Program-made: the position numbers and the translations under genes
Assembly (NCBI RefSeq): GCF_009768975.1
Contig: NZ_CP035733.1
Span: 3,268,001 to 3,332,000 of the forward strand
Source of the DNA: Sphingorhabdus lacus
GTDB lineage: Bacteria > Pseudomonadota > Alphaproteobacteria > Sphingomonadales > Sphingomonadaceae
DNA length: 64,000 nucleotides
Direction: 5' to 3'
In this document: piece after piece, positions 1 through 64,000 of the stretch
How the letters are laid out: each line of letters opens with the position of its first letter
Position numbering within the stretch: position 1 is the stretch's first letter
The notes under the pieces: generated by a model
What the model saw: only the letters and a program-made list of their open reading frames with translations
Told to the model about the DNA's origin: nothing
The model's database searches: none

Positions 1-1248
1 CAGTCGGGCGCTTTGCGGGACTTTGCTGCGGTCCAGCCGAGCACCGGTAAATTCGACGTGAAAGAAATTTTCGCCGAACTAAACGCACCGATCCTGGCCG
101 ATATGCCTTTTGCACATCTGCTGTCCTTCTCGGCGGCAATCCGTCTGTCCGACTATTCGACAATCGGAAAAACGACGACATGGAAGGTGGACGGAATCTA
201 CGCGCCTATACCCGACGTCCGTTTTCGTGGGTCCTATTCGCAAGCCGTGCGGGCGCCTAATATTGGCGAGCTTTTCTCTCCCCAATCGGGAACCTTCGCA
301 TTTGTGACCGATCCTTGCGATGTCACCCGGCTCAATGACGGAACACAGTTCCGTCAGGCAAATTGTACGGCAATTCTGTCCGGCCTTGGCCTGACACCTG
401 CGCAGATTGCGACCTTCAGTCCGTCGACCGATGCACAGGCGACTACGTCACGACGTGGCCTTGCCGGTGGCAATCCGGGTTTGAGCGAGGAAGAAGCGAA
501 AACATGGACAGCAGGTGTCGTTTTACGCCCCAGCTTCATCCCGGGTCTGTCGATGAGCTTCGATTGGTACAATATCCGTATCAAGGGAGCGATCAACACG
601 CCAAGCGCAACCGAAGTAGCGGAATTGTGCGTTGATCAGCCAACTATCGACAATGTGTTCTGTCAGAATATCTTCCGCGCCACAGGAACCGGGTTCGTAC
701 TGGGCGATGGCAACGATCCGCTGCAACGCAACGGTTTCATTGTTGGACCCGAAAACGTAGCGGCATTCGAGACAGCGGGCGGCGATTTCACGATCAATTA
801 CCGCATGCCAACGGACAATATCGGTACGTTCAACGTCAACCTGACCGGGGGTTACCTAGACAAGATAACGTTTGTCCCAACGGTGGGAGCCGACGTTGAT
901 GATGACACTTTGGAGGCATACAACCCCCGCTGGCGTGGATCTGCGAGCCTCGACTGGCAATTGGGTGGGTTCAACATCAACTATGGTGTGAACTATTTCA
1001 GCAAGACACGTCGTTTCACCACCGAGCAGCTTGCGGCCAACCCGGATCTGTCCGATCCCCGCTTCTTCTACTTCAAGGAGCGTTGGGAGCATGATGTTCG
1101 GCTCGCCTATGATGTTGATGACAAGTTCACCTTCTATGGGGGCGTAAACAATATCTTCGACGAGAAACCGGCCTTCGACCAACTCAGCTACCCGATCTCT
1201 TCGGGTGTGGGCCGTTTCCTATATGTCGGTGCGAAAGTAACGATGTAA
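1..1248 (+). CDS. TonB-dependent receptor, C-terminal part (gene cut by window start)
   Basis: This is the beta-barrel end of an outer-membrane TonB-dependent receptor, which would take up a siderophore or other large substrate using TonB energy. The frame is open from the first base, so signal peptide, TonB box and plug lie outside the window. The motif SYSQAVRAPNIGELFSP is typical of the family's barrel, followed by alternating strands such as WRGSASLDWQLGG. Two cysteine pairs (around DPCD/QANC and ELCV/VFCQ) suggest disulfides in extracellular loops. The protein ends in VGAKVTM rather than the usual terminal Phe. The substrate cannot be read from the sequence; the class II aldolase and [2Fe-2S] genes just downstream suggest a catabolic locus. 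Confidence 0.9.
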   Translation, partial: QSGALRDFAAVQPSTGKFDVKEIFAELNAPILADMPFAHLLSFSAAIRLSDYSTIGKTTTWKVDGIYAPIPDVRFRGSYSQAVRAPNIGELFSPQSGTFAFVTDPCDVTRLNDGTQFRQANCTAILSGLGLTPAQIATFSPSTDAQATTSRRGLAGGNPGLSEEEAKTWTAGVVLRPSFIPGLSMSFDWYNIRIKGAINTPSATEVAELCVDQPTIDNVFCQNIFRATGTGFVLGDGNDPLQRNGFIVGPENVAAFETAGGDFTINYRMPTDNIGTFNVNLTGGYLDKITFVPTVGADVDDDTLEAYNPRWRGSASLDWQLGGFNINYGVNYFSKTRRFTTEQLAANPDLSDPRFFYFKERWEHDVRLAYDVDDKFTFYGGVNNIFDEKPAFDQLSYPISSGVGRFLYVGAKVTM

Positions 1249-1263
1249 CGACATAGCCTTGCC

Positions 1264-1318
1264 CTCGCTCTCCTTTCATTTCATAATGCAACGCAAATGA
1301 AATGAAGAGGAGAGCGAG
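1264..1318 (+). promoter_or_regulatory. long inverted repeat sequestering the ribosome binding site of the class II aldolase gene
   Basis: The left arm (1264-1283) pairs with the right arm (1298-1318) over 20 bp with a single bulged G at 1307 and a 14-nt loop. The right arm contains AGGAG (1308-1312), the Shine-Dalgarno of the gene starting at 1320. No T-run follows, so a simple intrinsic terminator is unlikely. It could control translation, act as an RNase processing site, or stabilise the 3' end of the receptor transcript. Confidence 0.8.
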
Positions 1319-1319
1319 C

Positions 1320-2084
1320 ATGGCCACCCAGCTGAAAGCAAATAGTAAATATAGCGAAGCCGAATGGACCGCACGGCAGGAACTTGCCGCCTGCTACCGT
1401 ATCTTCGCGATGTTTGGCTGGGACGAACTTGTCTTCAACCATATTACCGTCAAGGTTCCGGATGAAGAAGGCGCATTCCTTATCAATCCATTCGGCATGC
1501 ATTTTGGCGAAATTACCGCCTCCAGCCTGATCAAGATCGACATCGACGGTAACAAACTGGATGCCGACAATCCTTGGCATGTAAACAAGGCCGGCTTTGT
1601 TCAGCATAGCCTATTCCACCGCACATTGCCCGATGCACATGCGATCATTCACACCCATACCACCGCGACCGTGGCCGTTTGCTCGCTCGAAGGTGGATTG
1701 CAGCCGGTGAACTTCTATGCCTGCAATTTCATGGGGCAATTGGCCTATCATGATTTCGAAGGCGTTACCGTACGTGAAGAAGAAGGCGTGCGCCTCGTCG
1801 AGCATCTGGGTGACAAGCGCATATTGATGCTGCGCAATCATGGTCCGGTTGTCATGGGCAAAAGCCTGCCTGACGCGTTCATCAAATATTGGGCTCTGCA
1901 GCGCGCGTGCGAGCATCAGATAGCAACCATGCAGATGGGCAAGCCGATTCCGGTTTCGAATGACGTGATCGCTGTGCATCAACGCGACCTTTATATGGCA
2001 ACGCCACCCGGTGGTTCGGGACGTGTCGAATTTGATGCGATGGTCCGCAAGGTCGACCAGATTGATAAAAGCTGGCGCGATTGA
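1320..2084 (+). CDS. class II aldolase/adducin family protein
   Basis: This 254-residue cytoplasmic protein belongs to the class II aldolase/adducin fold, whose members use a Zn ion held by three His to cleave sugar phosphates or to act as decarboxylases or epimerases. The metal ligands are visible as His111 and His113 (IIHTHT) and His174 (LRNHGP). An ATG at 1302 is also in frame, but ATG 1320 has a good AGGAG 7 nt upstream and gives the usual family length. The ribosome binding site lies inside the hairpin at 1264-1318. The [2Fe-2S] gene follows 31 bp later and is probably co-transcribed. Exact substrate unknown. Confidence 0.88.
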   Translation: MATQLKANSKYSEAEWTARQELAACYRIFAMFGWDELVFNHITVKVPDEEGAFLINPFGMHFGEITASSLIKIDIDGNKLDADNPWHVNKAGFVQHSLFHRTLPDAHAIIHTHTTATVAVCSLEGGLQPVNFYACNFMGQLAYHDFEGVTVREEEGVRLVEHLGDKRILMLRNHGPVVMGKSLPDAFIKYWALQRACEHQIATMQMGKPIPVSNDVIAVHQRDLYMATPPGGSGRVEFDAMVRKVDQIDKSWRD

Positions 2085-2115
2085 TTACTGGGCAATCAGC
2101 CTCTAGCGCCGTTCC

Positions 2116-2655
2116 ATGACCAAATTCACCGTTAACGATCGTCCGGTCCAATATAAGATGGACCCCCAAACGCCGATGCTTTGGGCGTTGCGCGATGCGT
2201 CGAACCTGACAGGCACCAAATATGGATGCGGAACCGGGGATTGCGGCGCTTGCATGGTCGAAATTGACGGTGAAGCGATCCGATCCTGCCTCGTTACCAT
2301 CGCTGAAGCAGAAGGTCGCTTTGTTACGACAATTGAAGGTTTGAGCCGGGATCGGAGCCACCCGATTCAACAGGCTTTTGTTGCTGGAAATGTTCCCCAT
2401 TGTGGATTTTGTATTCCGGGCATTGTCATGGCGGCGTCGGTGTTGTTGAAAAAGAGCAGCGATCCGACCGATGACGAAATCAACGCAGCGATTACCAATC
2501 TCTGCCGCTGTGGGAGTTACCCCCGCTTGCGCGACGCGATCAAGCGTGCAGGCCGGGTGATGCGCGGCGAAGAGCGGATTGCTGCAGCGCCGCCACCCGG
2601 AATTACCCCTGAGGATGCGGCGCGGGCCGTGCCTGCGTTGACGGTAACGGAATAG
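2116..2655 (+). CDS. (2Fe-2S)-binding protein, small subunit of a molybdenum hydroxylase (isoquinoline 1-oxidoreductase alpha type)
   Basis: The protein has 179 residues and both cluster domains of the xanthine dehydrogenase/IorA small subunit. The plant-ferredoxin-like site is Cys38, Cys43, Cys46 and Cys58 (CGTGDCGAC). The helical-domain site is Cys96, Cys99, Cys130 and Cys132 (CGFC, CRCGSYPR). Such subunits pass electrons from a large molybdopterin subunit. No large-subunit gene lies next to it: a serine hydrolase follows and the class II aldolase precedes. It carries a Pro/Ala-rich tail after about residue 155. It may pair with a distant IorB-like subunit or be an orphan. Confidence 0.88.
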   Translation: MTKFTVNDRPVQYKMDPQTPMLWALRDASNLTGTKYGCGTGDCGACMVEIDGEAIRSCLVTIAEAEGRFVTTIEGLSRDRSHPIQQAFVAGNVPHCGFCIPGIVMAASVLLKKSSDPTDDEINAAITNLCRCGSYPRLRDAIKRAGRVMRGEERIAAAPPPGITPEDAARAVPALTVTE

Positions 2656-2839
2656 AGGTTAAACCTCCCGCTTGTAATCCCACTCGGTCGGCGCAGTGCA
2701 AGGCGGCTTTTGTCTTGCGATATCGCGGATTGGTCGAAGCCGGATTTTACGTTTACAGTTGTAATCCTAACTTCCCTCTGGTTGCGTCTGGTAATGCTGC
2801 GCTTCTGTCGTCGCCACAAAAAGGGAAGGTCGAAAATCT

Positions 2840-4414
2840 ATGCCTCTTTCATTTTGGACATCGGGCAGGATACCGCTCTGCGGAGCCGTTTGGCTGGCCA
2901 TGGCTTCTTTTGCCATTCCGGCACCAGCGCTGGCAGAACCGGCAAGGCAGGATCAGCAGGCGGAATTTGATATCTATGTCGAAAAGGCGATGGCGAAATG
3001 GGGCGTCCCCGGCGTCGCCATCGGTTTATTGCAGGATGGAAAAATTGTTCGTGTCAAAGGCTATGGCGTCAAAAAATTTGGCGAAGCCGAAAGGGTTGAT
3101 GGCGATACGCTATTTGCCATCGCGTCGCTGACAAAGGCCTTTACGGCTGCCGCTATTGCAACATTGTCGGACGAAGAGAGACTGAGTTTCGACGATCCGG
3201 TGATCAAATATCTGCCCGATCTGAAGCTCTATGATTCAAAGGTGACTGCCGAAGTCACGATACGCGATCTGTTGGCGCAGCGAACCTGTTTGCAGTCCAA
3301 GGACCTGCTCACTTGGGATTCGCCCTTCAGCCGCGAAGAGACGCGACGTCGCCTGCAATATCTCCCTCCAGCCTGCTCTTTCCGGGACCGGTTCGTATAC
3401 AACAATATCAACTATGTGTTGGCGGGGGACGCCAGTGCCGCTGCGGCAGGGAGCAGCTGGCAAGCGCTCATAAAGAACCGGCTGCTTGTGCCGCTGGACA
3501 TGAATAACAGCGCCACCTCTTCAGCAGAGGCTGCCAGAGCCCGGAACCTTGCATCTCCGCATATCAAAACGGGAGGCAAGCTGCGCCTATTGCCGCTTTA
3601 TGATGAAGGCATATCGGCTCCGGCCGGGGCGATCCATTCAACCGCCGCCGATATGGCGCGTTGGGTGGAGCTATTGCTGGGCGGTGGGGCTTATCTTGGG
3701 AAGACGATATGGAGTCCGACCGCGCATGCGGCAATGCTCGGTGAGCAAATGGCGGTGCGACCTGGCCCGCGAGACGCCGGCGAACCGCCGACGCCCATTG
3801 CCGCAGCCTACGGCTTTGGCTGGGGTGTCGGTGAATATCGCGGCCGACGCTTTGTCGAACATACCGGGCAAAGTGATGGCATGTATGCAATGGTTGCGAT
3901 GATGCCCAATGACAGGCTCGGGATAGTTGTCCTGACCAACAGCAGCATGGTGGGCTTGCCCGAAGCATTAGCCTATCATTGGCTGGATGACCAGCTGGGC
4001 GTTCCGGAATTTGACTGGATAGGAACGCTCTATGCGCGGGCCAAAGAGTCGAACGACGCGATCGATATTGATAATGTTACGCGCGATGTTCTGCGAAAGG
4101 CGGGCACCAAGCCCTCGCTTCCGGCAACAGGCTATGCCGGGGTCTATCGGCAGGACCTGCTGGGCGATGTGACCGTTATTACTGCAAAAAATGGTGAAAT
4201 GTCGATCCGCTTTCTGACAAAGACCGGCCGGCTGAAGCACTGGCAGGATGACATGTTCCAGATCGATTGGGGTGGTGATCCCTATTACACCATGACTTCG
4301 TCCTTTGTGACGTTCCAAATCGGTGTCGACAAACAGCCGATTTCGCTGAAAATTGGCGGCGATGAAGAGACATTTGTGCGCTCAGGATCTGCGCGCATTC
4401 GGCCAAAGCACTGA
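2840..4414 (+). CDS. serine hydrolase, beta-lactamase class C/penicillin-binding family, with C-terminal extension
   Basis: The 524-residue precursor has a signal peptide (about 1-32, ending APALA), so it acts in the periplasm or is secreted. The acyl-enzyme residues of the class C beta-lactamase/esterase fold are present: S96-L-T-K99, the YxN motif at Y187-N-N189, and His341-T-Gly343 in place of KTG. A C-terminal beta-rich domain of about 110 residues (from roughly 415) resembles the DUF3471-type extension. HTG instead of KTG is more common in esterases and D-aminopeptidases than in true beta-lactamases, so antibiotic hydrolysis should not be assumed. A plausible Shine-Dalgarno (AAGGGAAGG) lies upstream. 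Confidence 0.87.
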   Translation: MPLSFWTSGRIPLCGAVWLAMASFAIPAPALAEPARQDQQAEFDIYVEKAMAKWGVPGVAIGLLQDGKIVRVKGYGVKKFGEAERVDGDTLFAIASLTKAFTAAAIATLSDEERLSFDDPVIKYLPDLKLYDSKVTAEVTIRDLLAQRTCLQSKDLLTWDSPFSREETRRRLQYLPPACSFRDRFVYNNINYVLAGDASAAAAGSSWQALIKNRLLVPLDMNNSATSSAEAARARNLASPHIKTGGKLRLLPLYDEGISAPAGAIHSTAADMARWVELLLGGGAYLGKTIWSPTAHAAMLGEQMAVRPGPRDAGEPPTPIAAAYGFGWGVGEYRGRRFVEHTGQSDGMYAMVAMMPNDRLGIVVLTNSSMVGLPEALAYHWLDDQLGVPEFDWIGTLYARAKESNDAIDIDNVTRDVLRKAGTKPSLPATGYAGVYRQDLLGDVTVITAKNGEMSIRFLTKTGRLKHWQDDMFQIDWGGDPYYTMTSSFVTFQIGVDKQPISLKIGGDEETFVRSGSARIRPKH

Positions 4415-4436
4415 CGCAGCAATTCGGGATAAGCGT

Positions 4437-5021
4437 CTATTGCTCCAACTCGATGTCCCAATAGAGCCAGTCGTGCCACGTCTCGTGCAGGTGGTTTGGC
4501 GGGAAGGCGCGGCCCCGGTCCTGAAGCTGCCAGCTCGTTGGACGGATGGCCGCCATGTTGAGTTGCATATGCGCCTGCTTGGGTGTGCGTCCGCCTTTTT
4601 TGAGGTTGCATGGCAAACAGGCGGTGGTGACATTTTCCCAGCTGGTAATCCCGCCCAATCGGCGCGGGATGACGTGGTCGAAGGTCAGATTGTCACCCGA
4701 TCCGCAATATTGGCATTCAAACTTGTCGCGCAGAAACAGGTTGAAACGGGTGAAAGCGGGATATTCAGACGGCTTCACATATTGACGAAGTGCGATCACC
4801 GACGGGATTTTCATATCGAGGCTGGGGCTGTGCACGTGCCGGTCGTAGCTCGACACAATATCGACCTTGTCGAGGAATACTGCCTTGATTGCGGTTTGCC
4901 ACGGCCACAGGCTCAGCGGATAGTAACTGAGCGGGGTATAATCAGCATTCAGCACCAGCGCCGGGCAATTTTCAGGATGCCGTGCCCTGCCAGCTGCTTC
5001 GAAAGTTCCGGTATGCAACAT
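4437..5021 (-). CDS. HNH endonuclease
   Basis: This 194-residue protein has a complete HNH module: Cys103/Cys106 (CQYC), Asp115-His116 (FDHVIPR), Asn130 and Cys135/Cys138 (CLPC). The paired cysteines form the structural zinc site and His116 the catalytic metal site. A conserved N-terminal region (LVLNADYTPLSYYPLSLWPW) is typical of a free-standing bacterial HNH family. Nothing around it looks like a mobile element or restriction system, so a housekeeping DNA-repair role is more likely than invasion. It is divergent from gluQ and convergent with the serine hydrolase. Confidence 0.9.
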   Translation of the reverse strand: MLHTGTFEAAGRARHPENCPALVLNADYTPLSYYPLSLWPWQTAIKAVFLDKVDIVSSYDRHVHSPSLDMKIPSVIALRQYVKPSEYPAFTRFNLFLRDKFECQYCGSGDNLTFDHVIPRRLGGITSWENVTTACLPCNLKKGGRTPKQAHMQLNMAAIRPTSWQLQDRGRAFPPNHLHETWHDWLYWDIELEQ

Positions 5022-5139
5022 AAGTCAGACCTTCTCCCCTGTTGTCATAGCCGTTTTAACCCTATGGGCGTTACAGCATTTTGACATTTGCCAACCTATT
5101 TGCACATATTGTGACGTCAAGAGGGCAAAAACACATAAT

Positions 5140-6024
5140 ATGGTATTTTTACCGATCATTGAACGCCCCACCGCGGTTCCGGTGCGCACGCGATTTGCAC
5201 CCAGTCCCAATGGCGCGCTGCATTTGGGGCATGCCTTCTCCGCCCTGTGTGCCCGTGACTTTGCTCATTCGCATGGTGGGCAATTCCTGTTGCGGATTGA
5301 GGATATTGACGGCACCCGGAGCAGGCCGGAACATATCACAGCAATTTTAGCGGATTTAGATTGGCTGTCGCTCATTCCCGACGAGCCTGTCAGCTATCAG
5401 TCCAGAAACATGGAACGCTACCAACGGGCGCTTGACGAATTAAAAGCACTTGGACTGCTTTACCGGTGCACCTGTACCCGCAGCGATATTTTGGCGGCGT
5501 TGAAACAGACGCCGGTATCGCATGGCCCTGACGGCCCACATTATCCCGGAACATGCCGTAACCGGAGAATCGACCCGGCCAAGCCCTTCTGCTGGCGAAT
5601 CGATATGGCAAAGGCTTTGGTGATGACCGGACCCATCCAATGGACGGACATGGTCGCGGGCACGCATTTTGCCGACCCCTTGCAGTTCGGGGATGTCGTT
5701 CTTTGGCGGAAAGATGCGCCCGCGTCGTACCATCTGGCGGCAACGGTCGACGATGCGGCAGACGGCATAAGCCATGTTGTCCGGGGACTAGACCTATTTG
5801 CATACACCGCCATCCACCGTGTTTTGCAGCAATTGCTGGACCTTCCGGTACCACAATATTGGCATCACCGCCTCTTGGTGGACGACAGCGGACAGAAATT
5901 GGCGAAGAGCAAATCCTCGCCACCGCTTTCTGCCCGCCGCGTTGCTGGTGAAGACGGACGGCTATTGATCGATAATTTGCATCAAGGGGTGCTACCGCTT
6001 GGCATTTCGCTGTCGAGCGCCTAG
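5140..6024 (+). CDS. gluQ: glutamyl-Q tRNA(Asp) synthetase
   Basis: GluQ-RS attaches glutamate to the queuosine base at position 34 of tRNA(Asp). The 294-residue protein has only the catalytic half of a glutamyl-tRNA synthetase and no anticodon-binding domain. The HIGH-type motif is PSPNGALHLGH (21-31). Zinc ligands are likely Cys110, Cys112 and Cys139 with Tyr135. The KMSKS equivalent is KLAKS (253-257). Length and missing C-terminal domain separate it from GltX. Starting at ATG 5140 keeps a few non-conserved residues before the core; a later start is possible but less likely. Confidence 0.92.
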   Translation: MVFLPIIERPTAVPVRTRFAPSPNGALHLGHAFSALCARDFAHSHGGQFLLRIEDIDGTRSRPEHITAILADLDWLSLIPDEPVSYQSRNMERYQRALDELKALGLLYRCTCTRSDILAALKQTPVSHGPDGPHYPGTCRNRRIDPAKPFCWRIDMAKALVMTGPIQWTDMVAGTHFADPLQFGDVVLWRKDAPASYHLAATVDDAADGISHVVRGLDLFAYTAIHRVLQQLLDLPVPQYWHHRLLVDDSGQKLAKSKSSPPLSARRVAGEDGRLLIDNLHQGVLPLGISLSSA

Positions 6025-6065
6025 ATAGGCCCGAGGGGTATCAACCCCGTAAGGACATTCTCCCA

Positions 6066-6293
6066 ATGACTATTTTGCTGGTACTCTTGATTATCGCTTC
6101 GGCAGGTGCGGTTGCTTTTGCGCTTGTTCGTGGTCTGCATGCCTTTGCGAATATGCGCCCGACCGAATTGGACAAAGACGGAATTCCGCAATCGCTCGCC
6201 ATGCAAAACAAGATGATGTTTGCGCGCGTGAAGTGGCAGGCCATTACGGTCATGCTTGTCGTGGTTCTCTTGCTTGTTGCGGGTGCGCAATAA
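6066..6293 (+). CDS. twin-transmembrane (HIG1-like) small protein
   Basis: The 75-residue protein has two hydrophobic helices (about 2-22 and 53-73) joined by a charged loop containing LAMQNKMMFARVKWQA. This matches the HIG1-type small membrane proteins that in alphaproteobacteria often sit just before the cobalamin adenosyltransferase gene, as here (18 bp gap). HIG1 relatives are linked to respiratory complexes; any such role here is inference from family. Confidence 0.8.
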   Translation: MTILLVLLIIASAGAVAFALVRGLHAFANMRPTELDKDGIPQSLAMQNKMMFARVKWQAITVMLVVVLLLVAGAQ

Positions 6294-6311
6294 GCCATTG
6301 CGTGATCCGAC

Positions 6312-6893
6312 ATGGTTAAACTGAACAAGATTTACACGCGCACCGGCGACGACGGCACAACAGGCTTGGTTGACGGGTCGCGTGTATCCAAATCCAACGC
6401 CCGGCTCCATGCAATTGGCGAAATTGACGAAGCCAATTGTGCTTTGGGTGTTGCCGTTCAGTGTCTGGAATCGGACGAGGGTCAAACGACTTTGGTCAGT
6501 GATCTTCGCCGTATCCAGAATGACCTTTTCGATCTTGGTGCCGATATCGCAACGCCGGGGTCGAGTTTTGAGCCGTCACCTATGGAATTGCGGATCGTTC
6601 CTGCGCAAGTTGAATGGCTAGAGGCGGCCATTGACCGGGCGAATGAGCAATTGCCGCCACTCACCAGTTTCATTCTGCCTGGCGGAAGCATGGCAGCGGC
6701 GCATATGCATATGGCACGGGCGATTTCGCGCCGTGCCGAACGCGCCCTTGTCGCGGCTTCGCAATCGGTCAGCATCAATCCGCACGCCCTGGAATATGTT
6801 AACCGGCTGTCGGATTATCTCTTTGTTCTGTGCCGCGTGATCAATGCATCACGAAATGGCGATATATTGTGGGTTCCGGGCGCGTCGCGATGA
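6312..6893 (+). CDS. cob(I)alamin adenosyltransferase, PduO type
   Basis: The enzyme transfers the adenosyl group of ATP to cob(I)alamin to make coenzyme B12. The 193-residue protein has the N-terminal ATP-binding motif YTRTGDDGTTGL (8-19), then GEIDEANCALG, and a C-terminal SRRAERALVAA...LEYVNRLSDYLFVLCR stretch typical of PduO-type enzymes. The stop codon overlaps the egtB start (ATGA), so the two are translationally coupled. Confidence 0.93.
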   Translation: MVKLNKIYTRTGDDGTTGLVDGSRVSKSNARLHAIGEIDEANCALGVAVQCLESDEGQTTLVSDLRRIQNDLFDLGADIATPGSSFEPSPMELRIVPAQVEWLEAAIDRANEQLPPLTSFILPGGSMAAAHMHMARAISRRAERALVAASQSVSINPHALEYVNRLSDYLFVLCRVINASRNGDILWVPGASR

Positions 6894-8128
6894 CGCGCAA
6901 CCTTCGTGACCGGTTTTTTGCCGCACGTAAACTGACCGTCGATTTGGTCAAACCGCTTTCCGATGCGGATGCTACCGTCCAATCTATGCCGGATGCGTCC
7001 CCGGCTAAATGGCATCTGGCGCATGTGACATGGTTCCTCGAAAGCTTCATCCTGCGGGACCATGTCCCCGGATACCGGGCGTTTGACGACAGCTTCGCCT
7101 ATCTGTTCAACAGCTATTATGAAGCCGAAGGCGCACGGCATTCGCGCGCGGCGCGCGGGTTGATCACACGACCCTCGCTTGTCGAAGTGCACGCCTATCG
7201 CGCCCATGTCGAAGCCGCGCTGGATGCGCACTGGAACAATCTTCCCGAATCAGCATTGGCATTGCTGGAGCTTGGCATTCAGCACGAGCAACAACATCAG
7301 GAATTGCTGCTGACCGATATCTTGCACCTTTTTTCGCAAAACCCGACCTATCCTGCTTATTGGCCGGAGCCGGTCGTGCGGGCCGTACCGGACGCTCAAG
7401 CGCCTGCCGCACGTTGGGTTTCAGGTCCGTCCGGGATGCAACTCATCGGACATGGCGGCTCAACCTTTGCCTTCGATTGTGAGGGGCCACGCCACGAAGT
7501 TTTTTTGCAACCTTTCGCGCTATCGTCACGAACCGTGTCCAATGGTGAATGGATGCAGTTCATGAACGACAATGGATATGGCGAGCCGCGCCACTGGCTA
7601 TCCGACGGATGGGCCTGGGTGCAGCGCGAACATGTGGGCGCACCGCTTTATTGGCAGCAGGACCGGGATGGCCAGTGGTTGTCTTTCGGTTTGGATGGCT
7701 TGAGGGCCATCGACCTTAGTGCGCCGGTCACGCACATCAACCTTTTTGAAGCTGACGCCTATGCTAGCTGGGCCGATGCCCGTTTGCCGACCGAGGCGGA
7801 ATGGGAGGCCGCAGCGGAATCGCATGATGCGGCCGCGGGCAACCAACTGGATGCTGCGGGGCCTGTAAGGCCAAACGCGTCCCAAGCAGCTTCGCTATTC
7901 GGCAATGTCTGGCAATGGACGGGCAGCGCCTATCGTCCATATCCCGGTTTTCGCGCGGCCGATGGCGCGGTCGGCGAGTATAATGGCAAGTTCATGAGCG
8001 GACAGTTCGTCTTGCGTGGCGGCAGCTGCGCGACGCCGCGTGGCCATGTCCGTGCGAGCTATCGCAATTTCTTTTATCCGCACCAGCGTTGGCAGTTCAC
8101 CGGATTGCGGCTGGCCCGTGATGTCTGA
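6890..8128 (+). CDS. egtB: hercynine oxygenase (ergothioneine biosynthesis EgtB)
   Basis: EgtB is the non-haem iron enzyme that joins a thiol to hercynine using O2. The 412-residue protein has an N-terminal DinB-like helical domain with the iron ligands His45 (HLAHVTWF) and the pair His132/His136 (QHEQQHQE). It continues with a C-terminal formylglycine-generating-enzyme-like domain (from about 195; RLPTEAEWEAA, FGNVWQWT, GGSCATPRGHVRASYRNF). ATG 6890 overlaps the preceding stop by four bases and starts directly at the conserved domain, so it is preferred over upstream in-frame starts. The gene overlaps egtD, the preceding pathway step. Confidence 0.93.
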   Translation: MTRNLRDRFFAARKLTVDLVKPLSDADATVQSMPDASPAKWHLAHVTWFLESFILRDHVPGYRAFDDSFAYLFNSYYEAEGARHSRAARGLITRPSLVEVHAYRAHVEAALDAHWNNLPESALALLELGIQHEQQHQELLLTDILHLFSQNPTYPAYWPEPVVRAVPDAQAPAARWVSGPSGMQLIGHGGSTFAFDCEGPRHEVFLQPFALSSRTVSNGEWMQFMNDNGYGEPRHWLSDGWAWVQREHVGAPLYWQQDRDGQWLSFGLDGLRAIDLSAPVTHINLFEADAYASWADARLPTEAEWEAAAESHDAAAGNQLDAAGPVRPNASQAASLFGNVWQWTGSAYRPYPGFRAADGAVGEYNGKFMSGQFVLRGGSCATPRGHVRASYRNFFYPHQRWQFTGLRLARDV

Positions 8129-9086
8129 GGCGGATTTCAAGCTCCAGGCTGACCCTCAATTTCGCGCTGATGTTCTCGCAGGTCTGAAGGGGCCGCGCCG
8201 GGCTATCCCCGCGCGATGGTTTTACGACGAACGCGGATCGCAGCTTTTTGACGATATCACCCATTTGCCGGAATATTACCCGACACGCACCGAAACGGAC
8301 TTGTTGAAGGATTGCCGAGCCGAATTCGCGAAACATATCCCAGCGGGGGCTGCCGTTGTGGAGTTTGGAGCGGGGAGCGCAACGAAAACACCACTGCTGT
8401 TGGAGGCCATTCGGCCGGACATCTATATTCCTGTCGATATTTCGGGTGATTATCTTAGAATGTCCGCAGAAGTGCTCGCCGGGCAATTTCCCGACCTAAC
8501 CATTCGCCCTGTCGAAGCCGACTTTTCGCAAGATATGCATTTGCCCACCGATAAACCTAGCGAAGCCCGTCTCGGTTTTTTTCCGGGATCAACGATTGGC
8601 AATTTCGTTCCGCGCAGCAGCGTGGACCTTTTGCGTCATATGCGGGGCCATCTGGGGCAGGGCGCTATGCTTCTTATCGGGTTTGACCGCATCAAACCGG
8701 TCGAGATTTTGTTACCTGCATATGATGATGCCGCAGGTGTGACGGCGGCGTTCAACCTGAACCTTCTTGTGCGAATAAATCGGGAGCTGGACGGAAATAT
8801 TCCCGTCGAAGCCTTTTCCCATCAAGTTCAGTGGAACGACCGCGAAGCGCGGATTGAAATGCATTTGCGCTGTGCCTGGGACGTGCAGTTCACCGTCTCT
8901 GGCAAAGAGTTCCAGATTCAGGCCGGCGAATCCATTCATACTGAAAACAGTCATAAATTCGACCTGCGCAGTTTGCGTATCTTACTACGGGCAGGCGGCT
9001 GGACCCCTGTTGCGGAATATAGCGATGCGCAGGAATGGTTCACTTTGGTCCTGGCCGAAGCCGCGCCATTCTATAACGCCCCGTAA
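8121..9086 (+). CDS. egtD: L-histidine N(alpha)-methyltransferase (EgtD)
   Basis: EgtD trimethylates histidine with S-adenosylmethionine to make hercynine, the substrate for EgtB. The 321-residue protein matches the family length and shows the conserved YYPTRTE (52-58) and the SAM-binding EFGAGSATKT (81-90). ATG 8121 lies inside the last codons of egtB (8-nt overlap). No egtA, egtC or egtE is seen in the window, so the sulfur donor and the last step must be encoded elsewhere, or cysteine or another thiol is used directly. Confidence 0.93.
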   Translation: MSEADFKLQADPQFRADVLAGLKGPRRAIPARWFYDERGSQLFDDITHLPEYYPTRTETDLLKDCRAEFAKHIPAGAAVVEFGAGSATKTPLLLEAIRPDIYIPVDISGDYLRMSAEVLAGQFPDLTIRPVEADFSQDMHLPTDKPSEARLGFFPGSTIGNFVPRSSVDLLRHMRGHLGQGAMLLIGFDRIKPVEILLPAYDDAAGVTAAFNLNLLVRINRELDGNIPVEAFSHQVQWNDREARIEMHLRCAWDVQFTVSGKEFQIQAGESIHTENSHKFDLRSLRILLRAGGWTPVAEYSDAQEWFTLVLAEAAPFYNAP

Positions 9087-9096
9087 GGCAGCACCC

Positions 9097-9951
9097 CTAG
9101 CGCTTCCGTCCGCAGGGGCCCAGGCTGTCGAGGATATATTTATAGTCCGCCTGCGCACGGGCCGCATTGTCGCTATCGGCAGCCTCAACCAAATCAGGCG
9201 AGAGGGCACGCGGTAGTCCGCAAGCCAGACGATACCAAAGCAGCGTGAATTTTTGCGGCGCCGTCGCCGATTCATCGATTACTTCTGCCGTAGATACAGC
9301 CCATCGTTTCGCCTCTCCAGGACGGCTCAGCACCGAAAGCGACAAGGGCTGGTCCTTGGCTGTTTTCAGAAAGATCTGCGTTTCACCTTCACCCAGCACT
9401 GTTCCCGCGCTGTAAAAGGCGCTGGTGATGCCGGTAATCCGGTCCGGCGCATCGATCTGCACGGCTTCTTTCGTAATCGCGCGGATGAGTTGATCGTTGG
9501 CGGGGCTCCATTGCACCAAGGCGTTTGGCCGCGAAAGGCGGATTTCGCCCGGCCGGCCAGCTACCGTGCTCCCGAGTAGAAAGAGCCGCTGTTTCTTCAG
9601 CTTGGGGAGTTTGCCCTTCGCATCCTTGGGAACGTCGAGCAAAAAGCGCACGCGGGGGGTCACGCCTTCCTGACCGCGAATCAAAGCGCCAATATCCGCC
9701 TCGACGAGGACGCGTTGCAGCGTCGCGGGCACTCCGACGGCCTGTTCGGGCGCAATTTTACGTAAATTTTTGATCGTGGCATCGACGATGAGGGGTGAAA
9801 TGACGACTAAATCCGCAATATCGGCATAGCTGGCACTTTCGGCAGGTATAGCCAGAGCCGGTGGCAAGGGTTCACTCGTCTGAGCGGCGCTAATCCCGCT
9901 AAATCCTAGCAAAATTGAGGCAAATCCATATTTCAAACGCGACAATTTCAT
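9097..9951 (-). CDS. conserved secreted protein of unknown function
   Basis: The 284-residue protein begins with a signal peptide (KLSRLKYGFASILLGFSGISAAQ), so it is exported. The mature part has an SYADIADLVVISPLIVDATI stretch and a beta-rich middle (RVRFLLDVPKDAKGK, FLLGSTVAGRPGEIRL) and ends with two Cys (ACGLPRAL and LGPCGRKR) that could form a disulfide. I recognise no enzyme motif. It is convergent with egtD and divergent from tonB. Confidence 0.75.
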   Translation of the reverse strand: MKLSRLKYGFASILLGFSGISAAQTSEPLPPALAIPAESASYADIADLVVISPLIVDATIKNLRKIAPEQAVGVPATLQRVLVEADIGALIRGQEGVTPRVRFLLDVPKDAKGKLPKLKKQRLFLLGSTVAGRPGEIRLSRPNALVQWSPANDQLIRAITKEAVQIDAPDRITGITSAFYSAGTVLGEGETQIFLKTAKDQPLSLSVLSRPGEAKRWAVSTAEVIDESATAPQKFTLLWYRLACGLPRALSPDLVEAADSDNAARAQADYKYILDSLGPCGRKR

Positions 9952-10208
9952 TCCAATTCCCTTTCGGACAGCAACGGTAAACGCAGCTTTGGTCCATATC
10001 TGTTCTGTGCCATATGAAAGCGCTATACATGAATTGCGTCTGAATCGCAGAATCCGTGTTGCTAGGCCGGAAGGCCTTGGCTATTGCTCCGGTGAATCGA
10101 AGTTAAAAAAGATAATATTTCGATATCGCGGGGGTATTTCGGTCGCATCTTCAGAACGTGCGAACCCGAATGCTTTTTTTGTTTTGAAGGTAGGAGAGTT
10201 GTTTCCGC

Positions 10209-10874
10209 ATGGCATATGCTGATCAAGATGGGATGAGCACAAACCGTTTGGTTTCTGTCATCATTGTTATCCTTCTTCACGCGTTCCTCGGTTATGCCTT
10301 GGTGACCGGCCTCGCCTATGACGCGGTCGTTGCTATCAAGGAAAAGATGACCGTCGTCGACGTGAAAGAAGAAGAACCGCCGGAAGAAGAAGAGCCACCA
10401 CCAGAGCCTGAAAAGCAGATCGAGCCTCCGGTTGTCTCTCCTCCGCCAATGGTTGTGACGGTAACGCCGCCGCCAACAGTACGTACGGTTGATACACCGC
10501 CGCCGGCTGCGCCGATCGTTCCGACTGCAGCACCGCCTGCGCCTTCGGCACCGCCTCCACCTCCGCCCCCTGTGGCGAAGCGTCCTAACCCGCTGCCGAA
10601 GGGCAATCCGGGCAACTGGGCCAATACCAACGACTATCCGTCGCGGGCATTGCAGCAGGAGCGTGAAGGTACCACCGGTTTCCGCGTAACGGTTGGCCCC
10701 AATGGGCGTGTCACCGATTGCCAGATTACATCATCCAGCGGCCATCCTGATCTTGATCAGGCTACCTGCACAAACGTCACCCGTCGTGCGCGTTTTGACC
10801 CGGCCCTGGATGGCAGTGGTAACCCCACTACCGGCACTTATTCCAACCGCGTCCGGTGGCAGATACCGAAATAA
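10209..10874 (+). CDS. tonB: energy transducer TonB
   Basis: TonB links the proton-motive force harvested by ExbB/ExbD to outer-membrane receptors. The 221-residue protein has an N-terminal membrane anchor (about 13-35), a Glu-Pro then Pro-rich periplasm-spanning arm (about 54-135) and a C-terminal TonB domain (FRVTVGPNGRVTDCQITSSS, TRRARFDPALD). Two Cys flank the SSSGHPDLD loop and could form a disulfide. The start at 10209 has AGGAG about 12 nt upstream; ATG 10233 is a possible alternative. A strong terminator separates it from exbB. Confidence 0.92.
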   Translation: MAYADQDGMSTNRLVSVIIVILLHAFLGYALVTGLAYDAVVAIKEKMTVVDVKEEEPPEEEEPPPEPEKQIEPPVVSPPPMVVTVTPPPTVRTVDTPPPAAPIVPTAAPPAPSAPPPPPPPVAKRPNPLPKGNPGNWANTNDYPSRALQQEREGTTGFRVTVGPNGRVTDCQITSSSGHPDLDQATCTNVTRRARFDPALDGSGNPTTGTYSNRVRWQIPK

Positions 10875-10880
10875 TTCTAT

Positions 10881-10918
10881 GGCCCGGCAAAGGGGGAGCC
10901 TTCGCGCCGGGCCTTTTT
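10881..10918 (+). terminator. intrinsic terminator after tonB
   Basis: GGCCCGGC (10881-10888) pairs perfectly with GCCGGGCC (10906-10913), followed at once by five T. It lies seven bases after the tonB stop and about 35 bp before exbB. It should give high tonB expression with partial read-through, or exbB has its own promoter. Confidence 0.9.
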
Positions 10919-10953
10919 GCTAGCAACGTAAATTTTTCTGAGAGGTAGTTAAA

Positions 10954-11715
10954 ATGTCGATTTTGTTTCTAACGGCGGCCGGTGCCGCAGCTCCAGAGGC
11001 CGCCGCCCAGTTCGGTCTTATCCCTGCCCTTAAAGAAGGTGGCCCGATATCCATCGCGATTTTCTCGGTGATGGTTATCATGTCGGTGTTCTCTTTCTAC
11101 ATCATGTTCACCAAGCTGTTTGAACAGCAGAAGGTTCTGAATCAGGCCAAGCAAGTCCGCGCCCAGTTCTGGCGTGCAGCTACCTTGGAAGAGGGCGCAG
11201 CGAAGCTGGACAAGAACAGCGCCTTCCGTCAGGTCGTTGACGACGGTATCGAAGCGCAAAAGCAGCACAGCCTGTTGACCGATCCGGTTGAAGCACATGA
11301 CTGGCTGCACGGTGCAATGGCCCGTTCGGAAGAGTCGATCAACAATAAGCTGGCCGGCGGCCTTCCCTTCCTCGCGACCGTTGGTGCTACCGCACCGTTC
11401 GTCGGTCTGCTGGGTACGGTTATCGGTATTTATTCGGCGCTGATTAAGATCGGTATCGCTGGTCAGGCCGACATCGGCAAGATCGCTGGTCCGGTTGGTG
11501 AAGCACTGATCATGACCGCCATTGGTCTGTTCGTCGCTGTTCCTGCGGTTCTTGCCTATAACTGGCTTCAGGCTCGTAACAAGTCGATCGCCCGTAGCCT
11601 GTCGACCTTCTCGAACGATGTGCTTGGTTACATCTCGTCAGGTGGTCGCGTGAAGCCTGCTGTGACGGCTGCGCCTGCTGGCAAGCCTGCACCTGCTGGC
11701 GCGGTAAAGAAGTAA
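10954..11715 (+). CDS. exbB: ExbB, MotA/TolQ/ExbB proton-channel subunit
   Basis: ExbB forms the pentameric inner-membrane proton channel that powers TonB. The 253-residue protein has a periplasmic or short leader segment, a first membrane helix (about 30-52), a cytoplasmic region (EEGAAKLDKNSAFRQVVDDG) and two C-terminal helices. These carry the family signature FLATVGATAPFVGLLGTVIG and GPVGEALIMTAIGLFVAVPA. The tail is an Ala/Pro/Lys-rich flexible end. It is followed by two exbD genes. Confidence 0.94.
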   Translation: MSILFLTAAGAAAPEAAAQFGLIPALKEGGPISIAIFSVMVIMSVFSFYIMFTKLFEQQKVLNQAKQVRAQFWRAATLEEGAAKLDKNSAFRQVVDDGIEAQKQHSLLTDPVEAHDWLHGAMARSEESINNKLAGGLPFLATVGATAPFVGLLGTVIGIYSALIKIGIAGQADIGKIAGPVGEALIMTAIGLFVAVPAVLAYNWLQARNKSIARSLSTFSNDVLGYISSGGRVKPAVTAAPAGKPAPAGAVKK

Positions 11716-11725
11716 GATTGGGTTA

Positions 11726-11766
11726 GGGCTGTGTTTCGGCACAGCCCGTCCGCCGGATAGTCCGGC
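11726..11766 (+). promoter_or_regulatory. two tandem small hairpins between exbB and exbD1
   Basis: GGGCTGTG (11726-11733) pairs with CACAGCCC (11740-11747), and GCCGGA (11752-11757) pairs with TCCGGC (11761-11766). No T-run follows. The likely role is mRNA processing or protection that sets the ExbB:ExbD ratio; this is inference. Confidence 0.55.
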
Positions 11767-11805
11767 TCTCGATTTTGACCCAATTTATTTAGAGAGGATT
11801 GGCCA

Positions 11806-12348
11806 ATGGCAATCAGTTCAGGAGGCGGCGGCGAAGACACGCCAATGTCTGACATCAACACGACGCCGCTCGTCGACGTCATGCTGGTGCTCCTCATCGT
11901 TTTCCTCATCGCTATTCCGGTCGCCATCCAGACGGTGAAAATGGATATTCCGGTCGTGAAGTTCGAACCGACAAAGGCAAAGCGTGAAAACGTGTTGCTG
12001 TCGGTGACGACAACAGACGCCGGTGGGCGCGATCCAGGTGACCCCGCTTATGAGGGTGCTAACCCGAATGGCGAATGCCGCATTTACTGGAACGTCACAC
12101 CGGTAGATTCGACCGAGTTGGTCGATCGTGCAGCGAAGCATTTGAAAGCCGAGTTTGAAAAGCTGGGTGGCGAAGAGGCTGCTAAGGCTGGCTTGATTGA
12201 GCCGGACATGCTGCCCGAAGCGCATATTCGTGGTGATATCAATACACCTTATCGGTGCATCGGTGGTGCAATTTACACCATGCAGATGGCTGGTTTCGCC
12301 CGTGTTGGCTTCATTTCATCGCCGTTCGAAAATGCGAACGTGCAGTAA
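11806..12348 (+). CDS. exbD: ExbD biopolymer transport protein, long paralogue
   Basis: This 180-residue ExbD has the single N-terminal membrane helix with the proton-carrying Asp24 (TTPLVDVMLVLLIVFLIAI) and a periplasmic domain. It is about 30 residues longer than the next ExbD and contains an extra segment (TTTDAGGRDPGDPAYEGANPNGECR) and two Cys (GECRIYW and YRCIGGAI), which may form a disulfide. The periplasmic core ends AIYTMQMAGFARVGFIS. Immediately precedes a second exbD. Confidence 0.92.
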   Translation: MAISSGGGGEDTPMSDINTTPLVDVMLVLLIVFLIAIPVAIQTVKMDIPVVKFEPTKAKRENVLLSVTTTDAGGRDPGDPAYEGANPNGECRIYWNVTPVDSTELVDRAAKHLKAEFEKLGGEEAAKAGLIEPDMLPEAHIRGDINTPYRCIGGAIYTMQMAGFARVGFISSPFENANVQ

Positions 12349-12370
12349 GTAATTCTAAGGAGCAATCATC

Positions 12371-12826
12371 ATGGCAATGAGTGGCGGTAAAGATGATGGC
12401 CAGCCGATGATGGAAATGAACACGACGCCGTTGATCGACGTCATGCTCGTTCTCCTCATCATGCTGATGATCACCATCCCCCCGGTTTCGCACGCCGTAA
12501 ATATCGACCTTCCGGTCAACGATCCTAACCAGCCTCCACCCGATGTTCCGATCGATCCGGTGATCAACAAGATCATCATTCTTCCGGACAGCACGATCCA
12601 GTGGAATGGTACGCCGGTGACATTGCAGCAGATGGAGCAGTTTCTGGTCCGGACAACTTCAATGAACCCGGAACCGGAACTCCAGTTCCAGCCAGCGCCA
12701 ACCGCGCCATATGACACGGTCGACAAGGCACTGGTTGCGGTCAAGCGGAGCGGTATTTCCAAATTCGGATTTGTCGGAAACGAACAGTATCGCGTCTTTG
12801 GCAAGGCATCGCGCGAGGGCCGGTAG
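12371..12826 (+). CDS. exbD: ExbD biopolymer transport protein, short paralogue
   Basis: The 151-residue protein has the ExbD layout: a membrane helix with the essential Asp23 (TTPLIDVMLVLLIMLMI) and a periplasmic domain ending ALVAVKRSGISKFGFVGNEQY. It lacks the Cys-containing insert of the upstream paralogue. A Shine-Dalgarno (AAGGAG) precedes the start. It closes the tonB-exbB-exbD-exbD operon, an arrangement common in sphingomonads, where the two ExbD chains may form a heterodimer in the ExbB pore. Confidence 0.92.
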   Translation: MAMSGGKDDGQPMMEMNTTPLIDVMLVLLIMLMITIPPVSHAVNIDLPVNDPNQPPPDVPIDPVINKIIILPDSTIQWNGTPVTLQQMEQFLVRTTSMNPEPELQFQPAPTAPYDTVDKALVAVKRSGISKFGFVGNEQYRVFGKASREGR

Positions 12827-12853
12827 TCCTCCGCGGTACAGCATAATCGACAG

Positions 12854-12886
12854 GAAAAGGGCGGTGCCGCAAGGCGCCGCCTTTTC
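12854..12886. terminator. bidirectional intrinsic terminator between exbD2 and S41 protease
   Basis: GGCGGTGCC (12860-12868) pairs with GGCGCCGCC (12873-12881) with one G-T pair. The stem is flanked by GAAAA on the left and TTTTC on the right, so it can terminate both converging transcripts. It touches the stop codon of the minus-strand protease gene. Confidence 0.88.
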
Positions 12887-14379
12887 TATGCGTGGCGCAG
12901 AAGGTGACGGACTGCCGTATCCAACTGATTGTCCGCTCCATCTGCAATAGCCTTGGCCGACAGGGGCACCGCAAGGTCCGGAGACAGGCCTGCGTCAGGC
13001 ATTTGATCTTGCGGGAAATAGCCGATCAGCGGCATATCAAATTCGATGCCCGATTCCGGCAGTCGGGCAAAGAAAAAGGCACCGCCATTTATGCCCCGCT
13101 GGTTTCCGCCGGTCGCTTCACCTACCAATGTCCCGAGACCGAGTTGCTTGGTCAGCGAAACAAATTGGAATGTCGCGCTGCTATTTTGTGCGCTCGTCAA
13201 CACTACCATCGGCGTAGTGACCCTCGGGCCTTTTGCCGCCAATATTCCGTCGTCGTCCCACCGCTTCAACTTGTAAAAGCGATCGTTAAGCGGTTCGACC
13301 TGATCTCCCCAGTTCCGGAAGCTGTCATCCCATGTGTCAAGATAGCGGTTCAGATGCTCGGGCGTTTTCTGGTACCGGACGAGACGGTCGGCGCGCGGTT
13401 TGATGATGTCCTTGCCGGCCAGCCGGGAAAGCAGGATATCGCCACAATCAAGGCCGCCTTCATTCTCCCGTATATCGACAATCAGCCCTTTTGCGCCGGA
13501 TAAACTGTCCAACCGGTCATTCAACCACGCCTCCCACTTCCATGTGCTGTTGTACAGCGCCCACCCATCCATCTTGAGGACTGCAATGCCATCGGGGCGC
13601 ATCGTCCATTCCCACACCGGGGTATCACCACGATAGTTCGGGGCTTTGTAAAATGCCTGCCTTTCTGCAAGTGTGAGCGCCGGTAGATCGACCCAAACAT
13701 CCGATGCTGAATTCGGCAACCGCATCCGTAGGCGGTGAAATCCTTCTCTGTGTTCTCCTTCAGAGCTTCCGGGAGCACCGTAAATCAGGCCATGAAAGAT
13801 ATCGAATGTCTCCAACTCGTCGGCGCCTGTCATGGACAGCAAGGCCCGACGCTTCGCATCATTATGGCCGTCCGCCCGAACATAGGGGAGCAAGCGCGCG
13901 AGCATAGCCCTGGTGTCGATTCCGTTGACTTCCTTGATGACGGTGCCGCGGGGCAGGCTGTTCGTACCGCTCTGATCCTCTGTCACCACCATCTGGTTAC
14001 CGATCCATTTGAATGCAAAAGGTAGGCGGGTGCGCCGGTCAAACAGGTCGGCTTTCACCTGTTTTGTCTGGTTAAAGAAATTGGCGTAGCTGTGCCCGCA
14101 TTTGATCGTCGCCAGAAAAAGCGACAGGTGCAGATAACGCGACGACAGGTCGGGCGTGTCGGACCACGTCAGCTCAAGCTTGCTTAATGCCTGATCAATC
14201 GTCTTTGGGCTGTTGTACCTGTAGAGACCGGGGTGAAGCGTCGTTACGATTTCACGGACCAAAGCGATATCGCTCGGGGCGGACGCAGTGGTGGCAGCCC
14301 GCGCTGCGCTTGGGAAGGCAACGGCGGTGGCTAAAGCCGTTCCAGCGCCTTGGGCGAGAAAGTGGCGGCGGTTCAACAT
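12886..14379 (-). CDS. S41 family (C-terminal processing type) peptidase, Tat-exported
   Basis: The 497-residue precursor has a twin-arginine signal (LNRRHFLAQGAG, cleavage near residue 28), so it is folded before export. The S41 core includes GLIVDIRENEGGLDCGD (298-314) and the nucleophile region VLTSAQNSSATFQFV, where Ser401 is the likely catalytic Ser. LVGEATGGNQRG follows. No clear PDZ domain is seen between the helical N-terminal part and the core. A regulator of the AraC type lies just upstream on the same strand. Confidence 0.85.
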   Translation of the reverse strand: MLNRRHFLAQGAGTALATAVAFPSAARAATTASAPSDIALVREIVTTLHPGLYRYNSPKTIDQALSKLELTWSDTPDLSSRYLHLSLFLATIKCGHSYANFFNQTKQVKADLFDRRTRLPFAFKWIGNQMVVTEDQSGTNSLPRGTVIKEVNGIDTRAMLARLLPYVRADGHNDAKRRALLSMTGADELETFDIFHGLIYGAPGSSEGEHREGFHRLRMRLPNSASDVWVDLPALTLAERQAFYKAPNYRGDTPVWEWTMRPDGIAVLKMDGWALYNSTWKWEAWLNDRLDSLSGAKGLIVDIRENEGGLDCGDILLSRLAGKDIIKPRADRLVRYQKTPEHLNRYLDTWDDSFRNWGDQVEPLNDRFYKLKRWDDDGILAAKGPRVTTPMVVLTSAQNSSATFQFVSLTKQLGLGTLVGEATGGNQRGINGGAFFFARLPESGIEFDMPLIGYFPQDQMPDAGLSPDLAVPLSAKAIADGADNQLDTAVRHLLRHA

Positions 14380-14460
14380 AGCAAGATCCTTTCAACAAAT
14401 GTCCGGTCCCGTTTGGCAATATCTGCGGCTCTATTCGCCTCAGATTCCTGAATAATGCGA

Positions 14461-15579
14461 TTATTCGTGATTTGAGACCTGCCGTTTGCGCCACTGTGAA
14501 GGCGCCATGCCGAAGGTGGCGGCAAAGGCACGGTTGAAGCTCGCCTTGGAACTGAAGCCTGCGTCTAGTGCGAGGTCCAGCAAATCGTCTTGGCGACCTT
14601 GCGCTATCATCGCCGCAACGCGGCGCGCGCGCAGGTCGTTGATAAAGGCCGCAAAGTTGATGCCCAGCCCTTCATTGATAGCGCGGGATAAATGGCCGCT
14701 GTTTGTCCCCAGCTTTCGTGCCAGTGATGCCAGCGATAGATCTGGATCGGATGCCCAGTCTTCCGCTTTCACTTTATCGGCCCATAATTTTCCGAGCTCC
14801 GCCCAATCGCGCGGCGGTGGGAGTGTGTCGGCGGTTGCCTTGAGACTTGATAGCGGAGGAAAGGGTAGAGGTGAATGCCGCCACGCTTCGATACCAAGGT
14901 AGAGCGCGAATGCACCAATGGCGATATAGAGCCACATGAGGCCGCTATAACCCAAGGGCGAAAGCAGGTCCCAAACCAAAAAGCTTGTCCAGATGAGCAG
15001 GAGCAGGGCGAGGGCAGCAATTGCGTTGCCCAACCAGAGAGCGGCATAGCGATGCCCGTCGGAACGTGCGGCCGCCAATGCGGCGCGATAGGTCTGCAGC
15101 AGCCTTAAGCTGGCATAGCAATAAAAGCCTAGCCCTATCACAATCGCGATGCTGGTGATCCAAGTCAGTGCCGGTGATGCCATATCCGCCCAGCGCATCT
15201 TCAGTGTAAACGGCAAGAGAAAGCTGCCCGTATAGACAAGCAATTGCACCGCGGCCGGGATCAAGTGCCGTTGACCCTTATCAGGCCATTGCCCGGTCAC
15301 AAGTGCATGGGCGTAAAGATAAAAGAGCGGCGCAACTGCGAGGCTTATCTGAAAGGGTGCGAAGGTTAGCCACATCCATTTGTCATAGAAGCCTGCAAAA
15401 CCGATCATCCAGGGGATCAACATTCCGGCTAACACGAACAGCAGGGCTGCCATCGTGCGGTTTGCGATCCTGTTTTGCAGTACCCGCGTTAGCGAAAGTG
15501 CGAGCAACAAAAGCTGTAGGAACATGACGGACAACAGGGCGGTGCGCCATCCAAAGGAGAGCCCGTCCAGTAACGTCAT
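14461..15579 (-). CDS. AraC family regulator with N-terminal membrane domain
   Basis: This 372-residue protein combines about seven hydrophobic helices (residues about 10-235) with a C-terminal AraC double helix-turn-helix (about 265-370; SLASLARKLGTNSGHLSRAINEG, LDLALDAGFSSKASFNRAFAATFGMAPSQWRK). It would be held in the inner membrane and sense a signal there. It lies just upstream of the Tat-exported S41 protease and 12 bp after the M20 peptidase gene, so it may control one of these exported peptidases. Confidence 0.88.
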   Translation of the reverse strand: MTLLDGLSFGWRTALLSVMFLQLLLLALSLTRVLQNRIANRTMAALLFVLAGMLIPWMIGFAGFYDKWMWLTFAPFQISLAVAPLFYLYAHALVTGQWPDKGQRHLIPAAVQLLVYTGSFLLPFTLKMRWADMASPALTWITSIAIVIGLGFYCYASLRLLQTYRAALAAARSDGHRYAALWLGNAIAALALLLLIWTSFLVWDLLSPLGYSGLMWLYIAIGAFALYLGIEAWRHSPLPFPPLSSLKATADTLPPPRDWAELGKLWADKVKAEDWASDPDLSLASLARKLGTNSGHLSRAINEGLGINFAAFINDLRARRVAAMIAQGRQDDLLDLALDAGFSSKASFNRAFAATFGMAPSQWRKRQVSNHE

Positions 15580-15591
15580 GCGGGGCAGGTC

Positions 15592-16908
15592 CTATTGCGC
15601 TTTTTCGCGCGACAGCCGGGTCATCAGGATCGCCGCCCGCTTGGCCTGCCGCCGGATACTGTCGAGGTCGACTGTCTCGCCGGGTGCGTGGTCACCGCGG
15701 CTGTAAGTTCCAAGGCCCACGAGGCCATCAACATCATTGGCGACGAAGCTGATGTCGCCAGCGCCTCTTTTGAGCGGATCAAGCGGTTCTTGCTCGCCAA
15801 GCCCCAAATCGCGGTTGATTGCATTCAACTTATCCAGAAGCATCTTATTGCCATCGGTTGGTGCCATGGCGGGATAGCTGCCGGGGTCGAAGCTGATCTT
15901 AGCTGAGGTTTTGGGTGCGGACGCGGCCACGATTTCGACCATCTTGGCGCGGACGCGTGCGCTTTGGTCTTCGGAAAGGGTGCGGAAATCGCCGCGGGCT
16001 AGCGCGATGCCTGGGATAATATTGGTTTTGCCTTTGGCAACCGCGCGCACGCCATCGCCATCGACCACAGCTTCTTGCCCTGCGGCAATCAGGCCGACGT
16101 TAAAGGTCAGATTAGGCTCGGGCAGTTCGGTACGGAACCGGTGGAGTATACGCGCCAATTCAAAAGCCGCCCCGTCGCCATATGTGCCATCGAAGATCAG
16201 CGAACTGTGTCCAGTAACGCCTGTCACCTCCAGCTTCCAACTGTTCGACGAACGGCGGGCGATCACACCCATGTCTTTGCCATTCTCGATCGATAGGCCC
16301 TCAAAATCCAGCGCTACATCGGCCGCCTTACCTGCGGCGATAAGGGGAGCACGGGTCACTTCAATAGGGTCGCCGGAGTCTTCCTCGTCGCCAGTCATGT
16401 GAATTTCGATATGGGCGTCTTTCAGGGTACCGGCAGATTGCATAGCGCGCAATGCCGCCACGATTACAACCATACCGCCCTTGTCATCACCGGCACCCGG
16501 TCCCTCGGCTTCTTGGCCTTTCCGTATGAATTTCTGGAATGGGCTGTCGGGTTCAAATACGGTGTCGAGATGCGCGATCAGCAGCAGCTTCTTCGTGCCC
16601 TTTTTACCAGTCTTCTTTGCCACCAAATGCCCCGACCGTTTCGCCTTTGTCATATCGATCCATTCGACCGTGAAGCCCAGTGGCTCGAGTTCGGCACGCA
16701 TCATTTCGGACACAGCCTTGACACCGGCAAAATTCATCGTCCCGCTATTCTGGTTCACCAGCTTTTCCAGCAGGGAGACTGACCGTTCATACTCGGCGTC
16801 GACCGTCTTCGTCATTTTGGATTCTTGCGCCGTCAATTGGGCGACTGCGGGCGATGCGAGCATTAATGCAGCGCCAAAAAGGCCAAGAGTTAACGGACGG
16901 AATTTCAT
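15592..16908 (-). CDS. M20/M25/M40 family metallopeptidase (glutamate carboxypeptidase-like)
   Basis: The 438-residue precursor has a signal peptide (about 1-23, ASPAVAQ). The di-zinc catalytic residues of the M20 family are visible: His113 and Asp115 (IAHLDTVF), Asp141 (GAGDDKGG) and the Glu175-Glu176 pair (TGDEEDSGD). A lid/dimer domain sits in the middle (EVTGVTGHSSLIF). It should be a periplasmic exopeptidase of the carboxypeptidase G2 type. The gene precedes the AraC regulator with 12 bp spacing on the same strand. Confidence 0.9.
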   Translation of the reverse strand: MKFRPLTLGLFGAALMLASPAVAQLTAQESKMTKTVDAEYERSVSLLEKLVNQNSGTMNFAGVKAVSEMMRAELEPLGFTVEWIDMTKAKRSGHLVAKKTGKKGTKKLLLIAHLDTVFEPDSPFQKFIRKGQEAEGPGAGDDKGGMVVIVAALRAMQSAGTLKDAHIEIHMTGDEEDSGDPIEVTRAPLIAAGKAADVALDFEGLSIENGKDMGVIARRSSNSWKLEVTGVTGHSSLIFDGTYGDGAAFELARILHRFRTELPEPNLTFNVGLIAAGQEAVVDGDGVRAVAKGKTNIIPGIALARGDFRTLSEDQSARVRAKMVEIVAASAPKTSAKISFDPGSYPAMAPTDGNKMLLDKLNAINRDLGLGEQEPLDPLKRGAGDISFVANDVDGLVGLGTYSRGDHAPGETVDLDSIRRQAKRAAILMTRLSREKAQ

Positions 16909-17065
16909 AGATGGCTCCTGATAAACACCGCCCTGATGTGCCCTGCTTTATGGCTGCGGGCAAGCCACTTCCCGATGCTGAGCTGGGCGCCCGTGCGCTG
17001 AAGCGGAACATTGGGGCGATGAAGTGATTATCCCAACACTACGCTTCTTAGAAAAGAGAATAATC

Positions 17066-18109
17066 ATGAAAAGCCACATATTTAAGGCAGGCATTGCGCT
17101 CGCCCTTTTGACGCCTTCGATCGCCATGGCGCAGGACGACGGATGCCGCCGGGATAGCTCGGGCCGCATCGTCGGCACCGTCGTTGGTGCAGGTGCTGGC
17201 GGTGTGCTGGGCAACGTCATTGCAGGTCGCGGCGATAAAACCGAAGGCACGATCATCGGCGGCATTATCGGTGCCGTTATCGGCAACCAGGTTTCCAAAT
17301 CCGACCGTGCCGATTGTCGCAGTGCCTATGGTTATTACGACCAGAATGGCCGCTGGCATGCCACTGGCGTCAACAGCGCCGAAGCGCGCGGTTATTACGA
17401 CCGGGACGGCCAATGGGTCGACGGCCAACCGAACGGCTATTATGACAATGGCCGCTGGATCGCCTCGAACGGCAATTCCGACAGCGGCGGTTATACCGAC
17501 CGTGACGGACATTGGGTCCCAGCAGCATCGGCGGGTTATTATGACCGTAACGGCCGCTGGGTAGGTGGAACCGCGACCGGTTATTACGACACTAACGGCC
17601 GCTGGGTCGCTGGTCCGACGCGTGGTCGCTACGACTCCCGCGGGCGCTGGATCGCTGGTGACAATGGCTATGCCAATGAAGCCAATGGCAGCTGGAACAG
17701 CATCGAACAGCCTGGTTATTACGACACCAATGGTCGTTGGCGGGCAGGCAAGGCCTATGGCTATTATGACTCTCGGGGACGTTGGGTGTCGACGCGGAAT
17801 GACAACTACGGTGACAACACCAATTATCAGCCCGGCGATGGTCAGTATAATATGAACCAGATGCCCACCGACATTCCGACCCGGATCAGCTGGTTGCGCG
17901 AATATGTTCGTTCGGCGGAGCAAGCGCGCCGGATCGACAGGTCTGATGCCAACTATGCCCGGACGGAACTGCGGGCGATTGAAAGCCAGAATCGGATGTT
18001 CAACCGCGACGGTCGTTTTACGCAGCGGGAAGAACGGACGGTTGACAAGCGATTGGATCGTTTGACCAAGCGTCTTGACCGTAACTGGACCCAAGCCCGG
18101 GCCTACTAA
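17066..18109 (+). CDS. glycine-zipper outer-membrane-type protein with ten YYD/NGRW repeats
   Basis: The 347-residue precursor has a signal peptide (about 1-22, AMAQ). A glycine-zipper segment (about 36-75; IVGTVVGAGAGGVLGNVIAG and GTIIGGIIGAVIGNQ) of the 2TM type inserts in the outer membrane or cell envelope. From about residue 88 there are ten copies of a 10-11-residue unit close to GYYDxNGRWV, the eighth degenerate (GYANEANGSW), spaced by variable linkers. The C-terminal 80 residues are Arg-rich and helical (REYVRSAEQARRIDRSDANY). ATG 17066 is chosen because it starts the signal peptide; 14 codons upstream are also open. The repeat function is unknown. Confidence 0.85.
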   Translation: MKSHIFKAGIALALLTPSIAMAQDDGCRRDSSGRIVGTVVGAGAGGVLGNVIAGRGDKTEGTIIGGIIGAVIGNQVSKSDRADCRSAYGYYDQNGRWHATGVNSAEARGYYDRDGQWVDGQPNGYYDNGRWIASNGNSDSGGYTDRDGHWVPAASAGYYDRNGRWVGGTATGYYDTNGRWVAGPTRGRYDSRGRWIAGDNGYANEANGSWNSIEQPGYYDTNGRWRAGKAYGYYDSRGRWVSTRNDNYGDNTNYQPGDGQYNMNQMPTDIPTRISWLREYVRSAEQARRIDRSDANYARTELRAIESQNRMFNRDGRFTQREERTVDKRLDRLTKRLDRNWTQARAY

Positions 18110-18114
18110 ATAAA

Positions 18115-18146
18115 AAGGCCCGGCGATCCCCCAACCGCCGGGCCTT
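18115..18146. terminator. bidirectional terminator between the repeat protein and glnA
   Basis: AAGGCCCGGCG (18115-18125) pairs perfectly with CGCCGGGCCTT (18136-18146), with an A-run before and TT after. It lies between the converging genes and can serve both. Confidence 0.88.
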
Positions 18147-18170
18147 CAGCTATCGATCGGATGCGTTCGA

Positions 18171-19583
18171 TCAGTAGCTGTAATACATGTCGAACTCGAC
18201 GGGTGAAGGCGTCATTTCCCAACGGGCAACGTCTTCCATCTTGAGGTCGATGTAGGCTTCGATCTGGTCCTTGGTGAACACGTCACCCTTGAGCAGATAG
18301 TCATGGTCCGCAGCGAGGCTTTCCAGGGCTTCGCGCAGCGATCCGCAAACGGTCGGCACTTCGGCCAGCTCGGCGGGCGGCAGATCGTAAAGATTCTTGT
18401 CCATGGCTTCGCCGGGATGGATCTTGTTCTGGATGCCATCGAGGCCCGCCATGAACAGCGCCGCATAAGCGAGATAGGGGTTGGCCATCGCGTCGGGGAA
18501 GCGGACTTCCACGCGCTTGGCTTTTGCGCCTGCGCCATAGGGAATGCGGCACGATGCCGAACGGTTGCGCGCCGAATAGGCGAGCAGAACGGGTGCTTCA
18601 TAGCCCGGGACCAGACGCTTGTAGCTGTTGGTCGTGGGGTTGGTGAAGGCGTTCACTGACTTGGCGTGCTTGATGATGCCGCCGATGAAATAGAGGCACA
18701 TCTCGGACAGACCGGCATAGCCGTCGCCTGCGAACAAAGGCGTCTTGCCGTTCCAGATCGACAGGTGGGTGTGCATACCCGAACCATTATCTTCCTTGAT
18801 CGGCTTTGGCATGAAGGTTGCGGTTTTGCCATAGGCATGGGCAACCTGATGCACGACATATTTGTAGATCTGCATACGGTCGGCGGTTTGCGTCAGGGTG
18901 CCGAAGGTCAGGCCAAGCTCATGCTGGGCGGCCGCCACTTCATGGTGGTGCTTGTCGCAGGGCAAGCCCATTTCGAGCATGGTCGAAACCATCTCGCCAC
19001 GGATGTCCATGCAGCTGTCGACAGGCGCAACGGGGAAGTAACCACCCTTGGCGCGTGGGCGGTGGCCCATATTGCCGGCTTCATATTTCGTGCCGCTGTT
19101 GGTCGGCAGTTCGATATCGTCGATCTTGTAGTAAGACGTGTTGTAGCTGTTTTCGAAACGCACATCGTCGAACATGAAGAATTCGGCTTCAGGACCAACA
19201 TAGACGGTGTCGCCAATGCCCGTGGTCTTCAGATAGGCTTCAGCGCGCTTGGCGGTCGAACGCGGGTCACGGCTGTAGAGTTCACCGGTCGATGGCTCGA
19301 CGATGTCGCAGAAGATCACCAGCATCGGCGTTGCCGAGAATGGATCGACATAAACCGCATCGAGGTCGGGCTTCAGGATCATGTCGGATTCGTTGATGGC
19401 CTTCCAGCCTTCGATCGACGAGCCGTCGAACATCAGGCCGTCTTCCAGCTCGTCTTCGCCAATCACGCCCGAGCACATGGTCAGATGCTGCCACTTGCCC
19501 TTGGGGTCGGTGAAGCGGACATCGACCCACTCGATCTCTTCTTCCTTGATACGCTTGATAATATCCTTGGCGGTCGTGCCCAT
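18171..19583 (-). CDS. glnA: type I glutamine synthetase
   Basis: GlnA makes glutamine from glutamate, ammonia and ATP. From ATG 19583 the product has 470 residues, the usual length. Signatures include DGSSIEGW, the ATP/metal region [23 protein letters not shown], and the adenylylation loop [10 protein letters not shown] with its Tyr. An AAGGAAAG Shine-Dalgarno precedes this start. The frame stays open upstream through the 46-nt glnB-glnA spacer, but the family start is MGTTAKDII. It is co-transcribed with glnB. Confidence 0.96.
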
Positions 19584-19629
19584 GTTGCTTTCCTTCTTTG
19601 ACTTGTCTTTTTTTGACGATTTGGATTTT

Positions 19630-20082
<453 letters not shown>

Positions 20083-20095
20083 TCAGGCAGATGGA

Positions 20096-20114
20096 CTGCC
20101 TAAAAATTAGGCAG
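20096..20114. repeat. perfect inverted repeat upstream of glnB
   Basis: CTGCCTAA and TTAGGCAG are separated by AAA. It lies 130-145 bp before the glnB start, just upstream of the sigma-54-like site, in the position expected for an activator site or as an intergenic hairpin. The 20115-20294 remainder holds a TTTTTTGC-ACAAG-GCAAAAA palindrome (20185-20204) and no gene that I can support. Confidence 0.55.
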
Positions 20115-20294
20115 ATGTGCGATTCATGGGCAGCAGTTTTTCGGCGCTTGCCCGTTTGTTAACTTGGCTGAAGCTTGTGGCCCCTTTTTTGCACAAGGCA
20201 AAAATTTTTAGGCCCCTTCCGCGCCCTTGCAGCCACTGGGCGGATCACACGATCCCCGCCCAGTCCAGCAGACCAAAACCTACATTTCAACTCC

Positions 20295-22484
20295 CTAGCG
20301 GGCGGGCTTTACGCCCCCGCCAAGTCCTGCGTCATTCGCCTTGGCATAATGCGCGCGGCTGATGACATAGGCGCGCATTTGCTCGGCCTCTTTGGGTGTC
20401 AGGACCGAGGCAAAGCTGACCATGCCATTGCCTTTCAGCACGCCTTCGATGACCACCGATTTCCACGTACCGGCATCCGCAATAGCCGCCGATTTACGCA
20501 GGTCGGGCAGCACGCCGTTCCCGACCGCACCGGGCCCGTGGCAAACGAGGCAGTAACGCTGGAAGTTCGACTGCCCGGCCGCGATATCGGCTGGGGTTCC
20601 GAACTTTGCGGGCGGATCCCACACATAAGCGGGCGTTTCGGGCAAGGCGGGCAGGGCGACCTTGCCACCGAGCTTGAGTACGATCAGGCGCGGGATATTC
20701 GGCACCGCCGAGCTCGCCGAACCCGCATAGCCCGATACCAGCGGGAAGGCCCCGCCCTTGCTGGTCAGGAAGGCGACATATTGTTCGCCATCCACGGTAT
20801 AGGTCGAGGCCCCCGATAGGACGCCCGACTGCACATTCAGGTTCAGCAATTGCTTGCCGGTATCGGCGGCATAGGCCCTGAATTCACCCAAGGCGGTGCC
20901 CTGGAAGACCAGATTTCCTGCCGTCGTCATGGTGCCGCCATTCCACGATGCAGGATGGTCGACGGTCCATTTCGCCTTGCCCGTCTTGGGGTCGAAAGCG
21001 ACGAGCTTGCCCTTGGTGGCGGCCTTGACCGCTTTTACGAAATTGATGTCGTCGGGCAGGTCGGCGGTGGCCATTGCCCCTCCGGTGTTAAAGCCGAGGG
21101 CCTTGCGCTCCTGTTCATTGGGCGCAACCGGCGGCAGATAAGCACCGCCAATATAGAGTGCAGGAATATAGACGAGGCCCGTCGCCGGATTATAGCTCAT
21201 CGGATGCCAGTTGTGCGCGCCAAGAGGCGACGGGTTTGCCAAATAGAGCTTGCCCGTCTTTTCATAGCGGGCTTCGGGATTTTCGATCGGCCGACCGGTT
21301 TTCAGGTCATAGCCGGTCGCCCAGGTGAGGCCGTCGATAAAGGGTTCGGCCGACAACATCTTGCCACTCACCCGGTCGATGGTGAAGAAAAAGCCGTTCT
21401 TCGGCGCGTGGTAGAGGACCTTCACATCCTTGCCGTCGCGCTTTTCGGTGGCGAGGATGATCGGCTGGGTCGCCGTATAGTCCCAGCTTTCCGCCGGTGT
21501 TTCCTGATAATGCCAGACATATTCGCCGGTATCGGGTTTCAGCGCGACGATGGACGACAGGAACAGATTGTCCCCTTCGCCATTGGAGCGCACGCCATGG
21601 TTCCACGGGTTGCCGTTGCCGACGCCTAGATATAGCTGGTCGAGTTCCGCGTCATAGACAATCGCGTCCCACACCGTGCCGCCGCCGCCGCTTTCCCGCC
21701 AGTCACCCTTTTTGGGCGTGGCGCTCCAGGTCTTGGTGGCTGCCGTTTTCAGGATCTCGTCGCTCGCCGCGCCGTCGGGTTCGCCCTTGGGATTGGGTGT
21801 TGTGTAGAAACGCCATGCCTGTTTGCCGGTGGCGGCATCATAGGCGGTGACATAGCCGCGCGCGCCGAATTCCGCGCCGCCAAAGCCGATGACAACCTTG
21901 CCCTTCACTACGCGCGGAACGCCGGTAATGGTGCCGTTTGATTCAAGATCGAGCGTCTGTGCGCTCCACAATTGCTTGCCGGTGGCGGCATCGAGCGAAA
22001 TCAACCGGCCATCGATCGTGCCGACAAAGACGCTGCCTTTCCAGAAGGCAACGCCGCGGTTGACGACATCGCAGCAGGCCTTCACCCCGCGCGCCTTGTC
22101 GACTTCCGGATCAAAGCTCCACAAAGACTTGCCCGTCTTGGCGTCGAAGGCGAGCACTTTGGACCATGCGGTCGAAACGAACATCTTGCCATCGACCACG
22201 ACCGGCGTGGCCTCCTGCCCGCGCGCGTCGGGCAAATCGGCGAACCAGGCAATGCCCAGATCCTTCACATTGTCGGCATTGATCTGCGTCAGCGGGCTGT
22301 GGCGTTGTTCGTTATAGCTAAAGCCGGTCATGGCCCAGTTGGATCCGTCCCCGCCGGTTTTCAGATAATCGCCATCAATGGCGGTAAAACCGGGGACGTC
22401 CGTTGGCCCGTCCGTATTCTGGCACGAACCCGTCATCACCATTAGTGCCGCCGCAGCGGCAACCAGCCCAAGCTTTTTGATCAT
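20295..22484 (-). CDS. PQQ-dependent quinohaemoprotein alcohol dehydrogenase
   Basis: The 729-residue precursor is an exported quinohaemoprotein that oxidises alcohols (or related substrates) in the periplasm. It has an eight-bladed PQQ propeller and a fused C-terminal cytochrome c domain. The vicinal Cys137-Cys138 disulfide of PQQ alcohol dehydrogenases is present (ACCDVVNRG), as is the active-site segment ESWDYTATQP. The haem site is C645-L-V-C648-His649 with a likely Met688 ligand (GNGM). The N-terminus ends MTGSCQN, possibly a lipoprotein cleavage site at Cys21. The alternation LPALPETPAYVWDPPAKF links the two domains. It stands alone as a single gene. Confidence 0.93.
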   Translation of the reverse strand: MIKKLGLVAAAAALMVMTGSCQNTDGPTDVPGFTAIDGDYLKTGGDGSNWAMTGFSYNEQRHSPLTQINADNVKDLGIAWFADLPDARGQEATPVVVDGKMFVSTAWSKVLAFDAKTGKSLWSFDPEVDKARGVKACCDVVNRGVAFWKGSVFVGTIDGRLISLDAATGKQLWSAQTLDLESNGTITGVPRVVKGKVVIGFGGAEFGARGYVTAYDAATGKQAWRFYTTPNPKGEPDGAASDEILKTAATKTWSATPKKGDWRESGGGGTVWDAIVYDAELDQLYLGVGNGNPWNHGVRSNGEGDNLFLSSIVALKPDTGEYVWHYQETPAESWDYTATQPIILATEKRDGKDVKVLYHAPKNGFFFTIDRVSGKMLSAEPFIDGLTWATGYDLKTGRPIENPEARYEKTGKLYLANPSPLGAHNWHPMSYNPATGLVYIPALYIGGAYLPPVAPNEQERKALGFNTGGAMATADLPDDINFVKAVKAATKGKLVAFDPKTGKAKWTVDHPASWNGGTMTTAGNLVFQGTALGEFRAYAADTGKQLLNLNVQSGVLSGASTYTVDGEQYVAFLTSKGGAFPLVSGYAGSASSAVPNIPRLIVLKLGGKVALPALPETPAYVWDPPAKFGTPADIAAGQSNFQRYCLVCHGPGAVGNGVLPDLRKSAAIADAGTWKSVVIEGVLKGNGMVSFASVLTPKEAEQMRAYVISRAHYAKANDAGLGGGVKPAR

Positions 22485-22539
22485 AATGTCTCTCCCGATT
22501 CTGGACGCTATGCGCGCAGGACTGGTTCGTCCAGAGGGA

Positions 22540-22870
22540 ATTTAAGCGGCCGGTTAAGTTAGCGGTGTTGGGGAGGGCTAGGGAGAGTCCCCTCAGAACG
22601 CAACCTCGGGGACTGTCCCTTCAGGGACCGTCCCCTATTTTTCTTTCCTTATTCTTTGCGCCTTTGCGTGAGATTACCCTCTCCCCTTTAGGGGAGAGGA
22701 TACGAAGCCTTGGCCGCAAGGCCTAGGCGTAGTTGGTGAGGGGCTTCGACGGTGAGGTTAGCGCGCCAACTCCCCCTCTCCACTTCGTCTAATGGCTAAA
22801 GCCATAAGACTGCGTACCTCTCCCCTGAGCCGAAGGCGGCCGGAGGCCAACGGGAGAGGGGCACAATAGC
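22540..22870. repeat. intergenic region with several dispersed-repeat fragments
   Basis: No gene is seen between 22485 and 22870. Instead there are fragments of sphingomonad-type intergenic repeats. CTCTCCCC-TTTA-GGGGAGAG lies near 22680-22699 and is echoed inverted near 22823 (CTCTCCCC) and 22853 (GGGAGAGG). GGGACTGTCCC-TTCAGGGAC-type motifs lie near 22610-22635. TTGGCCGCAAGGCC lies near 22711. These look like remnants of repetitive hairpin elements. Confidence 0.6.
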
Positions 22871-23545
22871 TCACCCCACCATCCCGCTATCCCGCAAGGC
22901 CTCCTCCATCTGCTCGGCCGCCCTGTCGTAGACACGGGCGCGCAGGTTGTGGAGGACGTCGGGCGATGTCGTTTCGGGGGTGCCGCCCTGGAAAGGTGGG
23001 GCGGGATCATATTCAAGGGCGAGTTGCAGCGTGCGGGCAACATCTTCTCCGGCAATCAGCGCGATCAGTTCGAGCGCAAAGTCGATGCCCGATGTCACAC
23101 CGCCTGCCGTCACGACATTGCCGTCGCGCACCACGCGCGCCGCTTTGTGCGTTGCGCCGACCATTGGCAGCAGCTGCGTGTAGGCCCAATGGCAGGTCGC
23201 TTGCTTGTCCTGAAGCAGTCCGGCGACCCCCAGGATGAAGGCACCGGTGCACACGCTGGTCACCCATTTCGCCTGTGCACCCTGTTGCCGGACAAAGTCG
23301 ACTATCGCGGCATCGCCGACCGCCTGCCGCACGCCATGGCCGCCGGGAACGCAAATGATGTCCGCCGGGCGGCAGTCGGCAAAGCTGGCATTGGGGACGA
23401 TGGAAAAACCGCAGTCGGTCGTAACCGCCTTTCCATCCTTGCTGACAATCTGGACGGTGGACCCCGGCAAGCGTGACAGGAACTGCACCGGCCCGGCAAA
23501 GTCGAGTTGGGTGACATTATCGAAAAGGACGAAAACGATGTTCAT
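22871..23545 (-). CDS. DJ-1/PfpI family protein, isonitrile hydratase-like
   Basis: From ATG 23545 the product has 224 residues with the class I glutamine-amidotransferase-like fold. The nucleophile elbow is SVCTGAFIL with Cys99, and Asp15 (VTQLDFAGP) is in the place that activates it in isonitrile hydratases. Overall sequence (FVLFDNVTQLDFAGPVQFLS, CHWAYTQLLPMVGA) fits the isonitrile hydratase/ThiJ subgroup. The reaction is inferred from family. An upstream in-frame ATG (23611) lies across a terminator and is not used. Confidence 0.85.
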   Translation of the reverse strand: MNIVFVLFDNVTQLDFAGPVQFLSRLPGSTVQIVSKDGKAVTTDCGFSIVPNASFADCRPADIICVPGGHGVRQAVGDAAIVDFVRQQGAQAKWVTSVCTGAFILGVAGLLQDKQATCHWAYTQLLPMVGATHKAARVVRDGNVVTAGGVTSGIDFALELIALIAGEDVARTLQLALEYDPAPPFQGGTPETTSPDVLHNLRARVYDRAAEQMEEALRDSGMVG

Positions 23546-23581
23546 GGGCGCATGGTTAGCGTGGCGCCGTCCAAATGCAAA

Positions 23582-23607
23582 GGGCCGCCGGATTTCTCCG
23601 ACGGCCC
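23582..23607 (-). terminator. intrinsic terminator of the RcnB-like gene
   Basis: GGGCCGCCGGA (23582-23592) pairs with TCCGACGGCCC (23597-23607) with one mismatch and a 4-nt loop. It lies 35 bp after the stop of the minus-strand gene ending at 23642; the following T content is weak. Confidence 0.65.
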
Positions 23608-23641
23608 GCATTTACCGACAACATTCCGGGAGGATGAAATG

Positions 23642-24115
23642 TTACCAGTAAAAACCGCGATAGGCGCGCACCACACGGCCGGTCCGGGTGTTTACCAGCA
23701 GCACGTCATTATAGTGACGCACATAGGTCTGATAACGGCCGGGCTGAGGCAGGCGGTAATTCTGGTAGTTGCTGACGCGGTAGCGCGGCGCATAATAGCT
23801 TGACCCGATGCTTACACCGTCGCTGAACGTGCGATAGCGGAAGGGGGCATTAAAGCGGGTGCCACGAAATGCGTTGCGATTTTTCTGGCGGTAATCGCGC
23901 CAGTCTTCGCGATATTCGCGCTTTGCGTCGCGATACTCGCCACGCTCTTCACGGATGTCGCTGCGATCGCCATAGCGCTTCGCCTGGTTCAGCTCGCGCT
24001 TTTCTTCGCGCACTTCCTGACGGTCACGTTGCAATTCACGCGTCTGGGCATGCGCCACCATAGGGGAGAGGGTGGCGGCGACAGCGGCGACGGTTATCAA
24101 AAATCTTTTCTTCAT
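23642..24115 (-). CDS. RcnB family periplasmic protein
   Basis: The 157-residue precursor has a signal peptide (MKKRFLITVAAVAATLSPMVAHAQ). A highly charged Arg/Glu/Asp helical stretch follows (about 25-75, REERGEYRDAKREYREDWRDYRQ). The C-terminus carries the RcnB-type domain (RYQTYVRHYNDVLLVNTRTGRVVRAYRGFYW). RcnB relatives help nickel/cobalt homeostasis in enterics, but sphingomonads have many copies of unknown role. ATG 24115 has GGAG 8 nt upstream; the earlier in-frame ATG (24139) would fall in the leader hairpin. Confidence 0.85.
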   Translation of the reverse strand: MKKRFLITVAAVAATLSPMVAHAQTRELQRDRQEVREEKRELNQAKRYGDRSDIREERGEYRDAKREYREDWRDYRQKNRNAFRGTRFNAPFRYRTFSDGVSIGSSYYAPRYRVSNYQNYRLPQPGRYQTYVRHYNDVLLVNTRTGRVVRAYRGFYW

Positions 24116-24130
24116 TGTCTGTCTCCTTGA

Positions 24131-24162
24131 GAACAACAAACCCCTTTCGGCGTCTGTTGTTC
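24131..24162 (-). promoter_or_regulatory. leader hairpin just upstream of the RcnB-like gene
   Basis: GAACAACA (24131-24138) pairs with TGTTGTTC (24155-24162) with a 16-nt loop. It ends a few bases before the GGAG ribosome binding site, so it sits in the 5' leader. Function unknown; a role in translation control is possible. Confidence 0.5.
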
Positions 24163-24182
24163 CCCTTTTAGGAGGCAGCGTT

Positions 24183-24208
24183 TGAACCTGCGGAAAACAA
24201 CAGGTTCA
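24183..24208 (-). terminator. hairpin downstream of the small lipoprotein gene
   Basis: TGAACCTG (24183-24190) pairs with CAGGTTCA (24201-24208) across a 10-nt loop, 65 bp after the stop of the minus-strand lipoprotein gene. It lacks a clear T-run, so it may be a 3'-end stabiliser rather than a terminator. Confidence 0.4.
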
Positions 24209-24272
24209 GAAACAAGACATTAGTGTCGCAAATTGTATCAGATCAATTCGACCAAAAACGTCGGATTGCCGG

Positions 24273-24665
24273 TTATTTCTTTGCGGGCGTCACGGTGACG
24301 GTAACACCGTCGGGTGCGGTGGACGTATAGCTGCCATCGGCAGTGAGGGCAGTTGACGTCCAGCACACTTCGGCTTCGTCGCCATCGGGATCGAAGCAAT
24401 CCTTGCCGTCCTTGCGCGCGAACTTGCCCTTTATTTCTTTGCCGTCGGGGGAAGAACCTACATAGGTGCCATCCGCATTGATACGCGTCGTAGCCATCGT
24501 GCCATCGGCCATTTTCACATCATAGTCGCCAGCTATGGTTGTCAAGTCGGCAGGGGCAGTAACCGTTTCTAAAACCGGTGCCGCTTCCGCTTCCGCTGTC
24601 TTTTCAGCCTGTTGCGAACAGGCACCCAGAGCGGCCAATGCCGCAACCATCATCAACTTCTTCAT
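24273..24665 (-). CDS. small lipoprotein
   Basis: The 130-residue precursor has a typical lipoprotein signal ending LGAC, so Cys16 becomes lipidated. The mature chain (beta-rich; ITTIAGDYDVKMADGTMATTRINADGTYVG, then KGKFARKDGKDCFDPDGDEAEVCW) contains two further Cys and repeats of a DG(T)-type beta unit. No known enzymatic motif is seen. Confidence 0.82.
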   Translation of the reverse strand: MKKLMMVAALAALGACSQQAEKTAEAEAAPVLETVTAPADLTTIAGDYDVKMADGTMATTRINADGTYVGSSPDGKEIKGKFARKDGKDCFDPDGDEAEVCWTSTALTADGSYTSTAPDGVTVTVTPAKK

Positions 24666-24738
24666 GACTTTTCTCCCTCTTTTCTCCGAGGGGGAAGCTA
24701 TGCCTGTCGGTCGATGATGGCAATGTAATTTGGGCTGG

Positions 24739-25923
24739 TTAAATCAGCTCCACCGCAAGCGCGGTACCTTCACCACCCCCGATGCAGAGCGAGGCGACGC
24801 CGCGGGTTTTGCCGTGGCGCTTCAGTGCCGCGATCAATGTCGTGATGATGCGTGCACCCGATGCGCCGATGGGATGGCCCAATGCGGTTGCACCGCCATG
24901 GACATTGATCTTGTCGTGCGGGATGCCGAGGTCGTGCATCGCGAACATTGCGACGCAGGCAAAAGCTTCGTTCACTTCGAACAGGTCGACATCGGCGACC
25001 GTCCAGCCAGCCTTGGCAAGGCATTTGGTGATCGCACCGACAGGAGCGGTGGTGAAGGCCGATGGTTCCTGCGCATGCGCGGCAAAGGCAACGATGCGCG
25101 CAACAGGGGTGTGGCCCTTGGCATCGGCGACCGACTGACGCGTCAGGACAAGTGCGGCTGCTCCATCAGAGATGGACGAGCTGGTCGCAGCGGTAATGGT
25201 GCCGTCCTTGGCGAAAGCGGGGCGCAGGCCCGGGATCTTGTCGGGCATGCCCTTGCCGGGTTGTTCGTCGGTGTCGACGACGACATCGCCCTTGCGGGTG
25301 GCAACGGTGACGGCGACGATTTCATCCTTGAACGCGCCATCGGCAATCGCGGCCTGCGAGCGGCGGAGCGATTCAATTGCGTAATTGTCCTGCGCCTCAC
25401 GCGTCAGTTGATATTCGTTGGCGGTGTCCTGCGCGAAGGTGCCCATGGCACGGCCCGCTTCATAGGCATCTTCCAGACCGTCGAGGAACATATGGTCATA
25501 AGCGGTGTCATGGCCGATGCGCGCGCCGCTACGATGCTTTTTCAGCAGATAGGGGGCGTTGGTCATGCTTTCCATGCCACCGGCGATGACATAATCGACC
25601 GATCCAGCGGCGAGAGCCTCGCTGCCCATGATGACGGTCTGCATACCCGAACCGCATACCTTGTTGACGGTGGTGGCCTGCACCGACTTGGGCAAACCAG
25701 CCTTGAGCGCGGCTTGACGTGCAGGGGCCTGACCCAATCCGGCAGGCAGGACGCAGCCCATATAGATACGCTCGATATCCGCGCCATCGACACCGGCGCG
25801 CTCGACCGCCGCCTTGACTGCCGTCGCACCCAGATCGGTTGCGGCCACATCGGCAAGCGCGCCCTGCATGCCGCCCATGGGCGTGCGGGCGTAGGACAGG
25901 ATGACGACGGGATCGGTGGACAT
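24739..25923 (-). CDS. acetyl-CoA C-acyltransferase (thiolase)
   Basis: The 394-residue enzyme condenses or cleaves acetyl-CoA/acetoacetyl-CoA or related acyl-CoA. The three catalytic residues are clear: Cys90 (NKVCGSGM), His350 (GHPIGASG) and Cys380 (CIGGGEG). Their spacing matches biosynthetic-type thiolases such as PhaA. It is transcribed divergently from the XRE regulator with palindromic operators, whose sites lie 86-140 bp from its start. Confidence 0.95.
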   Translation of the reverse strand: MSTDPVVILSYARTPMGGMQGALADVAATDLGATAVKAAVERAGVDGADIERIYMGCVLPAGLGQAPARQAALKAGLPKSVQATTVNKVCGSGMQTVIMGSEALAAGSVDYVIAGGMESMTNAPYLLKKHRSGARIGHDTAYDHMFLDGLEDAYEAGRAMGTFAQDTANEYQLTREAQDNYAIESLRRSQAAIADGAFKDEIVAVTVATRKGDVVVDTDEQPGKGMPDKIPGLRPAFAKDGTITAATSSSISDGAAALVLTRQSVADAKGHTPVARIVAFAAHAQEPSAFTTAPVGAITKCLAKAGWTVADVDLFEVNEAFACVAMFAMHDLGIPHDKINVHGGATALGHPIGASGARIITTLIAALKRHGKTRGVASLCIGGGEGTALAVELI

Positions 25924-26008
25924 GGCAGAATCCTTATTTTGACAGAAATGCTGGCGCTTCCATAAATGCTACGCCCCCTGCTTGCAATGCGCCTTGGTGC
26001 AAAAGCAG

Positions 26009-26030
26009 CCTGTAAAGAGCTCTTGACAGG
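26009..26030. promoter_or_regulatory. palindromic operator 1, containing a consensus -35 TTGACA
   Basis: A 22-bp palindrome of half-site CCTGTAAAGAG with its reverse complement, differing at one base from operator 2. That base turns CTTTACA into CTTGACA, creating a perfect -35 hexamer TTGACA at 26023-26028. Confidence 0.85.
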
Positions 26031-26041
26031 CCGACTCGTGT

Positions 26042-26063
26042 CCTGTAAAGAGCTCTTTACAGG
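26042..26063. promoter_or_regulatory. perfect 22-bp palindromic operator 2, overlapping the -10 region
   Basis: The half-site CCTGTAAAGAG is followed by its exact reverse complement. It lies 33 bp (about three helical turns) from operator 1. The -10 position for TTGACA (17-bp spacer) falls at TAAAGA (26046-26051) inside it, and its end supplies the AGG of the regulator's ribosome binding site. Confidence 0.88.
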
Positions 26064-26076
26064 AAGGGCTAGTGAT

Positions 26077-26292
26077 TTGGAAAGTCGATTACGGGAAATA
26101 CGCGAGGCCAAGGGCTGGAGTCAGGGTGAGCTGGCGCGCAAACTGGGTGTTTCGCGGCAGACGATCAATGCCGTCGAAACCGACAAATATGACCCCAGCC
26201 TTCCGCTCGCGCTGCGCATGTCGAAACTGTTCGGGATGCCCGTATGCGATATTTTCATCGACCATTGGCAACCGCAGGAGGACGCAGAATGA
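26077..26292 (+). CDS. XRE family helix-turn-helix regulator (short, YozG-like)
   Basis: This 71-residue regulator is almost entirely a HTH_3 domain: SRLREIREAKGWSQGELARKLG, then the recognition helix SRQTINAVETDKYDP and CDIF near the end. The start is TTG 26077, with AGGAAGG 9 nt upstream; the open frame further upstream would translate the operators. It probably represses its own operon by binding the two palindromes. Its stop overlaps the start of the membrane-protein gene (ATGA). Confidence 0.85.
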   Translation: MESRLREIREAKGWSQGELARKLGVSRQTINAVETDKYDPSLPLALRMSKLFGMPVCDIFIDHWQPQEDAE

Positions 26293-26930
26293 CGACTGAT
26301 ATTACGGCGCAGGCCGGCAAAACCAAAAAGATGGTGCTGCAGATGATCGGCGGCGGCATTGCAGGTGGTACCGGCATGATCGCGCTCAACCATTTTCTGT
26401 CGCTCAACACGCTGGGTACGGACCGGCTGATATTGGCGGCGATCGGTTTTATCTATGTGATGACCGGTTTGATCGTACTGGCGGGCAGCCTCGTGCCGAA
26501 AATGGGCGCGAAGATGCTGAATGTCAGCGATGAGGAGGACTTGCTTGAACAGCGGGAGATTTTGCTGGGATCGAGCCTCATGCTTTTGACCTTCGGCGTG
26601 GCGCAGATCATTCTGGTGCTGTCGGGCGACGGCAAGATGTTTCCGGCCTGGGCGGGCGCTGGCGCGATGCTGCTGTCCATGCTGTTCGGGTCGGCAATCT
26701 GGATCCGCGACCGTCATCGCTATGACGAGATGATGATGAAAATGTCCCTCGATGCAAGCTTCATCTGCCTTTGTGGCCTGTGGCTTGTGCTGGTGCCATG
26801 GGGCTGTCTGGCGATGACGGGCCTGTCGCCTGCGCCAAGCGCAACTGCGATTGTTGCTCTCTTCTCGGGCGGATATCTGCTGTCCAGCGTGGTGGCCGCC
26901 GGACGGGTCGGATTGCTCGCGCCGAAATAG
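26289..26930 (+). CDS. multi-pass membrane protein paired with XRE regulator
   Basis: The 213-residue protein has about six hydrophobic helices, arranged in pairs (for example LILAAIGFIYVMTGLIVLAG, LMLLTFGVAQIILVLSG, FICLCGLWLVLVPWGCLA). No known catalytic motif is visible. It is translationally coupled to the small XRE regulator, a recurring arrangement of a short XRE gene with a membrane protein in many bacteria. It could be the signal sensor for, or the target of, the regulator. Confidence 0.8.
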   Translation: MTTDITAQAGKTKKMVLQMIGGGIAGGTGMIALNHFLSLNTLGTDRLILAAIGFIYVMTGLIVLAGSLVPKMGAKMLNVSDEEDLLEQREILLGSSLMLLTFGVAQIILVLSGDGKMFPAWAGAGAMLLSMLFGSAIWIRDRHRYDEMMMKMSLDASFICLCGLWLVLVPWGCLAMTGLSPAPSATAIVALFSGGYLLSSVVAAGRVGLLAPK

Positions 26931-27005
26931 GTCCTAATCCATTGCATTCTCCCGCCTTGCCGTTAATCAGTCGATTAACAGCGGAACGCGAGCGAGGAGA
27001 GAGCA

Positions 27006-28427
27006 ATGACCAAGAACATGCAGGCCATTTTGGAAAAGCAGCGCGCCAGCTTTACCGCCGCGCTTCCTGAATCCATGTCGATACGGCGGGACCGGATTGA
27101 CCGGGCGATTGCGCTGCTCGTCGACCATGCGGAAGATTTCGCAAAGGCCGTCTCCGCCGACTTTGGCCATCGCAGCCGCGAACAGACGCTGATGACCGAC
27201 ATCATGCCCTCGGTCAGCGCGATGAAACATGCAAAGAAGCATTTCGAAAGCTGGGCCCGCGGTGAAAAGCGCAAGCCGACCTTTCCACTCGGCCTGCTGG
27301 GTGCGAAGGCCGAGGTGGTCTATCAACCCAAAGGCGTGGTCGGCGTCGTTGCGCCATGGAACTTCCCTGTGGGCATGGTGATGGTGCCGATGGCGGGCAT
27401 ATTGGCGGCGGGCAACCGTGCGATGGTGAAACCGTCCGAATATACCGAGCGCGTATCGGCGCTGTTCGAAGAAATTGTGCCCAAATATTTTGCCGAAGAG
27501 GAAATGGCCGTGTTTACCGGCGATGCCGAGGTGGGCATGGCATTCTCGAAACTGGCGTTCGACCATATGATCTTCACCGGCGCGACCGGTGTGGGCCGCC
27601 ATATCATGCGCGCCGCGGCGGACAATCTGGTGCCCGTCACGCTGGAGCTTGGCGGCAAATCCCCGACCATCATCGGCCGCAGCGCGGATACGAAAAAGGC
27701 GGGCGAGCGGATTGCGCTCGGCAAGATGATGAACGCTGGACAAATCTGTCTGGCTCCCGACTATCTGCTCGTACCCTCGGATCAGGAAACCGACGTGATC
27801 GATGCAGTCAAGGCGGGTGTGACGGCGCAATATCCCAAGCTGCTGCACAATGATGATTACACCTCGGTCGTGAATGGCCGCAATTATGAGCGGCTGCAGG
27901 GCTATCTCGCCGACGCGCGCGAAAAGGGTGCGGAGCTTATCGAGGTGAACCCAGCGGGCGAAGACTTCGCCTCGTCCAACGGCAACAAGATGCCGCTGAC
28001 CATCGTGCGCAACGTGACCGACGATATGAAGGTGATGCAGGAGGAAATCTTCGGCCCGATCCTGCCGGTGATGACCTATTCGTCGATGGACGAGGCGATC
28101 GATTATGTGAACGCCCATGACCGTCCGCTCGGCCTCTATTATTTCGGCAGCGACAAGGCGGAAGAAGAACGCGTCCTGTCACGCACCATTTCCGGCGGCG
28201 TGACGGTGAACGACGTAATCTTCCACAATGCGATGGAAGACCTGCCCTTTGGCGGCGTTGGCCCGTCGGGCATGGGCAATTACCACGGGCAGGACGGCTT
28301 CAAAACTTTCAGCCATATGCGCGCGGTCTATCGCCAGACCGGCGTGGATGTCGCCGGCATCGGCGGTTTCAAGGCCCCCTATGGCAAGGCGACGCACAAG
28401 ACCCTGGCAAAGGAATTAAAGAAATAA
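27006..28427 (+). CDS. aldehyde dehydrogenase, coniferyl aldehyde dehydrogenase type
   Basis: The 473-residue enzyme oxidises aldehydes to acids with NAD(P)+. The catalytic Glu214 (VTLELGGKSP) and Cys248 (NAGQICLAPD) are in place, as is the NAD-binding GATGVGRHI. Its lack of an N-terminal extension, the VVGVVAPWNFP motif and FHNAMEDLPFGGVGPSGMG place it in the coniferyl-aldehyde/fatty-aldehyde type subgroup. Precise substrate uncertain. A GAGGAGAG ribosome binding site precedes the start. Confidence 0.9.
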   Translation: MTKNMQAILEKQRASFTAALPESMSIRRDRIDRAIALLVDHAEDFAKAVSADFGHRSREQTLMTDIMPSVSAMKHAKKHFESWARGEKRKPTFPLGLLGAKAEVVYQPKGVVGVVAPWNFPVGMVMVPMAGILAAGNRAMVKPSEYTERVSALFEEIVPKYFAEEEMAVFTGDAEVGMAFSKLAFDHMIFTGATGVGRHIMRAAADNLVPVTLELGGKSPTIIGRSADTKKAGERIALGKMMNAGQICLAPDYLLVPSDQETDVIDAVKAGVTAQYPKLLHNDDYTSVVNGRNYERLQGYLADAREKGAELIEVNPAGEDFASSNGNKMPLTIVRNVTDDMKVMQEEIFGPILPVMTYSSMDEAIDYVNAHDRPLGLYYFGSDKAEEERVLSRTISGGVTVNDVIFHNAMEDLPFGGVGPSGMGNYHGQDGFKTFSHMRAVYRQTGVDVAGIGGFKAPYGKATHKTLAKELKK

Positions 28428-28500
28428 GGATGCACTTGCATCCGGACGGAGGCTCGGTTAGAGGGGCCTCCGCTTCGAAGGGTCCGCCCCGACAAGCTGT

Positions 28501-28585
28501 GCCCCAGTGGTGGAATTGGTAGACGCGCTGGACTCAAAATCCTGTTCCGAAAGGAGTGCCCGTTCGAGTCGGGCCTGGGGCACCA
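28501..28585 (+). tRNA. tRNA-Leu (anticodon CAA)
   Basis: An 85-nt tRNA with acceptor GCCCCAG/CTGGGGC, anticodon loop CTCAAAA (anticodon CAA, decodes UUG), a long variable arm (GTTCCGAAAGGAGT), T-loop GTTCGAGTC and encoded CCA (28583-28585). The anticodon stem has one T-T mismatch. Confidence 0.96.
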
Positions 28586-28624
28586 TCTTCTCAACATTCA
28601 GATGCCGCCCCGCTGTTCCTGAAG

Positions 28625-28641
28625 GACGGACTTCGTCCGTC
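28625..28641 (+). terminator. small hairpin after tRNA-Leu
   Basis: GACGGAC (28625-28631) pairs with GTCCGTC (28635-28641) around TTC and is followed by TT. It may terminate the tRNA transcript, though the T-run is short. GGGGGGCACCATT follows, echoing the tRNA 3' end. Confidence 0.5.
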
Positions 28642-28701
28642 TTGGGGGGCACCATTTATAATTGCAATTGCAACCATCTGCTCTACATGCCGTAGCGTCA
28701 G

Positions 28702-30057
28702 ATGGCCCAGCATTTCAGCATCACGGATTTGTTCACCATCGGTATCGGGCCATCGAGTTCGCATACCGTGGGGCCGATGCGTGCGGCGCGGGATTTTGCG
28801 GAACGGGCGCTAGAGCGACCGGATGTGGGGCAGGTGGTGTGTGAGCTTTATGGCTCGCTGGCGCTGACCGGGCATGGCCACGCGACCGACACCGCGATTC
28901 TGCTGGGGCTGGCCGGGCACAGTCCGGAGGGCGTATGCCCCGACGCGATTGCGGGCCTTGTTGCCGATATCCGCCATGCCGACCGGCTGATGCTGGCGGG
29001 CAGGGTGGACATCGCTTTTGTTGAAACGCGCCATCTGCTGTTCCGCAAGGGCGAGTTTCTGCCGGGTCACGCCAATGCGATGCGGTTCACCGCGACCTAT
29101 GGGGATGGATCGGACTATAGCGAAACCTATTTCTCGGTCGGCGGCGGGGCCATAGCGCGTGAGGGGGCCGATGCGGCGCGGGCGAATTTTACCCTGACCT
29201 ATCCATTTGCCTCGGGCGAAGAGCTGCTGGCGCTGGGCGAGGCGACCGGCCTCAATTTCGGCGCGATCATCGAAGCCAATGAAGCGGCGTGGCGCGACAT
29301 CACGGAAACTCATGCGTTCATCGACGCCGTGCGCGCCGCGATGCTCGATTGCGTGGCGCGGGGCATGGCGCATGATGGCGTTCTGCCCGGCGGCCTCAAT
29401 GTCAAACGGCGGGCTAAGTGCCTGCACGACCGGCTGTTGGCCCGCGGCCCGCGCAGCGATCCGTCAACGGTGTTCGAATGGGTCAGCCTGTGGGCGCTGG
29501 CCGTGAATGAGGAAAATGCAGCCGGAGGCCGCGTTGTGACCGCGCCCACCAATGGCGCGGCGGGCGTAATCCCGGCCGTGCTGAAATATTATGAAGTCTT
29601 CACCGCCAATCCGACGCCGGAGGGCAGTCGTCTGCTGCTGACAACGGCCACTGCCATCGGCTTTCTCTACAAGACCAACGCATCAATCTCGGCGGCGGAA
29701 ATGGGCTGTCAGGGGGAAGTCGGCGTCGCCTGTTCCATTGCGGCGGCGGGGCTCGCGGCGGCATTGGGCGGGACAAATGCCCAAGTCGAAAATGCCGCAG
29801 AAATCGGCATGGAGCATAATCTGGGCCTGACCTGCGATCCCATTGGCGGGCTTGTGCAAATCCCCTGCATCGAGCGTAACACGATGGGCGCGATCAAGGC
29901 GATCAACGCGGCCTATCTGGCGCTCCAGGGCGACGGCGCGCATATCGTGAGCCTCGACGCCGTTATCGAAACCATGCGCCAGACCGGCGAGGACATGCGT
30001 TCCAAATATAAGGAAACCAGCCTTGGCGGGCTTGCCGTCAATGTTGTGGAATGCTGA
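28702..30057 (+). CDS. sdaA: L-serine ammonia-lyase, iron-sulfur type
   Basis: The enzyme deaminates L-serine to pyruvate using a [4Fe-4S] cluster. The 451-residue protein is the fused single-chain type: the N-terminal beta domain starts [21 protein letters not shown] and the alpha domain follows from about residue 170. Cluster ligands are Cys336, Cys378 and Cys389, with the 42 and 11 spacing of the characterised Legionella enzyme. The C-terminal residue Cys451 matches the tail-in-mouth Cys that occupies that enzyme's active site before substrate binding. It follows the tRNA-Leu gene. Confidence 0.95.
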
Positions 30058-30060
30058 CCT

Positions 30061-30783
30061 TCAAAATTTGATCATCACCCGCCGCGCCAGCGCGGGCGAG
30101 ATGGAATAGACCATCTTCAACAGCTTAACCATACCGACATTGGCTTCTGCGCTGTTGCTTTCGATGGCATCGACAATCTGTGCCGCGCAATCGGGCGCTG
30201 ACATTTTGTTTCCGCCGAGCCGCCCGCGTGTCATCGCGGTATCGACCACAGGCGGCAGCGCCTCGATCACATGGACGTTGGATTCCCGCAAATTATACCG
30301 CAGCGCCTGCGTAAAGCTGCGCAGGCCCGCCTTGCTGGCGCAATAGACGGGGCCACCTGCACGCGGGGCAATGGCAAGGCCGGAGGTAACGTTGACAATC
30401 GTCGCTTCGGGCCGGGCCAACAGACCGGGTAGCAAGTGGCCGATCAAATGGATCGGCGCGTTCAGATTGAGGAAAAAGGCGCGGTCGGTCAGCGCAAGAT
30501 CCAAAGGCTCGCCGGGGCCGAAATTCCCGCTCATCCCCGCATTGTTCACTAATATGTCGAGCGGGCGTTCACCGAGCGCCTTGACCAGATCAAGACATCC
30601 GGCTGCATTCGACAGATCGGCTTGTATCGCCTCGAAACCCTCATTTCGGGCAGAGGCGAGCAATTCCTCGCGCCGGCTGCAGACGATGACTGTCGCCCCC
30701 TTGCGCTGCAAAAGCCGCGCTATTTCGAGCCCGATTCCGTCCGTGCCGCCTGTTACTAGCGCGGTTTTCCCCTGAATATGCAT
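30061..30783 (-). CDS. SDR family oxidoreductase
   Basis: The 240-residue cytoplasmic dehydrogenase has the Rossmann glycine motif TGGTDGIG (11-18), the NNAG motif (80-83), and catalytic Ser134, Tyr147 and Lys151. It resembles DltE/short-chain oxidoreductases of unknown substrate. ATG 30783 has GGAGG 7 nt upstream and is chosen over ATG 30813. It ends next to sdaA (convergent). Confidence 0.88.
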   Translation of the reverse strand: MHIQGKTALVTGGTDGIGLEIARLLQRKGATVIVCSRREELLASARNEGFEAIQADLSNAAGCLDLVKALGERPLDILVNNAGMSGNFGPGEPLDLALTDRAFFLNLNAPIHLIGHLLPGLLARPEATIVNVTSGLAIAPRAGGPVYCASKAGLRSFTQALRYNLRESNVHVIEALPPVVDTAMTRGRLGGNKMSAPDCAAQIVDAIESNSAEANVGMVKLLKMVYSISPALARRVMIKF

Positions 30784-30908
30784 AGGTAACCTCCCCACCA
30801 AATTACGCATCATGGCCAGAAAACTGGCGCTATGATGACCCGTCCCTCTCTACATTATAGATAGGTTTTTACGCATATTTGAAACCGGTTTTTTTAACCG
30901 GCCCGACC

Positions 30909-31886
30909 TTAGGGGAGCAGCACCGTTGACCCCGTCGTTTGCCGTGCCTCCAGATCGCGATGTGCCTGGGCGGCTTCTTCAAGAGGGTAGCGCTGACCCA
31001 CGGTCATTTTGAGCGTACCCTGACGCAAGAGCGCAAATACACGCTGCGCGCCTGCGGCCCGTTCGTCGGCCTGTTTGTAATAGTCGAACAGGGTTGGGCG
31101 GGTCAAAAAGAGCGAACCTTTTGCCGCCAATATCCCTAAATTGATGCCGTTGACCGCGCCGCTCGCATTGCCATAGCTCGCAATCATGCCGCGCCGCGCG
31201 GTGGAATCGAGCGACGCATTCCATGTCGCCTGCCCCACGCCATCAAAACACACTTCCGCGCCCTTGCCGTCGGTTAGGGCCCGCACCTGCTGCGCAACAT
31301 CTTCGGTACCGTAAAGAATGACATGGTCCGCTCCGGCTGCCCGGGCCAGATCAGCTTTCTCTTCGGTGCTGACGGTGCCGATGACCCGTGCGCCGACATG
31401 CTTGAGCCATTGGACGAGCAGCAGACCGACACCGCCCGCGGCCGCATGGACGACCACATCCCAGCCCGGCTGCACCCGGGCGCATCGTTCCACCAGAAAT
31501 TCGGTGGTGCAGCCCTTCAGCAGGCCGGCGGCGGCAAGCGCGTCATCGATATCGTCCGTCAGGGCAAACAGTGCGCTAGCCGGGATATTGCGGGCGGTGG
31601 CATAGGCGCCAAGCGCAGGGCCAAAGGTCGCCACGCGGTCACCGACCTGCAGTGCGTCGACACCGTCGCCGAGTGCCTCGACCACACCCGCCGCCTCAAC
31701 GCCAAGGCCCGAGGGTAGGGGCACGGGGTAGAGACCGCTGCGATGGTAGGTGTCGATATAGTTGAGGCCAACCACCGTGTTGCGCATCCGCACTTCGCCG
31801 GGACCGGGCGGAGGCAGTTCGGCTTCGGCCCATTGGATGACTTCGGGGCCGCCGGTCTGTTCGAAATATGCCTTTTTAACGATCAT
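30909..31886 (-). CDS. NADPH:quinone reductase (zeta-crystallin family)
   Basis: The 325-residue medium-chain dehydrogenase/reductase has the quinone oxidoreductase start (AYFEQTGGPEVIQW) and the nucleotide-binding VHAAAGGVGLLLVQWLK. It lacks the zinc ligands of alcohol dehydrogenases, as in QorA. It reduces quinones by one electron with NADPH, by family. ATG 31886 starts the conserved region; an earlier in-frame ATG (31919) is not conserved. Confidence 0.9.
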   Translation of the reverse strand: MIVKKAYFEQTGGPEVIQWAEAELPPPGPGEVRMRNTVVGLNYIDTYHRSGLYPVPLPSGLGVEAAGVVEALGDGVDALQVGDRVATFGPALGAYATARNIPASALFALTDDIDDALAAAGLLKGCTTEFLVERCARVQPGWDVVVHAAAGGVGLLLVQWLKHVGARVIGTVSTEEKADLARAAGADHVILYGTEDVAQQVRALTDGKGAEVCFDGVGQATWNASLDSTARRGMIASYGNASGAVNGINLGILAAKGSLFLTRPTLFDYYKQADERAAGAQRVFALLRQGTLKMTVGQRYPLEEAAQAHRDLEARQTTGSTVLLP

Positions 31887-32042
31887 CGGGGGTCTCTCTT
31901 TCGTCGTTCGACCGCGCACGGCGGGTGACCATGGTTAACGGGACAGTAAGGAGTGTAACAGTTCGGGACAATGCCTCAAGGCACGCACATTAACCATTTT
32001 TGCGCATGGCCATAATCCCTAACAAAACGTTAACGTCTCACC

Positions 32043-32234
32043 ATGTTGAAAAGAAAACTCGTCTGTCGCAACGAAGCCGCCCGCCATCCCTTCCGCCGGA
32101 TGCTGCCGCCGCCCGTCCTTGATGCCACGCTTGCTATGCCGCAGCCTTCACGCTGGTGGCGGAAAGAAGACACGCATCTGTTCATGCTGAGCTTCAGCGC
32201 CTTCTTCGTGGCGATCAGCAGCTTTATATTCTGA
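32043..32234 (+). CDS. small protein with one C-terminal membrane helix
   Basis: The 63-residue product has a basic, Pro-containing N-terminal part (RRMLPPPVLDATLAMPQPSRWWRKED) and a C-terminal hydrophobic helix (HLFMLSFSAFFVAISSFIF) running to the last residue. This tail-anchored pattern and the codon use suggest a real gene, but no family is recognised and the ribosome binding site is weak. Confidence 0.5.
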   Translation: MLKRKLVCRNEAARHPFRRMLPPPVLDATLAMPQPSRWWRKEDTHLFMLSFSAFFVAISSFIF

Positions 32235-32308
32235 ACCGGTTTGCCGGTTTCGGTTTACGCAAAGAGCGCAAAATTCGCGTTGGTTAAAATTGGCCCATTC
32301 ACACATAC

Positions 32309-32388
32309 CCCGTCACCCTGAACTTGTTTCAGGGTCTTAGTAATGCGACGGGGAAAAATGGACCCTGAAACAAGTTCAGGGTGACGGG
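32309..32388. repeat. perfect 28-bp inverted repeat (dispersed sphingomonad repeat)
   Basis: Left arm 32309-32336 and right arm 32361-32388 are exact reverse complements (28 bp) around a 24-nt loop. The core ACCCTGAACTTGTTTCAGGG is itself near-palindromic. It lies between the small gene and the MFS gene and may terminate converging transcripts. Arms of this kind occur many times in sphingomonad intergenic DNA. Confidence 0.9.
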
Positions 32389-32409
32389 AAACCGAAAAAT
32401 TCTTGTCTT

Positions 32410-33705
32410 TTAATCGCACGCCTTGTGCAGTTGCTGCGCCAGCCAGGCGGAGACAAGACACATGGCCGCGCCCAGCAATAACTGGTTCACGATCGTAACA
32501 CCGGCGGCGCTTAGCCCCAGCGCGATGAGCGACCCGATCACCATCGCCCCTGAGTTGACGATATTGTTGGCGGCCACCGTCCGCGCCGTCTGATCCTTGG
32601 GCACCGTGGTCGTCAAAAAGGCGTAGAGCGGCACCACGAACATCCCGCCCGAAATCGCGATGCCCAGAAGCGAGAGCAGAAGGGGGATGGCGTCGGGATG
32701 GGCGACGAAGCCCGTGATATTATACAACTCGCCTTCGCCTATGACGTGCCAGTTCCGGCACACGAGGAAAAAGGCGACGACGAACAGTGCCATGACCAGC
32801 ACGCAGGCCGGTGCGTAGCGGGCCGATACCTGACCCTTCAGCATACGGTTGATGGCAACCGAACCGATGGCAATGCCGATGGAGAAAATGGCCAGAAACA
32901 GGCTGGCAACTTCCTTGTCCGCTCCCAGCACATTTTTGGCGAGCGGTGGAAACTGGATGAAAAGAACAGCGCCGATGGTCCAGAAAAAGCTGATCGAGGC
33001 AATCGCCAGATAGAGCTTGCGGATGTGCATCGTGCTTTTGACGAGATTGATCGAAGAACGCAGGATATGCCAGTCCAAGCCGGTTTCTTCATGTTCGGGA
33101 GGTGCAGGAGGGACCTGCCGTCCGGTGAAATAGCCGATGATGGCAGTGATGACGACGCCAAGCGCAGCCCATTCCACATCAATGATACCCGCCAATATGG
33201 TGCCGAGCAGAATGGCGATATAGGTCCCGGCCTCCACCAGACCCGTGCCGCCAAGCACTTCGTCTTCCTTCAGATGCTGCGGCAAAATCGCATATTTGAT
33301 AGGGCCGAAAAAGGTCGAGTGAATGCCCATGGCGAACAATGCGAGCATCATCAGCGGTATGGCGATCAGGCTAACGGCAAAGCCGAGCCACGCCATGACC
33401 AGACCAATGCCGCCAACGATCATGATCAGGATTTCGCAAAATTTCACGATCCGGATGATCTGCGCCTTGTCGCGCGTATCGGCCAATTGTCCGGCAAGCG
33501 CGGACATCAGGAAAAAGGGAAGGATGAAGACGGCGGTCGCAACCGCGCTGAATAAGGCTTCGGCCTTTTCGTCATTATAGACGCCATAGACGACGAACAG
33601 CACCATCGCGTTTTTGAACAGATTGTCGTTAAAAGCGCCCAGCAATTGGGTCACGAATAGCGGCAGGAACCGTCGCTGTTTCAGCAACGACATGGATGTC
33701 GACAT
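32410..33705 (-). CDS. MFS transporter (LplT-like)
   Basis: The 431-residue inner-membrane protein has about 12 predicted helices. The N-terminal FLPLFVTQLLGAFNDNLFKNAMV is the hallmark of the family that includes the lysophospholipid flippase LplT and the MFS half of fused Aas-type acyltransferases. GQLADTRDKAQIIRIVKF is the loop 2-3 motif. Here it stands alone without an acyltransferase domain. Substrate is inferred, not seen. Confidence 0.85.
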   Translation of the reverse strand: MSTSMSLLKQRRFLPLFVTQLLGAFNDNLFKNAMVLFVVYGVYNDEKAEALFSAVATAVFILPFFLMSALAGQLADTRDKAQIIRIVKFCEILIMIVGGIGLVMAWLGFAVSLIAIPLMMLALFAMGIHSTFFGPIKYAILPQHLKEDEVLGGTGLVEAGTYIAILLGTILAGIIDVEWAALGVVITAIIGYFTGRQVPPAPPEHEETGLDWHILRSSINLVKSTMHIRKLYLAIASISFFWTIGAVLFIQFPPLAKNVLGADKEVASLFLAIFSIGIAIGSVAINRMLKGQVSARYAPACVLVMALFVVAFFLVCRNWHVIGEGELYNITGFVAHPDAIPLLLSLLGIAISGGMFVVPLYAFLTTTVPKDQTARTVAANNIVNSGAMVIGSLIALGLSAAGVTIVNQLLLGAAMCLVSAWLAQQLHKACD

Positions 33706-33829
33706 AATTTGCGAAAACCTCTCTTCGTTTGAGGTGCCTTAGCCGCCGGATCGGGCAGGGCAAAGCGCTTTTGTCGATGAAGCGAAATCGCCGCGTGATT
33801 TTGCAATAATAGGAGGCTATCGGTATCCC

Positions 33830-34402
33830 ATGCTGAGCTTGCCCAACATCCTGACCCTTTCCCGCATATTGGCTGTGCCCATATTGGTGTTCCTGCTGTG
33901 GCCGGGGGCCAAGCATCTGGGGACGCAGCCAGTGCCGCTCGATTACGCCTTTGCGTTCGTCCTCTACTGCCTGATGGGCATCACCGACTATTTCGACGGC
34001 TATCTGGCGCGTGCGCAGGGGACAGTGTCGAAGCTGGGCGTGTTCCTCGATCCGATCGCGGACAAGATCATGGTCGCGGCGGTCATTTTGATGGTCGTGT
34101 TCACCCGGGATGTTGACGGCTGGCATGTCATTGCCGCGCTCATCATCCTGCTGCGCGAAATGATCGTGTCGGGCCTGCGTGAATTTCTTGCCGGGTTGCA
34201 GGTTTCGGTGCCGGTGTCCAAACTCGCCAAATGGAAGACGACGTTCCAACTGGTGTCGCTGGGCGGGATCATATTGGCAGGGGCGCTGCCCGATTGGGCG
34301 CTGCTGAAACAGGCTGCGCTGGCGCTGCTCTGGATCGCCGCGATTTTGACCATGATCACCGGCTGGGACTATTTGCGCGTCGGCATCAAGCATATGGATT
34401 GA
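33830..34402 (+). CDS. pgsA: CDP-diacylglycerol-glycerol-3-phosphate 3-phosphatidyltransferase
   Basis: PgsA makes phosphatidylglycerol phosphate, the committed step to anionic phospholipids. The 190-residue membrane protein has the CDP-alcohol phosphotransferase motif D53xxD56G57xxAR(x8)G70xxxD74xxxD78 with all residues present. It opens an operon with moaD, moaE and a GST-like gene, and is divergent from the MFS gene. Confidence 0.95.
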   Translation: MLSLPNILTLSRILAVPILVFLLWPGAKHLGTQPVPLDYAFAFVLYCLMGITDYFDGYLARAQGTVSKLGVFLDPIADKIMVAAVILMVVFTRDVDGWHVIAALIILLREMIVSGLREFLAGLQVSVPVSKLAKWKTTFQLVSLGGIILAGALPDWALLKQAALALLWIAAILTMITGWDYLRVGIKHMD

Positions 34403-34407
34403 GCGCC

Positions 34408-34659
34408 ATGCGGTTCGTCTATTTCGCCCGGGTGCGCGAAGCTGTCGGTATGGACAGCGAGGAGCGCGCCGTCCCTGCAGAGGTGCGTACGGTGCAGGAT
34501 TGCATCGCCTGGCTCGAGTCATGTGACGCCCGTTATGCGGCGGCCTTTGCCGAACCGGCGCGGTTGCGTTTCGCTCTCGACCAACAGATGGTCGCCGCCG
34601 ATACTGCGCTTGCGGGCCATGAAGAGTTGGCGATTTTCCCGCCGGTTACCGGGGGATGA
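34408..34659 (+). CDS. moaD: molybdopterin synthase sulfur carrier subunit
   Basis: MoaD carries the thiocarboxylate used to add sulfur to precursor Z. The 83-residue protein has the ubiquitin-like fold pattern (MRFVYFARVREAVG, LAIFPPVTGG) and ends in Gly-Gly, which is adenylated and thiolated. ATG 34408 follows pgsA by 5 bp, and the stop overlaps moaE (ATGA). Confidence 0.95.
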   Translation: MRFVYFARVREAVGMDSEERAVPAEVRTVQDCIAWLESCDARYAAAFAEPARLRFALDQQMVAADTALAGHEELAIFPPVTGG

Positions 34660-35099
34660 AGCAGGTCACTATCAGCGCAAATCCGATCAGCACGGCACGC
34701 GCGCTGGAACCGTTGGAGAATCTGGGCGGTGGCGCCATTGCCAGCTTTACGGGCATTGCGCGGGCGGATTCCGGTGTCGTCGCGCTGGAGCTTGAACATT
34801 ATCCCGGCATGACCGAGCAGAATTTGAACGCCCTTGCCGACCAGGCCATGGCGCGCTGGTCTCTGCTCGGCTGCGTCGTGATCCACCGTGTCGGCAAGAT
34901 TGCGGTGGGGGAGCAGGTCGTGGTCGTTGCCACAGCGGCTGGCCATCGCGCCGAAGCACTCGACGCCTGCGCCTTTCTGATCGACCGGTTGAAAACCGAC
35001 GCCGCCTTCTGGAAAAAAGAACATCGCAGCGATGGCAGTGCGCTGTGGGTTGAGGCCAAGGGCACAGATGATGCCCGTGCCGAGAAATGGAGAGACTGA
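34656..35099 (+). CDS. moaE: molybdopterin synthase catalytic subunit
   Basis: MoaE uses two MoaD thiocarboxylates to make molybdopterin. The 147-residue protein has the conserved GAIASFTGIAR, LELEHYPGM and the catalytic Lys motif FWKKE. It is coupled to moaD by ATGA and to the GST gene by TGATG. Molybdopterin is needed by the [2Fe-2S]-linked hydroxylase suggested at 2116-2655. Confidence 0.95.
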   Translation: MKQVTISANPISTARALEPLENLGGGAIASFTGIARADSGVVALELEHYPGMTEQNLNALADQAMARWSLLGCVVIHRVGKIAVGEQVVVVATAAGHRAEALDACAFLIDRLKTDAAFWKKEHRSDGSALWVEAKGTDDARAEKWRD

Positions 35100-35713
35100 T
35101 GCTGTTATACGACGCCCCGATGCCAGCGCCCAATCCGCGCCGTGTGCGGATCTATCTGGCGGAAAAGGGGCTGACGGTCCCGACGCAATCGCTCTCCATC
35201 CTGGCGGGCGAGCATAAGGCACCGGAGTTTGTGGCTAAATATCCAGCCGGACAGCTTCCTGTGCTCGAACTGGATGATGGGCGGATGATTGGCGAGACCA
35301 TTGCGATCTGCCGCTATTTCGAAGCCTTGCATCCCGAACCGCCCCTGTTTGGCCGCGATCCGGCGGATGTGGCGGAAATCGAAATGTGGACGCGCCGGGT
35401 TGAGCTGACCTATGGCGCGGCGATCCGCAATATCTGGATACACACGCACCCGCTGACTGCGCGCGTGGTGAAGCAGCAATATACGGAATTTGGCGAAAGC
35501 AACCGTCCGCTGGCGCATGCGGCGATGATGGTGTTTGACACTGTGCTGCGCAAAAACGCCTTTCTGGCAGGTGACTCCTACTCGATGGCGGATATCGCGT
35601 TGCTGAGCACGCTGGATTTCGGGCTGTTTATCGGCGTGCCGATCCCGGATGAGGCCAAAGCGCTGAAGGCCTGGCATGAACGCGTGTCCGCGCGCCCGAG
35701 TGCGTCGGCCTAA
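35099..35713 (+). CDS. glutathione S-transferase family protein
   Basis: The 204-residue protein has an N-terminal thioredoxin-like domain (MLLYDAPMPAPNPRRVRIYL, AEKGLTVP, VLELDDGRMIGETIAICRYFE with the typical cis-Pro/ES-like motif) and a C-terminal helical domain. ATG 35099 overlaps the moaE stop; ATG 35087 is four codons upstream and also possible. It ends four bases into the convergent oxyR gene. Confidence 0.88.
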   Translation: MLLYDAPMPAPNPRRVRIYLAEKGLTVPTQSLSILAGEHKAPEFVAKYPAGQLPVLELDDGRMIGETIAICRYFEALHPEPPLFGRDPADVAEIEMWTRRVELTYGAAIRNIWIHTHPLTARVVKQQYTEFGESNRPLAHAAMMVFDTVLRKNAFLAGDSYSMADIALLSTLDFGLFIGVPIPDEAKALKAWHERVSARPSASA

Positions 35714-36615
35714 TTTTTGCGCAAGGCCCGCAAGGCCGAGGCAAGCATCTCGAATTCTTCACGCCGCGGGCTGTTGGTCCGCCAGACCAGTGCGATTTCG
35801 CGGGTCGCATGCTCGGCATTCAATGGCCGGGCCTGCACATCAGTGCCGTGGAGCAGGCCGGAATCGACCGCCATCTCGGGTATCAGCGTCAGGCCAAGCC
35901 CGTTGTCGACCATCTGTACCAGCGTATGCAGCGATGTCCCCAGCATCGTCGCCGACGCACGCAGCTCGGGCCGGTTGCATGCCGCCAGCGCGTGATCCTT
36001 CAGGCAATGGCCGTCGACCAGCAGGAGCAATTTGCTCTCGTCGATCAGGTCGGGGGTGATGCTTTCGGGCGGGTCGCGCGGGTCGTCCTTGGGAAAGGCA
36101 ACGAAGAGCCGGTCCTCGAACAGCGTGGCTTTTTCCACATCACCAGCGGCAAAGGGAAGCGCCATCAGGACGCAGTCGACCACACCATGGTGCAGCGCCT
36201 CGACGGCCGCAGCGCTCGCCTCTTCGCGCAGATAGAGTTTGAGGTCGGGATATTGCTTGCGCAAGGCAGGCAGCAATTTGGGGAGCAGGAAGGGCGCGAT
36301 CGTGGGAATGACGCTCATCCGCAGGTCGTCGGCAAGCGGCTTGCCCGCCGAGCGCGCCATTTCGGCCAGCTCCTCCGCCTCGCGAAGGATACGGTGCGCC
36401 TTGGCGACCATCTTTTCGCCCAGCGGCGTAAAACGCACCACGCGCCGCGTCCGCTCTACAAGCATCAGGCCGAGAAGGGACTCAAGTTCCCGGATACCCG
36501 CTGACAGCGTCGATTGCGTCACAAAGCAGGAGTCGGCCGCCTTGCCGAAATGGCCATGCTCTTGCAGTGCGACCAGATATTGCAGCTGCTTCAGGGTAGG
36601 GAGATAGGTGCTCAT
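35710..36615 (-). CDS. oxyR: hydrogen peroxide-sensing LysR regulator OxyR
   Basis: OxyR activates antioxidant genes when peroxide oxidises two cysteines. The 301-residue protein has an N-terminal LysR helix-turn-helix (KAADSCFVTQSTLSAGIRELE) and a sensor domain with Cys204 and Cys213 (GHCLKDHALAAC), the same 9-residue spacing as Cys199/Cys208 of E. coli OxyR. It is divergent from cysE. No catalase or peroxidase gene is adjacent. Confidence 0.93.
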   Translation of the reverse strand: MSTYLPTLKQLQYLVALQEHGHFGKAADSCFVTQSTLSAGIRELESLLGLMLVERTRRVVRFTPLGEKMVAKAHRILREAEELAEMARSAGKPLADDLRMSVIPTIAPFLLPKLLPALRKQYPDLKLYLREEASAAAVEALHHGVVDCVLMALPFAAGDVEKATLFEDRLFVAFPKDDPRDPPESITPDLIDESKLLLLVDGHCLKDHALAACNRPELRASATMLGTSLHTLVQMVDNGLGLTLIPEMAVDSGLLHGTDVQARPLNAEHATREIALVWRTNSPRREEFEMLASALRALRKN

Positions 36616-36768
36616 TTATCGAACCTTATGATTAGTTCGGGCCCAATAATCGCTTTTAACGATTTAAACCAGCTTTTTCGGTGCAATTTCGGCTCCAGCA
36701 CTGGAAATCGCGTAACATATCGCCTAACTTTAGCGAAAGGCTCCGGATAGTAGAGGGCGGGGACGCAT

Positions 36769-37494
36769 ATGTTCATTTCAAATCTCATCGAATATCTGGA
36801 CTCGATCAAAGTACGCGATCCCGCGCCACGCACGCGCTGGGAAATATTATTGTACCCCGGCGTCTGGGCCGTCGCCTATCACCGCGTCGCGCACTGGCTG
36901 TTTCTGGGGCAAATGTTCTTCCTGGCGCGTTTGGTGAACCATTTCTCGCGCTTCATGACGGGCATCGACATCCATCCTGGTGCCAAGATCGGCAGCAATT
37001 TTTTCATCGACCATGGCTTCAGCGTCATCGGCGAAACTGCCGAGATTGGCGATAATGTGACCATGTACCAGAATGTCACGCTGGGCGGGACCAACCCGAC
37101 CAATGGCGCGGCGGGCAAGCGGCACCCGACCATCTTGGACAATGCCATCATCGGTTCGGGCGCGCAGATATTGGGGCCGATCACCGTCGGCGAACGCGCC
37201 CGCATCGGTGCCGCCGCTGTCGTTACGGACGATGTGCCTGCGGGGGCCACCATGATCGGGCAAAAGGCACGGTCGACATTGGTGAAGGCCGAAACCTACG
37301 CCAAGGATTTCATGCCCTATGGCACGCCCTGCCGCGAAATGTTTGATCCGGCGACGCAAAGCCTGGAAATCATGCAGTGCGAGATTGAAACCCTGCGCAA
37401 GAAAGTGGCCGAGTTGATGGCCGAACGCGACGCGGCGCAAGCCGCACCCGTTCCCGCAAAACGCCGCGCCACCAAGGAGGCAAAGGGCGCTTGA
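36769..37494 (+). CDS. cysE: serine O-acetyltransferase (EpsC/CysE type)
   Basis: The enzyme acetylates L-serine for cysteine synthesis. The 241-residue protein has a short helical N-terminal region, the left-handed beta-helix hexapeptide repeats and the signature [21 protein letters not shown], followed by [12 protein letters not shown]. The C-terminal tail ([18 protein letters not shown]) is Lys/Arg/Ala-rich and extends beyond the fold. It overlaps the DUF2794 gene. Confidence 0.93.
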
Positions 37495-37835
37495 GCGCGG
37501 TCATCACACCTTTTCCCGTTGCTAACCGCCTCCATCAGGTTGGCTTCGACCGCGCCGAGCTTACCCAGATACTGAACCTCTATGGCCGCATGGTCGCGGC
37601 GGGCAACTGGCGTGATTACGCCATTGACCTGGGCCGCGATGCCGCGATCTTCAGCGCCTTCCGCCGCGCAACCGAACGCCCCGAATACCGCATCGAAAAG
37701 CGCCCCGAGCTGCGCAACAAACAAGGCCAATGGGTGTTGGTCGGCGAAGGCGGAGCCGTGCTGAAACGCGGCCACGAACTGGGGCCGGTTTTGGCCCCTG
37801 TCGAGCGCAAGTTGATGAAGTTGGTGGCCGGCTAA
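37491..37835 (+). CDS. DUF2794 family protein
   Basis: The 114-residue protein matches the alphaproteobacterial DUF2794 family ([45 protein letters not shown]). The start is TTG 37491, overlapping the cysE stop, with AAGGAGG 10 nt upstream. Function is not known. Confidence 0.85.
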
Positions 37836-37844
37836 ACAGCCCTG

Positions 37845-38996
37845 TCACGCTGCCTTGGGCAGGCGGGAGCTAATACCGTCCGGCAACAACTTCATAATAG
37901 AGCGTCGGATTATAGGCCAGAATGCCGACAGCAGAAGCAAAGCCGAGCCGATGATGAAGGCCGTAAAGGCCACGCCCAATTCGATCACACCGAAGTTGCG
38001 GAACAAGGCGGTCATGGCAATCAAAACATAGGCCAGCGCGGATACCAAAAGGGCGCGCCTGTCTACGATGATCGCAATGGTTGCAAACAGCGTATACAGC
38101 GCCAGCACCAATATCACGGCTGCCGTTGAAATCCGGCCTCCATCGCTGACTCCGATCAGACCGAAAAGCGCATGTGCAATCATTGGTGCAGCCAGCATGT
38201 GCAACCAGAAGGCAATATCGCTCCGCTGCGTGGTGCGGCTGGTGTCGGATACATCCCACCACATCGCAAACCCGAAGACGGTGATGCCGCAACAAAGCGT
38301 GAGGATGAGTGGCATGATTGCCAGAAACGCCGTCGTGCCGGTGAAGTAAAAAATACCGAAGAGAATGGTCAAGGCAGCCATACCCGTTGCTGCGGCAATT
38401 GCGATCGGGGCTCGCATGCGGAACCAGAATGAGGCTGCCACCATTGAGGAGAAGAGAGCAGATAACGCGTAACCGCCATTCTCCCGGATGGTCTGTGCTT
38501 CGAGCTTAGGTCGAATACCTGGCCCGTCATTCCACCAACTCACACGACCATATTGCGTGTAGTCCAAGTCCCAAAAGTAAAAACTCGTTCCAAAAAAAAC
38601 ACCAATTACCAGCGCCAGAAGCAAAACGATGCTCGGTAGAGCCATGCGGCGTACGCGGACAAAATATTCGGCAAGAAACCAAGCCGTTGCTGCGCAGAAA
38701 AAGCCGCCCAACGCCTTGTAGCGCCCAGAAGAATATGTTTCACTCGACAAGTTACCGCCCGAGTAGTTGTGCACATCATCTTGGAAGCTTTCGCCGATCC
38801 ACCACATGGCGAACAGCATGATGATAACGGCAATCGTTACGAATATGTCGTTGAAGCCGGTAACGAGCCGGAAATTTTCTTCACTCGTCGCCGGTGAAGA
38901 CTTATTGTTTGCAACAAAGCCACGCAAGGCGTCGGCTGCCGACGGTTCGATTACGCCCGCTTTTACGGCCGATTGCAGATCTGCTTCGGTATACAT
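37845..38996 (-). CDS. multi-pass membrane protein of unknown function
   Basis: The 383-residue protein has an N-terminal soluble region (MYTEADLQSAVKAGVIEPSAADALRGF, resembling the start of DUF2157-like proteins) and then about ten hydrophobic helices (for example FVTIAVIIMLFAMWWIG, AFWLHMLAAPMIAHALFGLIG). There are no recognisable catalytic residues. It is 10 bp from the convergent DUF2794 gene. A 14-bp palindrome lies just before its start. Confidence 0.8.
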   Translation of the reverse strand: MYTEADLQSAVKAGVIEPSAADALRGFVANNKSSPATSEENFRLVTGFNDIFVTIAVIIMLFAMWWIGESFQDDVHNYSGGNLSSETYSSGRYKALGGFFCAATAWFLAEYFVRVRRMALPSIVLLLALVIGVFFGTSFYFWDLDYTQYGRVSWWNDGPGIRPKLEAQTIRENGGYALSALFSSMVAASFWFRMRAPIAIAAATGMAALTILFGIFYFTGTTAFLAIMPLILTLCCGITVFGFAMWWDVSDTSRTTQRSDIAFWLHMLAAPMIAHALFGLIGVSDGGRISTAAVILVLALYTLFATIAIIVDRRALLVSALAYVLIAMTALFRNFGVIELGVAFTAFIIGSALLLLSAFWPIIRRSIMKLLPDGISSRLPKAA

Positions 38997-39010
38997 TCTC
39001 GAGGCCCCCG

Positions 39011-39024
39011 CTCACATATGTGAG
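39011..39024. promoter_or_regulatory. 14-bp palindrome just upstream of the membrane-protein gene
   Basis: CTCACATATGTGAG is a perfect palindrome 15 bp before the start codon of the minus-strand membrane protein, lying within a larger imperfect inverted repeat (about 38997-39043). It could be an operator or a hairpin between this gene and the upstream SDR. Confidence 0.45.
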
Positions 39025-39063
39025 GAGTGGGCTGCCCCGAGAGATGTGTCAATATGCCTATGT

Positions 39064-39966
39064 TCAACCCAGCGCTTGCAACGCCTTCATGACGGCCATC
39101 GACTGTTCGCCGCCCGATTGCGGGACGGTTTCGCCGGTGCGGTCGATGATCTTGTCCCATGCGGCGGCAAAGCCTTCGACGGTGCGATCTTCCTGATGAA
39201 GTGCGGCGCCGGGGGTCATGGTGACATAAGCGGCATGGTAACCACCGCCGCCTGCACCGATGATCATGTTGGTTGGCGCATCTTCGCTGACGAGATAGAG
39301 CGCGGCGGGGACGACATTTTCGGGGGTGAACTGTGCGAACAGGCCTTCGGGGAAAATGTCTTCGGTCATGCGCGTACCGGCGACAGGAGCGATCGAGTTG
39401 ACGCGGACATTATATTTCGCGCCTTCGAGGTGCAGGGTCTTGGTCAAACCGGCGAGGCCCAGTTTGGCGGCGCCATAATTGGCTTGGCCGAAGTTGCCAT
39501 AAAGGCCGGTTGAAGAGGTGGTCATCAAGATGCGGCCATAGGCTTGCTCACGCATCGTGTCCCAAACAGCCTTTGTGCAATTGGCCGAGCCCATCACATG
39601 GACCTGAAGCACCAGATTGAAATCGGGCATGTCCATCTTGGCGAAGCTCTTGTCGCGCAGGATGCCGGCATTGTTGATCAGGATATGGATGCCGCCCCAG
39701 GCTTCCTTTGCCTTGGCAACCATTTCGACCATTTGTTCAAATTCGGTGACGCTGCCGCCATTGGCCATGGCTTCGCCGCCAGCAGCCTTGATTTCTTCAA
39801 CAACCTGCGCCGCCGCGTCGGACGTGCCGGTGCCGTCACGTGCACCGCCCAGATCGTTTACGACCACCTTGGCACCGCGCTTGGCCAGTTCCAGAGCATA
39901 GGCCTTACCCAGTCCGCCGCCTGCACCGGTCACAATAGCGACTTTGTCTTTAAAGCTGATGGTCAT
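39064..39966 (-). CDS. SDR family oxidoreductase, multifunctional-enzyme (hydroxyacyl-CoA) type
   Basis: The 300-residue dehydrogenase has the glycine motif TGAGGGLG (13-20), the NDLGGARDGTGTSDAAAQ loop typical of the peroxisomal multifunctional-enzyme type, NNAG (98-101), and catalytic Tyr164 and Lys168 (YGAAK) with Ser151/152. These act on 3-hydroxyacyl-CoA in family members. ATG 39966 is the conserved start; 30 upstream codons are unrelated. Confidence 0.9.
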   Translation of the reverse strand: MTISFKDKVAIVTGAGGGLGKAYALELAKRGAKVVVNDLGGARDGTGTSDAAAQVVEEIKAAGGEAMANGGSVTEFEQMVEMVAKAKEAWGGIHILINNAGILRDKSFAKMDMPDFNLVLQVHVMGSANCTKAVWDTMREQAYGRILMTTSSTGLYGNFGQANYGAAKLGLAGLTKTLHLEGAKYNVRVNSIAPVAGTRMTEDIFPEGLFAQFTPENVVPAALYLVSEDAPTNMIIGAGGGGYHAAYVTMTPGAALHQEDRTVEGFAAAWDKIIDRTGETVPQSGGEQSMAVMKALQALG

Positions 39967-40069
39967 TTTTTGTCTCCATAGATATGTGGCGGACGAAGCA
40001 CGCCAATGCGGCGCATGCCTTGGCATGAAGGTTAGGTTTACGCAAGCGTAAAGCAAATCAACTGTGGAC

Positions 40070-40113
40070 TGTCACAAAACAGAAATTTTTGAGTCACTCT
40101 AAAGTCATATAAT
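40070..40113 (+). promoter_or_regulatory. Pho box and promoter of the phosphate-type porin
   Basis: Half-sites spaced exactly 11 bp apart are TGTCA (40070), a degenerate AGAAA (40081), AGTCA (40092) and AGTCA (40103), followed immediately by a perfect -10 TATAAT (40108-40113). The 11-bp phasing is that of PhoB binding. Transcription would start near 40120, about 40 nt before the ATG at 40158. Confidence 0.8.
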
Positions 40114-40157
40114 TGTTGTCTAGGCGTCACACCTAATTCGGATCGAGGGAATTTAAG

Positions 40158-41672
40158 ATGACTGCATCACATTGGCTGGCAAGCACCGCACTGATTTCAG
40201 CCGCACTAGCTGCGGCTCCGGTGCATGCGCAGGACAATGCGTCGGAAGTCGAGGCTTTGCGTGCTGAAGTCGCTGCGTTGAAAGAGCAGTTGGCGGCGAT
40301 TGCGGCTAAAGTCGACGCGGTGCAGAAAAAACCCGTTGCCGAAGTGAAGTGGAAGGGCGCCCCGGAAACCAGCGCCGAGGGCGGCTGGACCTTCAAGCCA
40401 CGCGGAAGGATCCATTTTGACGCCGGTGCCGTAAGCGAGCCTGGCGCGCTTGAAAGCCGGAATCTCGGATTTGCCACGCGCGTCCGCCGTGTCCGTCTGG
40501 GTATGGAGGGGACCATCCCCGGGAATCTGGGTTATAAGGTGGAAGCCGACTTTGCGAATAGCGGTGTGGCCTTTGGCGATGTCTGGTTGACCTATAATCC
40601 GGCAAATGCACCTGTTTCGGTGCGCGTCGGCAATTTTGAAACGCTGAACAGCATGGAGCAGATTTCCAGTTCCAACAATGTGACCTTCATTGAGCGCAAC
40701 AGCTTCAACGATGCTTTCATCAACGCACGCCGGTTGGGCGCTGCCGTGGCGTGGCATAACAAGAGCAATGACTTCTTTGTCGAAGCAGGTCTGTTTGCGG
40801 GCCATGCCATCGACAGCAGTCTGGATAATGACGGCTGGATTGGCGCCACCCGCGTTCACTTTACCCCCAAAATTGGCGATACGCAGTTGCATCTTGGTGC
40901 GACCTACCAATATCGCAGCTTTTCTTCGAACAATGCAGGCGCAACATCGGCATCTCTCTTGTCGCCATCGACAAACCAGCTGGCGCGGTACCGCGCACGC
41001 CCGGGCAGCCAGTTGACCGATATCCGCTTTGTCGACACGGGTAGTTTTGCCGCCAAGAGCGACCAGATCATCGGCCTCGAAGCTGCTGCGATTTTCAAGC
41101 AATTCTACATCAGCGGCGAAGCGCAATGGTTGAAAACCAATGCCTATGACGCAGGCGATGTCGCGACGGGCCTTGATGTGTTTTCCGGCGGTAATGTTGC
41201 CGTCGTACCCACCGAAAATCCCGGCTTTTTTGGCGCCTTTGCCGAAGTCGGCACATTCCTGACCGGCGAAACCCGCGGCTATAACAACAAGCTTGGTGTG
41301 TGGAGCCGGCCCAAGGTGAAAAACCCGATCACCAAGGGTGGCATGGGTGCATTCCAGATTGCAGCCCGTTTCGATTATCTCGATCTCGACGATGATGCGT
41401 TGAAAAATGGCGTGACAAATAATTTCGCCACGGGCACCACATCGCTTGCTGCCCTGAACAGCCGCCTCGGCCGTGGCGGCACGCAGACCAGCTATTTGCT
41501 CGGAATAAACTGGTATCCCGTCGACTATCTGCGTTTCATGCTGAACTATGGCCGCGTTAATGTCGAAGGTGGACCGCTTGCCGCGACTGTGGATCCGCTG
41601 TCCACCCTTCCCGTCGACGAACGTGATTATTCGGTCGACGTTCTCGCCGCCCGGATGCAGATCGAGTTTTAA
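40158..41672 (+). CDS. phosphate-selective porin (OprP/OprO family)
   Basis: The 504-residue precursor forms an outer-membrane beta-barrel for anion or phosphate entry. It has a signal peptide (1-24, AAPVHAQ), an N-terminal coiled coil (about 28-57, EVEALRAEVAALKEQLAAIAA) and the OprP/O-type barrel (FKPRGRIHFDAGAV, RRVRLGMEGTIPGNLGYKVEADF, YSVDVLAARMQIEF ending in Phe). A Pho box lies upstream, and the pst-pho operon is on the opposite strand downstream, so it belongs to the phosphate starvation regulon. Confidence 0.92.
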   Translation: MTASHWLASTALISAALAAAPVHAQDNASEVEALRAEVAALKEQLAAIAAKVDAVQKKPVAEVKWKGAPETSAEGGWTFKPRGRIHFDAGAVSEPGALESRNLGFATRVRRVRLGMEGTIPGNLGYKVEADFANSGVAFGDVWLTYNPANAPVSVRVGNFETLNSMEQISSSNNVTFIERNSFNDAFINARRLGAAVAWHNKSNDFFVEAGLFAGHAIDSSLDNDGWIGATRVHFTPKIGDTQLHLGATYQYRSFSSNNAGATSASLLSPSTNQLARYRARPGSQLTDIRFVDTGSFAAKSDQIIGLEAAAIFKQFYISGEAQWLKTNAYDAGDVATGLDVFSGGNVAVVPTENPGFFGAFAEVGTFLTGETRGYNNKLGVWSRPKVKNPITKGGMGAFQIAARFDYLDLDDDALKNGVTNNFATGTTSLAALNSRLGRGGTQTSYLLGINWYPVDYLRFMLNYGRVNVEGGPLAATVDPLSTLPVDERDYSVDVLAARMQIEF

Positions 41673-41684
41673 AGGGGCGCGGGT

Positions 41685-42380
41685 TTAAACCGCGTCCTGG
41701 TCCAGGGAATAGCCGGCCGACCGCACCGTGCGGATGATGTCGCTGTCAAAGCCTTCGTTGAGGGCTTTGCGCAGGCGGCGGATATGGACGTCGACGGTGC
41801 GGATTTCGATATCGCTGTCATGTCCCCAGACGCTGTCGAGCAGACGTTCACGGGAAAAGACATGGCCTGGATATTCCAGGAAATGCTTGAGCAGCCGGTA
41901 TTCGGTCGGGCCCAGCGGAACCTGCTTGTTGCCGCGCTTTACCTTGTGCGCGACCGTGTCCATTTCCACATCACCGAAGCGCAGCGATTCCCCAGCGAGC
42001 GCGGGGCGCACACGACGCAGCACGGCTTTGGCACGGGCAACCAGCTCGCGCGGGCTGAACGGTTTGGTGACATAATCATCGGCGCCGATTTCCAGCCCGC
42101 GGATGCGGTCATCCTCTTCGCCGCGTGCCGTCAGCATGATGATGGGGACATTGGCGGTGTTGTCGGTCTTGCGAAGTTGGCGGCACACTTCGATACCCGA
42201 CAAATTTTCGAGCATCCAGTCCAGCAGCACCAGATCCGGCGCATGTTCGCGCGCCATCAGCAGTGCTTCTTCGCCGTCGCCGGTATGGCGAACGTCAAAT
42301 TCCTCACGTTCGAAATGCCAGCGGACCAGTTCGGCCAGTGCACTGTCATCTTCAACCAATAGCAGTTGTGCCTTGGGCAT
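41685..42380 (-). CDS. phoB: phosphate regulon response regulator PhoB
   Basis: PhoB binds 11-bp direct repeats when phosphorylated by PhoR. The 231-residue protein has an N-terminal receiver (phosphoacceptor Asp54 in LVLLDWML, with Asp11/Asp12 acid pair and Lys near 106) and a C-terminal OmpR-type winged helix (about 130-228; FSRERLLDSVWGHDSDIEIRTVDVHIRRLR). ATG 42380 is the conserved start. It is the last gene of the pst-pho operon, 15 bp after phoU. Confidence 0.95.
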   Translation of the reverse strand: MPKAQLLLVEDDSALAELVRWHFEREEFDVRHTGDGEEALLMAREHAPDLVLLDWMLENLSGIEVCRQLRKTDNTANVPIIMLTARGEEDDRIRGLEIGADDYVTKPFSPRELVARAKAVLRRVRPALAGESLRFGDVEMDTVAHKVKRGNKQVPLGPTEYRLLKHFLEYPGHVFSRERLLDSVWGHDSDIEIRTVDVHIRRLRKALNEGFDSDIIRTVRSAGYSLDQDAV

Positions 42381-42395
42381 ATCGCTCTCTTCCAA

Positions 42396-43067
42396 TCAGG
42401 CGTCGGGCAGATTTTCGCCGGTTTCAGTAAAGTAAATCATCTGCGCCACAGTTGTTGTGTGGTCGCCAATCCGTTCCAGATTTTTGGCGGTGAACAACAT
42501 ATGTGCAACTTCGGTCGCTGTTTTCGGATTTTTCGCTACATAGGCAACGAAGTCGACAAACAGGTCCTTGTTCAACTGGTCGACATCGTCGTCGCGCGCG
42601 GTCACGGTGCGGGCCAGATCGATGTCGCGTTTGGCATAAGCGTCCATCGCGGTGCGGATCATTTCGACCACGATATCGCCCATGCGAACAAGCTGTTCAT
42701 TGGCGGCCAGGCTCGATTTCGCTTCCATCTGCGGCACGCGCTTGGCGATGTTTTTCGCATAGTCGCCGATCCGTTCGATCACTGCCGACATTTTCAGTGC
42801 GGCAATCAGCTCGCGCAAATCGTCTGCCATCGGGGCGCGAAGGGCGATTGTCCGGACGACCAGTTTTTCAACTTCGGTTTCAAGCGTGTCAATAACCTTG
42901 TCTTCGGCGCGCGTAGCGGCGGCCAATTCAATATCATGTTCGCTCAAGGCCTTCATGGCTGCCTTTACAGCGGACTCGGCGCGCGCGCCCATTTCCGCGA
43001 TCAGGCCGCGGATTTCGTCCATATCATCGTCAAAGGCGGTAACAGTGTGCTTCGTGCCAGTGCTCAT
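42396..43067 (-). CDS. phoU: phosphate transport system regulator PhoU
   Basis: PhoU links the Pst transporter to PhoR and is needed to repress the Pho regulon when phosphate is sufficient. The 223-residue protein has two PhoU helical repeats with conserved metal-binding EXXXD-type segments (for example IERIGDYAKNIAKRV and NLERIGDHTTTVAQMIYF). It lies between pstB and phoB. Confidence 0.95.
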   Translation of the reverse strand: MSTGTKHTVTAFDDDMDEIRGLIAEMGARAESAVKAAMKALSEHDIELAAATRAEDKVIDTLETEVEKLVVRTIALRAPMADDLRELIAALKMSAVIERIGDYAKNIAKRVPQMEAKSSLAANEQLVRMGDIVVEMIRTAMDAYAKRDIDLARTVTARDDDVDQLNKDLFVDFVAYVAKNPKTATEVAHMLFTAKNLERIGDHTTTVAQMIYFTETGENLPDA

Positions 43068-43079
43068 ATCTGCAATCCT

Positions 43080-43853
43080 TTAGCCGTAACGGCCGGTAAT
43101 ATAGTCCTTAGTACGATCTTCGCGCGGATTGGTGAATATTTCGGACGTTTCGCCAAATTCGATCAAATTGCCGAGATGGAAAAACGCCGTCCGCTGCGAC
43201 ACACGTGCGGCCTGCTGCATATTGTGGGTCACGATGATGATAGCATATTTGCCGCGCAGGTCGTGGATCAATTCTTCGATACGCGCCGTCGCAATCGGGT
43301 CGAGTGCGGAGCATGGTTCGTCCATCAGGATAACTTCGGGATCAACGGCAATGGCACGTGCGATGCACAGACGCTGCTGTTGCCCGCCCGACAGGGCGGT
43401 GCCGCTGTCGCTCAGGCGATCCTTTACTTCGCCCCATAGGCCCGCACGGGTCAGCGCGCTTTCGACAATCTGGTCCAGTTCTGCTTTCCCGGCGGCAAGG
43501 CCGTGGATGCGCGGGCCATAGGCCACATTGTCGTAGATGGATTTGGGGAAGGGATTGGGTTTCTGGAACACCATCCCCACACGTGCGCGCAACTGAACAA
43601 CGTCCATGGACGAGGCGTAGATATCCTGACCGTCGAGGAAGATATTTCCTTCGACCCGCGCGCCGACGATGGTGTCGTTCATGCGGTTCAGTGACCGCAA
43701 AAAGGTCGACTTGCCGCAGCCCGACGGACCGATAAAGGCCGTGACATTGTCCATATCGACGTCGATCGATACATTATCGATCGCTTTCTTCTCGCCATAA
43801 TAGACGTTGACGTTGCGGGTCGATATTTTCGGGTTGGCGGTTGTTTCGGCCAC
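43080..43853 (-). CDS. pstB: phosphate ABC transporter ATP-binding protein
   Basis: The 257-residue ATPase drives phosphate import. Walker A is GPSGCGKST (42-50), the signature is LSGGQQQR, and Walker B is [13 protein letters not shown]. It is highly conserved with other PstB proteins. Confidence 0.97.
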
Positions 43854-43875
43854 AATGGCGTCCTTTTCTTATCTG

Positions 43876-45141
43876 CTACCAGCGCGTTTCGAAACGGTTG
43901 CGCAAGTAAATAGCGAGGGCGTTCATCCCCAGCAGGAATATCAGAAGCACGATGATCGCGGCACTGGTTTTTTCGACAAAGCCCTGGTTCACTTCATCCG
44001 ACCAGAGATAGATCTGCACCGGTAATGCGGTGGCCGCGTCGGTGAAACCTTGCGGTGCCGAGGGAATGAAGGCGCGCATACCGATCATCAGCAACGGTGC
44101 GGTTTCACCCAGCGCACGTGCCATGCCGATAATCGTGCCGGTCAAAATGCCGGGCAGGGCGAGCGGCAGCACATGGTGGAACACCACCTGTACTGGCGAT
44201 GCACCAATGCCGAGCGCAGCTTCGCGGATGGAGGGTGGAACGGATTTGACGGCATTGCGGCCGGCAATCACGATGACCGGCATCGTCATCAGCGCAAGGG
44301 TTAAACCGCCCACCAGAGCCGACGAACGCGGCATCCCGAACATCGTCAGGAATACCGCAAGGCCGAGCAGGCCGAAGATGATCGAGGGAACAGCCGCAAG
44401 GTTGTTGATCGACACTTCGATCATGTCGGTCAGCTTGTTCTTCGGCGCATATTCTTCGAGATAGAGCGCCGCGAACACGCCAATGGGGAAAGCGAGCAAC
44501 AGGGTAATCGCCATCGTCATCAGCGACCCCTTGAATGCTGCCCAGATACCTACCGCAGACGGGTCGGTCGCATCGGCTCCGGTCAGGAATGTCCAGTTGA
44601 ACCCGCTGCGCAGCGCATCCTTCTGCTCCAGAGACGCGACGGTCTTTTCCGCAGCAGCCTCACCTGCGCGTTTGTAGGCGACATCGAGGCGGGAATCGGC
44701 GGGCAACCAGAGTGTCTGCTTTGCCGTTACCAATTGGGGGTTGTCAGCCAGTTTCTGGCGCACATTGGCGGCGGCGGCCGAGGTCAAAAGTTCGCTGCCC
44801 TGATCGCCATATTGCTGGCTGACGGCCAGATCGACAATGCCGGGAATATCCATCGAGTTGAGCGTCGTGTCTGCATTGGGCCCGGTAATGGATGCGGCGG
44901 TCGCGCCCGAAGTCAGGGCCGGGAAATCAAATTCGACGGCAATCTCCGTCCGCTGGAAACCGCGCAGGCCCTGGCCCAACATGGTGAACAGCAAGAAAGC
45001 AAGGAACAGTGTCGACAAGGCAACCGCAAAAAAGCCCATCGCCTTGAACCGGCGTTCGGCAGCATAGCGCTTCGCAATGCGTTTCTGCATCACGACGCCG
45101 TTCCAGTCGGTGGGGGTGGGGTCGATGGTGGCGTTATTCAT
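43876..45141 (-). CDS. pstA: phosphate ABC transporter permease PstA
   Basis: The 421-residue permease has an N-terminal helix followed by a large periplasmic part (about 45-190) of the DUF3333 type, then the permease core with about five helices. The EAA-type loop is NAVKSVPPSIREAALGIGASPVQVVFHHVLPLALPG, where the ATPase contacts. The start ATG 45141 overlaps the pstC stop by 8 nt, so upstream in-frame codons are not used. Confidence 0.95.
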   Translation of the reverse strand: MNNATIDPTPTDWNGVVMQKRIAKRYAAERRFKAMGFFAVALSTLFLAFLLFTMLGQGLRGFQRTEIAVEFDFPALTSGATAASITGPNADTTLNSMDIPGIVDLAVSQQYGDQGSELLTSAAAANVRQKLADNPQLVTAKQTLWLPADSRLDVAYKRAGEAAAEKTVASLEQKDALRSGFNWTFLTGADATDPSAVGIWAAFKGSLMTMAITLLLAFPIGVFAALYLEEYAPKNKLTDMIEVSINNLAAVPSIIFGLLGLAVFLTMFGMPRSSALVGGLTLALMTMPVIVIAGRNAVKSVPPSIREAALGIGASPVQVVFHHVLPLALPGILTGTIIGMARALGETAPLLMIGMRAFIPSAPQGFTDAATALPVQIYLWSDEVNQGFVEKTSAAIIVLLIFLLGMNALAIYLRNRFETRW

Positions 45142-46522
45142 ATGCTTCACGATAGCGTTTGACCACGCGCAGAGCGACATAGTTGAGGAAGAAGGTGGTG
45201 ACGAACAGCGCCAGACCCAGCGCGAATGCGGCCAGGGTGTGCGGGCTGCCGAAATCCTGGTCGCCGGTCAGCAGGGCGACGATCTGCACGGTGACCGTGG
45301 TAATCGTGTCGAACGGATTGGCGGTCAGATTGGCGGTGTAGCCTGCGGCCATCACCACGATCATGGTTTCGCCAATCGCACGGCTGACCGCAAGCAGGAC
45401 GCCGCCGACCACACCGGGCAGCGCAGCGGGAAGAAGGACTTGCTTGATCGTCTCGCTCTTGGTTGCGCCCATGGCGAGGCTGCCGTCGCGCATTGCATTG
45501 GGCACGGCAGCGATGCTGTCGTCAGACATGGACGAGACGAGTGGAATGATCATCACACCCATGACGATCCCGGCGGCCAGCGCATTGTCCGATGCGGCGT
45601 TGCTGACGCCCAGCATGACGGCGAAGTCACGGATCGCAGGGGCGACGGTGAGTGCGGCGAAATAGCCATAGACCACGGTTGGCACACCGGCGAGGATTTC
45701 GAGGATCGGCTTCATCCATTTGCGCACATTGGTCGAGGCATATTGGGTGAGGAAAATCGCGCTCATCAACCCAAGCGGGATAGCAACAAGCATCGCGATA
45801 ATCGCGCCGATGAAGATGGTGCCCCAGAAGAGCGGAATGGCGCCATAGCCATTATTCGCGCCGGGGGTGACGACGCTCTTTGGGTTCCAGTCGGTACCGA
45901 ACAGGAATTCAAAAGGCGAAACCATCGAGAAAAACTGGTAAGATTCAAAGATCAGCGACGCAAAGATACCAAGCGTTGTGATGATGGCGAGCAAGGATGC
46001 GAACAGCAAACCGAGCATGACCAGCCGCTCGACCTTGTTACGGGCGCGGAAGTCGGGCTTCAGGCGGGTGAACGCAAATGCACCACCTGCGAACAGCAGC
46101 ACCAGCGTACCGGCCATGCCGATCCAGCTATAGTAAGAGAGCGCGTCCTTATAGAGCGGCGCCAGCTTTTCGCTCTGCGCCTGAAATGCAGTGGTCTGCA
46201 GCCCCTGCGCGATGGCGCGGGCTTCGGACAGAATAGCGGCTCTGGAAAATCCGTCTTGCGGCAGGTCGGACGCGACGGGCGCGGACAGGACCATATTGGT
46301 CACCAGCGCGGGCGAAACCGATTGCCAGATGAACATGAAAAGCACGGCGGGGACGACGGCGCAGACCGCAACGAACCAGCCATGATAGGAGGGCAGGCTG
46401 TTGACCTGACCACGCGGGCCACCCTTTGCGGCGCGCACGAAAGTCGCGGCGCGTGCGCGTCCGACGATCCACGCGACCAACCCGAGGCCAAGGACAAGGA
46501 AGAGCAACGCCGTTCCAGTCAT
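45134..46522 (-). CDS. pstC: phosphate ABC transporter permease PstC
   Basis: The 462-residue permease has an enlarged N-terminal segment with two extra helices and a periplasmic loop, as in many alphaproteobacterial PstC. The core follows with the EAA loop PNAMRDGSLAMGATKSETIKQVLLPAALPG. ATG 46522 begins a membrane helix (TALLFLVLGLGLVAWIVG). The first downstream helix bundle contains SAIFLTQYAST. It is preceded by a strong hairpin separating it from pstS. Confidence 0.95.
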   Translation of the reverse strand: MTGTALLFLVLGLGLVAWIVGRARAATFVRAAKGGPRGQVNSLPSYHGWFVAVCAVVPAVLFMFIWQSVSPALVTNMVLSAPVASDLPQDGFSRAAILSEARAIAQGLQTTAFQAQSEKLAPLYKDALSYYSWIGMAGTLVLLFAGGAFAFTRLKPDFRARNKVERLVMLGLLFASLLAIITTLGIFASLIFESYQFFSMVSPFEFLFGTDWNPKSVVTPGANNGYGAIPLFWGTIFIGAIIAMLVAIPLGLMSAIFLTQYASTNVRKWMKPILEILAGVPTVVYGYFAALTVAPAIRDFAVMLGVSNAASDNALAAGIVMGVMIIPLVSSMSDDSIAAVPNAMRDGSLAMGATKSETIKQVLLPAALPGVVGGVLLAVSRAIGETMIVVMAAGYTANLTANPFDTITTVTVQIVALLTGDQDFGSPHTLAAFALGLALFVTTFFLNYVALRVVKRYREAYE

Positions 46523-46587
46523 ATACCTAACCTTGCCCCCTTCGGCCAAAAGGCCGGAAAATTGAGAAATTACGCACCAAAGACACT

Positions 46588-46621
46588 GGGCATGGATCGA
46601 ATAGAGATTCGATCCATGCCC
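46588..46621 (-). promoter_or_regulatory. perfect 15-bp hairpin between pstS and pstC
   Basis: GGGCATGGATCGAAT (46588-46602) and its reverse complement (46607-46621) surround a 4-nt loop. No T-run follows on either side. It lies in the 123-bp gap after pstS, where such hairpins commonly protect the binding-protein mRNA and raise its level over the permease genes. Confidence 0.82.
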
Positions 46622-46645
46622 ATAGACGCGAGGAATGTTGCAGTT

Positions 46646-47698
46646 TTATTTCAAATCTGCGCCGTCCATGGCATTTAGGCCGTTGGCAGCTTCCATAGCC
46701 TTTTTATAATCGGCATCGGTCGACGCAATCATGCCCAATTTCGTCAGATAACCGCCAACAGCGCCACCCTTCAGAAACTCGAGAATAAATTCCTTGATGC
46801 CCGGAATCTTGTCGATGTGGGCCTTCTTCACGTAGATGAACATCTTGCGTGCGCCGGGATAGCTTCCGTCCGAGATGGTGGCGATGGTTGGGTTGACGCC
46901 GTCCATCGTGATGCCGTGCACCTTGGCTGCGTTTTCTTCCATATAGCTATAGCCGAAAATGCCGACCATATTGGGGTTGGCGTCGAGCTTCTGAACGATC
47001 AGATTGTCGTTCTCGCCCTGCTCCTTGAACGCGCCATCGGTGCGGATTTCGGTGCAGACTGCTTTATACTTGTCTTCGTCCGTGTCCTTCAGCGCCTTCG
47101 TGGCGGCGTCGGTTTTGCAGCCGGCTTCCATGATCAGCTCATGGAAAGAATCGCGGGTACCCGAAGTTGTTGGCGGACCAAAAACCGAAATAGGCAGCTT
47201 GGGAAGCGCAGGATTGACGTCCGACCACAGCTTTGCGGTCTGCGGCTTGCCAAAGGGGTTCGCAGCCAATGCCTTGTATACATCGGCGGTCGACAGAGCG
47301 AATTTTTCACCCTTGTTCGATTGCGCAAGCGCGAGGCCGTCGATACCCACCTGGATTTCGATGATGTCCTTCACGCCATTCTTCTGGCAATTTTCAAACT
47401 CGCTCTTTTTGATGCGGCGCGATGCATTGGTGATGTCGGGTGTTTCCGCGCCGACGCCCTTGCAGAACTGCTCCATACCACCGCCGGTGCCGGTCGATTC
47501 GAGAACCGGCGACTTGCGCGAGCTGTCGGCCTTGGCAAAAGCTTCAGCAGCAGCCTTGGCGAAGGGGAAAACGGTCGAGGAGCCGACAATGCGGATTTCC
47601 TGACGTGATCCGCCCGCTGCACCGCCGGTGCTGGCCTGGTCATTACATGCCGTAAGCGCAAGCGCGCTAATGGCGATAAGCGAGATTTTCTTCATCAT
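46646..47698 (-). CDS. pstS: phosphate-binding protein PstS (lipoprotein)
   Basis: PstS captures phosphate in the periplasm for the Pst transporter. The 350-residue precursor carries a lipoprotein signal (LALTAC, Cys18), so it is membrane-anchored, not free. Phosphate-binding elements include SSTVFPFAKAAAEAF, TGTGGGMEQFC and TSGTRDSFHELIM. Two ATG codons at the start (47698 and 47695) are possible; the second has better Shine-Dalgarno spacing. A Pho box lies 81-107 bp upstream. Confidence 0.95.
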   Translation of the reverse strand: MMKKISLIAISALALTACNDQASTGGAAGGSRQEIRIVGSSTVFPFAKAAAEAFAKADSSRKSPVLESTGTGGGMEQFCKGVGAETPDITNASRRIKKSEFENCQKNGVKDIIEIQVGIDGLALAQSNKGEKFALSTADVYKALAANPFGKPQTAKLWSDVNPALPKLPISVFGPPTTSGTRDSFHELIMEAGCKTDAATKALKDTDEDKYKAVCTEIRTDGAFKEQGENDNLIVQKLDANPNMVGIFGYSYMEENAAKVHGITMDGVNPTIATISDGSYPGARKMFIYVKKAHIDKIPGIKEFILEFLKGGAVGGYLTKLGMIASTDADYKKAMEAANGLNAMDGADLK

Positions 47699-47772
47699 TT
47701 ACCTGTTTCCCTCAATTGGAATTATCATGGCGAACCCATGCCCGGTCGCGCAGATAGCTGCCCTAGATGGCC

Positions 47773-47805
47773 GATAAATGACTCTTGCGTGACACTTATA
47801 TGACA
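47773..47805 (-). promoter_or_regulatory. Pho box and promoter of pstS, inside the end of phoR
   Basis: On the minus strand TGTCA (47805-47801), TGTCA (47794-47790) and AGTCA (47783-47779) are spaced exactly 11 bp apart and are followed directly by the -10-like TTTATC (47778-47773). The first unit and part of the next lie around the phoR stop codon at 47796-47798. The arrangement mirrors the porin promoter at 40070-40113. Confidence 0.85.
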
Positions 47806-49055
47806 GTGTCGGGGGCAACGGGTAACAATACCGACACGCTGGTCCCTGTTCCTACGGTACTGCGGATTTCCAGATGCCCGCGGTGGCGGTCCACAATATG
47901 TTTTACCAGACTTAATCCGAGGCCGGTTCCCCCGACCGAGCGGCTGCGACCCGAATCAACGCGGTAGAATCGTTCAGTCAGCCGCGGCAAATGTTCCGGT
48001 GCGATTCCGTCGCCCTGGTCGACGACGCTGAAAGCCAGCATCGCACCCGAACGCGACTGCGCCAGCGAAACCGCGATGGGCGTGCCCGGGCGGCCATATT
48101 TCATAGCGTTGGTGATGATATTGCTCGCGAGCTGCCGCAATTGTCCCGCATCGCCCATCACTTGCGAAGCTTCCATGGTGATGTCGAGGACAATGTCGCC
48201 GCCCCGCTCTTTCTGGCTGGCGCGGACATGATCGACGGTTTCCATCACAATATGCGCAAAGTCGACGGGCGTTTGCGGCGGATCATATTTTTCCGCCTCG
48301 ATGCGCGACAGCGACATGAGGTCGCGGACGAGCGCCTGCATCCGGTCGGTTTCTTTCGCCATTATGCCCAGGAAGCGCCCCCGTGTTTCGGGGTCGTCGC
48401 CGGCATCGGGATCATCCAGTGTTTCAATAAAGCCTTTGACGGCGGCCAGCGGGGTCAGCAATTCATGGCTTGCATTGGCGACAAAATCGACGCGCATCTT
48501 CTCGGCAGCCTGCGCTCCGCTGCGGTCGGCGAGGTGCACCATTTTCTGGCCTGGTCCGATCGACTGGATCCGCATATCCCACATCTGGCTTTGCTGGCCG
48601 ATGCCGGTCAGGCGAATCGGATGCCCGGTATGCTGGGCGTCGGGGTCGGTCAGGCGCTCGATCGCACCGGCATGGCGGAATGCGATGCGCACATTTTGGC
48701 CGACAATATTGATACCCAATAACTGGCGCGCAAACTGGTTCGCTGCGGTGACCCGGGAATTGTCGACAATCAGGATCGCGTCGTTGGATGCATCGATGAA
48801 GGACTGCAATTGGGGATGGCTGGTGATTGCGCCGGGATCGATAAAGGACTGAGCCGGCATGTGCGCGGAAGGCTCATTACCGGGGTCATGGGGATCGGCG
48901 GCAACGAAGAGCGCGATCAGCATGGATATAAGTGTCACAAGAATGCGTTCGACTTCGCCATGCAACTGTCCGGCGATCACTGCCCCTATGACGGCCAGCG
49001 CAACGGCAAAAAGGACTCGGGGTGACAACCAGCTATTCACACTTTCCCCATCCAC
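47796..49055 (-). CDS. phoR: phosphate regulon sensor histidine kinase PhoR
   Basis: PhoR phosphorylates PhoB when phosphate is low. The 419-residue protein has two N-terminal membrane helices (about 13-30 and 37-53) with almost no periplasmic loop, a PAS-like domain (about 80-175), the HisKA helix with His197 (NASHELLTP) and a HATPase_c domain (N-box MKYG region; VVDQGDGIAPEHLPRLTERFYR; GTGLGLSLVKHIV). It precedes pstS on the same strand, and its 3' end carries the pstS Pho box. Confidence 0.94.
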   Translation of the reverse strand: MDGESVNSWLSPRVLFAVALAVIGAVIAGQLHGEVERILVTLISMLIALFVAADPHDPGNEPSAHMPAQSFIDPGAITSHPQLQSFIDASNDAILIVDNSRVTAANQFARQLLGINIVGQNVRIAFRHAGAIERLTDPDAQHTGHPIRLTGIGQQSQMWDMRIQSIGPGQKMVHLADRSGAQAAEKMRVDFVANASHELLTPLAAVKGFIETLDDPDAGDDPETRGRFLGIMAKETDRMQALVRDLMSLSRIEAEKYDPPQTPVDFAHIVMETVDHVRASQKERGGDIVLDITMEASQVMGDAGQLRQLASNIITNAMKYGRPGTPIAVSLAQSRSGAMLAFSVVDQGDGIAPEHLPRLTERFYRVDSGRSRSVGGTGLGLSLVKHIVDRHRGHLEIRSTVGTGTSVSVLLPVAPDTVI

Positions 49056-49190
49056 CTATTTGTTCCTGTTCCCGCCCTACGCTAAACCATCTATTAGCTT
49101 TTGCTGTCGATAATGTCCCACATATAGACGCTGTCCTGTCGCGCAAGCGTGGCGGCTGGAAATGCGGACATAATATGCTAGGCCAAAAAA

Positions 49191-49592
49191 ATGGACGATG
49201 ACACAAAAAGCCCCAATCCGCTGAATAGCCCGACGAGCCGTCGTCGTGCGCTGATGCTCGGTGCGGCCACTGCGTCGGCCATTGTATCGGTGCGGCCTGC
49301 TTTGGCGCAATCCGCTGCATCCGTCATGAACTGCGAAATTCCGGTGCCCGGACCGCATGGTACGGGCATGAATATCGACAGTTATGGCAAGTTGGTTCCG
49401 CGCGATACCCCGGGTTCATTCCCTGCGACCGGACAGAAATTCACCGGTGAACAGGTGAAAGCGGCCCTGCGTGGACGCAGTCTGCCCGGCACAAGCTATG
49501 ACCAGAGCCAGGCCTATGTAAATTATATCCGCCGCCTGCAAAGCGGCCAGAGCGGCTTCACCTGCTACGCCAGCCTGCAGATGTCGCGCTAA
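49191..49592 (+). CDS. small Tat-exported protein, first gene of the HPr-rel-A-like cluster
   Basis: The 133-residue precursor has a twin-arginine signal (SRRRALMLGAAT, cleavage after Ala39). The mature chain of about 94 residues has two Cys (Cys48, MNCEIP; Cys125, FTCYAS), a Gly/Pro-rich middle and a Ser/Tyr-rich C-terminal part (GTSYDQSQAYVNYIRRLQSGQSG). It matches no family I recognise. ATG 49191 has no clear ribosome binding site. It lies 39 bp before a PqqD-like gene and a kinase, so it is a candidate substrate of that system. This is an inference from position only. Confidence 0.7.
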   Translation: MDDDTKSPNPLNSPTSRRRALMLGAATASAIVSVRPALAQSAASVMNCEIPVPGPHGTGMNIDSYGKLVPRDTPGSFPATGQKFTGEQVKAALRGRSLPGTSYDQSQAYVNYIRRLQSGQSGFTCYASLQMSR

Positions 49593-49631
49593 ACATTGAA
49601 TTTTAACGCTGGGGCTTTACCCCATGCGTCC

Positions 49632-49925
49632 ATGACAGCGTCGCAAAGTACAAAATATAAAGCGGAACCGGCGGACCAGATTTTGGTTACGCCGCTGGAT
49701 TCGCTGACATTGGTGTATCAGCGCCGGTCGGGGATCACCCATATCGTGGCCGAACCCGCCCCCGAAATACTCGCCGCCATGGGTGCGGACGCGTTGACCG
49801 CCGACGAGGTTGCGCAGCGGTTGGCGGCGCAATTTGATTTTGACAGCGCGCAAGCGGCGGACATCATAGCCGCACGATTGAACGAGCTGGCCGATCTCGG
49901 GCTGGTCGAGCGCTGCTATGCATGA
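49632..49925 (+). CDS. PqqD-like protein (HPr-rel-A system PqqD relative)
   Basis: The 97-residue protein fits the PqqD/RRE fold: beta strands DQILVTPLDSLTLVYQRRSG and ITHIVAEPAPEILAAMG followed by helices TADEVAQRLAAQFDFD and AADIIAARLNELADLGLVER. PqqD domains bind leader peptides and hand them to modifying enzymes. ATG 49632 begins after a weak region and is preferred to TTG 49596. It overlaps the kinase gene by 8 nt. Its family has been named, but no function is known to me. Confidence 0.82.
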   Translation: MTASQSTKYKAEPADQILVTPLDSLTLVYQRRSGITHIVAEPAPEILAAMGADALTADEVAQRLAAQFDFDSAQAADIIAARLNELADLGLVERCYA

Positions 49926-50772
49926 ATTCCGGGTTCAGGTAGGGCCAGCCGCCTTTCGCATCGGTTCGCAGTGGAAGCGACCGTTGGATCAACTGGCGGA
50001 ATTGTACCGCGATTATCCGGTGCCGCAAATACCCGACTATTCGGTGCGGCTGGAATCGGTCAGCCTGTTGCGCCGTTTTATCCGCCCATCGGTGGCGATC
50101 AACGGGGACTATATGTTGCCGGATGCGGCGCCTTTGCCTTTGGAGCAAGGCTTGCTGGCGGCCGAAATGGCGATGAACCTGCAAATGGCGCTCGGCTGGC
50201 GGCGGCACGTGTTACTGCATGCCAGCGCCGTCGAAAAGGATGGAAAGGCCCTTATCATGACGGGCCAATCGGGGTCGGGCAAATCGACTTTGGCTGCCAT
50301 GCTGGGCCATAGGGGCTGGCGCTTCATGGGTGATGAATTTGTACTGGTCGATCTGGACAGCGGCGATGCGGTGCCATTCCCCCGGCTCATCAGCCTGAAA
50401 AACGAAGCCATTGGCGCGATGCTGGCCACCGCGCTCGATGGTCGTTTTGGCCCCTTGATGCCGTCCACGCCCAAGGGGGACATCCGGCATCTGGTTCCGC
50501 CTTCCGATGCGATCGACCATATGGCGCGTCCGGCCCGGCCTGCGCTCTTGCTATTCCCCAGCTTCGGATTTGACGCCGCTGTGCGTGAGGTCGGGCCGAG
50601 CGAGGTGTTCATGCGCTTGACGCAAGCCTCGACCAATTATGTCGCGCTCGGTGAAAAGGGCTTTTCTACGCTGACCCGCTTTGTCCAAACGGTTCCCGCC
50701 CGCGCGATTGATTATCGCGACGGGATCGAGGCCGAAGCGTTGGTGAACCAGCTATGGGCGGAATGCGCATGA
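49918..50772 (+). CDS. HprK-related kinase (HPr-rel-A system)
   Basis: The 284-residue protein has the HprK-like P-loop TGQSGSGKST (115-124), the preceding His101 (LLHASAV) that aligns with the conserved His of HPr kinase, and GDEFVLVD (Asp139). In true HprK the P-loop is GDSGxGKSE; here the Asp is replaced by Gln117 and the final Glu by Thr124, so chemistry may differ. The substrate is unknown. It overlaps the PqqD-like gene by 8 nt and the nucleotidyltransferase by ATGA. Confidence 0.85.
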   Translation: MHEFRVQVGPAAFRIGSQWKRPLDQLAELYRDYPVPQIPDYSVRLESVSLLRRFIRPSVAINGDYMLPDAAPLPLEQGLLAAEMAMNLQMALGWRRHVLLHASAVEKDGKALIMTGQSGSGKSTLAAMLGHRGWRFMGDEFVLVDLDSGDAVPFPRLISLKNEAIGAMLATALDGRFGPLMPSTPKGDIRHLVPPSDAIDHMARPARPALLLFPSFGFDAAVREVGPSEVFMRLTQASTNYVALGEKGFSTLTRFVQTVPARAIDYRDGIEAEALVNQLWAECA

Positions 50773-51782
50773 CCCATAACGGCATGCTTCTGGTCGATGC
50801 GCTGCGCAATCCTGCGGGGACAGCGCGTTTGGACGCGGCTGGATGGACTGCGCTGCTGACCATAGCACGGGTCGAACAACTGCTCGGCACCTTGGCGCGC
50901 AAGCTATCGGGTTTGCCTGTGCCGGACGCGGTGGCGCACATATTGGAAGAGGCCCGGATCAACGCCGAATACCAACGCCGCTCTGCCTTGTGGGAGGCCG
51001 ACTGCGCGCGGCGGGCACTGGCGGACTATGCCGGCAAGGTCGTGCTGATGAAGGGAACGGCCTATGTGGCGGCTGGTCTCAAGGCAGGCGAGGGGCGGCA
51101 TATCGGGGATCTCGATATCATGGTCGCACAGGCCGAATTGCCGCAGGTCGAGGCTGCGTTGCTAAACGCCGGGTGGGAATGGGTGAAAGAAGACGCCTAT
51201 GATGACGCCTATTATCGCGACCATATGCATGAGCTGCCCCCGCTGATCCACAAGGAGCGGGACCGCATGATCGATGTGCACCACACGATCCTGCCCCTGA
51301 CGGCGCGACCCCGGCCCGATGCGGAGGTGATGCTGGCCGATGGGGATGCGCTGGCAAATGGCCTTTATGTCCTGAGCCCGACCGACATGTTGATTCACAG
51401 CGCCGCGCATCTGTTTGCCGATGGCGAGCTGGACGGTGGATTGCGGAACCTGTGGGATATTCATTGCCTGATCGACGAGCGGGCCGATGATGCATTTTGG
51501 CCCGCACTTGCAAGTCGTGCGGCACATCACCAGCTGCTTGCCCCGGTGGAACGTGCCGTGCGCCTGGCCCATCAACTATATGGGACAGACATCCCAAGCG
51601 GATGGCGGCGCGGGCATTGGCCGGACACATATTATATCCGCCGTCTGACCGCACGCGACCATTGGGGGCGGGGCACGCATAAACTCACAAGGCTGCTCTT
51701 TTACATCCGGTCGCACTGGCTGCGCATGCCGCCGTTGATGCTGGCGCGGCATTTGTGGACGAAATGGCGGAAGTCAGCCTAG
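50769..51782 (+). CDS. nucleotidyltransferase family protein (NTP_transf_5 type)
   Basis: The 337-residue protein has the nucleotidyltransferase core KGTAYV...GRHIGDLDIMV, with Asp114 and Asp116 as likely metal ligands, and a third acidic site Asp169 (IDVHHTILP). Such enzymes transfer nucleotides to a protein, peptide or small molecule. The start is ATG 50769, coupled to the kinase stop by ATGA; an in-frame ATG at 50754 lies in the kinase. The C-terminal half is helical and basic. It ends 9 bp into the convergent gph gene. Confidence 0.85.
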   Translation: MTHNGMLLVDALRNPAGTARLDAAGWTALLTIARVEQLLGTLARKLSGLPVPDAVAHILEEARINAEYQRRSALWEADCARRALADYAGKVVLMKGTAYVAAGLKAGEGRHIGDLDIMVAQAELPQVEAALLNAGWEWVKEDAYDDAYYRDHMHELPPLIHKERDRMIDVHHTILPLTARPRPDAEVMLADGDALANGLYVLSPTDMLIHSAAHLFADGELDGGLRNLWDIHCLIDERADDAFWPALASRAAHHQLLAPVERAVRLAHQLYGTDIPSGWRRGHWPDTYYIRRLTARDHWGRGTHKLTRLLFYIRSHWLRMPPLMLARHLWTKWRKSA

Positions 51783-52454
51783 ATTGCGCAGGGCAGGGAG
51801 AAGCTCGTCAAAATGGTCGATAATTGCATCGGCGCCCATTTCCTCAACCGGACCATGTAAAAAGCCGAAGCTGACGGCGATGCTGGGCACATTGGCGTTC
51901 TTCGCCGCCATGACGTCATAAATGGAATCCCCGATATAGGCCGCCCGCCCGCCAGCGCCCAAGGCTTGGCCGCGTTTCACCATTTCGAATATGGGCGCGC
52001 CTGAAGGTTTGGCATTTTCCTTACCCAAAGTGTCCGCACCCAAAATGCAGACCATACGGTGGGCAAGGTTCAGGTCGGTGAGCAGCTTGACCGCAAGGCT
52101 TTCAAACTTGTTGGTGACTACCGCATAACGCACGCCCATGGCATCGAGTTGGTCCAACAGGTCGAGCGCGCCGTCGAACGGGCGGCTGTGGACCGAGACA
52201 TTGGCTTCATAATAGCTAAGCATCTGGCGATAGAGCGGACGGAAATCGTCGCCCGGTATGCCGCCCGTTGCCTCCAGCCCCTGTTGCAGCATCAGCTTTG
52301 CACCGCCGCCAATATGCTGCTTCACCGTTTCGGTGGAGAGCAGCGGTCGCCCCACGCTGTCCAGCACATGGTTGACCGCCGCAGTCAGGTCGCCGCTGGT
52401 GTCGACGAGCGTACCGTCGAGATCGAATCCGATAATGTCGAAAGGAATACTCAA
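51774..52454 (-). CDS. gph: phosphoglycolate phosphatase (HAD family)
   Basis: The 226-residue HAD phosphatase has the nucleophile motif D11-L-D13-G-T, the Ser/Thr motif VVTNK (about 115) and the Lys/Asp motifs KPSGAPIFEM and YIGDSIYDVMAAKNA. It would remove phosphate from 2-phosphoglycolate. It is convergent with the nucleotidyltransferase gene and divergent from glmU. Confidence 0.9.
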   Translation of the reverse strand: MSIPFDIIGFDLDGTLVDTSGDLTAAVNHVLDSVGRPLLSTETVKQHIGGGAKLMLQQGLEATGGIPGDDFRPLYRQMLSYYEANVSVHSRPFDGALDLLDQLDAMGVRYAVVTNKFESLAVKLLTDLNLAHRMVCILGADTLGKENAKPSGAPIFEMVKRGQALGAGGRAAYIGDSIYDVMAAKNANVPSIAVSFGFLHGPVEEMGADAIIDHFDELLPALRNLG

Positions 52455-52470
52455 ACCTAATCTCCTTAAT

Positions 52471-52550
52471 CCGTTCCTGTCGAGCGTAGTCGAGACACCG
52501 CGAGAGCGCGCCTAACTTATTGGTATCTCGACTTCGCTCGATACGAACGG
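52471..52550. repeat. imperfect inverted repeat (dispersed sphingomonad repeat)
   Basis: The 29-bp arms at 52471-52499 and 52522-52550 are reverse complements at 25 of 29 positions. The core TCGAGCG-AGTCGAGA belongs to a common intergenic repeat type of sphingomonads. It lies between the divergent gph and glmU genes. Confidence 0.85.
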
Positions 52551-52620
52551 GATTGAATATGTTGAGGTAAATGGAGCGTTGTTCTGGAAACCGCAACAAT
52601 TTGCTGGCATGAGGCGGCGC

Positions 52621-53967
52621 ATGACACAGATCGCCGCCATCATTCTCGCCGCGGGCAAAGGCACCCGCATGAAATCCGACCTGCACAAGGTGCTACACCC
52701 CATCGCGGGCCGCCCTATGCTGATGCACCTGATGGACGCGGTCGACGCGTTGAATCCGGCCAAGAAGGTCGTAGTCGTCGGCAGCGGCAAGGAACAGTTG
52801 GAAGCTGCGCTGGCAGGATCGGCAGAACTGGCCGTGCAGGAACCGCAACATGGTACCGGTCATGCGGTCCAGCAGGCCGAAGCGGCATTGGCGGGTTTTG
52901 AGGGCGACGTCCTGATTCTCTACGGCGACGTGCCTTTTGTCCCCACATCCACAATGCAGATGATGATTGACCGGCTGAACGCCGACGACGATCCCGCCGT
53001 CGTCGTTCTGGGCTTTGAACCGGAAGATACGCAAGCCTATGGCCGCATCGTCACGCAGAATGACCGGATTGAATGGATGGTCGAGCACAAGGACGCGACC
53101 GAAGCGCAGCGGGCGACAAAGCTGTGCAACAGCGGCCTGATGGCGGTGAAGGCAAAGGATCTCTTCCCTCTTTTGGCGCGGGTCACCAACGAGAATGCGG
53201 CGGGCGAGTATTATCTGGTCGACATCGTCAACATCGCGACGCAGGACGGACGCCATTGCTATGTCGTCAAGACCGACCCCTATGACGTAACCGGCATCAA
53301 TAGCCGCGGTGAACTCGCCGCGATGGAGGGCGAGTGGCAGGCACGGCGCCGTGTGCAGGCCATGGTGGACGGCGCGAGCCTGATTGCGCCCGACACGGTC
53401 TGGTTTTCCTGGGACACCAAGCTGGGCCGCGATGTGCTGATTGAGCCAAACGTCTTTTTTGGCCCCGGCGTGACGGTCGCCGACAATGTAAAAATCCGCG
53501 CCAACTGCCATATTGAGGGCGCGACCATCGGTTCGGGTTGCGAAGTCGGCCCCTTTGCGCGGTTGCGCCCCGGCACGGTGCTCGAAGAAAAGGCCAAGAT
53601 CGGGAATTTCGTCGAGACGAAAAAGGCGCATCTGGGCAAAGGCGCGAAAGCCAATCATCTCACCTATCTGGGCGACGCCACCATCGGCGCGGGTGCGAAT
53701 ATCGGGGCAGGGACGATTACCTGCAATTATGACGGCTATTTCAAATATCAGACCGTGATCGGCGAGGGCGCGTTCATTGGCAGCAACAGCGCCCTGATTG
53801 CGCCTGTGAAAATCGGCCGCGACGCGATTGTTGCCGCCGGCAGTGCGGTCAGCCGTGACGTCGCCGATGGCGACCTGCGCATGGTACGGGCCGAACAGCT
53901 GGTGAAACCCGGCTGGGCCGACCGGTTCCACGATACGATGCGGAAAAAGAAGGCCGAAAAGAAGTGA
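52621..53967 (+). CDS. glmU: bifunctional GlcN-1-P acetyltransferase / GlcNAc-1-P uridylyltransferase
   Basis: GlmU makes UDP-GlcNAc, the precursor of peptidoglycan and lipid A. The 448-residue protein has an N-terminal uridylyltransferase domain (ILAAGKGTRMKS, 8-19; QHGTGHA; YGDVPFV) and a C-terminal left-handed beta-helix acetyltransferase domain (about 250-448; NFVETKKAHLGKGAKANHLTYLGDA). ATG 52621 is conserved; an upstream ATG is in frame but unrelated. It overlaps the next gene by 4 nt. The partner glmS lies at 56173. Confidence 0.96.
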   Translation: MTQIAAIILAAGKGTRMKSDLHKVLHPIAGRPMLMHLMDAVDALNPAKKVVVVGSGKEQLEAALAGSAELAVQEPQHGTGHAVQQAEAALAGFEGDVLILYGDVPFVPTSTMQMMIDRLNADDDPAVVVLGFEPEDTQAYGRIVTQNDRIEWMVEHKDATEAQRATKLCNSGLMAVKAKDLFPLLARVTNENAAGEYYLVDIVNIATQDGRHCYVVKTDPYDVTGINSRGELAAMEGEWQARRRVQAMVDGASLIAPDTVWFSWDTKLGRDVLIEPNVFFGPGVTVADNVKIRANCHIEGATIGSGCEVGPFARLRPGTVLEEKAKIGNFVETKKAHLGKGAKANHLTYLGDATIGAGANIGAGTITCNYDGYFKYQTVIGEGAFIGSNSALIAPVKIGRDAIVAAGSAVSRDVADGDLRMVRAEQLVKPGWADRFHDTMRKKKAEKK

Positions 53968-54443
53968 GCCCTTTGCGCGGGACATTTCTGGCCCTAGCAT
54001 TGCTCTCGGCCCCCGCCGCCGGGGCATCTCCCACGGATCAAAAGGAACAGCATATGGTGCAACATCAGGCCAAGGGCACATTCGATGTCAAAATGGTGCC
54101 GCAAGCTGACGACACCGCGGATGTCGGCCGCATGACGCTCGACAAGACGTTCCACGGCGATCTGGAAGCGAGCAGCATCGGCCAGATGATCGCCGTCCGG
54201 ACACCGACCGAAGGATCGGCAGGCTATGTCGCGATGGAGCGCGTCACGGGCACCTTAGGCGGCAAAAAAGGCAGCTTTGCCCTGCAGCATTTCGGCACCA
54301 TGAACCGCGGGAAGCAGCATTTGCGCATCGAAATCGTGCCCGACTCCGGAACCGATGGCCTCGCCGGGATCAGCGGGACTCTGGACATCATCATCGAAAA
54401 GGGCGCGCACTCCTACGTGCTGGATTATACACTGCCGGGGTGA
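53964..54443 (+). CDS. DUF3224-like protein, possibly exported
   Basis: From GTG 53964 the 159-residue product has a signal-like N-terminus (ALALLSAPAAGAS). A C-terminal domain of about 130 residues resembles DUF3224 (FDVKMVPQADD, LGRMTLDKTFHGDLEASSIG, GTLGGKKGSFALQHFGTMN), a beta-barrel fold of unknown role. A cytoplasmic start at ATG 54054 (MVQHQAKG) is also possible. The GTG start overlaps the glmU stop, favouring the exported form. Confidence 0.78.
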   Translation: MSPLRGTFLALALLSAPAAGASPTDQKEQHMVQHQAKGTFDVKMVPQADDTADVGRMTLDKTFHGDLEASSIGQMIAVRTPTEGSAGYVAMERVTGTLGGKKGSFALQHFGTMNRGKQHLRIEIVPDSGTDGLAGISGTLDIIIEKGAHSYVLDYTLPG

Positions 54444-54467
54444 GGGTCGCTGCATTAGGCGTCGATT

Positions 54468-54617
54468 ATGAAGCGGTTTCCATTCTTTTGGCTGCTGTTG
54501 CTTGCCGCACTTATTATTGCTTCGATAACTTTGAAAACAGTGATGATTTCGGAATGTTGGACCGACGGGGGCGCATATACTTCCGTAACAAGCGCTGGTT
54601 TCTGCGTTAGGAAGTGA
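54468..54617 (+). CDS. small membrane or secreted peptide of 49 residues
   Basis: ATG 54468 opens a 49-residue frame that starts MKRFPFFWLLLLAALIIASI, a signal peptide or membrane anchor, and continues with TLKTVMISECWTDGGAY and GFCVRK, giving two Cys in the exported part. It lies 24 bp after the DUF3224-like gene on the same strand and is too short for usual gene thresholds. The pattern is protein-like, but no family is recognised and a Shine-Dalgarno is not clear. Confidence 0.5.
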   Translation: MKRFPFFWLLLLAALIIASITLKTVMISECWTDGGAYTSVTSAGFCVRK

Positions 54618-54694
54618 CTTTGGCTGACCGTCTAATGATCGAGCAAATCGTCCCCTGTTTCGCGCCCCTGCCTTGTGGACCTGTCAGCAATGCA

Positions 54695-55381
54695 TCATTT
54701 CTTACGCAAGGTTTTGATGTAATCCAATTCCTGTAAGGCCCCTTGATGCTTTGGTACAAGCTTCAGGGAATCCCGGAAATATTTCTCTGCCAAATCGAGA
54801 TCGCCTAGTTCAATTTTAGTGAAGCCCATTCCACGCAGCGACCTGGCTTCAAATTCCGGACGATATTTTTCTGGAGCATAAGCGGCCGCGTCTCGGGCTT
54901 TCTCAAATAGGTCGAAAGACTTTTGCCAGTTGCGCCGCGACTTGTGCCATTCGGCATATTCGTTGGCGTAGTGAGCCTCCAAAGGGGCCATTGCGGCAGC
55001 GCGTTCAAGATAGGCGCCGGCTTCTGCAGATCGGTTCAGATCAATCAGGGCAAAGCCCTTGATGAATAAGGCGTTGCACAAAGCCCCGTGCATGATGATG
55101 GTGTTTCTCTTATTTGCCGCCCCTTGCCCCGCTAGGAGTAATGTCTGCACGGGGCCTTCCGCGCAAAAATAGTCTTTCGTGTTGTCCGTGTTTTGCGCAT
55201 CAAAGGCGGCTATAATGGGGTCTACAATCCGAACCGCTTCCTCGGGTTTCGTGTCCAAAAGCGCATCATGTGCTTTTTCAACCTGGGTTTGCCACTCATC
55301 CATGTCGGCTGCGGCTGTGGCCCTCGCAACATTACCAGCGACAGACATCGCAACCAAAGAAATTATTAACAACAAGCGCAT
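54695..55381 (-). CDS. tetratricopeptide-repeat periplasmic protein
   Basis: The 228-residue precursor has a signal peptide (about 1-20, SVAGNVARATA) and helical TPR-like repeats. ALIDLNRSAEAGAYLERAAAMAP and GFTKIELGDLDLAEKYFRDSLKLVPKHQGALQELDYI are the clearest. Two Cys (FCAEGP, LCNALF) could form a disulfide. TPRs mediate protein contacts; the partner is unknown. ATG 55381 with GGGGGA upstream is chosen over upstream in-frame codons. Confidence 0.82.
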   Translation of the reverse strand: MRLLLIISLVAMSVAGNVARATAAADMDEWQTQVEKAHDALLDTKPEEAVRIVDPIIAAFDAQNTDNTKDYFCAEGPVQTLLLAGQGAANKRNTIIMHGALCNALFIKGFALIDLNRSAEAGAYLERAAAMAPLEAHYANEYAEWHKSRRNWQKSFDLFEKARDAAAYAPEKYRPEFEARSLRGMGFTKIELGDLDLAEKYFRDSLKLVPKHQGALQELDYIKTLRKK

Positions 55382-55453
55382 AGTGGATCCCCCATGAAAG
55401 CGGAACATAGCCTGCCTTTGCCTTGCAACAATGACAAATCGTCTGTCTTGACA

Positions 55454-55474
55454 TGATATCATGATATGATATCA
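55454..55474. promoter_or_regulatory. operator palindromes of the toxin-antitoxin operon
   Basis: TGATATCA occurs perfectly at 55454-55461 and 55467-55474, 13 bp apart, and a degenerate copy (GTATATCA) runs into the start codon at 55482. A consensus -35 TTGACA (55448-55453) abuts the first copy. This fits autorepression by a ribbon-helix-helix antitoxin. Confidence 0.78.
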
Positions 55475-55481
55475 GTATATC

Positions 55482-55790
55482 ATGACTCGCATCCTTGCTG
55501 ATCTGCCCGATGAAGATATCAAGTGGCTCGACCAAATAGCGGCCGAGCAGGGCAAGTCGCGTGCCTCGGTGCTTCGTGAGGCTGTTTCGGCCTATCGGGC
55601 GGAGGCTCCATCGTCCGGCAATACCGACTGGCTGGAGGCTGGCTTTGGCTTGTGGGCCAAATATGGTTTTAACGAGGATGGGATGGCTTATCAGAACCGA
55701 ATGCGCGACGAGTGGGTGCGCGAATGGGATCCGGATTATGATCCCGCGAAACATGGACCGCTGACCGATGAGAAAGACGTCACTAGGTGA
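55482..55790 (+). CDS. ribbon-helix-helix antitoxin (VapB/CopG-like)
   Basis: The 102-residue protein has an N-terminal ribbon-helix-helix DNA-binding domain (TRILADLPDEDIKWLDQIAAEQG, then SRASVLREAVSAYRAE) and a C-terminal acidic region (WVREWDPDYDPAKHGPLTDE) that would wrap the toxin. No Shine-Dalgarno precedes ATG 55482, so its message may be leaderless. The stop overlaps the toxin start (GTGA). Confidence 0.87.
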   Translation: MTRILADLPDEDIKWLDQIAAEQGKSRASVLREAVSAYRAEAPSSGNTDWLEAGFGLWAKYGFNEDGMAYQNRMRDEWVREWDPDYDPAKHGPLTDEKDVTR

Positions 55791-56167
55791 GTGACATCTA
55801 TTTCGACACCAATATTATTATTGATGCATTGGCGAGGAGACCCCAAGCTCTTGCCGAGCTTCGCCGTGCCAAGCGGCAATGGATCAGCCGCATGACATGG
55901 ATCGAAATTCTTGCGGGCGTTCCTGTTCCCGCTCGCGCAGAAACCGAAAGCTATTTGCAAAATTTTGCGATCCGGGAGTTATCGCCGGAAATCGCCCGAC
56001 GCGCCGCTGACCTTCGTTTCAACAAACGCTCGCTCAAATTGCCTGATGCAGTGATCTTTGCGTCTGCGCAGGAGCATGGCGCGATACTCGTGACACGAAA
56101 CATAAAGGATTTTCCGGCAGAGATGCCAGGCATCCGCGTCCCATACATCACTCCAGACAAGGTTTAA
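55787..56167 (+). CDS. PIN-domain toxin (VapC-like)
   Basis: The 126-residue protein has the PIN RNase acidic residues: Asp7 (YFDTNIIIDAL), a central Glu (WIEILAG), Asp (KLPDAVIFASA) and the terminal TRNIKDF. PIN toxins cleave tRNA or rRNA. The start is GTG 55787, coupled to the antitoxin. The stop lies 5 bp before glmS, so read-through could make glmS part of the same transcript. Confidence 0.9.
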   Translation: MSDIYFDTNIIIDALARRPQALAELRRAKRQWISRMTWIEILAGVPVPARAETESYLQNFAIRELSPEIARRAADLRFNKRSLKLPDAVIFASAQEHGAILVTRNIKDFPAEMPGIRVPYITPDKV

Positions 56168-56172
56168 TTTTA

Positions 56173-57996
56173 ATGTGCGGCATTATTGGCATTGTAGGTA
56201 AAGAAGCAGTCTCGGACCGGTTGGTCGACGGGCTGAAGCGGATGGAATATCGCGGATATGACTCCGCCGGTGTCTGCACCGTGCATGGGGGACAACTAGT
56301 CCGCCGTCGCGCCGAGGGCAAATTGGCCAATCTGGTGCAGGTGCTGAAATCCGATGATGCGCCGGGCAACATCGGCATCGCCCACACCCGCTGGGCCACC
56401 CATGGCGCGCCAACCACCAGCAACGCCCACCCGCACGCCACGCAGGAAGTGGCACTGGTGCACAATGGCATCATCGAAAATTTCAAGCAGCTCCGCGACG
56501 AACTGACCGCCCGTGGCCGGACTTTTGAAAGCGAAACCGATACCGAGGTTGTCGCGCATCTCGTGTCCGAACAAGTCGAAGCGGGCCTTGCACCTGCCGA
56601 TGCGGTCAAGGCTGTCCTTCCGCGTCTACGCGGTGCTTTCGCGCTCGCCATCGCTTTCCGGCAATTCCCCGATTTCCTCATCGGCGCGCGCCTCGGCAGC
56701 CCGCTGGTCGTTGGCTATGGCGACGGCGAAACCTATCTCGGCTCCGACGCACTGGCGCTTGCCCCGCTCACACAAAAAATCGCATATCTGGATGAAGGCG
56801 ACTGGGTCATCGTAACCCGCGAAGGCGCACAGATTTACGATAAGGACAATAATCCGGTCACCCGCGAAATCACGACATCGGGCGTATCGGCAGCGGCGAT
56901 CGAAAAGGGCAATTACCGCCATTATATGCAGAAAGAGATTTTCGAGCAGCCCACCGTGGTCGCCCAGACTCTTTCCAGCTATATCCGTCCACTCGAACAG
57001 ACGGTCGCCCTGCCGCAGATGGATTTCGATCTCGCCGGCGTAAAGCGCATCACCATCGTCGCCTGCGGCACCAGCTATTATGCAGGGATGGTCGCCAAAT
57101 ATTGGTTCGAAACCTTTGCCCGCGTTCCTGTCGACATCGATGTCGCATCGGAATTCCGCTATCGCGATCCCGTCCTGGAAGAAGGCGGCCTCGCCCTGTT
57201 CATCTCCCAATCGGGCGAGACAGCCGACACGCTCGCGGCGCTGCGCCATTGCAAGGAACAGGGGCAGACCATTGCCGTCGTCGTCAACGTTCCGACCTCC
57301 AGCATGGCCCGCGAAGCCGATCTGTTATTGCCCACCCATGCTGGCCCCGAAATCGGTGTTGCGTCGACCAAGGCCTTTACGTGCCAGCTCGCCGTTCTCG
57401 CCGCGCTGGCCGCACATCTGGCGTTGGTGAAAGGCAAGTTGTCGGCGGAACAAGAACGCGAAATCGTCCGCCACCTGATCGAGGCACCCGCCGCGCTCAA
57501 TGCCGCGCTCGCTCATGATGAGGATATTGCGGCGATGGCGCATCTGATCGCGCCGGCGCGCGACGTGCTCTATCTCGGCCGTGGCCCCGACTATCCGCTC
57601 GCCATGGAAGGCGCGCTGAAGCTCAAGGAAATCAGCTATATCCACGCCGAAGGCTATGCCTCGGGCGAAATGAAACATGGCCCCATCGCATTGATTGACG
57701 AAGCTGTGCCGGTCATCGTCCTCGCCCCGTCGGGCCCCCTGTTCGAAAAGACCGTCAGCAACATGCAAGAAGTGCGCGCCCGCGGCGGCAAGGTCGTGCT
57801 TATATCGGATGCCGAAGGGATTGAGGAAGCCGGCGAAGGCTGCCTTGCCACAATCGAAATGCCCTCAGTCCATCCACTGATTGCGCCGCTGGTATATGCG
57901 GTGCCTGTGCAACTGCTCGCCTACCACGTGGCCTGCGCCAAGGGTACCGATGTCGACCAGCCAAGGAATTTGGCAAAGTCCGTGACGGTGGAGTGA
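56173..57996 (+). CDS. glmS: glutamine-fructose-6-phosphate aminotransferase
   Basis: GlmS makes glucosamine-6-phosphate, the first step to UDP-GlcNAc. The 607-residue protein has an N-terminal class II glutaminase domain (catalytic Cys2 in MCGIIGIVG; RWATHGAPT; HNGIIENF) and two SIS sugar-isomerase domains (about 285-420 and 455-595; ISQSGETADTLAAL, STKAFTCQ), ending PRNLAKSVTVE. The Shine-Dalgarno is weak (AAGG about 10 nt upstream). It starts 5 bp after a PIN toxin gene. Confidence 0.97.
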   Translation: MCGIIGIVGKEAVSDRLVDGLKRMEYRGYDSAGVCTVHGGQLVRRRAEGKLANLVQVLKSDDAPGNIGIAHTRWATHGAPTTSNAHPHATQEVALVHNGIIENFKQLRDELTARGRTFESETDTEVVAHLVSEQVEAGLAPADAVKAVLPRLRGAFALAIAFRQFPDFLIGARLGSPLVVGYGDGETYLGSDALALAPLTQKIAYLDEGDWVIVTREGAQIYDKDNNPVTREITTSGVSAAAIEKGNYRHYMQKEIFEQPTVVAQTLSSYIRPLEQTVALPQMDFDLAGVKRITIVACGTSYYAGMVAKYWFETFARVPVDIDVASEFRYRDPVLEEGGLALFISQSGETADTLAALRHCKEQGQTIAVVVNVPTSSMAREADLLLPTHAGPEIGVASTKAFTCQLAVLAALAAHLALVKGKLSAEQEREIVRHLIEAPAALNAALAHDEDIAAMAHLIAPARDVLYLGRGPDYPLAMEGALKLKEISYIHAEGYASGEMKHGPIALIDEAVPVIVLAPSGPLFEKTVSNMQEVRARGGKVVLISDAEGIEEAGEGCLATIEMPSVHPLIAPLVYAVPVQLLAYHVACAKGTDVDQPRNLAKSVTVE

Positions 57997-58028
57997 TAGA
58001 GAGGGCTGGGACGCTAGTTGTAGTGGGA

Positions 58029-58096
58029 CAATTGAGTTTTGCAAAAGGCAATTAAGATTTGCAATTTTGCGAATATATAACAATTGACATTTGCAA
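58029..58096. repeat. three iterated 16-bp repeats in AT-rich DNA
   Basis: Near-identical 16-mers CAATTGAGTTTTGCAA (58029-58044), CAATTAAGATTTGCAA (58049-58064) and CAATTGACATTTGCAA (58081-58096) share CAATTxAxxxTTGCAA. Spacings are 20 and 32 bp. The surrounding 58020-58160 is strongly AT-rich. Confidence 0.8.
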
Positions 58097-58918
58097 TTTA
58101 TTTTCGGGAATATTATTTTAATTTCAATTTTTTAGAGAGATTTCTCCGTTTTTTGCTGGCGAATGAAATCAGCATTGGACGCGATTTGATCAATGTCCCG
58201 GTGCGAAATTTGGGAGATTTAGCGGCGCGACATTATGCGGAACAGACACGACCGGATTGGCACAATCGTCATATGATGATTTCCACGGTGGTCGTACTTT
58301 GACCCGTGTTCTTTCGCTCGTGCCATATGTTACCATGGGTGCAGCTTCCTGATATCTGGTTGGGTATTATGTTCGCCGATCCTGCCATACTCGGTGCTGC
58401 CGCGCGATCGGATCGTCTAAGGTCAAGTGAGCGCGGTGTGGAAAGTTATCGGAACATTTTTGATCGTCGAGTAAAGCCTCGAGGCGTTGCTTCTGTTGAA
58501 ACTTCTTTTCGGCACATTCTGAGGACCGCGATTTATAGGTTGTTACCTTAGCCAAGTATTAGTCATCCGAAGTCCTTGATACTCGGCCTCGCAAAGTCGG
58601 CTGTCGCTAACTTTCCGGACGTTCGTAATGCCTTTCGCGAATTGCAAAACCTGCCCTTCGTTCATGTTACGACTTCCGGGTGGCGACGACTGCTTTCGTA
58701 GTTCAGATCAGGGTGTTCCGATGGTTGGGGTGCCGTGGAGAGTTAACGGTTGGGTTCTAACTCGCAATTCCCGACAAGCTGACGTTTGAGCCGGAGAACC
58801 GCCCCCTATTTTGCTCCGATCCTGTAAGCGTTGGGCACATCGACCACATGAGCATAGCCCCGTCGGCACAGAAAATTGGCGTTTACCCTCCTGCTTCAGG
58901 GAGCGCTGCTGGCTCGGA
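58097..58918. other. gene-poor region of about 820 bp
   Basis: Between the repeats after glmS and the MarR gene I can support no gene. Short open frames exist on both strands (for example 58084-58302, 72 codons from a TTG) but lack start signals and recognisable domains. The base composition is lower in GC than the neighbours. It may be decayed accessory DNA. Confidence 0.55.
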
Positions 58919-59383
58919 TCAGCGATTCCGAGTTCTTTTACTAAGCGGCTTTTCCTCTAGCGCGCCGATAAATGCATTTGTCAGGCTAAAAAGGTCTCCT
59001 ACCTCGTCGAACAGATCGGCATAGGCCTGCTTGACGAGATCTCGACAATTGAGGAAAATTTCGATCTGTCTCTTGCCCGTCGCAGTCAGGCTGAAAGACT
59101 TCTTCCGCGCGTCGTCCAAGACCTGTGTCGCAGTGACCAAACTGAGCCTCATGAGCTTGGGAAGTTTCTGTAGGACAAGTTGATGCGAGACATTGAGTGC
59201 GCGCGCCAAGTCTGCCGCTGTCGCATGTTCGAGCCGCGCGAGTTGGATCATCAGCGAGCAGGACTTCACGGGGATGATGACGCCATGCTCCTTGAATATC
59301 ACTTCGGATTGGGTTTCGATCAACGTACTAAGCCGCTCCACAGTGCGACCAAGAAAGACGGGATCGTCGAGCGGAACGGTCAA
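58919..59383 (-). CDS. MarR family transcriptional regulator
   Basis: The 154-residue protein has a winged-helix pattern: CSLMIQLARLEHATAADLARALNVSHQLVLQKLPKLMR (helix-turn-helix) and the wing VTATQVLDDARKKSFSLTATGKRQI. It is probably a homodimer. It follows the S41 peptidase gene by 12 bp on the same strand, so the two are likely co-transcribed from the region with two palindromes at 60749-60770. Confidence 0.83.
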   Translation of the reverse strand: MTVPLDDPVFLGRTVERLSTLIETQSEVIFKEHGVIIPVKSCSLMIQLARLEHATAADLARALNVSHQLVLQKLPKLMRLSLVTATQVLDDARKKSFSLTATGKRQIEIFLNCRDLVKQAYADLFDEVGDLFSLTNAFIGALEEKPLSKRTRNR

Positions 59384-59395
59384 GTCGAGAGCCCT

Positions 59396-60721
59396 TCAGA
59401 GACGTTTGTAGAGGCGCGCCGAGCCGTCGCGATTAACGCGTTCCAGTCCGACAACCCTGCCGTCTTCCCGTACCACTCTGAATCTGAAATCGTCCATGCC
59501 TTCGATATCGAACAAGTCCGGCGCGACGGGTTTCAGTGCCGCACGGAAACGATCGCGCCACATATAGAAGAGCTTACCCTGTTCGATTCCGATCATCCGG
59601 CCTTCATATTTGCCGACGGCGGATTGAAGTCGCGCGGCTGATATCGCGGTCGGAGTGTTTCGGGCGAGTAGCGTCGGACGCAACCACTCATAGTCGCCCT
59701 GCTCGGTGACGCCATGTTTTGCGCGCTCCTCAATCGCAAGCCTGTGCGCGACAATCAAAGCCTCGATCGATGGCACTTCTATGTCCGGACGAACGCCCGT
59801 GCCTTCAAAGTCACCATTATCGACCGGATCGCGGATCTGACCAATGGGTACCTGTAGGAAGAAATCGTTGTCGACCGGCTTTCGATCGACCGGATGTGCA
59901 CCACCTGCTGTCAACGCGCCTACAAGTCGCGCGCGCCCGAGCTTTTTCATAGTGTAGCTCATCCATTCGGCTGCGGAAAAGGAGGTTGAGCTGGTCAAGA
60001 TATACAGCGGCTTGTCAGTGAAGCGCTTACCAGGCAACGCGGGCAAAACCCACTGCCCGCGTTCTATGCGCTTGCCGTCTTCATTGTAATAGTAATCGAA
60101 AAGTAGCTGGTCCTTTTCGCCTGAGAAGAAGTAGCTTGCGATGAACTGTGCCATCTCCAAGTGGCCGCCATTGTTGTAGCGAAGATCAATGATTACCGCA
60201 TCGGTGTTTTCGACCATCCGCATCGCTGCTGCTGCAGTATCAAAGGCAAGCGTCGGATCGGCGAAGTAGGCCATGTCGATATAGCCGATATTGCCGTCGA
60301 GCCTTTGCACGCCACGGAAGCCGAAATTGGTGCGCGCCGCCTCTTCATGGTCTGCTTTGCGCTTCGCTGTTGCAACGGCAGGCACATCCTTCATTCGGGA
60401 TTGGGTGACCCACACCGGGTCGAAACCCACCACGAAGTGCAGATCGCCACTCACCTTGATGAGGTCGTCGGTCAGCGCGTGCGCAAGTGCTTCCTTGCTT
60501 GGTAACGCGTCGTAGCGGCCAGCGTTCAGCTCCAAACGAAGCGACGCCGCGACTTTGGCTGCGATGTCCGGGAACACGTAATTTTTGGCCAGAGTAGCAT
60601 TCAGCGCTTCAACGGTTCGAGAGACCTCCTCTCGAGTAATTGGTTGAGCCGCGAGTGGGGAAGCCGCAACAAGGGCGAGTTGGATCGCAAGCAGGCGGAA
60701 GGCGCTTTTTTTCAATTTCAT
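59396..60721 (-). CDS. S41 family peptidase (exported)
   Basis: The 441-residue precursor has a signal peptide (about 1-25, AASPLAAQ). The S41 core has NTDAVIIDLRYNNGGHLEM (172-190) and the catalytic Ser249 in LTSSTSFSAAEW. A C-terminal extension (about 360-441; LQSAVGKYEGRMIGIEQGKLFYMWRDR) is DUF-like. It differs from the S41 protease at 12886-14379, which carries a Tat signal. ATG 60721 is preferred; an ATG 4 codons upstream is possible. Neighbour of the MarR gene. Confidence 0.87.
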   Translation of the reverse strand: MKLKKSAFRLLAIQLALVAASPLAAQPITREEVSRTVEALNATLAKNYVFPDIAAKVAASLRLELNAGRYDALPSKEALAHALTDDLIKVSGDLHFVVGFDPVWVTQSRMKDVPAVATAKRKADHEEAARTNFGFRGVQRLDGNIGYIDMAYFADPTLAFDTAAAAMRMVENTDAVIIDLRYNNGGHLEMAQFIASYFFSGEKDQLLFDYYYNEDGKRIERGQWVLPALPGKRFTDKPLYILTSSTSFSAAEWMSYTMKKLGRARLVGALTAGGAHPVDRKPVDNDFFLQVPIGQIRDPVDNGDFEGTGVRPDIEVPSIEALIVAHRLAIEERAKHGVTEQGDYEWLRPTLLARNTPTAISAARLQSAVGKYEGRMIGIEQGKLFYMWRDRFRAALKPVAPDLFDIEGMDDFRFRVVREDGRVVGLERVNRDGSARLYKRL

Positions 60722-60748
60722 GTCAAATGGCACTCAAGTTGTAATCCA

Positions 60749-60770
60749 CAACATGTTGCGCAATATATTG
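60749..60770. promoter_or_regulatory. two MarR-like 10-bp palindromes
   Basis: CAACATGTTG (60749-60758) and CAATATATTG (60761-60770) fit CAAYATRTTG and are 12 bp apart, about 30 bp upstream of the S41 peptidase start. They are plausible operators for the MarR regulator encoded downstream in the same operon. Confidence 0.7.
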
Positions 60771-60779
60771 TATATGTCA

Positions 60780-61280
60780 ACTCCACGCTTACCCGGCTTC
60801 CTGACTCCAAGGTAATCTTGTTGACCGGACCCCGGCGTTCTGAATGTCTAGAAAGTTGTCGTGTCCGGACAGGCAGCTTTTGTTGCTTAATGTCGCGAAA
60901 GCCGCCCTTCGTTCAGCCGATGAACAAACGTCCGCTAAGCACAAATTTCGCGCCCATAACGGACTGTCGGCACTGTCAAACAAAGCTGCCCTTAGCGTGA
61001 TGTGTGAACGTACGGCCGCTTTTTGCGATTTCAGCCTAAAAGGGGACTGTCCGGACCGTCCAACGAAGGCGACAGTCCGCTTTTCAGTGCGCGGTCGCAG
61101 TATACAGCCATTCATTCATTGGTTGCTGAGACGGCAGTTTTGACGGACCGTCGTGTAAGTCCGCTTTAAATCGACCAAACGCAGTATCCAACCTGATCAT
61201 GCTGCTATGACATGTCGGAAGCCAAAATAACGTTCTATCTTGCTTGGAACGTCTTTCCGCCTTTTCTTAATGACGAATGT
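60780..61280. repeat. degenerate repeat-rich intergenic region
   Basis: No gene is seen between the S41 peptidase and the receptor. The stretch holds degenerate dispersed-repeat fragments: GGACTGTCCGGACCGTCC near 61043-61061, GCCGCTTTTTGCGATTTCAG near 61016, AAAGCCGCCCTTCGTTC near 60898 and GGCGACAGTCCGCTTTTCAG near 61069. Similar segments recur in sphingomonad intergenic DNA. Confidence 0.55.
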
Positions 61281-61310
61281 TACAATAATAATTGACGGAT
61301 AGTACAATAA
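61281..61310 (+). promoter_or_regulatory. direct repeat in the receptor promoter region
   Basis: TACAATAA occurs at 61281-61288 and again at 61303-61310, 22 bp apart (two helical turns), with CAATAATAATTG across the first. No convincing -35/-10 pair was found. It lies 42-71 bp upstream of the receptor start. Confidence 0.4.
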
Positions 61311-61351
61311 CGGTCATTGGTCTTCTTCTGGAATCAGGAGAGGGACAGAAG

Positions 61352-63763
61352 ATGGGACAGAAAGAACTTTTGCCACAGCGGTGTATCGCAACCTTTACCG
61401 CCATTTTGCTATCGGGCACGGCTATGCCGGCCGGCGCACAGCAAATGCCGACACAAGAAGATACCGGTGGTGGCATCGAGGAAATAGTTGTGACTGCCCA
61501 AAAGCGCATCGAAGCGATTCAGGATGTTCCAATTGCGATTTCAGCTTTTACCGCAGAGACCATCGAAAGGCAGGGGCTCGACGATGCGCTCGACCTGCAA
61601 TTGCAGGTACCCAACCTGCTCATTGTCGGTAATGACCGGCCCACGATCCGCGGAATTGGCAATAATGCAATTTCATCAACGGCCGACAATGGCACCGGCG
61701 TATTGGTCAATTTTGCCCCATTGGGTTTTCGCGCGCAGGATGAATTTTTTGATCTCGAACGCGTCGAAGTGCTCCGCGGGCCACAGGGCACCTTATATGG
61801 TCGCAACACCACGGGCGGAACCATCAACGTCATCACCGCTAAACCCAAAGAAGGGTTCAACGGTTATCTGTCTGCACAATACGGCAGTTTCGATACGAAG
61901 CGCGTGCACGGTGCGATCAATCTGGGTGACGACACCATCCAATTGCGTTTCGCCGGATTTTATCTAAACCGTGACGGATACACCAAGAATGTCGGCACCG
62001 GGCAAGACATAGATGGCCGCAACCAACATTCGTTCCGCGCCTCGCTGCGGATCAATCCGGGTCCCGATACAGTCATCGATTTCATGGTCAATCACAGCAA
62101 GGAAGACAGCACGCGGTCTCGCGAAAATAAGCGGCTTTGCAGGGCGACCCCGGTACTCGGCTGTTCGCCTGTATCACTCGGGTTTGACTCGCCCGATACA
62201 AGCGGCGTGCTTTTCCAGACATTACTCAATGCTACGAACGCCTTTGTGTTTGGTAGCGCATTGTTTCCGGCAGGCAGCAGCATTTACGCCGGCGCGCAAA
62301 ATCCTTCTGATCTTCGCACTGTTGCCACCGACTATGACTCGCGTTTTAAAGGTGAGCAGACCAATGTAACAGCCGAGATCAGCCAAAAGTTCGGGCCTGT
62401 CACTTTATTGTCGCTGACCGCATTCTCGAAAGGAAATTCAGAAGCGCGGACCGATTTCGACAATGCCGTATTGCCATTCCGTTTTAACATACCAGTGACC
62501 TATAATGTGGATCGCGACACGACCGTTACCACCAACCAACTTCTCACATCGGACAGTTTTGTTGCTTCGAGTCGATCATATTATCAGGAATTCAGGATAG
62601 CTTCTGACTTCGCTGGGCCCTTCGATGTTACGGTGGGCGCAAACTTTTTCAACACCAAGGGCGACGCCTCTTTCCAGATTTACCATCCTGGTCTTGAGCT
62701 GTTTGCCAGGCTATTGCGGGGCTTGCCGCAAGAAGCTTGGTCATTCAATGCCGACACGCGCGATGCCAGTACCAAGTCATACGCTGCATTTGGTGAGGCC
62801 TATTACAATTTTACAGATGCCACGAAACTGACCGTTGGGCTGCGTTATACCAAAGACAAGAAATCGACGCGAGGACGCACCGTGTTTTTGTCGGTCCCAG
62901 CGTATACCGAATTGGCCGGAAGCTACGATGCGGTCACGGGTCGCGTCGTCGTCGATCACAAACTGACCGACGATAATCTACTTTACGCTTCGTTCTCGCG
63001 TGGTTTCAAAGGCGGCGGGCTGAATGCTATCGGTTCAGCACTCCCAACTTTCGACCCTGAATATATCAATGCCTATGAACTGGGATCAAAGAACCAATTT
63101 GCCGATGGCACTATGCAGGCCAATTTCTCGGGCTTCTATTATGACTATAAAAACCTGCAGCTGGGACAAAGGCGCGGAACATCGGTTCAGACTATCAACA
63201 CAGATGCCAAAATCTGGGGCATCGAGAGCGAATTTGCTTGGGCACCTGCCGACGGTCTCCTGTTGAATGCCAATGCTTCTTACCTCAACACAAGATTAGG
63301 CGGCCTTGCGTCTGGTCAGGAAACCAGCGATCCAGCCAATCCCGCTCAGTGGAACGGCGTTGGTACACCGACGAGGACGCCTGAGGTGCGATTGACGCTG
63401 AAGGGCAACGAGCTACCCTATGCGCCGAAGTTCAAGATTGCTGTGGGCGGCGAATATAGCATGCCGCTTGGTAGCGGCGGATGGACCGCAACGATACGTG
63501 GTGACTATAGCTGGCAGAGCCGATACTTTGCGCGCGAGTTCAACACCGCAAACGACCGGATCAAGGCGTGGAGCATCGCAAATGCGTTGCTGCGGGTCAG
63601 CAATGCGGATGCGACGATCAATGTCGAAGGCTATGTAAAAAATCTCTTCAATAAGGACAATATCACCAATTCGATCATCGAAAGCGACTTGGTCGGGAGC
63701 TATCGTAACGCCCGGATATTGGAGCCTCGTACATTTGGAGTGATGACAACGTTCCGTTTTTAA
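61352..63763 (+). CDS. TonB-dependent receptor
   Basis: The 803-residue outer-membrane receptor has a signal peptide (about 1-30, AMPAGAQQ), a TonB box region (IEEIVVTAQKR), a plug domain (QDVPIAISAFTAETIERQGLDDALDL, VEVLRGPQGTLYGRNTTGGTINVIT) and a long barrel ending in Phe (VMTTFRF). The plug style is typical of sphingomonad receptors for sugars, lignin-derived or other organic compounds rather than Fe-siderophores, but the substrate cannot be told. ATG 61352 has AGGAGAGGG upstream; TTG 61292 is unlikely. It precedes an SDR gene. Confidence 0.93.
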   Translation: MGQKELLPQRCIATFTAILLSGTAMPAGAQQMPTQEDTGGGIEEIVVTAQKRIEAIQDVPIAISAFTAETIERQGLDDALDLQLQVPNLLIVGNDRPTIRGIGNNAISSTADNGTGVLVNFAPLGFRAQDEFFDLERVEVLRGPQGTLYGRNTTGGTINVITAKPKEGFNGYLSAQYGSFDTKRVHGAINLGDDTIQLRFAGFYLNRDGYTKNVGTGQDIDGRNQHSFRASLRINPGPDTVIDFMVNHSKEDSTRSRENKRLCRATPVLGCSPVSLGFDSPDTSGVLFQTLLNATNAFVFGSALFPAGSSIYAGAQNPSDLRTVATDYDSRFKGEQTNVTAEISQKFGPVTLLSLTAFSKGNSEARTDFDNAVLPFRFNIPVTYNVDRDTTVTTNQLLTSDSFVASSRSYYQEFRIASDFAGPFDVTVGANFFNTKGDASFQIYHPGLELFARLLRGLPQEAWSFNADTRDASTKSYAAFGEAYYNFTDATKLTVGLRYTKDKKSTRGRTVFLSVPAYTELAGSYDAVTGRVVVDHKLTDDNLLYASFSRGFKGGGLNAIGSALPTFDPEYINAYELGSKNQFADGTMQANFSGFYYDYKNLQLGQRRGTSVQTINTDAKIWGIESEFAWAPADGLLLNANASYLNTRLGGLASGQETSDPANPAQWNGVGTPTRTPEVRLTLKGNELPYAPKFKIAVGGEYSMPLGSGGWTATIRGDYSWQSRYFAREFNTANDRIKAWSIANALLRVSNADATINVEGYVKNLFNKDNITNSIIESDLVGSYRNARILEPRTFGVMTTFRF

Positions 63764-63910
63764 TTAAAGCGGCGGAAATCTCGCTTCGGTTTGGCTGACC
63801 AAAATGCCAGTGCGGCGGGATCGATCGGGTCCTGTCGTATTTTCTGCCAAGCGTATTTGAAATTTTGCACATTAATGATAGCCCTAGACTGCAAGGGAAT
63901 GGGTAGATGC

Positions 63911-64000
63911 ATGAGCAATAAGATATTTGACCTTTCGGGCCACGTCGCAGTGATTACTGGAGGCAATTCAGGTCTTGGGCTGGCGATGGCAACCGGATTG
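63911..64000 (+). CDS. SDR family oxidoreductase, N-terminal part (cut by window end)
   Basis: The first 30 residues are MSNKIFDLSGHVAVITGGNS followed by GLGLAMATGL. The glycine motif TGGNSGLG is that of a short-chain dehydrogenase. The rest lies beyond the window. It follows the TonB-dependent receptor by about 147 bp on the same strand, so uptake and first oxidation of the same compound may be linked. Confidence 0.85.
   Translation, partial: MSNKIFDLSGHVAVITGGNSGLGLAMATGL

Follow-up and report, generated by a model that had tools for sequence, protein, structure and literature searches.

The window, a stretch of 64,000 nucleotides of Sphingorhabdus lacus DNA, carries four tightly packed open reading frames on the plus strand at positions 49191-51782. 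The first gene, S (49191-49592), encodes a Tat-leader protein of 133 amino acids, the proposed substrate, which gave nothing above chance against NCBIfam and Pfam and belongs to no family there. It is followed by D (49632-49925), a PqqD-like RiPP recognition element (RRE) of the HPr-rel-A system with 97 amino acids, by K (49918-50772), an HprK-related kinase A of 284 amino acids, and by N (50769-51782), a nucleotidyltransferase of 337 amino acids. The spacings are +39 between S and D, -8 between D and K and -4 (ATGA) between K and N, in agreement with the earlier note; an upstream TTG at 49596 would offer an alternative start for D and a product of 109 amino acids. D scored 60.9 bits with TIGR04353 (cut-off 35) and K, which D adjoins with the 8-base overlap, scored 218 bits with TIGR04352 (cut-off 200), so that the HPr-rel-A naming proposed from the letters alone holds at the curated NCBIfam cut-offs for both. 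N is a member of PF14907 (176.6 bits against a cut-off of 31.2). The Pfam PqqD model missed D in the search of its own genome (20.4 bits, Pfam cut-off 23.4). In the public record of a relative the HPr-rel-A names are in use and the S gene is just a 'hypothetical protein'; in the databases and literature searched S is undescribed, and no described substrate of D or K turned up there either.

Catalytic and recognition features of D, K and N

The catalytic residues of K and N are intact. N carries the pattern K95 G96 ... R110 xxx D114 x D116 ... D169, H210, in which K95, G96, D114, D116 and D169 are invariant among 117 sequences, and KG...D-x-D is presumably the motif of the PF14907 NTP_transf_5 nucleotidyltransferases. 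In K the residues H101, GxGK122, D139, E140, K161, K186 and N240 are invariant. Lasso kinases have conserved His-Lys-Asp-Asp residues according to PMC9266682; the invariant H101, K122 and D139 of K may be the counterparts of the first three, and the next residue is the invariant Glu140, not Asp. The sequence search for solved relatives of K returned one irrelevant match (E 0.0095). A natural K-N fusion is found at one locus (L164).

The earlier note had taken D for a leader-binding type of protein, and the structural model of D is consistent with this. Its top Foldseek matches are the RRE-leader complexes 5v1v (TbiB1-leader), 5v1u and 6jx3 (FusB1-leader), along with PqqD (5sxy), at TM (target) values of 0.59-0.68 and a best E of 3.9e-3, none reaching E<=0.001. 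D is thus predicted to have an RRE fold, the match being modest. The interface in the S-D model is uninterpretable at its low confidence (pTM 0.54, pLDDT 55-65 in the leader and 58 in the C-terminal tail).

The S protein, its leader and its C-terminal motif

S has a twin-arginine leader with a hydrophobic region, SRRRALMLGAATASAIVSVRPALAQ, and its Tat motif reads SRRRALMLG. The signal region extends approximately over 49239..49313 on the plus strand (residues about 17-41), with the twin arginines at one end and the AQ-S cleavage area, where the site was placed by eye, at the other. The leader motif makes S a predicted Tat substrate, and this motif was found in 98/100 profile-found S sequences versus 88/1769 neighbouring ORFs. 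R17 and R18 are conserved in at least 90% of 74 divergent S sequences; beyond the twin arginines the column statistics are loose, some rows being mis-picked ORFs. The description of S as a small Tat-leader protein with two cysteines was borne out (Cys48 and Cys125). On the other hand, the 'Ser/Tyr-rich tail' pointed out earlier is not the conserved feature; that place belongs to a C-terminal CxxS motif.

In the window's S this motif is GFTCYASL, with Cys125 and Ser128 in protein numbering, and C48, G122, F123, T124, C125, A127 and S128 are invariant in the 31 rows of the S alignment A1. The general form for this type-1 family is G-[FIV]-[ST]-C-x-x-S. CxxS occurs within the last 45 amino acids of 123 of the 135 profile-found S sequences, against a mean of 13.6 and a maximum of 24 in 500 shuffles. 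The 12 exceptions comprise eight that retain Ser-[Leu/Ile] and lack the Cys, two with the motif further in and two with type-2 mature parts (described below). Since the serine persists in these eight even when the cysteine is lost, Ser128 is the predicted modification site, and the Cys-Ser motif could also be structural, as part of a disulfide. No usable PDB match was obtained for the folds of mature S or of type-2 S.

The presence of S closely follows that of the enzymes. Among 86 Sphingomonadales loci with K, and on the same strand as K, S was found upstream in 77, D in 84 and N in 86, so the proposed conservation of the four-gene order was upheld and the small protein is not absent from most clusters, the outcome that the earlier note had named as damaging to its idea. 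In the window's own family, S occurs in 40/40 genomes with K and in 0/96 without it (Fisher p 2e-35); the 40 include G045, with a weak S match (3.9e-9) located beside a D, and the absences are less sure than the presences because a limited number of first-look candidates was scored per genome, 20 in many of them. Three matches at E<=1e-20 that fell under the K cut-off (G235, G285, G401) were excluded. An adjacent S is missing from D-K-N in 7/86 Sphingomonadales loci, and in the seven genomes with D-K-N alone (all of one genus) S is retained unlinked in every case. The near-obligate co-occurrence therefore includes unlinked S. In G045, S-D is found at one place and K-N at another; D thus stays with S when the enzymes are separated from it.

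Distant relatives and genomic surroundings

Relatives of the operon were found across many soil and water bacteria. Four of 72,556 plasmid records matched at E<=1e-20, and viral contigs gave none with a single-protein query sensitive to close relatives only. Outside Sphingomonadales a Tat-leader ORF, either a relative of S or a member of a second family, lies upstream in 34/37 loci, and K was seen without a recognised D or S in the other 3/37. In 80 named loci, S was found by profile in 42, a Tat ORF upstream in 32 and a Tat ORF downstream in 1. The second (type-2) family resembles type-1 S in the leader only: in the profile-profile comparison of A1 (type-1) with A6 (type-2), the region from the leader to the cleavage area alone aligned (50 columns, probability 92.7, E 4e-7). 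This likeness could reflect the common Tat function alone. The comparison of A2 with A6 was set aside, as A2 contains some type-2 rows and is not independent, and the MAFFT alignment A4 was discarded because its D-only rows were misplaced. As type-2 S was selected by its Tat leader, the screen is circular when used to count such leaders, and the independent evidence is the common mature sequence, with C-x-x-SG and SPGYW. An automatic C-(1-3)-SG test was satisfied by 25/45 type-2 sequences, a few of the 45 being mis-picked ORFs (e.g. L184 and L282). This family lacks the C-terminal CxxS and its site must therefore be elsewhere; in type-2 S of Thiobacillus or Massilia relatives the candidates are conserved serines that follow the leader.

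Some relatives are accompanied by glycosyltransferase, sulfotransferase or exopolysaccharide genes, and in Sphingobium a glycosyltransferase gene is inserted between S and D. XrtA/PEP-CTERM exopolysaccharide genes lie within 6.5 kb in 20/46, 9/37 and 12/49 loci of relatives outside Sphingomonadaceae, and in 20/46, 20/37 and 14/49 when glycosyltransferases are included. Neither this exopolysaccharide context nor the second S family had been foreseen in the earlier note. Exosortase was counted, from two tables, in 36/51 genomes with K versus 61/346 without, an association that was rejected as confounded by lineage (13/13 with K and 7/8 without among the 21 sampled genomes of the window's family). 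The operon is also adjoined by phoR-pst. Control by phosphate starvation was rejected, as the best match to a Pho-box consensus upstream of S, in 31 upstream regions of the same family, was no better than in shuffled sequence.

Proposed modification pathway and its alternatives

The operon fairly probably encodes a system that modifies a protein in connection with its export through Tat. D would bind the Tat signal peptide of S and retain S in the cytoplasm, K would phosphorylate the conserved serine near the C-terminus (Ser128), and N would then extend this phosphate by a nucleotide or a sugar-phosphate. From these sequences, the tag that S is predicted to receive before export most likely includes a phosphate, with either a sugar or a nucleotide as a probable further part. 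The modified S would then be released by D, exported through Tat and freed of its signal peptide by the ordinary signal peptidase; mature S would probably act in the periplasm or at the cell surface, where it may perhaps carry or touch exopolysaccharide.

The earlier note's appeal to HprK-like kinases of peptide systems finds a precedent in both lasso and linear polyphosphorylated peptides (LPP), in which they phosphorylate a precursor serine. For LPP of Bacillota, Popov et al. 2026 (PMC13381572) describe a kinase, LppK, acting on a precursor with a dedicated RRE: a single Ser receives 1-4 phosphates, phosphorylation is lost in the S3A variant, and deletion of N had no effect in a heterologous host. 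The system of the window shares with LPP the discrete RRE, HprK-like kinase, NTP transferase and separate precursor gene, the lack of a macrolactam cyclase, the frequent polysaccharide context and precursors with a conserved N-terminus and a variable rest. It differs in coming from Pseudomonadota, with substrates of about 120-300 amino acids, and in that the candidate Ser of type 1 lies close to the C-terminus, whereas the LPP site is Ser3 of the core. Moreover, the LPP leader motif is YxxP, whereas residues 1-47 of the window's S contain neither Tyr nor Trp and include a Tat signal peptide instead. LPP also has the SpI-like peptidase LppS and an MsbA-like exporter, and neither kind of gene was found in the four-gene operon or, by scanning representatives, in ten recurrent neighbour clusters. 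In the paeninodin/pseudomycoidin type of lasso system, PadeK and PsmK act on the C-terminal Ser and PsmN adds a hexose to the phospho-Ser (PMC9266682). These systems likewise combine the HprK-like kinase with a nucleotidyltransferase-like N and a discrete RRE (B1), whereas the operon here has no B2 peptidase or lasso cyclase and its substrate is much longer, with a Tat leader. LPP and paeninodin-type lasso tailoring are the closest known systems, neither being described as using Tat in the text available for them. In the proposed pathway D would also resemble the REMPs TorD and DmsD, as a dedicated chaperone on a Tat leader with maturation before export; it differs in having an RRE in place of the TorD fold typical of REMPs, and in covalent modification by partner enzymes, not cofactor insertion. 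The REMPs are Tat-leader chaperones whose specificity resides in the hydrophobic stretch of the leader (PMC3316669).

Other explanations fit part of these data. S may be a partner or effector, the enzymes modifying another molecule such as a polysaccharide precursor or lipid and the exported S working on the product; the exopolysaccharide genes often near outer relatives and the Sphingobium glycosyltransferase would suit this arrangement. We regard it as unlikely, as it offers no reason for the RRE to be there (the known RREs related to it attach to the leaders of precursors), D adjoins S away from K-N in G045, and the two S families keep one kind of leader with mature parts that show no similarity. 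It is about equally improbable that K phosphorylates only, giving a poly-phospho-Ser protein that carries neither nucleotide nor sugar, with N as a regulator or repair enzyme. The several phosphates placed by the LPP kinase agree with such a product, and the reaction of N is the weakest step of the proposed pathway because LppN did nothing in the heterologous test; against this stand the invariant catalytic motif of N, its presence in all 86 Sphingomonadales loci, the K-N fusion and the hexose transfer by PsmN.

That the enzymes tailor a short peptide, of the lasso kind or another, whose gene lies elsewhere, S being a bystander, is very unlikely, even though lasso tailoring genes have in common with the operon the Pfam family of N (lasso N proteins are presumably PF14907), the fold of D and a remote similarity to K. 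Lasso-forming enzymes are absent from the operon, as noted earlier, and the window's genome has no match to the B2 peptidase family PF13471 (E<=0.001), for which reason lasso tailoring was rejected there. Further, B2 occurs in 21/40 genomes of the window's family with K versus 57/96 without (p 0.57), and it is S that accompanies K throughout. We give hardly any credence to phosphorylation of HPr in carbon or nitrogen regulation, which the name of K suggests and its remote similarity to HprK (PF07475, 22.1 bits, below the Pfam cut-off) allows: K is tied to D, N and S, and no PTS genes were seen among those recurrent neighbours that were identified.

Returning to modification of S itself, a wider reading can be put forward tentatively, as a possibility that we hold rather doubtful. 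The operon may represent an undescribed class, widespread in Pseudomonadota, in which the RRE serves as a Tat-leader chaperone holding folded precursors, which fall into two or more families whose mature parts are unrelated, and the kinase and nucleotidyltransferase build a phosphodiester-linked sugar or nucleotide on one Ser. The product would be a Tat-exported, phosphoglycosylated surface protein tied to exopolysaccharide, its decoration extended in some lineages by an accessory glycosyltransferase or sulfotransferase.

D and K are already named in databases, and the co-occurrence of the exported S with the enzymes opens an unstudied modification system to direct testing. With a candidate substrate, residue and recognition element at hand, a single co-expression experiment would be decisive. 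If the proposal is true, RRE-guided modification would reach beyond small peptides to include Tat-exported proteins, and it would offer a way to approach the question of why polysaccharide genes adjoin phosphate-modifying RRE systems in different phyla.

Organisation and conservation of the operon

The four open reading frames on which the earlier note was built were confirmed in the window sequence with their positions and overlaps (49191-51782, + strand), and the observation of a four-gene operon is sound. They encode a Tat-leader protein (S), a PqqD-like RRE protein (D), an HprK-related kinase A (K) and a nucleotidyltransferase (N). In the NCBIfam and Pfam scans D, K and N matched TIGR04353, TIGR04352 and PF14907, respectively, each above cut-off, with D scoring under Pfam's own PqqD cut-off; no match beyond chance was found for S in either collection. 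Among 74 divergent S relatives, one gave a weak Pfam TAT_signal match, and the NCBIfam scan gave four hits, spread over three unrelated models. Genes for a phoR-type kinase and pstS- and pstC-like proteins lie upstream and divergent (45134-49055, - strand), and a phosphatase-like (gph-like) gene followed by a glmU-like gene lies downstream, convergent to the operon (51774-53967); these names rest on reading and on a comparison to a Sphingomonas parapaucimobilis record. On an 880-kb replicon of that species the operon is likewise placed between phoR-pst-like and gph/glmU-like genes, annotated in the order pst genes, ATP-binding protein, hypothetical protein, HPr-rel-A system PqqD family peptide chaperone, HprK-related kinase A, nucleotidyltransferase, hydrolase, glmU and glmS.

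Of 197 Sphingomonadales genomes, 84 have a TIGR04352 match above cut-off, and two near-full-length matches just below it brought the set to 86 K loci, in which D, N and S were found by iterated profile search. The gene order was found to be conserved, with S-D-K-N in 72/86 loci, N in all 86, D in 84 and S on the strand of K in 77. The remaining orders were S-S-D-K-N (3), S-D-K-K-N (1), S-D-S-K-N (1), D-K-N (7) and K-N (2, one of them, L079, truncated by the contig end), and further ORFs separate S from D in L035 and L106. Across 397 Pseudomonadota genomes K was above cut-off in 51, of which 36, with 37 loci, are outside Sphingomonadales. Profile search of these outer loci gave N in 32 and D in 25, and a Tat-leader ORF is upstream in 34 (20 with an S-profile match of E<=0.01, the other 14 picked out by reading); neither D nor S was recognised in the other three (L161, L162, L166). 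The best 80 loci of a named-genome scan, from Sphingomonas, Sphingobium, Sphingopyxis, Massilia, Duganella, Nitrosomonas, Thiobacillus, Thioalkalivibrio and other genera, include 78 with D and 79 with N. The profile detected S in 42 of them; in 32 a Tat ORF precedes D, or K if D is unrecognised, in one (L294) it lies downstream, and five, two of them at contig ends, lack S. The three locus sets overlap, and their counts are not additive. On plasmid pVa1 of Vibrio alfacsensis, K and N stand beside a Tat-leader protein of type-2 look (described below), whose annotation is hypothetical protein; between it and K about 290 bases carry no listed gene and could hold D.

Co-occurrence of S with the enzymes

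A profile of 31 S proteins resembling that of the window (type 1) was searched across the 197 Sphingomonadales genomes. Since at most about 20 first-look candidates were scored per genome, an absence of S is less certain than its presence. Of the 136 genomes in the window's own family, S was found in 40/40 with K and in 0/96 without it. Over the whole order the profile matched in 57 genomes, all among the 86 with K, and in none of the 111 lacking K; in the other 29 genomes with K the S proteins are more divergent, and in a few S was not found. The idea of the earlier note, which was staked on the association of the small protein with the enzymes, passes its own co-occurrence test strongly. Adjacency is the weaker evidence here, because common ancestry could explain it, and the retention of S after the operon has broken up is a stronger sign of a functional tie. 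All seven D-K-N-only genomes, which belong to one genus, keep S at another genomic place, and one genome carries S-D in one place and K-N in another. Four genomes of another family (L223-L226) have extra S copies on contigs other than that of D-K-N, each with the C-terminal CxxS motif; a single set of enzymes may thus act on more than one substrate. It is very probable that S belongs functionally to D-K-N, and it is likely to be their substrate.

Features of S, D and the enzymes

Type 1 S proteins combine a variable middle with the C-terminal motif G-[FIV]-[ST]-C-x-x-S-[LIF]. C-x-x-S falls within the last 45 residues in 123 of 135 distinct profile-found S proteins, against a mean of 13.6 and a maximum of 24 in 500 shuffles. 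Among the 12 exceptions, two (L102, L104) carry the motif further from the end, two (L263, L297, both among the 42 profile-found named loci, where at least two such cases occur) have type-2 mature parts, and eight, from Nitrosomonas and others, were seen by reading to keep Ser-[Leu/Ile] in a like setting with no Cys; as these eight retain Ser, it is the more constant residue of the motif. The predicted site of modification is Ser128 of the window's S, with slightly better than even chances. Long Asp-rich stretches (DDDDDD), possibly metal-binding, were observed between the two conserved ends of type-1 S in one family (L038, L042, L044, L070, L085, L086 and others).

Type 2 S proteins, from beta- and gammaproteobacteria, carry C-x-x-SG-x-x-SGN-x-S after the leader and then C-x-G-x-SPGYW; two members scanned singly matched no Pfam family (L289) and no NCBIfam family (L294). 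When 31 type-1 and 38 type-2 sequences were compared profile to profile, the leader alone aligned, over 50 columns that reach the cleavage area (probability 92.7, E 4e-7). The likeness of leaders in front of unrelated mature parts is an argument for the leader as the part that D would recognise, though a common Tat function could also have kept this likeness. By structure comparison, D is best matched by TbiB1 and FusB1, two lasso RREs in complex with their leaders, and by PqqD. In the S-D joint model D was good, with blocks of pLDDT 87-96, and residues 61-110 of mature S were well defined (88-95), the leader (55-65) and C-terminal tail of S (58) being poorly defined. His101, Gly121, Lys122, Asp139-Glu140, Lys161, Lys186 and Asn240 are invariant in 121/121 K sequences of at least 260 aa, as are Lys95-Gly96, Asp114-x-Asp116 and Asp169 in 117/117 N sequences of at least 280 aa; K and N are fused in one genome (L164).

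Neighbouring genes and relation to described tailoring systems

A glycosyltransferase-like ORF is inserted between S and D in three Sphingobium loci (L231, L233, L234) and L035, and those of L035 and L234 were typed as group-1/family-4 glycosyltransferases. K is followed in seven outer loci (L153, L159, L167, L168, L171-L173) by a member of a single ORF cluster, which in some of them separates K from N; the one scanned (L159) is a TPR-sulfotransferase. XrtA/PEP-CTERM exopolysaccharide clusters, each typed by one scanned representative (exosortase A, PrsT, FemAB, deacetylase, export, chain length), occur within 6.5 kb in 20/46 other Sphingomonadales, 9/37 outer and 12/49 other named loci, or in 20/46, 20/37 and 14/49 when the TIGR03087-type glycosyltransferase cluster is added. 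Such clusters are near the system in 0/40 and 0/31 Sphingomonadaceae loci, and a surface-polysaccharide link has no direct support in the window's own lineage. A cluster with an HtrA-like serine protease as its scanned member was also seen near the system in 20 loci (L177, L179, L183, L184, L264 and others), mostly outside Sphingomonadaceae.

'HPr-rel-A' and 'HprK-related kinase' found no mention in the literature searched, which includes few subscription papers, and no paper describing the system was recognised among the matches listed for HprK, PqqD, Tat, RiPP and exosortase. HPr, kinase, TIGR04353, Sphingo and twin-arginine are all absent from the main texts of two RRE surveys. According to PMC9266682, HprK-like kinases phosphorylate a C-terminal Ser in paeninodin-type clusters, and PsmN attaches a hexose to the phosphate of that Ser, though the review allows that a host enzyme may add the sugar. 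PMC13381572 describes linear polyphosphorylated peptides (LPP) of Bacillota, made with an RRE, an HprK-like kinase placing several phosphates onto one Ser, and an NTP transferase, the latter without effect in B. subtilis, and with no cyclase; LPP and paeninodin clusters are there often housed in polysaccharide loci. Owing to this placement and the neighbour counts, a link of the present system to surface polysaccharide is rated as a lead and not a result. Unlike LPP, the window's system has a Tat leader and no YxxP, its operon is without dedicated peptidase or exporter, and it differs in substrate size and phylum. The whole picture, leaving aside the nature of the group added by N, is considered moderately probable, and the system would work like LPP and paeninodin tailoring while being a member of neither.
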